Positions 1 through 32,298 of a stretch of 32,298 nucleotides of DNA are shown one piece after another. The translations under genes and the position numbers were made by a program. The number at the start of each line of letters is the position of its first letter. Within the stretch, counting starts at the first letter, position 1. This stretch comes from a virus: IMG/VR virus record IMGVR_UViG_3300027791_000081, positions 1 through 32,298 of that record; one strand, given 5' to 3'. The notes below the pieces were generated by a model, which made no database searches, was not told the DNA's origin, and worked only from the letters and a program-made list of their open reading frames with translations.

Positions 1-153
1 AAAGTTGCGGTAGCTTTTTTTTATTATATTAACAAAGGAAGATCAAAAGGGTGGAAATACTTTTTTCCTACAGACTCACATTTAAATGGATTTCAAGCGT
101 TTTTATACTACAAACTGGAAGCAGAAAGGAGAAATTATTCTAAAAACTTTTAG
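1..153 (+). CDS. 3' end of an unknown plus-strand gene (partial)
   Basis: An open frame runs from base 1 to a TAG at 151-153, giving the last 50 residues of a protein whose start lies outside the window. The visible part is rich in aromatic and basic residues (it includes KGWKYFFPTDSHLNGF and ends RRNYSKNF) and has no internal stop, as expected of real coding sequence. I do not recognise it. It is the only plus-strand gene I support here and converges on the minus-strand gene ending at 140, overlapping it by 14 nt. This marks the boundary between two oppositely transcribed genome arms. No hairpin terminator is visible between them. Confidence 0.6.
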   Translation, partial: KVAVAFFYYINKGRSKGWKYFFPTDSHLNGFQAFLYYKLEAERRNYSKNF

Positions 154-379
154 CTTTACACTTAGCCCAGTGTATCTCAGCGCACTTCTCGTAGTCTTCG
201 ATGTCTTCAAAGTATTGTCTCACATTATCATAAACATCATCTTCCATCGGAATAACAGGAACTGATGGATTGAATACAACATATATTTCTTCTCTTTCTT
301 CAAGCATTTGACTGTAAGTTTCTTTTCCAGTCAAAAGTTTATAACTGTCAATCATACATTTATGTTCGTCAAATGCCAT
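140..379 (-). CDS. Small acidic hypothetical protein, 79 aa
   Basis: A 79-residue acidic protein with a central hydrophobic strand-like stretch (IYVVFNPSVPVIPMEDD) followed by a helix rich in Asp, Glu and Tyr (VRQYFEDIEDYEKCAEIHWA). There is no signal peptide or membrane segment. Amino-acid usage looks like a genuine phage protein. It begins 2 nt after the stop of the lipoprotein gene, so it is probably the last gene of the transcript that carries the ejection-protein genes. Its 3' end overlaps the convergent plus-strand gene. Function unknown. Confidence 0.65.
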   Translation of the reverse strand: MAFDEHKCMIDSYKLLTGKETYSQMLEEREEIYVVFNPSVPVIPMEDDVYDNVRQYFEDIEDYEKCAEIHWAKCKAKSF

Positions 380-381
380 CC

Positions 382-774
382 TTAATCTTTATTTTTAGTT
401 GGTTTTATAGGTGGATTAATTACTATGGGTTTTATACCAATTGGCGTAACTATAGTTGGTCTTGGTTTAGGAACAACAATAGGTCTAATAATAATTTGAG
501 GATTATAGGGTATAGTATTGTAGTATGGAATAGAATTATTGTATTGATAAGTATTATAAATTTTTGGTCGTAATGAATTTACATCAATAAGAACTGTATC
601 ACCTGCATGAGTGATCCCTAATACTTTAACAAAATGAAATGGCTCGTGTGTTGATCGACAGCTGCTAATGATTATTAAAAACAATAACATAAATAAAAAA
701 GTTATTACTGCATTAAATGGGTGTGCAATTATATTTAATACTATATTTCTTACGTAATTATACATGTCTCTCAT
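382..774 (-). CDS. Putative proline-rich phage lipoprotein (spanin or superinfection-exclusion candidate)
   Basis: 130 residues. The N-terminus has a basic/polar region followed by a strongly hydrophobic core (residues 22-36) and a lipobox-like ISSC with Cys39, consistent with signal peptidase II processing. After the cysteine there is a short polar domain, then a Tyr/Asn-rich segment, then a proline-rich C-terminus (residues about 85-130, with repeated Pro-Ile/Val/Lys units) ending in charged residues. Such a tail could span the periplasm. Known phage lipoproteins of this size include outer-membrane spanins (Rz1 type, unimolecular spanins) and superinfection-exclusion lipoproteins; I cannot choose between them. 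No C-terminal membrane segment is seen, which argues against a classical unimolecular spanin. It lies 6 nt after the giant ejection protein. An alternative start at Met4 would not alter the signal. Confidence 0.6.
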   Translation of the reverse strand: MRDMYNYVRNIVLNIIAHPFNAVITFLFMLLFLIIISSCRSTHEPFHFVKVLGITHAGDTVLIDVNSLRPKIYNTYQYNNSIPYYNTIPYNPQIIIRPIVVPKPRPTIVTPIGIKPIVINPPIKPTKNKD

Positions 775-780
775 AATTTT

Positions 781-3700
781 TTAATTATACATTTCATCAA
801 GCGTTTGCTGTCTCAATTCTTGTTTCTGTCTTTTAATTTCTTGTTTTTGACGATACATATCCGAGTTTTTATATTCTTCTTGCATTCTCATTTTTTCTTC
901 ATATTGCTCTGGAAAATATCTTTCTAATTCTTTATTTGTGAATTTTTTACTTTTAGGTTTTCGTGTAGTTTTTTTAGCATCTGCTCGTTGTTCTTTAGAA
1001 AGAATTTGATAGTCAGAAAACTGCAAAGCTCTCATTATTAACTCTGTACCAGAAGCTTTTCCGCTTAATATTTCGTCTGCATTTTTAACTAAACGATCTA
1101 ACTGTATCAAAGGCAATCCAGCGTTAGACACATTCCAAAAAGCTTTCTTTATAGCAGCTTCTTTACCTGCTTTACTTTTTTCAATAGACTCAACTGTTCT
1201 TTGTTTTCCATTTTTATCAAATGGAGTTATATTAAATCTATTAGCTTCGTTTAATTCTCTAAAAAACTTTAACCCTATTGTTAGTATAGGAACAGCCGAC
1301 ACATCTTGTCCTGTCCATGGTTTGGAAGTCATTAAATCTCCAAACGCTTCAACAAAACTACCTATAATAAATAAGCCATTTAAGTTTCCTAAAGCCGCAG
1401 CTCTTAGTAATGTTTCCTCATCTTCCTCTTCCCAAGGCGCTAAAACACCAGGCAGACCAGCTGAAATAAATTGGAATATAACTGGCAAAATAGAATGATA
1501 CATAGCTAAAGTTTTAATATTCTCCCAATAAGTACCTTTCCCTTCTTTACCACCACTCTTTATTTTTCTATAAAGATTTCGTGTTGTTGTCATTTCCTTT
1601 CTTAAGTATTGTTTTACTGAAGTCAAGAACATATTTAAACTTCTATTAAATGCTCCACCTGTTTGGAATTGATCCTTATCTTGTATATCACTTGATTGCT
1701 GAGATGATTTTGTGTCTCTCTCAAACATTTTGACTGCATAGTCAATTACTTCTTGATCAGTTGCTGTAGGATTTTTCTTTCTATACTGGTCTTTATAAAA
1801 AGCATAGTTAGGAACACCACCAATAACAATTGCACCTTTATCTCCTTGCTTAACTAAATACATTAATACATTAACAATATTACCCATAGTTTCTGATGGA
1901 ACTAATGTTTGAATTTTACCTGGAGCATAACTTTCTATTGTTCTTAATATTGATTCACCATATCTGTCTTGTATATAAACCGAGTTATCAGTTATTTCCT
2001 TCCAGTTAGATTTCATTTCTGGCAACTTCATAGCTCCGTATTTCATCCAATTTCTAAAACCAATACGCACAGCGTAAGCTGGCGCTGAAGTTAACTGCTT
2101 AATAAATATTGTTGGATTAATAGATAATCTACCTATAACAAATGCTGAAGTCACATTATTAATCCAATCCATACCATATTCTTCTCTAACACCTTTTTTA
2201 GATAAAGTTTGAATCATTTTATCAATACTTTTCATAGGACCACGACCATATTGATTTGTTATAGCTTTTCGTATATCTTCATTAGAAAAAATACTGTTTA
2301 CATCGTTTAAGTTTTCGCCAAAAGCAGCAAAATAATTCATGTCATTAACATAAGTCATCATAGCAGCCATTTGATCCATGCTTTTTATAGCCTTTTTGTT
2401 TTTTAATCTAACTTTTGTTGAAGCAGGAGAAGCCATACCTTTGTAAGCTCCTTTTTCATTTGATAAAACATCACCACCAACTTCAGAGTCTATACCTTCT
2501 CTATATATACGACCTGCATAATGTTCATTCCATGGCATAGTTGTTCTGTATACTTTCTTATACACTTCATTATACCCTTCATATAGTGATGGAAAAAATT
2601 CTTCAACTTGCCATTTCATTATTTCTTTTACCTCATCATTTAACAGAGCTTCCATTTCCTCCATTATTCTTGCATAATCTTTACCATATTTAGTTTCATA
2701 AGATGCTTCATTTGCAGGATCTCTGTATTGATTTACTAAATAAGCCATTTGGTTCTGACTTAAATCCTCAATCTTTACACCACTTGACATAACAATTCCT
2801 GTTGAAGCAGGGATACTATCTTTTTGAGATTTTGCTCTCCATTTTTTTGTGCCATAAATTTCTTCAAGTTTAGCATTTATAACCATAGTCGTAATCATTT
2901 TTCGAGCTTTATAATCATTGGTCGATTCATCAATCTTAAACGTAACCAGTTCTTGGAGTTCACCACCAAATAATTCACCAGGCATTTTGCCGATTTTAGA
3001 CATTAGATTTAATAAATCATTATTACCAATAACAAAAGCAACCATTCCTTCGGTTAGTTGAGAAAACTTTACTTTAGCTCTATTAATTACTCCTTTTTTT
3101 CGAGCATTAGATACTGCTTCATAATCTCTAAGTATTTGTTTACTATCTGGATTTTTTATTAATTTTTGATTTGACTTAGATTCTACTTGTAAATCATTGT
3201 ATTCAGGGTTAGGAATATACATACTTACTCTTGTTCCAGTAATTTCATAAAATGCTTTTTCAAAATTAGAAACGTGTTTTAAATGTTTAGCTCTTAATTC
3301 AGCTTCCATTTCAGTTTTTCCTTCTTGCACTAAACTAATTAAATTGTTTACTACGTCTTGTAAATCTTGTGTCTTATCAACTGTAACATCTTCAGACATT
3401 TGAGCATTAAGATAATTTATAACTACATTTAAATCTGCTACATCAGTTCTTTGTTGTTCAGTTTGAAATGATTCTGCTTCTATTTTAGATAAATCACTTT
3501 CTAATTTTTCAACTAAATCTTCAATTTTTGTTATATCCGTATTACCATTAATACCTTTAATTTGTTTTTTTATAGACTCTAATCTAATACGAACTTCATT
3601 ACTAACTTTATATGCTTTTTTTCTACCTGACTGAGTATCGTCATATTTAGCATCTAAAATATCATCAATCTTGTTAGTTAATTCTTCATTTGTTCTCGTG

Positions 3701-6700
3701 TTTACAAATTCTAATACTTCTTCCTTTAAATTTTCAATATTTTTTGGATTAGCATCAGTTATTTGTCTAATTAATTTAATAACCTCTGGCTTTATAAACA
3801 CAAAACTCGGAAGTGACTGACGTATAAAATTTCTTAGTTCTCGTTGCGTAGTTTTTAAATCAGAAGTAGATCTTCCTTTTATTAACCTTCGAGCTGCTTT
3901 AATTCTTACGTAAGCATCTCCTTTCGTTATTCCATTTTCAAATGCATTCATCATCTGAGAAATCATTTGAGCCTGTACAGTGCTGTAAGCACCATTGTTT
4001 GACTCCGCATTATACTCAGGTTGACTCTGTAGGAAATCTAATGTAGCATTATCAATTTCTTCTTGAGTAAATTTGTAAAACTTTTTATTTGTTTTTGCGG
4101 CTTTATTTTGAATTACAGCAATTTCTTGTTCTAATTTTTTAATTTTAGCTTCAATTTTTTCTGATTTTTTTGCATCAAATAAATCTCCTTGAGGAATTTT
4201 ACCTTTTTCTACATCAATTTTGTCATTAAGTTTTGATATTGCTTTACCTGTGGATGTTAAGTTGTTATCTAATAAGTTTTTTCTAAATTCATATATTTTA
4301 TTAAATACTTTTACACCAGCATTCATACCCCCTGCTATATTTCCAAAAACAGCTGGTACATTTTTAAGAGCAAAATTACTTACTTTCATTAAAGGTTTTA
4401 TATCCTTTACTAAAAGATCTGTCTTTCTTTTTAAATAGTCAAAAATAGTATTGTCAGTAATATTATTTTCTCTTCCTAATTTTATAATATCAATTGGACT
4501 TTTATTTTCTCTTCCTATTTCACCCATTGACTGTTGTCTTCTTACAACAGCTCTTGGATTGTAAAATCTTGGTTTATTGTTTTGTGTAACACCATTAGAA
4601 AAATAATACCCAGCAACTTGACCTTTTCTATATCCTTCCTTGTATAACGCTTCTTCTACTCTTAAACCTAATCTTCTTGCAGATCGTTGTAATTCCCCTA
4701 AAGGTATAGTGCTTGGCATAAATCCTTTAAGATTCATTTTAAAAAGCAAGCCTAACTTTTCTGCTTCAGATTTTTGTCTTCGTACTTTTGGCGCTTCTGT
4801 TTCACTTTCTGTTTCAGTAGAAACCTCTGTTTCAGGGGATTTTACTTTACCAGCAACCACGCTTACGTTTCTAACAGCATATGGTTTTCCAGACTGTTGA
4901 ACTAAAACTTCTCCACCTGGTTGTCTGTTTTTAAATAAATGTAGCACAGGTTTTGATCCATCTTTTAATGAAATATGAAATGGATAGCTTGGATGAGAAT
5001 CTTCATTAACCTCAACCTCACTGTTTACCTCTATAGCGGCATATACATCGCCTACACTTAAACCTTTAGTTAATTTTTCAGCAGCAATTTTAGCAATTAA
5101 ATCTACAAGAGATTGTGATCCTGGTCCTTTAACACCTTTTTTAGTATTACCTACGCCAACATTTTTGTTTACATCACCACCTAAAAACTCAGCTATAGCA
5201 GCCTGACTTTCTTTTGGTAAATTTTTAGCTATTTCTCCAACAATGTCTTTTACTACAAAACCTCTTTTTTCAAATGTACTTGTGTTTGGGTTTGTAAAAT
5301 ATTTTTTAATATCTGTTTTTAAATCTTTAGCGCTTTGTCTTAAATCAATTTCTCCTTTAGCTTTTTTAACCGCTGTAGATACTGCTGACCTAAACAGTGA
5401 AGGACTAATTAAATTGTTATCCAACATGGTGTTAAGTATGGCTAATGTAGAATTAACTCCTGAAGCACTACTAACTAATTTAGCATCAGTTCCTTTTGTT
5501 AAAACTAAATATGCTTTACCACCATTATTTTCTAATTGTTTGTTTAAACTGTTTTTTATAGTATTTGCAGTTCCTACTTTTCCAGAAGCCCATACGTCTC
5601 CAAACTTAGTAACAAAAAACACTCCTCCTTCTCCTTCAAATATAACTTTATCATCATACTTAATCTCTCCAGCTAACATATCATCAGGAGCTGTAATAGT
5701 AACCTCCTTGCCTTGCATGAAGGATATGTCTTTAGGCTGAGTAATTAGCCCAGCTTTTATCATCTCCGCAACACTTTCTTGCTGAGTATAAGTAACCTCA
5801 AAACCACCTACTTGTCTTCGCTTTAACGCGTCAGATGGCTCTTTAACGTAAGTGTACTTCGTGAGAGGTCCTTCAAGCTTGCCATCCATAAATAGCTCAA
5901 GTTCTAAATTATCTATTGATTCAATATCACTTTCTGTAATTTCTTCTCCAGTTTTAGTTTTACGCGCAATGGTGTTTAATAAATTTACAACGTCTGCTTC
6001 TGATTGACCAATTTCAATACCAAGTGCATATGCAACCTTTTCTATCCATTTTCTAACTACAGATTTAGTGCTGGCATCTAATGTTGTATAGTTGCTTGCA
6101 ATCATACCCACTATTTCCGCTAACTTTTCTTCGTTTTGTATATTAGAATCGTAGTTTTTTATGAATTTTTTTAATTCAGTTCTTGTAGCTTTATCTAAAG
6201 TTTTTGAACGTGACAAAGCTTGAACCATTTTTTTAGTAACAGCTCTTGCTACTTTATCGTTCATTTTTAATTTATTTAATAATACTGCATGGAATATTTC
6301 GTGAGCTACAGTTCTTTTGTTAGCTTTCGATAAATTTATATGTATAGTATTATCACCAGGATTAAACAGACCATTTCCGTTTTCAGAGTCTATTTGACCA
6401 TATTGTTCGCTATTTCTATGAACTACTATTTTTATACTTGGAAATAATTTTGCTATTGCTTTAACAGCTGTTCTTGCTTGTTTTAAAATAACAGATTGAT
6501 CTTCTGTACTTTCGTTAAAGTTATCTGTATCAGGTCCTTGTTTAGTAAATGATAAATTTGGATTCTCTTCATTAACTTCAATATCAACTTCACCATTATT
6601 ATCATCCTTAACTTTTTGCGTTTTTTTAGGAAGATTATCAATATCTTTGTTTTCTGTAGTATTTGGATCTATCAACGCTTCAAAATCTGAAGCTTCATTT

Positions 6701-9588
6701 GGATCTACTTCCTCCTCGGTCTTCTCCCTGTTTTCAATTTTGGTTTCGGTTTCACCCTGTTCGGTAGACTGGCTGTTGGGTAAGCCTTGTCCCACCTCTT
6801 CGCTACTTCTGGAAGATTCTTGTGCATCCACGCTCTCTGTGCTTTGCTTTTGTAAGGCATCTTGTTCAGTTTTAATTTGTTCAGATGTAGGATTCTCTAT
6901 CCCTTGTTCTTTTAATGAAGTTACCGCATCTTCTTCTGTTATTATTTTTTCTTCATCATCAACTCTACCCAAGTTTGGGTTTTCAGTAGCCGCTAATGCA
7001 TCTCTTCCTATCTTTTCAAGTGATGTATTAATAGCATCTATTTTATTTTGAACTGATTTAACAGACGATGGATCTTTTCCAGCAATACTTTGCTCTAATT
7101 TTTGTTTATTTAATAAAAGACCTAAAGCTATTTTCTTTTGATCTGTTGTATAATCGCTTGGTATTAGATTATAAACTCCTTTTAATTCATTAAATGTATT
7201 TTGTTCTTCTTTAGCTTGTCTGACTGTTAGTTCTCCACTATTTATTTTGTTTTTTAAATCAATTTCTATTAATTTGAAAACTGGTGAAGAACTTCCATCC
7301 CCAACCATGTCTTCAAATACTTCAAAAACACCATTATCTAATCTTGTAAAGTCTTTTGAAGCTGCTGCGTTTGACATTGCTCCTGGAACACTCATTATCC
7401 AGCCGCCAACCATTTCTTGTGCGCCAGCTTTTAATACTTGATTGAACCCATCTCTAAATGAGTCAGGAGTTTGAAACATGTCAGCGTCTTTAATATTGTT
7501 ATAAATAGCCTTAGCAGATATATCTGCTATTTCTTGTGCAGCTCCTGTTTCAAATTCAGCTACACCACCAGCTGCAATAGTAAGAACACCACGAGAAATC
7601 ATGTTGTCAACCTCTTGTCTTACAACATCTTGAAAGCCTCTTTTTTGAACTTGTTTTAAACCCTTGTATTTACCTAAAGCTTTCAAAAGAACTTTATTCA
7701 TTAAACCTTTTTGTTTAACAACATTTCTCAACCCTACTGATTCAAGTGTTGCAACTACAACACCTAATGGTAATGCTACAGCTAATTTTTCTTTTTCTGA
7801 TATATTTGCAAAATCAGGATCATTAAACATTTCTTCATTTAAATGATCACTAACCTGCATAAACATAGCAGATGTTCTTTGCGCCCACCCAGCTGGACCT
7901 GCTGCTCCTGCCATTGCTGGCAAAGATTCCATTAAACCTAAATATGCACCCCCCCAAAAACCTTCTTTCATTAAATCGCTATATTGAGTAGTCGTGGAAG
8001 CTGAACCTAAAACCTCTTCTGGAGCTGTTCTTAAGGTTTCTACTATAGAGCCTGAACTTACATCACCAATATTAGTTGCCATTGCAGTATCAGAGTAACG
8101 ACCTCCACCTGCAAGTTCTTTAATTTTAGCACCGCCATCTTCTTGCCATTCATATATGTCAAATTTAGCTTGTTTCGCAAGTATATCTCTGGTTTTAGTA
8201 TCAACTGCTTCTTGCTGCTTGTCAGTTAAGGACATTTTATATCCCTCAAATTCATCGCCCTCAATTCTATCTAACTGCTTCATGATGCCAAACATTTTCA
8301 TTGCAGTATCTTGATAAAGTCTGTTAAATCCTTTTTCACCTGCACCACCATATTCGCCCATTAAAGTAGCCGCATCAACCATATAACTATAAGCACCAGA
8401 TAATTGTCGACCAACTCCATTCCAAATATTATCTAAAGTAGCTCCAGAAAGCTGACCTCTTTCAGCCTGCATTTCAGTGTACCTACCCATAGTTTGATCT
8501 AAAGTATACCCTTGAGTTTTTAAGTCATTATCACGTGCTATTATTGCTGCTCTTTCATTGTTATTAATAGATCTTGCAGTCATATAATTATTATACAACT
8601 CACGAGTGCCTGGTTGGTTTAATTGCTCTTGTGTTAAATTTTGAAATTGCGCTCCTTCTACGTCTAAAGAGTTTTTTGCTTTTAGCCATCCTTGTACTTG
8701 TTGATTAAAAACATTTGCTTGTGTGTTTAATATGGATACCGAAGCATCAATATCTTTGGTGTCAAATATTTTTCTTTCTAAAGCACTATAACCGTTTTCC
8801 ATTAAAGATAACCTACGACTTTCAGCTTTGTTTTTTTGTAAGAACGCTTGTAAAGCTGCGGCTTCTTCTGCATCATTTGAACTAAAAAAATTATCTAAAT
8901 CAACATACAATGTTTCCCCATTTGCAGATGTTACATTCATTCCATCACCCATCATATCAGCTGGATCAAACTTAAATCCATACTGATTAAAATGATAATT
9001 TAATAAAGGCACTGCTTGTTCTTCAGAACCACTAACCAAATCTTGATTAACAGCCTGCATTGAATTTGTAAAAGGATCTTCAGTCTGTTGAGCTATTTTT
9101 TTATTAGCCTCAGAAAATTCATTAAACTCATCTTCAGAAACTTCTTGACCATTAATTGAAGATTCTCTTGTTATATTGTTTGCAATAGTTGCTTGTGCTA
9201 AAGCAGACTCTTCTGGAGCTAAAGGTTGATCAACATTAGGTTCATTAGTACCATTTGGAGAGTTCTCGTTGTTTAATGGATTTGTGTTGGTATTTAATTC
9301 TGAAGAATCCGAATTGCCATCGTTCTGTTCTGATTCCATAGCTTCCTGAACCCCAGAAGAAAGCTCTTCTTGTAAATCGACTTTTTTTTTTACTTTAACT
9401 TTGTCAGACCAAATATCTAAAGGCTCTCTTTCGGTAAAAGTTTTGTCAACACCAGTAAGCCATGAATACATTTCTAACGCAAAATCATCTTCTTGCATGT
9501 TATTTTGAAAATCATCAAAAGTATACCTTCCTGAATAAGCATAATTCGTATCAAGCCAACCATATAATTCTACTAAATATTCATTCAT
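781..9588 (-). CDS. Giant polyvalent-type internal virion protein with a zincin motif (T7 gp16-position)
   Basis: A single uninterrupted 2935-residue frame. Visible layout: acidic, Asn/Ser-rich N-terminus (about 70-175); hydrophobic helices at about 540-570 and 598-616; disordered acidic linker (about 870-1010); a zinc-metallopeptidase motif HEIFH at 1096-1100 with a downstream EEKLAEIVG whose Glu1158 is a candidate third ligand; a beta-rich region (about 1190-1330); long coiled coils (about 1750-2150); a C-terminal part (about 2470-2760) resembling the large polyvalent-protein-associated type, with hydrophobic segments near 2698-2716 and 2733-2751; and a Lys/Gln/Glu-rich end. It starts 1 nt after the gp15-position gene, matching T7 order 14-15-16. 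By analogy it would be packaged, ejected and help form the DNA conduit; the peptidase may process virion or host proteins. I see no lysozyme or transglycosylase motif. Enzyme activity is inference. Confidence 0.7.
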   Translation of the reverse strand: MNEYLVELYGWLDTNYAYSGRYTFDDFQNNMQEDDFALEMYSWLTGVDKTFTEREPLDIWSDKVKVKKKVDLQEELSSGVQEAMESEQNDGNSDSSELNTNTNPLNNENSPNGTNEPNVDQPLAPEESALAQATIANNITRESSINGQEVSEDEFNEFSEANKKIAQQTEDPFTNSMQAVNQDLVSGSEEQAVPLLNYHFNQYGFKFDPADMMGDGMNVTSANGETLYVDLDNFFSSNDAEEAAALQAFLQKNKAESRRLSLMENGYSALERKIFDTKDIDASVSILNTQANVFNQQVQGWLKAKNSLDVEGAQFQNLTQEQLNQPGTRELYNNYMTARSINNNERAAIIARDNDLKTQGYTLDQTMGRYTEMQAERGQLSGATLDNIWNGVGRQLSGAYSYMVDAATLMGEYGGAGEKGFNRLYQDTAMKMFGIMKQLDRIEGDEFEGYKMSLTDKQQEAVDTKTRDILAKQAKFDIYEWQEDGGAKIKELAGGGRYSDTAMATNIGDVSSGSIVETLRTAPEEVLGSASTTTQYSDLMKEGFWGGAYLGLMESLPAMAGAAGPAGWAQRTSAMFMQVSDHLNEEMFNDPDFANISEKEKLAVALPLGVVVATLESVGLRNVVKQKGLMNKVLLKALGKYKGLKQVQKRGFQDVVRQEVDNMISRGVLTIAAGGVAEFETGAAQEIADISAKAIYNNIKDADMFQTPDSFRDGFNQVLKAGAQEMVGGWIMSVPGAMSNAAASKDFTRLDNGVFEVFEDMVGDGSSSPVFKLIEIDLKNKINSGELTVRQAKEEQNTFNELKGVYNLIPSDYTTDQKKIALGLLLNKQKLEQSIAGKDPSSVKSVQNKIDAINTSLEKIGRDALAATENPNLGRVDDEEKIITEEDAVTSLKEQGIENPTSEQIKTEQDALQKQSTESVDAQESSRSSEEVGQGLPNSQSTEQGETETKIENREKTEEEVDPNEASDFEALIDPNTTENKDIDNLPKKTQKVKDDNNGEVDIEVNEENPNLSFTKQGPDTDNFNESTEDQSVILKQARTAVKAIAKLFPSIKIVVHRNSEQYGQIDSENGNGLFNPGDNTIHINLSKANKRTVAHEIFHAVLLNKLKMNDKVARAVTKKMVQALSRSKTLDKATRTELKKFIKNYDSNIQNEEKLAEIVGMIASNYTTLDASTKSVVRKWIEKVAYALGIEIGQSEADVVNLLNTIARKTKTGEEITESDIESIDNLELELFMDGKLEGPLTKYTYVKEPSDALKRRQVGGFEVTYTQQESVAEMIKAGLITQPKDISFMQGKEVTITAPDDMLAGEIKYDDKVIFEGEGGVFFVTKFGDVWASGKVGTANTIKNSLNKQLENNGGKAYLVLTKGTDAKLVSSASGVNSTLAILNTMLDNNLISPSLFRSAVSTAVKKAKGEIDLRQSAKDLKTDIKKYFTNPNTSTFEKRGFVVKDIVGEIAKNLPKESQAAIAEFLGGDVNKNVGVGNTKKGVKGPGSQSLVDLIAKIAAEKLTKGLSVGDVYAAIEVNSEVEVNEDSHPSYPFHISLKDGSKPVLHLFKNRQPGGEVLVQQSGKPYAVRNVSVVAGKVKSPETEVSTETESETEAPKVRRQKSEAEKLGLLFKMNLKGFMPSTIPLGELQRSARRLGLRVEEALYKEGYRKGQVAGYYFSNGVTQNNKPRFYNPRAVVRRQQSMGEIGRENKSPIDIIKLGRENNITDNTIFDYLKRKTDLLVKDIKPLMKVSNFALKNVPAVFGNIAGGMNAGVKVFNKIYEFRKNLLDNNLTSTGKAISKLNDKIDVEKGKIPQGDLFDAKKSEKIEAKIKKLEQEIAVIQNKAAKTNKKFYKFTQEEIDNATLDFLQSQPEYNAESNNGAYSTVQAQMISQMMNAFENGITKGDAYVRIKAARRLIKGRSTSDLKTTQRELRNFIRQSLPSFVFIKPEVIKLIRQITDANPKNIENLKEEVLEFVNTRTNEELTNKIDDILDAKYDDTQSGRKKAYKVSNEVRIRLESIKKQIKGINGNTDITKIEDLVEKLESDLSKIEAESFQTEQQRTDVADLNVVINYLNAQMSEDVTVDKTQDLQDVVNNLISLVQEGKTEMEAELRAKHLKHVSNFEKAFYEITGTRVSMYIPNPEYNDLQVESKSNQKLIKNPDSKQILRDYEAVSNARKKGVINRAKVKFSQLTEGMVAFVIGNNDLLNLMSKIGKMPGELFGGELQELVTFKIDESTNDYKARKMITTMVINAKLEEIYGTKKWRAKSQKDSIPASTGIVMSSGVKIEDLSQNQMAYLVNQYRDPANEASYETKYGKDYARIMEEMEALLNDEVKEIMKWQVEEFFPSLYEGYNEVYKKVYRTTMPWNEHYAGRIYREGIDSEVGGDVLSNEKGAYKGMASPASTKVRLKNKKAIKSMDQMAAMMTYVNDMNYFAAFGENLNDVNSIFSNEDIRKAITNQYGRGPMKSIDKMIQTLSKKGVREEYGMDWINNVTSAFVIGRLSINPTIFIKQLTSAPAYAVRIGFRNWMKYGAMKLPEMKSNWKEITDNSVYIQDRYGESILRTIESYAPGKIQTLVPSETMGNIVNVLMYLVKQGDKGAIVIGGVPNYAFYKDQYRKKNPTATDQEVIDYAVKMFERDTKSSQQSSDIQDKDQFQTGGAFNRSLNMFLTSVKQYLRKEMTTTRNLYRKIKSGGKEGKGTYWENIKTLAMYHSILPVIFQFISAGLPGVLAPWEEEDEETLLRAAALGNLNGLFIIGSFVEAFGDLMTSKPWTGQDVSAVPILTIGLKFFRELNEANRFNITPFDKNGKQRTVESIEKSKAGKEAAIKKAFWNVSNAGLPLIQLDRLVKNADEILSGKASGTELIMRALQFSDYQILSKEQRADAKKTTRKPKSKKFTNKELERYFPEQYEEKMRMQEEYKNSDMYRQKQEIKRQKQELRQQTLDEMYN
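6711..6845. other. GC-rich patch inside the giant gene
   Basis: Hand counts give 29/60 G+C for 6721-6780 and 30/60 for 6781-6840, against 16/60 for 6601-6660 and 20/60 for 6841-6900. The patch encodes roughly residues 915-960, a Ser/Glu/Gln/Thr-rich linker just before the zincin domain. Composition this different from both sides within a continuous frame suggests a recently acquired or rapidly changing linker, though codon choice for Ser/Glu/Gly-rich sequence contributes. Confidence 0.5.
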
Positions 9589-9589
9589 C

Positions 9590-11863
9590 TTATGCTATTT
9601 TATTAAATTCTACATCTACCTTAGTATAATCTACGTGAAGATAATCTCCAACTTTCACAGTTGCCCATGGGACTTCTTGGGCCATAACACCTGTATATGT
9701 ACCCTGGTCATAAACTCCTTGTTTATAATTCCAACTATAAATATTTATTCCATTATTAGACTTTCCGATTAAACTAATATTTTCTTTTAATCTAATGTCT
9801 GATGGTGGTAACCCTCCAGTATTGGTTGTCCCTGCTTTTGAAGCATTGTATGCGTCTATAATTCTATTTATTTCTGCATCTACTTCACTTTGAAGTTTAG
9901 AGTTATCAGCATCATATCCAAAAGTTTTACTTACGTTTTGATTTGTAACTGGATCTTTATATTGTACTATAATATCATTTGTTGATCCAGACGCATCAAA
10001 TGTAGATACTGTTATACCCATTGAAGAACCAAGGTTTCTTTCCAGTTTTTCCAGTCCTTTTGAAAATGCTTTTTTAACGACTGGAGCTGCTTTTAAGTAA
10101 TTATTACGTTCATCTGGTATAGCTGTAAATTCAGAATTCATCGTAGTTGTCATACTACCATCTGTGTAAGTATTATCTGAGTTGTAATTATTTAAACTTT
10201 TATAATTTCTTGTTGTTCCAAATTCTTCATCACCTTTCCAATCAGGGTTTACCTGTCCATTTGGTAAAAATCTTGTTGTCCATTTATTAGCAGGATCAGA
10301 ATCTACCATTTGATCGAATGACATGTCTTTAGTAACTTCTCTTGGAAGTATTTCTCTATATAATTTTTTAGCAATAATTTCAGTTTCTAAAGGCTTAGTT
10401 GTATCTATCTGACCATTTGCATCTTTACCAAACTTATCTATAGTTTCTGTTACCGTTCGACCATTAATTTCTTTAGTTATAATAATTGTAGGTCCAGTTC
10501 TATCAATTGAAACAATTTTAGTAGCTCTATCAGTTGCGTTTTGTGAATTTAAAAACTGCTGATTCATATCCATTATTCTATCTTCAGCAACCATTGTTGC
10601 ATCTTGTCCAGTTATAGTAATAATATCATTTACATCATTAAAATATCCTTTTCTTTGGTCTGCAGTGTTATTATTGTTAGTAGTGGTGGCTGTTGGTTGT
10701 TGTCTTTGTTGACCAGAAAAACCTTGAGACATTTTCTCTATATGATTAACTTGTGATTCAACAGCTATATCAGCAAGCCTACGAGCTTGTGTTATTTGAG
10801 TATCATTCATTTCAGGTATTGGTTGTCCTGAAGACATGTCAACTTTAATCATAAAATCAGTAGATTTATTTGGATGTTCTTCTTTAAATTGACTTACTGT
10901 TTCAGCAAAGAAAAAACCACCAGAATTGGCTAAAACCTGTGCTGCATTCATGTTATTAGATTCTCCAGGCGCTCCAACCATCGCATCTATTTGAGCGTTT
11001 TTCCACATGTCATAAGTTAATGGATTTCCGTTTAAGTCCTTACCAAAATCTCCTAAATTTCTAAAATCTTCTACAGATGTAACTTGACCTCCTCCACTTA
11101 ATACAGAATATTGATTAGCTTGATCTACAGCAGCTTTTATAATATCTGCTATTTGAGAAGTTTGAGCAGTTGCCATATCATCAACATCAACTCTGTCTTG
11201 TTGAAACTTCATGAAATTAATTATCTGATTTGGATTCTGATAATCTTGTTTTCGCTTTTCGTAATCTGGCATTACATCATACAGTCCAGTTTTAGTATTT
11301 CTACCCATTGTCACTAACTGCATTTTACCGTTAGTAGGGTTAGACCATAATTTTTTGTTTTTTAAATTACCTAAAGCTTCTACAGATAAATTTGTAAAAG
11401 CCTCTAACTCACTACCTGTAACTCCACCATCCTTAGCCGCCTGAAGCCTTTCTCTTGCTTGTACAGCCCAATCATCCCAACCTTTTACAGCTGTGCTTAA
11501 ACTGGAGTATCCAGTTTTTTGTTGCTGCATAAACAACATATTATCTTGGACGCTTATTAAACCACGCTTCATTAAGTTGTTTTGCTCTTGTATTTCCTTT
11601 ACAGACATTGCAGATGCGTTTATTAATAGCGATGCTGCATCTTGAGTTCCTGTTTCTGGAACTTTACTAAGCTGTTCTATAGCGTCTTGAGTAGACTTTT
11701 CTATAGCTGCCTTACGAGCTACTCTATCAGCTTGTATAATATTAAGGCCTGTAACTAACTCTTTAGAAGCTGCGTTCCAGTCCATTTGAGTACTGTCTAC
11801 ACTCCTTTGAGCATATACCGAATATTTATTTGCACCTGAAGGTCTTGAAGTATCTTCTGCCAT
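9590..11863 (-). CDS. Internal virion protein-like (T7 gp15-position) with C-terminal Peptidase_S74 domain
   Basis: 757 residues, close to the 747 of T7 gp15 and in the same order (between a small Ala-rich protein and a giant). The body is polar and helical with Gln/Asn-rich stretches (about 390-400). The last 70 residues form an intramolecular chaperone auto-processing (Peptidase_S74) domain: it begins SDIRLKENI at Ser688, with Lys693 as the likely partner of the Ser-Lys dyad, and continues through YSWNYK and the conserved GVMAQEV. In this family cleavage occurs just before the serine after trimeric assembly of a fibre or spike. Here the domain ends soon after MAQEV and seems to lack the usual C-terminal coiled-coil helices. 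Either this is an ejection protein that borrowed a trimerising chaperone, or it is a spike in an unusual place. Its start is 7 nt from the previous stop. Confidence 0.75.
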   Translation of the reverse strand: MAEDTSRPSGANKYSVYAQRSVDSTQMDWNAASKELVTGLNIIQADRVARKAAIEKSTQDAIEQLSKVPETGTQDAASLLINASAMSVKEIQEQNNLMKRGLISVQDNMLFMQQQKTGYSSLSTAVKGWDDWAVQARERLQAAKDGGVTGSELEAFTNLSVEALGNLKNKKLWSNPTNGKMQLVTMGRNTKTGLYDVMPDYEKRKQDYQNPNQIINFMKFQQDRVDVDDMATAQTSQIADIIKAAVDQANQYSVLSGGGQVTSVEDFRNLGDFGKDLNGNPLTYDMWKNAQIDAMVGAPGESNNMNAAQVLANSGGFFFAETVSQFKEEHPNKSTDFMIKVDMSSGQPIPEMNDTQITQARRLADIAVESQVNHIEKMSQGFSGQQRQQPTATTTNNNNTADQRKGYFNDVNDIITITGQDATMVAEDRIMDMNQQFLNSQNATDRATKIVSIDRTGPTIIITKEINGRTVTETIDKFGKDANGQIDTTKPLETEIIAKKLYREILPREVTKDMSFDQMVDSDPANKWTTRFLPNGQVNPDWKGDEEFGTTRNYKSLNNYNSDNTYTDGSMTTTMNSEFTAIPDERNNYLKAAPVVKKAFSKGLEKLERNLGSSMGITVSTFDASGSTNDIIVQYKDPVTNQNVSKTFGYDADNSKLQSEVDAEINRIIDAYNASKAGTTNTGGLPPSDIRLKENISLIGKSNNGINIYSWNYKQGVYDQGTYTGVMAQEVPWATVKVGDYLHVDYTKVDVEFNKIA

Positions 11864-11870
11864 ATTACTA

Positions 11871-12752
11871 TTATTGATTTAGGTATTTGTAAAAATCAGC
11901 CCCAAAATTTTTAAGAAAACCTGCTCTACCTTTTCTGTTTATCTGGCCTTTAGTGAAATTGTTTGTAATTGCCGCGTAAATCTCATCCCTGCCACGAGGA
12001 GTTGAAGTTGTTGGAGCAAATAAAGCTGCTTTGCTCAAGTCATAATTTTTGCTATTTGGATCTGAAAGATCTGCATAAGTTTTTTGCCCTTCAGCTGTTG
12101 TACCTGGTTGATTCACTACTGTTTTCATCATCTTTGATGGATCTCCAGAAGCCATAATTTGATCGGTTAATTTGTTTGCACGATTATCCATAGCTGACTT
12201 AGGAAATAAAGGTATTGCTGCTGCTACACCTTGAACTGCTTGACCAACCGAAGCAACACCTTGTTGCATAGCTGCTGCTGAAGCTTCATCTGAATCTCTT
12301 GATATTTGTTGTTGATCAGCTGCCGCACCAACCTTCATGTCTTTAAGGTCTTGATTAATATCAGATTGCTCTTGAACTTGCATTTTTTCTAAATCAAACA
12401 TTTCTTTACCCATTGCAATTCGAGTACCTTCATTAGACTCTGTGGCTGCCGCACCAACTCTTCCTACACCAGCTGCTAAATTACGAGAATCACCTTCTTG
12501 TAAAGCTTGAATTCCTTGTTGTTGAACTTGTAAGTTTTGTTTGTACTCTCTTCCGTAAGCATCTAAGGGAACATTAAGCTTCTGCATAAATTCCACTTCA
12601 GCTTTTCTTTCAGCCTCTTTCATTAATTTTTTACTTGCTGCTGCGGCTGTCTCTCCTTGTCTTCTTGCCTTTGCTGCTTGAGAAAAACTCATACCAGCTG
12701 ATCCTGCACTAATTAAAATTCCTGTTGCTGCTACTGCGGTTGCTGCTGCCAT
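11871..12752 (-). CDS. Small Ala/Gln-rich internal virion protein (T7 gp14-position)
   Basis: 293 residues. It begins with a hydrophobic Ala/Gly-rich segment (MAAATAVAATGILISAGSAG, residues 1-20), continues with a long amphipathic, Ala/Gln/Glu-rich helical region (to about residue 160) and has a second hydrophobic patch (QGVAAAIPLF, about 171-180). This architecture matches gp14-like internal core proteins of T7-group phages, which are ejected first and insert in the outer membrane. Position between the GNAT-like gene (1 nt upstream) and the gp15-size gene supports this. No homology search was possible, so the assignment rests on order, size class and composition. The N-terminal segment lacks a basic n-region, so it is not a typical export signal. 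Confidence 0.6.
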   Translation of the reverse strand: MAAATAVAATGILISAGSAGMSFSQAAKARRQGETAAAASKKLMKEAERKAEVEFMQKLNVPLDAYGREYKQNLQVQQQGIQALQEGDSRNLAAGVGRVGAAATESNEGTRIAMGKEMFDLEKMQVQEQSDINQDLKDMKVGAAADQQQISRDSDEASAAAMQQGVASVGQAVQGVAAAIPLFPKSAMDNRANKLTDQIMASGDPSKMMKTVVNQPGTTAEGQKTYADLSDPNSKNYDLSKAALFAPTTSTPRGRDEIYAAITNNFTKGQINRKGRAGFLKNFGADFYKYLNQ

Positions 12753-12753
12753 A

Positions 12754-13161
12754 CTATAATTTTTTTATTATTTCATGAGATACTTTTGTATCTACATGGT
12801 AACCCAACTTTTTATGGGTTTCGATTAAATGTTTGTTTCTTCCAATACTAAATATATATTTTTTGCCATTGGCTTTTATATATTCTTCACAAGTAAGAAT
12901 TAAAAACTCAATTGCGTCCTGCCTATCTTCATCTCTGTATGATGGGTTAGATACAATCCATTCTAATAAAACTCCTTCAGAATTAGTGAAATACATAAAA
13001 CCTGCAACAATTGGAGTATTGTTTTTTTCTACTATAAAACCGCCTTTGCCATTATCTGGTAAAAAATCTTTAGGAGGAGTTTGCCACTCTGGCCAACTAT
13101 CCCACCAAGAAACCAATGTATCCCAATCCTTGTCTTCAAGTCTTCGTATATCTAATTCCAT
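12754..13161 (-). CDS. GNAT-like protein (T7 gp13-position)
   Basis: 135 residues with the layout of a GCN5-related N-acetyltransferase: an N-terminal RRLEDKDWDTLVSWW strand-helix, central strands (GGFIVEKNNTPIVAGFMYF), a beta4-like strand (GVLLEWIVSNPSYR), a helix (QDAIEFLILTCEEYIKANG) and the C-terminal IFSIGRNKHLIETHKKLGYH typical of the final GNAT strands. The usual acetyl-CoA loop (Q/RxxGxG/A) is replaced by YRDEDRQDA, so catalysis is doubtful. It is the size of T7 gp13 (138 aa) and directly precedes a gp14-like gene. It has its own TAnnTTTG box 17 nt upstream, so it opens the transcript for the ejection genes. Confidence 0.7.
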   Translation of the reverse strand: MELDIRRLEDKDWDTLVSWWDSWPEWQTPPKDFLPDNGKGGFIVEKNNTPIVAGFMYFTNSEGVLLEWIVSNPSYRDEDRQDAIEFLILTCEEYIKANGKKYIFSIGRNKHLIETHKKLGYHVDTKVSHEIIKKL

Positions 13162-13178
13162 TTAATATGATTTAGAAA

Positions 13179-13186
13179 CAAAGATA
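13179..13186 (-). promoter_or_regulatory. Bacteroidetes-type -7 box TATCTTTG
   Basis: On the minus strand the sequence TATCTTTG fits TAnnTTTG exactly. It ends 17 nt before the ATG at 13161, in the 33-nt gap after the tail gene ending at 13195. A convincing TTG -33 element is not seen. It would drive the GNAT-like gene through the genes ending at 140, with a leader of roughly ten bases. Confidence 0.6.
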
Positions 13187-13194
13187 GTGAATTT

Positions 13195-14010
13195 CTATGG
13201 AAAACTTTTCATCACACTACTACCTACAGAAAACAGTTCTACAGGATCTGTTGAGTCATTTTCTAATTTAAATTCTAAGTAATAGCCTCTTGCACCATGT
13301 GACTCAGCTACAGCATTTTTTATAAAAAGAATAAATTGTCCAACTGTAGGAACAGTTCCACCACCGACTGTTGTATCTACAGTAACAGTAGTGTTTGTTT
13401 TAGCAGTTACTTGACCTACTAAAACAGGAGCTGCGGTAGCAACACCAGCATTTAAAGTTGTTGCATATACTGTATCTCCAATATTTAATAATGATCCTAT
13501 AGAGCCTGCGAATTCAATTATAGTTGCGGTGTTTGGACCACTTACTCCAGTACATGCACCAATACCATTTGCTGACCTTTGTGAAAAATTAACAGTGCCT
13601 GCGTTTGTTCTAATAAAACTAAACCACTCGCCTTCTTTTTCTACAAAATAAGTGTCAAGCATTGATCCTGGGTTACCATCAGTTAAATCAGTTAATAACC
13701 TTGTACACTCCCATCTCGCTTCATTACTGTCTGCGACAGTTGTGTTTGCTTCATAAGAAAGAGTTTTAAATAATTTTATACTTAATGTTGGTTCAGGATT
13801 AAACACACTTGTAATAGTAGCATTGCTAAACTGACCATAATAAGTGTTACGTTGTGCGCCTGTGTTGTGTCTAAATAAATTACCTCCTTTAAACGTGTAA
13901 AAAAAACTATTCATTCCTATCATAAATTCAGGAGTAAATGAATAAAACGATGGCCATCCTTTAGATGATTCGCTGTATGATAGTGTATAAGGTTCGCAAT
14001 TTAAAGCCAT
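13195..14010 (-). CDS. Tail tip/nozzle-associated structural protein
   Basis: 271 residues. The N-terminal half carries a pattern I associate with tail-nozzle proteins of Bacteroidetes podoviruses: KGWPSFYSFTPEFMIGMNS, then FYTFKGGNLFRHN, then RNTYYG, then VFNPEPTLSIKLFKTLSYE. The C-terminal half (about residues 145-232) contains an apparently inserted beta-rich domain with Gly/Thr/Val repeats and an IGDTVYATT turn, similar in style to one in the 325-residue adaptor encoded at 20781-21758. No membrane segments. In related phages this pattern can be part of one large stabilisation protein; here it is a separate gene downstream of the 1594-residue protein. It is the last gene of the tail block, followed by a new promoter box. 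Confidence 0.6.
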   Translation of the reverse strand: MALNCEPYTLSYSESSKGWPSFYSFTPEFMIGMNSFFYTFKGGNLFRHNTGAQRNTYYGQFSNATITSVFNPEPTLSIKLFKTLSYEANTTVADSNEARWECTRLLTDLTDGNPGSMLDTYFVEKEGEWFSFIRTNAGTVNFSQRSANGIGACTGVSGPNTATIIEFAGSIGSLLNIGDTVYATTLNAGVATAAPVLVGQVTAKTNTTVTVDTTVGGGTVPTVGQFILFIKNAVAESHGARGYYLEFKLENDSTDPVELFSVGSSVMKSFP

Positions 14011-14029
14011 TGTTTATATTTTATATTAA

Positions 14030-14299
14030 TTAAAAAGGATCACAAGGAACTATTGACACTACAACTCCATTTCTTATTCCGATAGCTGTTGTGCTGTTCA
14101 TTATTATATATTGCAAAGTACTTGTGTCATTTGCATACGTTGATCCATTTGCATCAGTAAAAACCCAATTACCAACAACTGGTACAGTATTAGTATCAAC
14201 AGTAAAAGGAACATTAGTTCCTGTAGCATTTTGTATAAAATAGTATGTTAAACTATCTGGTCTACATGTAGTGCTTATATCAAAAGTACTTGCTTGAAA
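14030..14299 (-). repeat. Tail module copy: C-terminus of the 342-aa protein
   Basis: Residues about 254-342 begin FQASTFDISTTC, contain VPVVGNWVFTDANGST and end NGVVVSIVPC. This lines up with the end of the upstream 1594-residue protein (FQGSSVFQSEPDVC, LPEYGDFVYSSTDGA, FGLVTAVTTC). Protein-level repeat only; the DNA is not obviously repeated. Confidence 0.5.
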
Positions 14300-15058
14300 A
14301 CTTGGTAGAGTTATTGGACAGTCTACTTCCCATCTGAAAAGCGTACCACAAATTGGCGCTGATATTGTTAAATTAATAGATGTTGGAGAGGTTGTTGTTT
14401 TAGGAACTACCATAGTAAAAACTCTACTTACTGTTCCTGGATTTACTCCTATTTGACTTGCAACTACAGTAGGTGAGGTAAACGTACCTTGCGCAACGTA
14501 TGCAGAGCCAGTATATGTATAGTCTTCAGGTTGATCTCCAGCTGCACATGCACCACTTGGTGTACCATCATAAGGCGAACCAGCTAACAAAGCAGCATTA
14601 CTATTTCCAACATAAGTAAATGTTCCAGTCCCTTGATTTCCAATTCCAGCATAATCTACTGTAACACCACTTCCATCTTGAATCAAAAATGTATTATGGT
14701 TTCCTTCACAAGTTAGTCTGTTATATGTAGCGGTATTATATGTTGCTAATACACCATCAGGGATTGCACTACCCATATAAAAATACATTACAATTGCTCC
14801 AGTAGTATTAGCTACATCAACATCCGCACTAAAAGTACCGTTATTACTAACAGATGCTGATAGTCCTGATCCACAAGGAACTAAACACTCTCCGCATGGT
14901 TGAGCATTCAATAAAACTCCATTTAATTGTTGTCTTATAATTCCTCCTTGAGAATAATATCCATCTGCCGCAAGAGTAGTTAAGCCTGTGTCCGTAAACA
15001 AAGCTGAAGCTTGTGAAAAATTTAATCCATCAAAACAATATGTTCCTAATGCTGCCAT
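14030..15058 (-). CDS. Tail fibre/receptor-binding-like protein with Cys-ended beta modules
   Basis: 342 residues, rich in Thr, Ser, Asn, Gly and Val with few charges, as expected for a beta-structured virion surface protein. Cysteine pairs are prominent (CGECLVPC near residues 55-62, and Cys at the module ends). The N-terminal part (about 9-55) and C-terminal part (about 254-342) look like copies of one module, in which an [FW]xxTD-type turn leads through a Tyr-rich strand to a NGVV..xPC end. The C-terminal copy also resembles the end of the preceding 1594-residue protein. It starts 12 nt after that gene. The role as tail tip or receptor binder is inference. Confidence 0.55.
   Translation of the reverse strand: MAALGTYCFDGLNFSQASALFTDTGLTTLAADGYYSQGGIIRQQLNGVLLNAQPCGECLVPCGSGLSASVSNNGTFSADVDVANTTGAIVMYFYMGSAIPDGVLATYNTATYNRLTCEGNHNTFLIQDGSGVTVDYAGIGNQGTGTFTYVGNSNAALLAGSPYDGTPSGACAAGDQPEDYTYTGSAYVAQGTFTSPTVVASQIGVNPGTVSRVFTMVVPKTTTSPTSINLTISAPICGTLFRWEVDCPITLPSFQASTFDISTTCRPDSLTYYFIQNATGTNVPFTVDTNTVPVVGNWVFTDANGSTYANDTSTLQYIIMNSTTAIGIRNGVVVSIVPCDPF
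14894..15034 (-). repeat. Tail module copy: N-terminus of the 342-aa protein
   Basis: Residues 9-55 contain SALFTDTGLTTLAADGYY and end LNGVLLNAQPC, paralleling the second half of the C-terminal module in the same protein (WVFTDANGST, then NGVVVSIVPC). It is shorter than the other two copies and lacks the leading FQ segment. Confidence 0.4.
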
Positions 15059-15070
15059 TTATTTATTTAT

Positions 15071-15304
15071 TTATGGGCATGTAGTTACCGCAGTAACTAA
15101 GCCAAATTGATTTACTGTTATATAATCTGTTGCACTTATTTTATATAAGCCTTGTCCTAATTGAGTTCCTACAGCCCCATCAGTTGATGAATATACAAAA
15201 TCTCCATATTCAGGCAGTGTACTACTTCCTGAATGAGAGTATGTTATATTCAAAGGTTGACCACATACGTCTGGTTCTGATTGAAACACTGAACTACCTT
15301 GGAA
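15071..15304 (-). repeat. Tail module copy: C-terminus of the 1594-aa protein
   Basis: The last 77 residues, starting FQGSSVFQSE and ending VTTCP, resemble the end of the 342-residue protein encoded next. Both show FQxS, then Cys, a Tyr-bearing strand, a P..G[DN][FW]V[FY] turn, and a final strand closing with Cys. Confidence 0.5.
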
Positions 15305-18300
15305 TGCTGTAAAAGTAAAAGTACATTCACAACATGCAGCAGCAGCTGAACTTGCATCAAAACAAAATTCTTGGCAACTTGTTAGTCTATAATCATATAT
15401 TAAATACAAATATTGATTTGCTAACGGTAATGACAAACTATTAACAGTGGTTTGATAAAGTCCAGCTGAAGGACTTATTACAGATCCATTAGCTACTGTA
15501 GTAGCCGCAGTTAACAAAGCAGCTATATCAGGTTGATTATTACTGTACAATGTATTACTTGATAGATATTTAAAATTATCATCAGGATACGCCCAGTCAT
15601 AAGTATCAAAATTTATTTTATTAGAACGGATTGTTAAATCAATACCATCGTAAGGGAAAACACCTAAAGATCTTACACCAGTTTGAACATCATATGAAGA
15701 AGCTATTACATTGCTTGGACCAAATTCTGCTAAGTCAGAATCAATTGGACTAATATTAATGGTGTCTTCCCATAAATACTCTACATGAATAAATTTACCG
15801 TTTTGTTCTGGCGAATTTAATACCACTTTTACAACAGTTATATTTACTGGCTCAACACATGCAGCTGTTAAAGTAAATGATGCTGTTGAAATTGCTGTAA
15901 ATGTTACTGTAGCATTAGATGGACTATTTAAAGTTTTATTAAAAGTAAAAGTTCCTGATCCTGTTAAAGTAGAGCTTGTAGTTGTAACACCATTCCATAA
16001 CACAGAAATAGTTATTGATCCAGATGTAATGTTATAATTAAAGTTAGCATCTCCAATCAAAGCACCATAATTTATAACACTAACAATAGCATTTGCAGCT
16101 CCTGTTGCTAACCCATTTCTTTGTAGTCTATAACCACATTGAACAATTTCTGGTGGTAATGGAATTTTATTACAATTCATACCTAAAACATATTCGTCCA
16201 TATAAGGATCATAACCACCTAATTTTTGTGTTTGAATAGACTCATAAAATTCATCTCTAAACCAAGAACGCATTCCCATAGCTGAAACAATCTCTAAAGA
16301 ATCGTTATTTCTACTTGTGCCTCTTAATTTTATTACAGCACCTCTTTTTACATCAGTAAAAAACATATCATAACCATGAGCAACAAAACTTTCTGGATTA
16401 TAACTAATACCATATTCTTCAATACGAGCTATTTGTGTTCCTAATATTTCAGGAACTGAAGCAATAACACCACCTCCTGTACTATCACTAATTAAATTTT
16501 TACTTGCTAATATGTAAGTAATTCTATCTTCTTGTAAAACTAAAATATCTGTTTCTCTTGAGTGCATTTTTTGTATTGGACCAAAAGAAGTTTCACAATC
16601 TTTAAAGTTTATTAATCCTAAATTAAATTCATTAAGATTATTTACACCGCTATTACTACTAAAAATACCACTATAAGTAATACCTTCAAATCTATCAGCT
16701 TCTTTAAAATCTTGATTAGAAACTGCTAAAGTTCTTTGACCTAATTGAAATGGTCTACCCACTAATCTGTCTTTTATTTTAAAACTTTCTACTCCATTAC
16801 CAAAAGAAAAACAATCTCTAAAGTTTAAATTAACTATAGCATCTTGAACAGCAGTTTGATTTTGATCTCCTAACTCACTGTTAATACCAGACAAATGAAA
16901 ACCATCTGGTTGTGAAATTTCAAAAGATTGAGACGAGTCATAATACAATTCTGCATTTGCATCAGCAGGTTCTGTTTCAAAAACTATTAATGTATTTGCT
17001 CTAAAAACTATTAATTCAATTTCTATATCTGAAGTTCTATCTGATTGAGGCCATGGTCTATTACACCCTTTAACTCCAGAAGAAACTCCTAAATATAAAG
17101 GATCATTTACACCCTGAGCTGCATCTTGTATCCATTGAAAAGTTACTTCCCATGTTTGACAAGCTACATTATTTGCTACGCCACTTGTAGGCCCACCTGG
17201 ACCTGGAGCAGCTAAATTTGAATTATTTATTATAGTTGTCTCATCAGCAACATTACCTGGTTGTGCAAGACTTGGGTTTATATTGTCTCCAACCCACCAT
17301 CTTCTCATATCAGTATAATCTCTACTGGCAACGTATTCTTGTTCCCATTGCCATTTTATTTCTTGACAGCTACCTCCGTTAAAAGTGTCATTACGAAACA
17401 TTTCTGATTTTATTCTAATTACAGAACCACCTGGAACTGTGTAATTAGTTGTAACCCCAGTAGTATCGTCTGTTGTAAAACAAGGGTATCCTATTTTTCT
17501 TCCATTTGTACAGCCTCTTGCGTCACTCCTTCTTCTTTTGTTTCCAAGTTCTATTAAAGAATCATCAGGAATAACAATATCAAAGTTTTGATTTTTAATT
17601 TGCATGTATAACCCTTTCAATTGAAAAGATCCATCTCCAAATTCATTATCATCATCTAAAAAATTTGTAGGCTCTGCACTTACTTCTAAAACCTCAACTG
17701 TTTCTACTCTACTTAAAGGCCCACTAACATCAGCTTTAACAACTAATTGATCTCCTTTTCCTACTTTATTTGCGTTATCACCCTGAAGTTGAAAAAACAC
17801 CATATTATCACTTGGTCTAACATAATAGAAATTTGAAAATATAGTTTCATATCCTGCCTTGCTTGGCTTAACTACAAACTTATATCGTTCTGCCCAATAG
17901 GGCGCTCTTGAAGATACAGCTACTTGTATACTATTTGCAGTAACACTATTACCAGGCTCTACATATACAGTATTGTACTGAGAAACCAAAACAGTAGAAG
18001 ACCTTCCGTATTCATCACTATATACAATTCCAGTTTCATAATCACGATCACTATGTAAACTCCCTGTATCTAAGTCTGTTGTAAAAGCTGCTTGTACAGA
18101 TATAAATCTAAAATATTCATATAAATTAGTTGTTACAGGAACAGCAGGATCTGTTGTGTCTATAACCTGGTATTGCATTGCAATAGCCTGAATGTCACAA
18201 GTGTTTGATCCTGGACTAAAATTTGAAAGCCTAAATCCTTGTTGAATAGTAGAATCTGTAATACTACTATTAAATTTTGAAAAAGGAAAATTACCAAGTG

Positions 18301-19855
18301 CTGGGGAAGAAGGTTCATTATTAAAAAAATCTGTTAATGAATTTCCTTGATCAGCTGTAGCTAAAGGTTCAAAATTAGTATTAAGAATTGTTCCTATGCG
18401 TTCTGCAAATAAAGGACTATTAAAAAAGTCATACGGACTTGAATAATCTTGATCTAATGTAATGTTTATAGATACAGTAAACGGTTGATTTTTAAAATCT
18501 ATATTAGCAGTGGCTTCATCAGAATTTGTTGGAGAAAAAACTCTTTTTTCACTGTCAAAATTAAATGTAATTCCTATTAAAGAATTAGTTTTTAATTTAT
18601 CTGCAATTGAAGTAAAGTCTATTGTAACTTTAGAGTTAACAATTGTTTCACTTTGAGCTGGATCAATTGTATAGTTTATTCCAGCAGTTAAAAGACCTAA
18701 TGGTAATTCTGCAAAACCTAAAAGAGTATTAATTAAACTTGTGTTGTAGTCAATAGCAATTGTATTTCCATTTGCATCAGATCTTGTAATGTTATAACCA
18801 TCTACGTAGTTACCGTACATTAAACGATTGCCTTGTATTGTTTGAGCTTTTGCTAATCTTGGTACATTATCATATTGTCTTAATAATTCATCATTACCTA
18901 AAACAGTATATATTTTATTATTAGTAAACGTATAAGTTTTTGTAGTATCATTGGCCCAACCAAAATCTTCTTTTTTAAATCTTTCAATTACATTTACTGA
19001 AGTTGAATTTGTGTCTTTAAATAATAAATCAACTTCTTTTACTCTTGAACTTCCTGTAGAAAACTTAACTTCAATGCCATTGTACAAGTTTTGCATTCCA
19101 TCATTACAATAATTTTTTGTACTGAACTGAAAAGGTCTTGGAACAAAAGCTGGATTAGTAAACAAAGAAGTTGCACTATACTGCCCATCTTCATATCTAT
19201 ATCTATAAGCAAAACATAAAAATCTATTTTCTATATAATTTTCATTTCCTGCAATATTTAAAAAAGACAATAAAGGTGCAGGTAATGGTTTATTCGTTCC
19301 AACTACATTTTCAAACCCAGGAGGTTTAACAATTACCGATATATCTTCTTCTATAATTTGATCAAAACCACCAATAGGTTCTGCATAACTTCTGGTTATA
19401 TTTATTGTTCTTGGAGGATTTATGTCATCTGTCCAAAAAAGCAAATCTTCAATTAAATCAACTCCTGTAATTAAATACAAAGGATCAAAATTTAAAAGTG
19501 CTGTAGTAACTACATGATAATTAACAATTTGAGTAGTTGTATTATATGAAATTATTAAATCAAGTCCATTTTTTACAGTAAAATTTTTATCATGTATAAA
19601 CCAATATATATTTTCTCTTACTCCATCTTCATAAGCACCTATACATACAGCGGTAGAACTTAAATTAGTTCCATCAAACTGTAGAGTAGTTAACTGCTCA
19701 TTCCCTTTTGAGTTCTCTACTGCACCTATCTCTGTTGCTTCCGTAGAACCTAAACGGACATTTTGAGCATCAACATATTCACCTGGTGGAAGAAGTCTTT
19801 CATCCACAGATTTATTCATTCTACCTGCAATAAAATTTGTTGTAGTTATTGGCAT
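15071..19855 (-). CDS. Large tail stabilisation/nozzle protein (P22 gp10 / T7 gp12-like position)
   Basis: 1594 residues. The N-terminus has the signature DERLLPPGEYVDAQN (residues 18-32), which I associate with tail stabilisation proteins of crAss-like and related podoviruses. Beta-rich repeats follow, in keeping with a propeller-like nozzle. Further patterns: YSATSLFTNPAF; YETGIVYSDEYGR; and, around residues 1100-1260, MHSRETDILVLQEDRITYIL, EEYGISYNPESF, KRGAVIKLRG and GGYDPYMDEYVLGMN. The remaining 330 residues are a Ser/Thr/Asn-rich extension with clustered cysteines (CQEFCF, ACCECTF) and a terminal module shared with the next gene, so they are probably surface exposed. It lies 1 nt after the 307-residue adaptor. 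The family is known to form the distal tail; the exact fold is inferred. Confidence 0.75.
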   Translation of the reverse strand: MPITTTNFIAGRMNKSVDERLLPPGEYVDAQNVRLGSTEATEIGAVENSKGNEQLTTLQFDGTNLSSTAVCIGAYEDGVRENIYWFIHDKNFTVKNGLDLIISYNTTTQIVNYHVVTTALLNFDPLYLITGVDLIEDLLFWTDDINPPRTINITRSYAEPIGGFDQIIEEDISVIVKPPGFENVVGTNKPLPAPLLSFLNIAGNENYIENRFLCFAYRYRYEDGQYSATSLFTNPAFVPRPFQFSTKNYCNDGMQNLYNGIEVKFSTGSSRVKEVDLLFKDTNSTSVNVIERFKKEDFGWANDTTKTYTFTNNKIYTVLGNDELLRQYDNVPRLAKAQTIQGNRLMYGNYVDGYNITRSDANGNTIAIDYNTSLINTLLGFAELPLGLLTAGINYTIDPAQSETIVNSKVTIDFTSIADKLKTNSLIGITFNFDSEKRVFSPTNSDEATANIDFKNQPFTVSINITLDQDYSSPYDFFNSPLFAERIGTILNTNFEPLATADQGNSLTDFFNNEPSSPALGNFPFSKFNSSITDSTIQQGFRLSNFSPGSNTCDIQAIAMQYQVIDTTDPAVPVTTNLYEYFRFISVQAAFTTDLDTGSLHSDRDYETGIVYSDEYGRSSTVLVSQYNTVYVEPGNSVTANSIQVAVSSRAPYWAERYKFVVKPSKAGYETIFSNFYYVRPSDNMVFFQLQGDNANKVGKGDQLVVKADVSGPLSRVETVEVLEVSAEPTNFLDDDNEFGDGSFQLKGLYMQIKNQNFDIVIPDDSLIELGNKRRRSDARGCTNGRKIGYPCFTTDDTTGVTTNYTVPGGSVIRIKSEMFRNDTFNGGSCQEIKWQWEQEYVASRDYTDMRRWWVGDNINPSLAQPGNVADETTIINNSNLAAPGPGGPTSGVANNVACQTWEVTFQWIQDAAQGVNDPLYLGVSSGVKGCNRPWPQSDRTSDIEIELIVFRANTLIVFETEPADANAELYYDSSQSFEISQPDGFHLSGINSELGDQNQTAVQDAIVNLNFRDCFSFGNGVESFKIKDRLVGRPFQLGQRTLAVSNQDFKEADRFEGITYSGIFSSNSGVNNLNEFNLGLINFKDCETSFGPIQKMHSRETDILVLQEDRITYILASKNLISDSTGGGVIASVPEILGTQIARIEEYGISYNPESFVAHGYDMFFTDVKRGAVIKLRGTSRNNDSLEIVSAMGMRSWFRDEFYESIQTQKLGGYDPYMDEYVLGMNCNKIPLPPEIVQCGYRLQRNGLATGAANAIVSVINYGALIGDANFNYNITSGSITISVLWNGVTTTSSTLTGSGTFTFNKTLNSPSNATVTFTAISTASFTLTAACVEPVNITVVKVVLNSPEQNGKFIHVEYLWEDTINISPIDSDLAEFGPSNVIASSYDVQTGVRSLGVFPYDGIDLTIRSNKINFDTYDWAYPDDNFKYLSSNTLYSNNQPDIAALLTAATTVANGSVISPSAGLYQTTVNSLSLPLANQYLYLIYDYRLTSCQEFCFDASSAAAACCECTFTFTAFQGSSVFQSEPDVCGQPLNITYSHSGSSTLPEYGDFVYSSTDGAVGTQLGQGLYKISATDYITVNQFGLVTAVTTCP

Positions 19856-19856
19856 A

Positions 19857-20780
19857 TTATTTTATCCATTTATTCTGACCTCTTAAATTCATTAAAAGTC
19901 TGCCAGGGTGTATGTTACTTAATCTAATTTTTGCGTTTCTTAGTAAAGAAGCTTTATCTTTTCTGGCTCTATTTACTACATACTCTTGAACAGCTAAACG
20001 TCCATTTAAAATAGAATATCTAATATATGCATAAATGTATTGTTCAAACAATTTATTAACTTGAACGTCTGAATCAACACCATTTTCCATACCATCAGAA
20101 ACATATTCTAAAACTATAGAAGCTGCATTTGATATGTTACTAAAATTAATTACTCCAGACTGTTTATCAATTGCAAAAGTAGGATTAGAATTGGCGGTTT
20201 CAGTATTTAATCCAAATCTTGCTCCGACTGCATAATCAAAATACCAGTTACCATCGTAACAGTAACCTTCAGATCCATTGTATGGACTGTGTTCATTTAA
20301 ATATATAGTTCTATTTCCACCTAATATTCTTCCTAAATCTAATTCGGAATTTTGTGGTCTTAAAATATTACCATCTTGATCAAATAAAATATTAGAATTA
20401 TTGTCTTGTAAATAAGCTGAAGACCAATTAGTTTGAATGTTTTCTGACAAAGGATGTAAACATCCGTTTGTATATTGAGATATTCTTACCCAATTAACAT
20501 AGTCTTGTGGTAAAACAAACCTTAGCTGCTGAGTAATATCTAATTGAAGGATTTTTATTTCCTTCATTGCATCATAATTTAATTCTTGTATTCCTCTTTT
20601 TGCATGAAATAGAATTTGATATCTTTCAATATTATTTATCAACTCATGATTTCCTTGATACATTAACATAAAATTGTTAACTATATCAGATAAAGAAACA
20701 TATTGGTACGAACCCCAATTAGCGTCTGTTGGAGCTGCTCCTGAATTTGCGTAGTATGCGTAATCGTTTATGTATGCCAT
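19857..20780 (-). CDS. Tail-tube A / ring-like head-to-tail adaptor
   Basis: 307 residues. The segment YQILFHAKRGIQELNYDAMK followed by LQLDITQQLRFVLPQDYVNWVRIS (about residues 54-102) is typical of the gp11/P22 gp4-type adaptors that sit under the portal in podoviruses. The middle contains a Tyr-rich loop (NGSEGYCYDGNWYFDYAVG), then VINFSNISNAASIVLEYVSDGME, and the C-terminus is basic and helical. It directly follows another probable adaptor (start adjacent to its stop) and precedes the stabilisation protein by 1 nt, which is the expected order of a short tail. Assignment is by motif style and position; which ring it forms cannot be told from sequence. Confidence 0.65.
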   Translation of the reverse strand: MAYINDYAYYANSGAAPTDANWGSYQYVSLSDIVNNFMLMYQGNHELINNIERYQILFHAKRGIQELNYDAMKEIKILQLDITQQLRFVLPQDYVNWVRISQYTNGCLHPLSENIQTNWSSAYLQDNNSNILFDQDGNILRPQNSELDLGRILGGNRTIYLNEHSPYNGSEGYCYDGNWYFDYAVGARFGLNTETANSNPTFAIDKQSGVINFSNISNAASIVLEYVSDGMENGVDSDVQVNKLFEQYIYAYIRYSILNGRLAVQEYVVNRARKDKASLLRNAKIRLSNIHPGRLLMNLRGQNKWIK

Positions 20781-21758
20781 CTATCCTTGTATTTGTTGTT
20801 CTGCTACTAATTCTTGTGTGCCAAAATTATAGACATCTGCTTCTCTTATTTCTATACCTACATACTGACATATCTTTGCTATTAATGAAGGCTCATCAGA
20901 TAATGGTAATTCAAAATCTTGATAATCAGCCGCAGTAGGATCAAATAAAGGTTCTCCACCCACCAAAGAAGCATAAGTCCAGTTTGGTGTTAAAGGATAT
21001 CTAACGTACTGAGAAGTTAATTGACCAATTTTATTAATTGTAATTGGAAAAGCTTCTGCAACTAATGCATTTTGTGTATATGCAGGATAACTAATATTTG
21101 GTTTTGTTAAAATAGAATTATTTAACATTGTTATTTTACTTTGCGCTACTCTTTCTGCTTCAATAATATCATTAGCTGAATAGATGTTATAAGTTTTTCC
21201 TATATTATCCCATACGGATGTTCCAAACGTTGGAAACACTAAAATATTAGTTGCACTAACTACTTGTGAAACAGTGGTGTTATAAACCACTCCTCCTGTA
21301 ATAGTAGAAACTATATCTCCAACAGCCACTCCAGCCACAATAAAGTCTGCTGTAGTGTCGTTTACCGCTGTAGAACCGCCATTGGTCGAAGTTGTTACTC
21401 CTGCCGCTAATTCTTTAGTAAAGACCATCATCTTATTAATTAAATAATAATCAGCTGGCAATGTATATAAATTAGTTTGAATGTTTCCTGATTGAGTTGT
21501 AGCAGAATTAAATAAAGGTCCGTTAACATAGAACGTGTCTATAACTTCTAAAAGTCCTTTTGATATATCAGCATACCCTGTGCCTGATGCACGACCAATT
21601 TCTTTTACTATTTGATTATTGTACGCATAAAAATAATCTTCAAACATATCCATTTGAGACTGCGCACAATAAAGATTGAAATCTTGTGGAGATATGTAAC
21701 CGTAATTATTTTTGTTTGCTATTGCTAATACAGTATTTCGTACTTCGTTTATTGGCAT
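20781..21758 (-). CDS. Head-tail connector/ring-like structural protein
   Basis: 325 residues. The N-terminal helical part (INEVRNTVLAIANKNNYG, SPQDFNLYCAQSQMDMFEDY) leads to TNLYTLPADYYLINKMMVF, a pattern like the adaptor strand of the neighbouring 307-residue protein. Residues about 118-185 look like an inserted Thr/Val/Gly-rich beta domain (VAVGDIVSTITGG). The C-terminus has a helical ending SLIAKICQYVGIEIREADVY. It is the first gene of the tail transcript: a TAnnTTTG box ends 15 nt before the ATG and a terminator lies just upstream of that. Probably a connector ring between portal and tail tube; exact equivalence unknown. Confidence 0.55.
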   Translation of the reverse strand: MPINEVRNTVLAIANKNNYGYISPQDFNLYCAQSQMDMFEDYFYAYNNQIVKEIGRASGTGYADISKGLLEVIDTFYVNGPLFNSATTQSGNIQTNLYTLPADYYLINKMMVFTKELAAGVTTSTNGGSTAVNDTTADFIVAGVAVGDIVSTITGGVVYNTTVSQVVSATNILVFPTFGTSVWDNIGKTYNIYSANDIIEAERVAQSKITMLNNSILTKPNISYPAYTQNALVAEAFPITINKIGQLTSQYVRYPLTPNWTYASLVGGEPLFDPTAADYQDFELPLSDEPSLIAKICQYVGIEIREADVYNFGTQELVAEQQIQG

Positions 21759-21773
21759 AATTAATTCTTTTTA

Positions 21774-21781
21774 CAAATATA
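21774..21781 (-). promoter_or_regulatory. Bacteroidetes-type -7 box TATATTTG
   Basis: On the minus strand TATATTTG matches TAnnTTTG and ends 15 nt before the ATG at 21758, which would leave a leader of about ten bases. It starts 2 nt after the eight-U run of the upstream terminator, so any -33 contact would fall inside the hairpin. It would drive the tail operon (21758 to 13195). Confidence 0.65.
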
Positions 21782-21783
21782 AC

Positions 21784-21818
21784 AAAAAAAAAGAGGTTAC
21801 TTTTTTTTAGTAACCTCT
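21784..21818 (-). terminator. Intrinsic terminator after the 92-aa gene
   Basis: Perfect 9-bp stem (21792-21800 with 21810-21818; AGAGGTTAC on the plus strand) around a 9-nt A/T loop. On the minus strand it is followed by eight U (21791-21784; the first is adjacent to the stem). It lies 24 nt past the stop codon at 21842. The plus-strand side has no comparable T run, so it acts on minus-strand transcripts. Confidence 0.85.
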
Positions 21819-21841
21819 CTTTAATTGTTTAATTAATGCCC

Positions 21842-22120
21842 TTATGCATTAACGATACTTGTTACAGCTTTTGGAAGACTTACCTCGAAAAAAGGATTCT
21901 GCCAAGATGTAGCTAATGCTATTTCCATATTATCTAATATAGAATTGTAAACATCATGAGCTACTTGAGCTGCTGTTGTAACTGTTGTAGTAGTTCCATC
22001 AACATAATCAATTGTAACTGTTACTGCTGTAGCTGTTGCTGTAGCAATAGCTTTGACTCCGTCAAGACTAATCAATTGACCAGTAATAGGAGCATTTGTG
22101 ATTTTAAGAAATTTTGCCAT
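21842..22120 (-). CDS. Small Thr/Ala/Val-rich protein, 92 aa, in its own transcription unit (decoration-protein candidate)
   Basis: 92 residues starting MAKFLKITNAPITGQL. An upstream in-frame ATG at 22177 is rejected because that extension would run through the promoter box and into the terminator of the previous gene; the chosen start has an A-rich leader. The protein has an N-terminal beta pattern (ITGQLISLDGVKAIA), a hydrophobic Thr/Val/Ala centre (TATATAVTVTIDYVDGTTTTVTTAAQ, named here as residues about 28-53 in two parts of TATATAVTVT and DGTTTTVTTA), and a helical C-terminal part (NSILDNMEIALATS). It is flanked by promoter boxes and strong terminators on both sides. This suggests high, separate expression, as for a decoration or other minor capsid protein. 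Function unproven. Confidence 0.7.
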   Translation of the reverse strand: MAKFLKITNAPITGQLISLDGVKAIATATATAVTVTIDYVDGTTTTVTTAAQVAHDVYNSILDNMEIALATSWQNPFFEVSLPKAVTSIVNA

Positions 22121-22153
22121 TTTATAAAAAGTTTTTAATGGGTTAATAAAGTA

Positions 22154-22161
22154 CAAAGATA
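22154..22161 (-). promoter_or_regulatory. Bacteroidetes-type -7 box TATCTTTG
   Basis: On the minus strand TATCTTTG matches TAnnTTTG. It lies 33 nt before the ATG at 22120 and 2 nt after the eight-U run of the preceding terminator. It would drive the 92-residue protein gene alone, which ends at its own terminator. Its position decides the start codon of that gene. Confidence 0.65.
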
Positions 22162-22163
22162 GC

Positions 22164-22192
22164 AAAAAAAAAGCCACCCTTTTAAGGTAGCT
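22164..22192 (-). terminator. Intrinsic terminator after the 251-aa gene
   Basis: Hairpin 22172-22192: nine pairs with a 3-nt loop. Two positions are G.U wobbles in the minus-strand RNA but C/A mismatches in the plus-strand RNA, so the structure favours minus-strand transcripts. It is followed by eight U (22171-22164). It ends the unit containing the gene at 22215-22970. Confidence 0.8.
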
Positions 22193-22214
22193 AATTTTCA
22201 GTTAGTTGTTAGTT

Positions 22215-22970
22215 TTACTTTATTTTATTTTTTAAAAGCTTATAAACTTCTAATCCATCGTCACTTTGCATAAAGGACGCAACTATAAAATTAACGTCTT
22301 CTCCAAATGGAACTGTAAGCATTTTCTTTTTATTGTTTGGAAGATTGTAATAAACATCTTTACCACTATTTTTTAGTGTCAATAAACTTGTGTTAAAAAA
22401 TTGATAAACATCGTCCATTAATTCTAACATAGGATCATTAAGAGTGTCTAAGAAATCATCTGGATTATTTTTAGCATAAACTAATATATCTCTTTTAAGT
22501 TCAGCTGTTGTCATATTTTCTACAGCATTACCCATTAACACTCTACATATTTGTGTTAATTTAGAAATGTCTTTAGTGATTTTTTTAGCTTCTATTTGAG
22601 CTTCTAATTCATATTCTACCCATTCTAATTCAGCCGCAGCATCACGTTCTTTGTCAATTTCTTCAAATACAAATCCGTTACTTGGATGTAGTGCTAAAAA
22701 TTGTTGTAATACTTGATTTTCTTTACCAACCGATAACATTCCATCCTCAAAAACAATTGGCTCTAATATAGCATTACCATCTTGTTCATTTTCAAAAGGT
22801 GACTTTTGATTACGAGCATAACGTAATGGTTCATTAACGCCTGTTTCTTCGTTAAAATGTAATAAAGGTGATCTCGATGAATGTCGAGATGCTAACATGT
22901 ATGATAAAGGAGATTGACCTTGTTTTAAACGATAGGATTTTGCTTTGTACTGTAATTTTTTTGTTGCCAT
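22215..22970 (-). CDS. Hypothetical protein in head region, 251 aa
   Basis: 251 residues, not recognised as a named family. The N-terminus is basic (KKLQYKAKSYRLKQGQSPLSYMLASRH), followed by a conserved-looking RSPLLHFNEETGVNEPLRYA and RNQKSPFENEQDG (to about residue 65), an acidic helical region (about 103-135), an ELKRDILVYAKNNPDDFL helix near 155-175, and a mixed alpha/beta C-terminus. There is no signal or membrane segment. It lies between the capsid gene, whose hairpin lies just upstream, and a terminator just downstream, and has no exact promoter box of its own, so it probably depends on readthrough from the capsid gene. A minor head or head-completion role is a guess from position. Confidence 0.6.
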   Translation of the reverse strand: MATKKLQYKAKSYRLKQGQSPLSYMLASRHSSRSPLLHFNEETGVNEPLRYARNQKSPFENEQDGNAILEPIVFEDGMLSVGKENQVLQQFLALHPSNGFVFEEIDKERDAAAELEWVEYELEAQIEAKKITKDISKLTQICRVLMGNAVENMTTAELKRDILVYAKNNPDDFLDTLNDPMLELMDDVYQFFNTSLLTLKNSGKDVYYNLPNNKKKMLTVPFGEDVNFIVASFMQSDDGLEVYKLLKNKIK

Positions 22971-22990
22971 TATAATATAATTTAATTTGA

Positions 22991-23031
22991 TTTATAAAAA
23001 AATAAATACCCTCGTCATTATAACGAGGGTA
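22991..23031 (-). terminator. Terminator-like hairpin after the major capsid gene
   Basis: Perfect 9-bp stem (23007-23015 with 23023-23031, core ACCCTCGT) with a 7-nt loop. On the minus strand it is followed by an imperfect U tract (UUUAUUUUUUUAU). It begins 18 nt after the capsid stop. The interrupted tract suggests partial termination, which would give strong capsid expression and weaker expression of the 251-residue protein. Confidence 0.75.
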
Positions 23032-23048
23032 AATATTACTACTATTTA

Positions 23049-24509
23049 CTATGCATCTTGGAATAAGAAGAAGTTGTTTGCACCTAAAGTACATACAGCT
23101 CTTTCACTCAAGAAGTTCACTTCCATTGCATCTAAGTCACTTGTTCTTGCACCACCAGCAGAACCAGTAATCCAAGACTTGTAACGTCTGTCTTCAGTTT
23201 CTGAAGCTCTGTAACGAACGTGTAAGAAAGGACGTTTAGCATTCTTCCCTAAGATTTGATCGTATACAGTTGTAGAGCCAGCTGGAACTAAAAGTCCATT
23301 AACTTTACCTGCATTAAGACCACCTCTCATTGTAGGATCGTTTAAGTATTTCCAGTCAGACTTGTAGAAATCGTAACCTCTACGGAATCCTGTGAAACCT
23401 AAATTTAACGCCATGTCTTTGTCATTGTCAAATAAACCATATGAAGTACCACCTGCTCCAGAAGAGTTTTGTGTTGCTAACATATCATCAATGTCAAATG
23501 AGAACTGACGATCTACAAAAATAACATTTTCTTCAATAGAACCTTGCTTGTCAAGTCTTTGAATAATGTTATCAAATTGAGCTAAAGTCTGTGGGTTTCC
23601 ACCACCAAATACATTACCTCTATTTCCTACTACAAAGAAAATTCCTTCAGATCCAGACTCTCCTGCTACAGAAGCTCCTGCTACTGTACCTTGTAAGTAA
23701 TCTCCTGCACCAGATGCAGCTGCTGCTGGTACTGCTTCGATCATTGCTGTCTCTAAGTAATCTTCAAAACGTAATCTTGTATCATGTTCAGATTTTAAAT
23801 ACCATAAGTATCCAGAAGCACCATTTTCAGATGTAACTTCAATCCACCCAATTTGAGCCATGTCAGAACCAGAAACAGAATATTTGTCTTTGATAATGAT
23901 TGGTTTGTTTGAGAAAATAAAATCATCAGATTCTAAAGATCCTTGCATTCCGTTCACACCTTTTGCGAATTCAGAACCGTATACAAAAATGTCACATGAA
24001 GTTGCTGCTGCCATTGCTTGACCGCCTGCTTCATAGTATGCAATTGTTACTACGTTTGGCGCACCTGCTGTTGGAGCTACCGATATAATACCCTTGTTCT
24101 GTAAAGTTGAACCTGGTGTATTATCAGATACCATTACAGTCTGTCCTGCTCTTAAAGCTGCTTGACTTGATGTTCCAGCCAAAGCTGGGTTAAAGTTTCC
24201 AATATTGTTTGGAATAGTCCAAACACCATCAGCCGCACCACCTGCCGCTGCTGACGTACAAGCCTGGTATTTAGTGTGTAGTCTTCCTTGTTCTGCCCAT
24301 TTGATAAGGTCAGAGTTAGAAGGCATTTCAGCGCCTACCATTCTTAAGAATGATGCTACTGTTCTATTTCCATAACGCTCAAATTCCTTTTCGTAAGTAT
24401 CTGGAAGATACTGATTCAAAAAATCAAAGTTAGTTATGTAGTTTGTTGATAAAGGAGTTTGCTGCGCACTTGGCTGCAAGTCAAATCCTGGGGCTACATT
24501 TACTGCCAT
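23049..24509 (-). CDS. Major capsid protein (putative, HK97-fold class)
   Basis: 486 residues. It lies directly after a scaffold-like gene, ends at a strong hairpin, and is visibly richer in G+C than its neighbours (30/60 in 23701-23760 by hand count), all usual for a highly expressed capsid gene. The N-terminus (GFDLQPSAQQTPLSTNYIT) is followed by a helix (FDFLNQYLPDTYEKEFERYG), Gly/Ala-rich loops, AKGVNGMQGSLESDDF, an extended acidic EGIFFVVGNRGNVFGGGN segment and a C-terminus with TEDRRYKSWITGS. About 490 residues fits capsid proteins of crAss-like and similar podoviruses. The start has no Shine-Dalgarno site and an A/T-only leader. Assignment depends mainly on gene order; no diagnostic motif is claimed. 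Confidence 0.75.
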   Translation of the reverse strand: MAVNVAPGFDLQPSAQQTPLSTNYITNFDFLNQYLPDTYEKEFERYGNRTVASFLRMVGAEMPSNSDLIKWAEQGRLHTKYQACTSAAAGGAADGVWTIPNNIGNFNPALAGTSSQAALRAGQTVMVSDNTPGSTLQNKGIISVAPTAGAPNVVTIAYYEAGGQAMAAATSCDIFVYGSEFAKGVNGMQGSLESDDFIFSNKPIIIKDKYSVSGSDMAQIGWIEVTSENGASGYLWYLKSEHDTRLRFEDYLETAMIEAVPAAAASGAGDYLQGTVAGASVAGESGSEGIFFVVGNRGNVFGGGNPQTLAQFDNIIQRLDKQGSIEENVIFVDRQFSFDIDDMLATQNSSGAGGTSYGLFDNDKDMALNLGFTGFRRGYDFYKSDWKYLNDPTMRGGLNAGKVNGLLVPAGSTTVYDQILGKNAKRPFLHVRYRASETEDRRYKSWITGSAGGARTSDLDAMEVNFLSERAVCTLGANNFFLFQDA

Positions 24510-24526
24510 AATTTTGTTTTTTTTAA

Positions 24527-25675
24527 TTAATTATTTTTTCTACTTCTAATTTTGAGTCCTCTTCCGCTATCACTACTTGATCCCATTGGTCTTATCGTAA
24601 TTCCATTTTTTGAAACCGATTGAGACTGTTGTCTAACATCCATATTTATGTTTTTTGATTTTCTCGAAACATTATCTACGGTTGCAGCAACACCCTGTTC
24701 ATAAAAGTGTTTGGCAAACTTATCAGGATTCATAGCAACCGAAAAGGCTTTATGGTATCCTACAGGATCGTTTATTAAACCATCATTGTCCATAAATTTG
24801 TTAACGAAATTGTTAACGTCAGATTGAACATTTTTTAGTTCTTGTGCATCCCCTGGTTTAAAAGAAATATTTTTGTCACCAACTGAAAATTCAAAACCTT
24901 TGAATTCGTTGTTAAAAACCGACTCGGTTTTATCTAAGAAATAATTATACCTCTTTTTGTTTAGTTCTTCAATACTTTTAGATTCCTCTATGTACTTTTT
25001 ATATGCATCCAAATCATCTACCTGATCTTCAGATAACCCATCCCCACTTGACTCAAGAGGAACTTTATATTTATCTTTCTGTTCATTAAGAAATTTCTTT
25101 GCTTTCGAAAGTTCTCTTTTTTTAGCTAATTTTATTTTTCTAATATCCTTTTCATCATCTAAATCTTCATCAAAAGAAAATTTATCTGAAATAATATCTT
25201 GGATATCTTCTGAGTCTAAACCATCTTCAGTCGACTCATAATAATTAGCAAGTATAGCATTATCTTCCATACTATCAATGTCTTTTTGTAATTTATAAAA
25301 GTCATTAATACCACGTCCAGTTTCCTGCTTATATTTTAAATATTTTGACACATCTTCTGGCAAGTCTTCGTTTGCTTCTTTTTCAGCAAACAATTCATCA
25401 ACAGAATTTATATCCTTATTGTATCTTTTTTTAATATATGAAAGAACGTCAGTATCAGTAAATTCTGCAACTGATTCTTCACTATTTGTTTCTTCAACCA
25501 ATGTTTCTTCGGAAGGAGAATTTATTTCTGTACGCAAATCTACTTTTTCAATAGATTTATCTTCTGCTACTTTTGGCTCAAATTGTTCTTCGTGTTGTTT
25601 TAACAACGTTTCCTCAACTTGCGCTCTTGATTTTTCTTCGACATTTGCGTCTACTGCTTTTACTGTAAATTCCAT
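24527..25675 (-). CDS. Putative head scaffolding protein
   Basis: 382 residues, highly charged and largely helical. The N-terminal 90 residues are Glu-rich and probably disordered (VEETLLKQHEEQFEPK, EETNSEESVAEFTD); the middle is Asp/Glu/Lys-rich coiled-coil (about 150-250); residues 290-335 are more ordered (NNFVNKFMDNDGLI, YHKAFSVAMNPDKFAKHF); and the C-terminus is basic (RGLKIRSRKNN). An acidic helical protein with a basic tail encoded between portal and capsid is the standard scaffold arrangement, the tail binding the capsid shell. A TAnnTTTG box 16 nt upstream starts the scaffold-capsid transcript. No protease signature is seen. Confidence 0.7.
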   Translation of the reverse strand: MEFTVKAVDANVEEKSRAQVEETLLKQHEEQFEPKVAEDKSIEKVDLRTEINSPSEETLVEETNSEESVAEFTDTDVLSYIKKRYNKDINSVDELFAEKEANEDLPEDVSKYLKYKQETGRGINDFYKLQKDIDSMEDNAILANYYESTEDGLDSEDIQDIISDKFSFDEDLDDEKDIRKIKLAKKRELSKAKKFLNEQKDKYKVPLESSGDGLSEDQVDDLDAYKKYIEESKSIEELNKKRYNYFLDKTESVFNNEFKGFEFSVGDKNISFKPGDAQELKNVQSDVNNFVNKFMDNDGLINDPVGYHKAFSVAMNPDKFAKHFYEQGVAATVDNVSRKSKNINMDVRQQSQSVSKNGITIRPMGSSSDSGRGLKIRSRKNN

Positions 25676-25691
25676 TTGATTTTATTTTTTA

Positions 25692-25699
25692 CAAAGTTA
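25692..25699 (-). promoter_or_regulatory. Bacteroidetes-type -7 box TAACTTTG
   Basis: On the minus strand TAACTTTG matches TAnnTTTG and ends 16 nt before the ATG at 25675, in the 53-nt gap after the portal gene. It would drive scaffold and capsid separately from the packaging genes. A -33 TTG is not evident. Confidence 0.6.
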
Positions 25700-25728
25700 A
25701 TACTAATTTAATTATAATTTTAAGCCTT

Positions 25729-28164
25729 TTATCGAGGATTGAATTCTGCTAAATCAAAACCATCTAAACTGTCTTCATTAGACTCAAAGTTTATAGCTGG
25801 TAAGTCTCTCTTTTTTTGTTCTATCATTTTTGATGTTTGAGTAGATTGTTGACTTATCCTACTATCCTTTGCGTTCTCTCTTTCTGTTTCTCTACTTTGT
25901 AAAGCTGTAGACTCCAAACCTTTTAATTGCATTTGCATTTGAAACTCTACTTGCATTAATTGTTGTTTTAATTCAGCTTCTCTTTGAAGTTTTTGTATTT
26001 CAAAACCAACCTCCGCTTCTTTTAATGCCATCTTAGATTGAACTTCAGCTTGCTGTGTTTGCATAGCCATTTGTGCAGCAGCTTGTTGAGCTGAAGCCTG
26101 CATTTCTGCTTGCATTTGTTGTTGCTGTTGCATTTGTTGCGACTCCCTATCTTGTTTAGCTTTTCTTTTAACTTTTAAAAGTTGATTAGCCATTTTTATA
26201 TTAGCTATTTCTCTAATATCAATAGCGTCTTCTAAACTAATATTTTCTTTAGATAAAGCCATTTGAATGTTTTGTTCTAACATTGCTTTCTGCTCTTCAT
26301 CTGGCATAAGTTCAATAAAAATACCAAAATCATATAAATACAAATTTTTAATATCTTCTATTATACTTAAATTATATTTACCTATTTGCATTGCAAACTC
26401 ATCTTTGAAATCTGCAAACTCTAAAACATCTGCGGTTCTAATAGCTAAACATTCTGCTAAAGTTTTTGTAATATATAAACTTGCATTTAAAATATGCCTG
26501 GTCGCTACATTAGAATTTAACGCTGCTAATTTTTGAACGCCAACTAATGAATTAGGATCTGGACTTGAGCCATCACGAGCTTCGTTTAATCCTGTTACAG
26601 ACCTAATCATATCCATGTAATGATTATAGTTACCGATAAGCATTTGCATTTTACTTGCACCACTATTTGCAGTTAACTGAGTAATTGGAACTCTTGCATT
26701 ATTGTATTCACCATCCTGCGTGTAACTTCTACCAATAACACTACCTGTTTGAAAATATAATCGTAAAGCATCCTCTGGATTATAAGCATTACCAGTTCCT
26801 AAGTCAACTTCATTTAATCCATCAGCATCAATAAAAACACCATCTGGAACTACTCTTGATACTACTTGTTGTATTTTTAAATGACTAATTTGAATTAAAT
26901 CAGCAAAAGGTATCATTCTTCTTACTAAAGACTCTAACTGTCCTTTGTACATTTTTGGCGCACAAGCTACGTAGTTAGGCATAGCATATTGACTTGCTGA
27001 TTTTGGTCTCACCATATTTTCTCCAAGTTTCCATTGAAGCATAATATTAGTTCCCATAACCATAACACCATCATACCATACGTCAATAGTTTTAGTAACT
27101 TTTTCAAAGTTACCTTCATCCATCATTTCTTGAGGTGGATTAAATTGATCATCCTTCTCAACAGTCTTAAATGTTCCATCTGGCATACTTTTCTTTTTAT
27201 AGACAAAAGTATGTGTGGTTTTGTAGTTAAAATATAATAATGTAGCAGTATCTCTATGAAACATACTGTTTTCATAAAACTGTTGTGAATTATAATAATC
27301 ATACCAAGACTGACTGTATTTAGAGATTTCAGATAAATCTTCATTAGTCAATGATGGATCAATTTTAATTAACTCAGTTATTGGAACTGTTTTAATTTCA
27401 CCCCAGTAAAAAGTGTCTTTAAAATATGGATCTTCAGTATAGCTATATACCACATTTGCTGGATCTACATATTCTACTCTTACACCTTCTCCTGGCAAAA
27501 AAATATGTTTAGCCATTCCAATACCTAAACACGTAATATCGTAATCAACTCTTTTTCTTGTGTCATTATAATGACTTGCTTGAAATAAAGTGTCAATAGC
27601 TTCTTCAGTTGCAATTTCAATAGCAGGCTTGTAATTCATATTCATGAATAACTCTAACTCTGCATCTGTTTCAGGTAATTCTTCTTCTTTAGTTTGAAAT
27701 ACATTTACACCAAAATCAGATTCAATTTGTTGAAGCAGGGGTTTAGCCAGCATATCACCCTCAATCATTTCTTGATATTCGTTTCTTTTTTCTGCTGATA
27801 ATGCATCTTGAGCAACAGCCTTTATTTTAAAAAGTCTGTCATTCATTCCGTTAACTACAATGTCAACAAATTTTGGAATAATAGGAACTGGTGTCCAATC
27901 TAAATTTAAATAACTTAGATCACCATCAATTGCTAATTCGTTTTTATATTTAGATACAGACTGTTCCCCACGAGCATATAATCGTAAACGATTAAAATCA
28001 CCCCATTGAGAATAAAACCTACACGATCCACTATCTCTTCTAAACCATTCATATTGTATTGCTTGTCCAACTTGTAGTCCAAACTCCACTGAATCTTTAA
28101 CGGAGTCAGATGCAAACTGGTCTGGAAATGCAGAGGCATTTACTTGTATCTTTACGTCTTTCAT
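25729..28164 (-). CDS. Portal protein
   Basis: 811 residues, within the size range of portals of crAss-like and P22-type podoviruses. The body has recognisable portal-style segments: YNSQQFYENS, WYDGVMVMGTNIMLQWKLGENM, then PFADLIQISHLKIQQVVSRVVPDGVFIDADGL, and a stem-helix region YNHYMDMIRSVTGLNEARDGSSPDPNSLVGVQ near the middle-to-C-terminal part. Residues about 670-770 form a Gln/Met/Ala-rich coiled coil (QQQQQMQAEMQASAQQAAAQ and similar), likely a barrel reaching into the head. The gene overlaps the end of the terminase gene by 4 nt (ATGA), supporting translational coupling. It is followed by a promoter box for the scaffold gene. Confidence 0.85.
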   Translation of the reverse strand: MKDVKIQVNASAFPDQFASDSVKDSVEFGLQVGQAIQYEWFRRDSGSCRFYSQWGDFNRLRLYARGEQSVSKYKNELAIDGDLSYLNLDWTPVPIIPKFVDIVVNGMNDRLFKIKAVAQDALSAEKRNEYQEMIEGDMLAKPLLQQIESDFGVNVFQTKEEELPETDAELELFMNMNYKPAIEIATEEAIDTLFQASHYNDTRKRVDYDITCLGIGMAKHIFLPGEGVRVEYVDPANVVYSYTEDPYFKDTFYWGEIKTVPITELIKIDPSLTNEDLSEISKYSQSWYDYYNSQQFYENSMFHRDTATLLYFNYKTTHTFVYKKKSMPDGTFKTVEKDDQFNPPQEMMDEGNFEKVTKTIDVWYDGVMVMGTNIMLQWKLGENMVRPKSASQYAMPNYVACAPKMYKGQLESLVRRMIPFADLIQISHLKIQQVVSRVVPDGVFIDADGLNEVDLGTGNAYNPEDALRLYFQTGSVIGRSYTQDGEYNNARVPITQLTANSGASKMQMLIGNYNHYMDMIRSVTGLNEARDGSSPDPNSLVGVQKLAALNSNVATRHILNASLYITKTLAECLAIRTADVLEFADFKDEFAMQIGKYNLSIIEDIKNLYLYDFGIFIELMPDEEQKAMLEQNIQMALSKENISLEDAIDIREIANIKMANQLLKVKRKAKQDRESQQMQQQQQMQAEMQASAQQAAAQMAMQTQQAEVQSKMALKEAEVGFEIQKLQREAELKQQLMQVEFQMQMQLKGLESTALQSRETERENAKDSRISQQSTQTSKMIEQKKRDLPAINFESNEDSLDGFDLAEFNPR

Positions 28165-30410
28165 TTATTAAGTAATTGACTAACTGAATTCTTATTATTA
28201 TATCTTGCAAAGTTAATGCTTATTTTCGATTTTTCTTTAGCTGGTGTGTATAAGTGTTTTTGATTAGCCATTATTGCTAACCCTGAACTTATTGACGCAT
28301 CAAACTTAGTTCGATTATTAATATCAAACTTTGCCCAATCTTCTAATGTTCTTTGAAAATACATTACACCCATCTCATCATCATTTCTATAACTTTGAAT
28401 TAAATCTAATCCTACATGTTTTTCTATGTATGATTCTATGGCAGAAGCGTGAGATTGCTTTACATCTTCACTTGAATTTGGAATTCCACCTAATTCTTTT
28501 TCTGTTTTAGATAATTTATTAAATGTTTTATCAGGTCTATTTATACTAAACCCTCTATAGCCTCTATTTTTAAAATGATATAATAAACGTGGTTTATTAT
28601 TTTCACATAATATTGGCATTCCATAAAACACACAAGCCATTAGTATTTCTTCAAAAAATATTTCAGCAGTCTGAGGACGTGCTATGTATTCTAAAAAAAA
28701 CTCGTTGCTTGGAGCGTTATCCATATTAAATTTAGTCATACCATGCAAAGAACCGTTAGATCCTTTACCAACTACAACTCCAGAAATGTCATATGAGTCA
28801 CAACCAAACGAACCAACATGTTCATTGCCTGGATACTTTCTCCCATTTTTTATTGTTACACTATTTTGTAACGACCTTTCTGGTAACCAAGATACGAAAA
28901 ATCTTCCTCTTTTATCTGGACTCCAAATAACCTTGGTGTCTTTAATTCCATTTTCCCAAGAAAACGAACCTTGAGTTATATTACGTCCTATTATTAATGA
29001 GTCATTATAATCAATTTGTTGATATATTTTAGTTAAATTAAAAAGAGATTGTTTACTTTCATCTCTAAAGGCATGTGACTCTGTTCTTGGGAACTGTCTA
29101 TAAAATTCGTTTAAAGCATCTGGATCATTAGATAATGAATCAACTTCATTTTGCCAATAGTTTATAGCACCTTGAGTTATCATTTCCCCATCAATACCCA
29201 GGCTGGGTATTTTAGGGTTTTCAAAAACAGGCATACCATACATATCAATAAATCCTTCCATGTTCCATTCCATAGGAATAAAAAGTGAATATAAACCACT
29301 TTTAGTTTGACCATTTGAATTACGGTTAGCGCAATCAGAATCGTTATATAGTTTTTTAAAATTAGCTCCACCTTTATCTAATGCATTAGATGTTGAACCC
29401 ATCATACATTTTCCAACAATTTTACTACCTAATCTTAAACATGTTTTTGTAACACGCCAGTTATTTAAAATATTATCAGGTCGTTCCCATTTACCACTTT
29501 CATCATGTAATAGTAAACGTAATTTTTCACCATCATAACTATTGTCTCCAGTGTTCTTCCAGTCAATTGTAGTATCTAAACCTTCTAACTCTTGGTCTTC
29601 AGTTAGATACATATTTTTTTTTGTAATTTTAGATGCAGGAACTCTGTAGGCTAATTCTGTTTTTGGTTTATCCATACCATCCTGAATAGGTTTAAAGAAA
29701 AAAGGATAATTATTAGATATAGGAACAATCTTATCAGTAAACATTTTTTTAGCATCTGCTCCTGTTTTAGATAATATACCTATACGTGCATCTTTTGTTA
29801 TTGTACCAGTATTAACTCCTTCACAGGAGGCCATAAATGAAAATCCAGAACGTCTAATTTTTAAATAGTCCATTCCAAAACATCTTTTGTCTGCTTTACA
29901 GGCTTCCCAAAAAATATAAAATATTCTATTTGCTTCTCTAAAGTCTGGAGATCCAATATCAATTTTTGTCCATTGCAAGTACATGTAGTGTGTACCTGTA
30001 ATATACGTTTGCTTTCCATTATTTAAAAACCAAAAACCTTGTTCTCTAAAGTTAAATTCATTTTCAACATAATCTACCCATTCGTTTTTAAAACTTGCAG
30101 GTGTTTCATGCCATTGAAATATTGATTTTATTCTTGATAATTGTTTTGGTAAAATTTTATTTTCCCAGTATTGTTCTTCTTTTTTAGTAGACCTTTTAAA
30201 AACTTCTTTAGGAATTTTAGGTAATGCTATATTTAAACCACTTACATTTATTATACTTTCAATTTGACCTGTTTTTGAAATTACAACAAAATTATATTTT
30301 TCATTATATCCATAGGCCCATGTACGTGCTTTGTTTTTAGTTGTCAAAACATTTTTAGGAACTATATTTTTAAGTTCTATATATAATTTACTTTGATCTT
30401 GATTCTGCAA
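28161..30410 (-). CDS. terL: Terminase large subunit (TerL)
   Basis: 749 residues, the ATPase-nuclease that pumps DNA into the prohead. The ATPase part shows a Walker A-like segment KIRRSGFS (184-191), which deviates from GxxxxGK[ST]; a Walker B LLLHDE (299-304, Asp303-Glu304); and a coupling motif GSTSN (338-342). Upstream is YITGTHYMYLQW (136-147), a pattern I associate with TerL of crAss-like and Bacteroidetes phages. The C-terminal RNase H-type nuclease likely begins GSFGCDSYDISGVVVG (Asp538) with Glu603 (LCENN) as a second metal ligand. The start codon lies inside the 3' end of the 91-residue gene (23-nt overlap), and the stop overlaps the portal start, so the three genes form one coupled unit. 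Confidence 0.88.
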   Translation of the reverse strand: MQNQDQSKLYIELKNIVPKNVLTTKNKARTWAYGYNEKYNFVVISKTGQIESIINVSGLNIALPKIPKEVFKRSTKKEEQYWENKILPKQLSRIKSIFQWHETPASFKNEWVDYVENEFNFREQGFWFLNNGKQTYITGTHYMYLQWTKIDIGSPDFREANRIFYIFWEACKADKRCFGMDYLKIRRSGFSFMASCEGVNTGTITKDARIGILSKTGADAKKMFTDKIVPISNNYPFFFKPIQDGMDKPKTELAYRVPASKITKKNMYLTEDQELEGLDTTIDWKNTGDNSYDGEKLRLLLHDESGKWERPDNILNNWRVTKTCLRLGSKIVGKCMMGSTSNALDKGGANFKKLYNDSDCANRNSNGQTKSGLYSLFIPMEWNMEGFIDMYGMPVFENPKIPSLGIDGEMITQGAINYWQNEVDSLSNDPDALNEFYRQFPRTESHAFRDESKQSLFNLTKIYQQIDYNDSLIIGRNITQGSFSWENGIKDTKVIWSPDKRGRFFVSWLPERSLQNSVTIKNGRKYPGNEHVGSFGCDSYDISGVVVGKGSNGSLHGMTKFNMDNAPSNEFFLEYIARPQTAEIFFEEILMACVFYGMPILCENNKPRLLYHFKNRGYRGFSINRPDKTFNKLSKTEKELGGIPNSSEDVKQSHASAIESYIEKHVGLDLIQSYRNDDEMGVMYFQRTLEDWAKFDINNRTKFDASISSGLAIMANQKHLYTPAKEKSKISINFARYNNKNSVSQLLNK

Positions 30411-30663
30411 ATCCTTTTGGGGTATTATTTATTTTAGTATCAACTCCTTCTATTAAATCTTTTTCTTCTTGTATTTTTTTTATAATCTCAAAAGCATCCA
30501 TAATACAAAGTTTTTTTGTTGCAGCTGCATTTTTTAATCTATCAGCAGCCAACTCATCATCTTTATCATATTTTATAATATCTTCTTTTGCAACTTTTAT
30601 AAGTTGTAATACAGCAGACTCACCAGCTTTTATAATCTCTTTTTTTATGTTTTGTATATCCAT
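30388..30663 (-). CDS. Putative terminase small subunit
   Basis: 91 residues, almost wholly helical and Lys/Asp/Glu/Ala-rich (IQNIKKEIIKAGESAVLQL; DDELAADRLKNAAATKKLC; IMDAFEIIKKIQEEKDLIEG). It lies immediately upstream of TerL and overlaps it by 23 nt. Small terminase subunits have this position and contain helical oligomerisation segments, but this one lacks an obvious helix-turn-helix, so the call is positional. Alternatively it is a short head-completion factor. Its start lies within the end of a 42-residue basic ORF. Confidence 0.55.
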   Translation of the reverse strand: MDIQNIKKEIIKAGESAVLQLIKVAKEDIIKYDKDDELAADRLKNAAATKKLCIMDAFEIIKKIQEEKDLIEGVDTKINNTPKGFAESRSK

Positions 30664-30748
30664 CTTTGTTACGATTATATTTTATTTTTGCTTTATCTGT
30701 TTTTTCAAAAAATTCATTATTTTTTTTTGATCTTTCTCTTTTACTCAT
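30620..30748 (-). CDS. Very small basic ORF, 42 aa
   Basis: A 42-codon frame beginning MSKRERSKKNNEFFEK and ending KHKKRDYKSW, with about one third Lys/Arg. Its ATG overlaps the stop of the SET gene (ATGAGTAA, 8 nt), the same type of junction as between the genes upstream, and its 3' end overlaps the start of the 91-residue gene by 44 nt. It fills an otherwise empty 77-nt gap. The junction and basic composition suggest a real nucleic-acid-binding peptide, or a DNA-binding small-terminase component. A/T-rich sequence can give Lys-rich ORFs by chance, so certainty is limited. Confidence 0.45.
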   Translation of the reverse strand: MSKRERSKKNNEFFEKTDKAKIKYNRNKDGYTKHKKRDYKSW

Positions 30749-31133
30749 AATACTTTCTATTATAAGTGTGATGTCTATAGTTAACTAAAATCTCATCATT
30801 TAAAAATATATCTTTTTCTGCAATTAAAACAGAATTGTTATTTTTTCTAATATAATAAAATTTAGCGTTATTTAATTTACAATGATTTGTATATCTTGCA
30901 GCTAAAGTTCGTGTGTTGTTTAATTCAGCATATCCTATTAAATCTCCTTTAATAAAATTTTTATTAGCAAATATTCCTTTACCTTGTATTTTAGAATTTA
31001 AAACCCTGTAGTTTTTATTATTATCATCAACAACAGGCCCTGCTAATTCTTTAAACTTTTCAGAGTCTATATATTTGTTTAAAATATCTACATCAATATT
31101 TAATTCACTAAGCATTTCTTTAAAATCACTCAT
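30741..31133 (-). CDS. Small SET-domain protein (putative protein-lysine methyltransferase)
   Basis: 130 residues. After a helical N-terminus (1-40) comes a compact SET domain: GKGIFANKNFIKGDLIGY (51-68, the N-terminal GxG S-adenosylmethionine loop); RYTNHCKLNNAKF (80-92, the NHSCxPN-type motif, pseudoknot and cofactor site); and EKDIFLNDEILVNY (106-119), ending in Tyr119 at the position of the catalytic tyrosine. There is no post-SET cysteine cluster. The size is near that of the chlorovirus PBCV-1 vSET (119 aa). It overlaps the upstream oxygenase gene by 8 nt (ATGAGTGA). The substrate is unknown; a virion protein or a host protein are both possible. SET function is known for the family; activity here is inferred from preserved motifs. 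Confidence 0.8.
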   Translation of the reverse strand: MSDFKEMLSELNIDVDILNKYIDSEKFKELAGPVVDDNNKNYRVLNSKIQGKGIFANKNFIKGDLIGYAELNNTRTLAARYTNHCKLNNAKFYYIRKNNNSVLIAEKDIFLNDEILVNYRHHTYNRKYYE

Positions 31134-31599
31134 GTATTTTATTTAAAAATGCAACTTGAACTAACCTTGAATTATTACCCTCACCAAAATTGTGTAAAGT
31201 ATTTCTCGAATGCTTTACACTTGAAGGAAATATGAAAAGAGAATTGTACTTTGCTTTACATATAAATACCTCATTATTATCATTGTCGTATAGTGTTGTT
31301 CCGTATCCAGTGGGATATTTTTTATTTAAATATAATATAGCAGTCAAATCACCCATCATGTCATCTGTATGAATGTAGTTAGGTTCTTTTTGTCCTAATG
31401 GTGATTGACGTACAAAATTTAAAACAACTTTATAATTATCTATATTTTTAAAAAGAAATTTATAAAACTCATCTTCATGTTTTTGAGAAACATTTTTAAA
31501 TAAATTATCTCCATCAGGTAAATTATAAAAACCTTTTTTTAATATTTCTTCAACATAAAAGTCAGGGTTAGATATTACATTTTCATAAATCTTTATCAT
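31126..31599 (-). CDS. 2-oxoglutarate/Fe(II)-dependent oxygenase
   Basis: 157 residues, a single double-stranded beta-helix domain. The iron triad is visible: HTD (His77, Asp79) followed by MMGDLTAILYLN, then a distal His (His130 in SVKHSRNTLH, or His136), and Arg145 (SRLVQVAF) as the likely 2-oxoglutarate carboxylate anchor. The pattern FPSSVKHSRNTLH with RLVQVAF resembles prolyl-hydroxylase-like and DUF6445-type oxygenases found in marine phages. Likely reaction: hydroxylation of a protein or small-molecule substrate with CO2 and succinate released; the substrate is unknown. The gene overlaps its upstream neighbour by 4 nt (ATGA) and the SET gene downstream by 8 nt, so the three are co-translated. 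Confidence 0.8.
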   Translation of the reverse strand: MIKIYENVISNPDFYVEEILKKGFYNLPDGDNLFKNVSQKHEDEFYKFLFKNIDNYKVVLNFVRQSPLGQKEPNYIHTDDMMGDLTAILYLNKKYPTGYGTTLYDNDNNEVFICKAKYNSLFIFPSSVKHSRNTLHNFGEGNNSRLVQVAFLNKIHE

Positions 31600-32165
31600 A
31601 ACACTACAGTTATATTTTTAGTAAACATTCTGTAAAGTTTTTCATCATCAACAACAAACTCATATTCGGATTCTGGCTCATATAATATTTGATCACCAAT
31701 TTTAACTCCTTTTTCTATTAACTCATCATTAATATACCTAACAGTACCTCTTAATGGTTCGTTCTTAGAATTTTTATTTAGATAAGAATCTTGAGCTTCT
31801 AATGGTTTAATAAAACAATATTTGTCATATCCCATCCACTTAGATTTTTCGTTAGCTTTATAAAGATAAAATTGATCAGGATCGACAAAGAATAAGTCCT
31901 CTTTAAAAAAGCTTTTACCACTCTTTCTGCGACCATACATGTCGTTATAAAACTTAAATACATTGTGATGCACTAAAAGTATATCGCCCTCTTTAACAGG
32001 CCCTGTGTAGTTTATAGGAGTTGCTATTACAATAGCAAAACGATTAGAAGATTTATGATCTTCTTCTGAGGTACTTGTAATAAAGTCTACATCACCATAG
32101 GACTTAATATTATCGTACCTCCTGTTTTTGTAAGGTTTAACAATAAACGAGTATGGAGATTTCAT
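31596..32165 (-). CDS. Tandem GroES-like fold protein (putative co-chaperonin)
   Basis: 189 residues that appear to contain two Cpn10-like barrels. Repeat 1 (about 1-103) starts SFIVKPYKNR, has AIVIATP then VKEGDILLVHHNVFKF, and ends LFFVDPDQFYLYK. Repeat 2 (about 115-189) starts YCFIKPLEAQD, has GTVRYIND then VKIGDQILYEPESEYEF, and ends KLYRMFTKNITVVL. Each parallels the GroES sequence of [IV][KR]P...G.V..V.........VK.GD.V......E......YLI....DI..V. A recognisable 20-residue mobile loop is seen only in repeat 1 (about 24-42, SYGDVDFITSTSEEDHKSS). T4 gp31 shows that phages can encode GroES substitutes for capsid folding. This is a fold-level inference without alignment tools. The start shares one base with the upstream stop (TAATG). 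Confidence 0.55.
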   Translation of the reverse strand: MKSPYSFIVKPYKNRRYDNIKSYGDVDFITSTSEEDHKSSNRFAIVIATPINYTGPVKEGDILLVHHNVFKFYNDMYGRRKSGKSFFKEDLFFVDPDQFYLYKANEKSKWMGYDKYCFIKPLEAQDSYLNKNSKNEPLRGTVRYINDELIEKGVKIGDQILYEPESEYEFVVDDEKLYRMFTKNITVVL

Positions 32166-32296
32166 TAAAAGTTTATATTATATTCTAAAGATATAGGTAA
32201 GGTACACTTAAATTCTTTCCAAAGCAAAACTTCATCTTGCTTCATAATCCAAATTTTGTAAGACTCTGAGATATTATCATGTTGAATAAGATGTAT
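32165..32296 (-). CDS. 3' end of an unknown gene (partial)
   Basis: The last 43 residues of an open frame entering from the right edge, ending in TAA at 32165-32167. It contains SYKIWIMKQDEVLLWKEFKC and ends ISLEYNINF. The stop shares one base with the ATG of the GroES-like gene, so it belongs to the same coupled cluster. The C-terminal strand pattern looks like a compact beta domain. Not recognised. Confidence 0.6.
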   Translation of the reverse strand: MHLIQHDNISESYKIWIMKQDEVLLWKEFKCTLPISLEYNINF

Positions 32297-32298
32297 TC

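Follow-up and report, generated by a model that had tools for sequence, protein, structure and literature searches.

Probable terminator-promoter composites at both ends of a small late gene in a virus related to marine flavophages

At both ends of a gene for a 92-aa protein, the minus strand of a viral DNA carries a GC-rich hairpin, a run of nine T (T9), two bases and a TAnnTTTG element. The DNA is the IMG/VR record IMGVR_UViG_3300027791_000081 (positions 1 to 32,298; 32,298 nt), hereafter the window. Each composite most probably combines an intrinsic terminator with a host sigma-ABfr promoter on shared DNA, a reading based on sequence, conservation, covariation, position and controls. The stop signal of one mRNA and the start signal of the next would, on the best reading, be packed into about 50 bases. 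Evolution has maintained this fusion at set positions among the virion structural genes of a widespread family of marine viruses that infect Flavobacteria.

We infer termination, initiation by host RNA polymerase (RNAP), separate dosing of the units and a promoter role for the loop. The RNA of the upstream unit would fold into the hairpin and stop in the U-tract, and the same T-tract would serve as the AT-rich -18 region of the next promoter, with TAnnTTTG two bases on. The A-rich loop would supply the upstream element that plain late promoters write as GCYTAAAA, and the next transcript would start about 14-23 bp past the stop. Within the late structural operon, the 92-aa gene would be transcribed as a unit of its own, and the next, tail-side unit (the 325-aa gene, the 307-aa gene and the muzzle gene) would receive its own start. 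Separate starts would allow the level of each unit to be set separately. It is likely, as the earlier note had proposed, that the composite insulates one unit while restarting the next. Crass-like phages are believed to rely on host RNAP for transcription of their late genes (PMC10136315), which would fit the TAnnTTTG promoters.

Architecture of the composites and their genomic setting

The fused pattern that the earlier note had described at both ends of the 92-aa gene is present there on the minus strand (Table 1). Upstream of the gene, positions 22192-22154 read AGCTACCTTAAAAGGGTGGCT, the T run, GC and TATCTTTG; downstream, positions 21822-21774 read AAAGAGAGGTTACT-A8-GTAACCTC, the T run, GT and TATATTTG. 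Two details of that description require revision. A T run stands at both sites, but each comprises nine T rather than eight, the first of which can pair in the stem. The G that follows the run in both composites of the window is not general, with G, A, T or C found in relatives. The gap between the T run and TAnnTTTG varies from 2 to 4 nt in relatives, and the distance from the stem's last G/C to TAnnTTTG is 10-13 nt throughout the counted cases, most often 11 nt; this latter distance is the preserved quantity. The composite geometry places the -33 region of each promoter inside the hairpin DNA, which supports the overlap claimed earlier, and places the predicted 3' ends approximately 14-23 nt before the predicted start.

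Table 1. Coordinates of the two composites and of related features in the window
Feature	Positions	Strand	Remarks
Plain late promoter before the 382-aa gene, GGCTTAAAA-18 nt-TAACTTTG	25692..25726	-	Noncoding DNA, no terminator
Terminator after the gene in the major capsid position, no TAnnTTTG promoter	23007..23031	-	Natural contrast
Predicted terminator hairpin 5' of the 92-aa gene, AGCTACCTT-AAA-AGGGTGGCT	22172..22192	-	With T run -12.4 kcal/mol; covarying stem in relatives
Proposed upstream promoter element CCTTAAAA, loop and upper stem	22180..22187	-	18 nt before the -7 element
T9, putative U-tract and AT-rich -18 region of the promoter	22164..22172	-	Sequence
-7 element TATCTTTG, sigma-ABfr type	22154..22161	-	Predicted start ~22149
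92-aa gene between both composites	21842..22120	-	Confident AlphaFold model, no PDB match
Predicted terminator hairpin 5' of the 325-aa gene	21788..21822	-	Folded with T run -16.4 kcal/mol
A8 loop, proposed upstream promoter element	21801..21808	-	Ends 19 nt before the -7 element
T9, putative U-tract and -18 AT-rich region of the downstream composite	21784..21792	-	Sequence
-7 element TATATTTG	21774..21781	-	Predicted start ~21769
Gene for the 325-aa virion structural protein (phrog_14543)	20781..21758	-	First gene of the unit that the downstream composite would restart

Every large gene in the window is encoded on the minus strand, and together they make up a late structural region. Its order is terminase large subunit, portal, 382 aa, a 486-aa virion protein in the capsid position, 251 aa and 92 aa, followed by 325 aa (phrog_14543), 307 aa, muzzle (PF25731), 342 aa, 271 aa (PF25729) and further structural genes. 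The crassvirus muzzle domains PF25731 and PF25729 both score above cut-off in this region, a feature of Crassvirales-like phages. The muzzle N-terminal region and C-terminal domain match two separate genes (13195-14010 and 15071-19855, minus strand) with the 342-aa gene between them. The named phages nearest to the window are MW202828, Maribacter phage Panino, the Flavobacterium elemo phages and Cellulophaga phages such as phi38:1; no long DNA match to the window was found in the phage collection.

The strong terminator after the capsid-position gene lacks a TAnnTTTG promoter, so that expression of the 251-aa gene would depend on read-through or on a start elsewhere. The corresponding terminator of MW202828 and elemo carries a fused promoter.

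Conservation, covariation and controls

Relatives of the 92-aa gene from marine flavophages were fetched twice from IMG/VR, and counts were made on distinct flanks; given that these relatives are not independent, such counts make the evidence look stronger than it is. Of 52 distinct downstream flanks, 49 carry the fused composite. Of 45 distinct upstream flanks, 27 carry it, 14 have the promoter and no terminator, and 4 lack an exact TAnnTTTG. Conservation in relatives, which the earlier note had named as a test that could refute its reading, was thus found at both sites. Across 28 aligned downstream elements, T8 and TATnTTTG are invariant and the stem bases vary. As the MAFFT alignment misregisters stems, covariation was tested by swapping arms rather than by counting pairs, combining the 5' arm of one relative with the 3' arm of another. 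Own arms paired better than swapped arms at the downstream site in 40 of 40 cases (mean pairing score 24.1 versus 14.2) and at the upstream site in 22 of 23 (19.9 versus 13.0). This stem covariation indicates that the RNA structure of the hairpin is under selection.

The two parts of the upstream composite do not evolve in step. Of 74 relatives, 73 retain its -7 element, ending in G or A, whether or not the terminator is there, and on a tree of the 74 92-aa genes the upstream terminator changes state 7-8 times, at least 4-5 of them on supported branches. The terminator has been gained or lost while the promoter stays, and promoter and terminator are therefore separable at this site.

A similar arrangement extends to more distant phages. 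Before the phrog_14543 homologue, phi38:1 (KC821614), Elemovirus (NC_055853) and MW202828 carry the same succession of hairpin, T-tract and TAnnTTTG, and they share the order portal, capsid-position gene, 251, 325, 307 and muzzle. Unlike the window, they have no match to the 92-aa gene, a gap of 3-6 nt before the promoter element, and mostly no A-rich loop. Maribacter phage Panino likewise lacks the 92-aa gene; neither of its promoters is fused, and no composite precedes its phrog_14543 homologue. In the simplest history, the composite before phrog_14543 would be old, and the 92-aa gene would be a later arrival that brought a promoter and, in many lineages, also a terminator of its own.

The association is well beyond chance expectation. 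The pattern T8GNTAnnTTTG occurs twice in the window, both times flanking the 92-aa gene, against 0.00 expected from 100 dinucleotide shuffles. On its own, the element TAnnTTTG is about as frequent in the window as expected (58 versus 55.2), and the information therefore sits in the combination. A scan for sigma-70 type promoters was uninformative, with 115 against 95.5 expected. Among 157 distinct late-strand terminators of the family, 117 are followed by TAnnTTTG at 1-8 nt from the last T, usually at 2-3 nt with a mode of 2 nt, as compared with 1 for the reversed motif; the 40 without a fused promoter are almost all the terminator after the capsid-position gene. Among the exact matches listed from IMG/VR, a hairpin stands directly before the T run in 58 of 112 distinct cases, versus 17 of 104 listed for a scrambled -7 element. 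Of these 58 listed hairpin matches, 53 lie in contigs with genes of this family, 29 of them directly before a phrog_14543 gene and 8 before a 92-aa gene, and two further listed matches (L003 and L010) precede divergent phrog_14543 genes. A chance or compositional origin could appeal to the AT-rich phage DNA and to the chance-level frequency of TAnnTTTG alone; it is contradicted by the shuffles, the family terminator counts, the IMG/VR controls, the covariation and the positional conservation in relatives, and was rejected as exceedingly improbable. Deep conservation, stem covariation and controls thus bear out the earlier claim that the repeated spacing reflects selection.

Flavobacteriaceae sequences were considered as a source of a generic arrangement. 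In two genomes (400 kb), 2 of 64 terminators carry such a promoter, and across 60 genomes the exact pattern shows no excess (15 versus 18 for the reversed control); a generic host arrangement was accordingly rejected for the exact spacing. One host terminator in a Flavobacteriaceae chromosome sample (L437) has T9 running straight into TATATTTG, a host fusion without a gap. A search of the region against Rfam returned nothing near the gathering score, its weak matches being terminator look-alikes.

Promoter elements and the terminator loop

Promoters of Flavobacterium johnsoniae have the consensus TAHHTTTG at -12 to -5, with the transcript start 4-5 nt after it; they show only a trace of a -33 motif and more pronounced AT-rich motifs at -18 and -28 (PMC6847099). 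The -7 elements of the composites match TAHHTTTG, and T9 covers -23 to -15, the site of the AT-rich -18 motif, where the T fraction of fused composites is 0.95. At both composites, TTTG is not present at -33, and an A-run is found there instead. Since PMC6847099 itself finds the -33 element weak, TTTG at that position is not a firm defining feature. In comparison with sigma-ABfr promoters of Bacteroidota (PMC6847099), the composites thus share the -7 element (TATC or TATA followed by TTTG), the lack of G at its two variable bases and the AT-rich -18 region. They differ in that their -18 region is the terminator U-tract, their -28 region is a GC-rich stem, and the A-run of the loop takes the place of TTTG at -33.

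The terminator loop lies at about -39 to -31, and we lean, by a small degree, towards the reading that it has a second role as an upstream promoter element in this phage group. Before the 382-aa gene, the plain late promoter carries a GCYTAAAA-like motif (25718-25726, minus strand) that is kept in relatives and could be a phage-specific late promoter element. Among 43 distinct relatives, 8 have GCTTAA (0.2 expected) and 13 have CTAAAA (1.9 expected); in 27, a C[CT]?TRAA motif stands before the -7 element with its end at a distance of 19-20 nt. The loop of the upstream composite reads CCTTAAAA-18 nt-TATCTTTG, matching the plain late promoter in both motif and spacing, and a GCYTAAA-type motif at that spacing is found in 11 of 26 distinct upstream composites, with 0.6 expected. 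At the place of the loop element, the downstream composite has A7-A8 in 26 of 31 distinct relatives. The exact GCYTAAA motif occurs in 0 of 31 downstream composites, so that an equation of this motif with the A8 loop fails and only the position of the A-run agrees. AAAA is present in 65 of 100 fused hairpins versus 2 of 31 unfused terminators of the same phages. The loop motif was identified post hoc, and deeper relatives are mostly without it; elemo, phi38:1 and one MW202828 composite have no A element. In a small host sample of 46 candidate promoters, no A-run was found at the position of the loop element. Elsewhere in the window, TATCTTTG recurs at 13179-13186 (minus strand) in a 33-nt gap before a 135-aa gene, and an AAAA terminates 19 nt upstream, within the last part of the preceding gene.

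Alternative explanations, known systems and the 92-aa gene

Once stopped at an intrinsic terminator, RNAP of E. coli often remains bound to the DNA and starts again from the closest promoter (PMC6978380, PMC11347151). By analogy, an RNAP that terminates in the T-tract could remain bound and reinitiate a few bases ahead, coupling the output of the units, a possibility that the earlier note had raised. Recycling of this kind is known for E. coli, phage late genes probably use host RNAP, and the distance from terminator to promoter is almost the shortest possible. However, recycling acts over hundreds of bases and needs no fixed 11-nt gap, which recycling alone therefore does not explain; the upstream terminator comes and goes beside a kept promoter (the 7-8 changes on the tree), so that coupling is not obligatory there; and the evidence comes from the RNAP of E. 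coli, not of Bacteroidota. We regard such a hand-off as plausible in mechanism but, on balance, unlikely, and base sharing between the two signals explains the fixed gap better than recycling. An extended version, in which one stretch of about 50 bp would be read three ways, as a hairpin stop, as a loop element for a phage-modified or phage-activated host RNAP and as a U-tract spacer, with the terminating RNAP handed over, is similarly doubtful.

Interference between the two signals is also conceivable, such that a paused RNAP would cover the promoter and an open complex would cover the hairpin DNA and block RNAP, producing a switch or dampener. The predicted 3' ends, only about 14-23 nt before the predicted start, are compatible with this; nevertheless, the same would follow passively from compact packing, and a selected role of this kind appears improbable. 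The hairpin might otherwise be mainly a stabilizer or processing site of the mRNA 3' end, or a DNA element for a phage protein, rather than a terminator. A8 loops are indeed unusual for terminators, and the unfused ones in these phages mostly lack such A-runs, yet a GC-rich stem with T9 immediately behind it is the classical terminator arrangement, and the terminator after the capsid gene is built in that way without a promoter. This explanation is very unlikely.

The preferred reading, an intrinsic terminator and a sigma-ABfr promoter sharing DNA, can be placed beside known systems. With intrinsic (Rho-independent) terminators the composites share a GC-rich stem followed directly by T9, and they differ from the usual ones in an A-rich loop (A4 to A8) and a promoter element 2-3 nt after the U-tract. 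As in RNAP-recycling terminator-promoter pairs (PMC6978380, PMC11347151), the promoter lies within recycling distance of the terminator; unlike those pairs, which extend up to about 1 kb, the distance is near zero and bases are shared. Literature searches on overlapping terminators and promoters in phages yielded no account of the present composite among the open-access papers covered, which is no proof of its absence. The composites offer a natural, evolutionarily replicated system with dozens of variants, in which the same promoter occurs with and without a terminator. Such variants are suited to asking whether terminator-promoter distance matters for RNAP recycling, which has been demonstrated in vitro for E. 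coli. The findings also suggest that late promoters of abundant marine flavophages contain a previously unrecognized upstream element, and they provide a compact insulator-promoter part for Bacteroidota genetics.

Morons of lambdoid phages are single genes with their own promoter and terminator that are absent from related phages. The 92-aa gene is likewise single, with its own predicted promoter and terminator, and is absent from this junction in MW202828, elemo and phi38:1. Unlike lambdoid morons, it is retained by more than 100 relatives, always at a single site among the late structural genes, and we do not file it as a moron. Its place and separate promoter suggest that it encodes an abundant virion protein. 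The protein resembles only unnamed viral proteins, and the gene has no match among the GenBank phages in the collection. AlphaFold modeling gave a pLDDT of 55.6 with close relatives only and of 89.4 with distant relatives, a confident in silico fold for which no PDB match was found below E 1.5. Divergent small proteins starting with M-x-K-F, some of them encoded after the same composite, appear to belong with the 92-aa protein.

The leader of the 92-aa gene (TTTATTAACCCATTAAAAACTTTTTATAAA, 22121-22149, minus strand) is nearly unchanged in relatives, even where the preceding hairpin is lost, and may be a translation enhancer. In four relatives (L260, L261, L263 and L264), the leader of the 92-aa homologue shows the reversed order, a promoter followed by a GC-rich hairpin and a short T run, resembling an attenuator.
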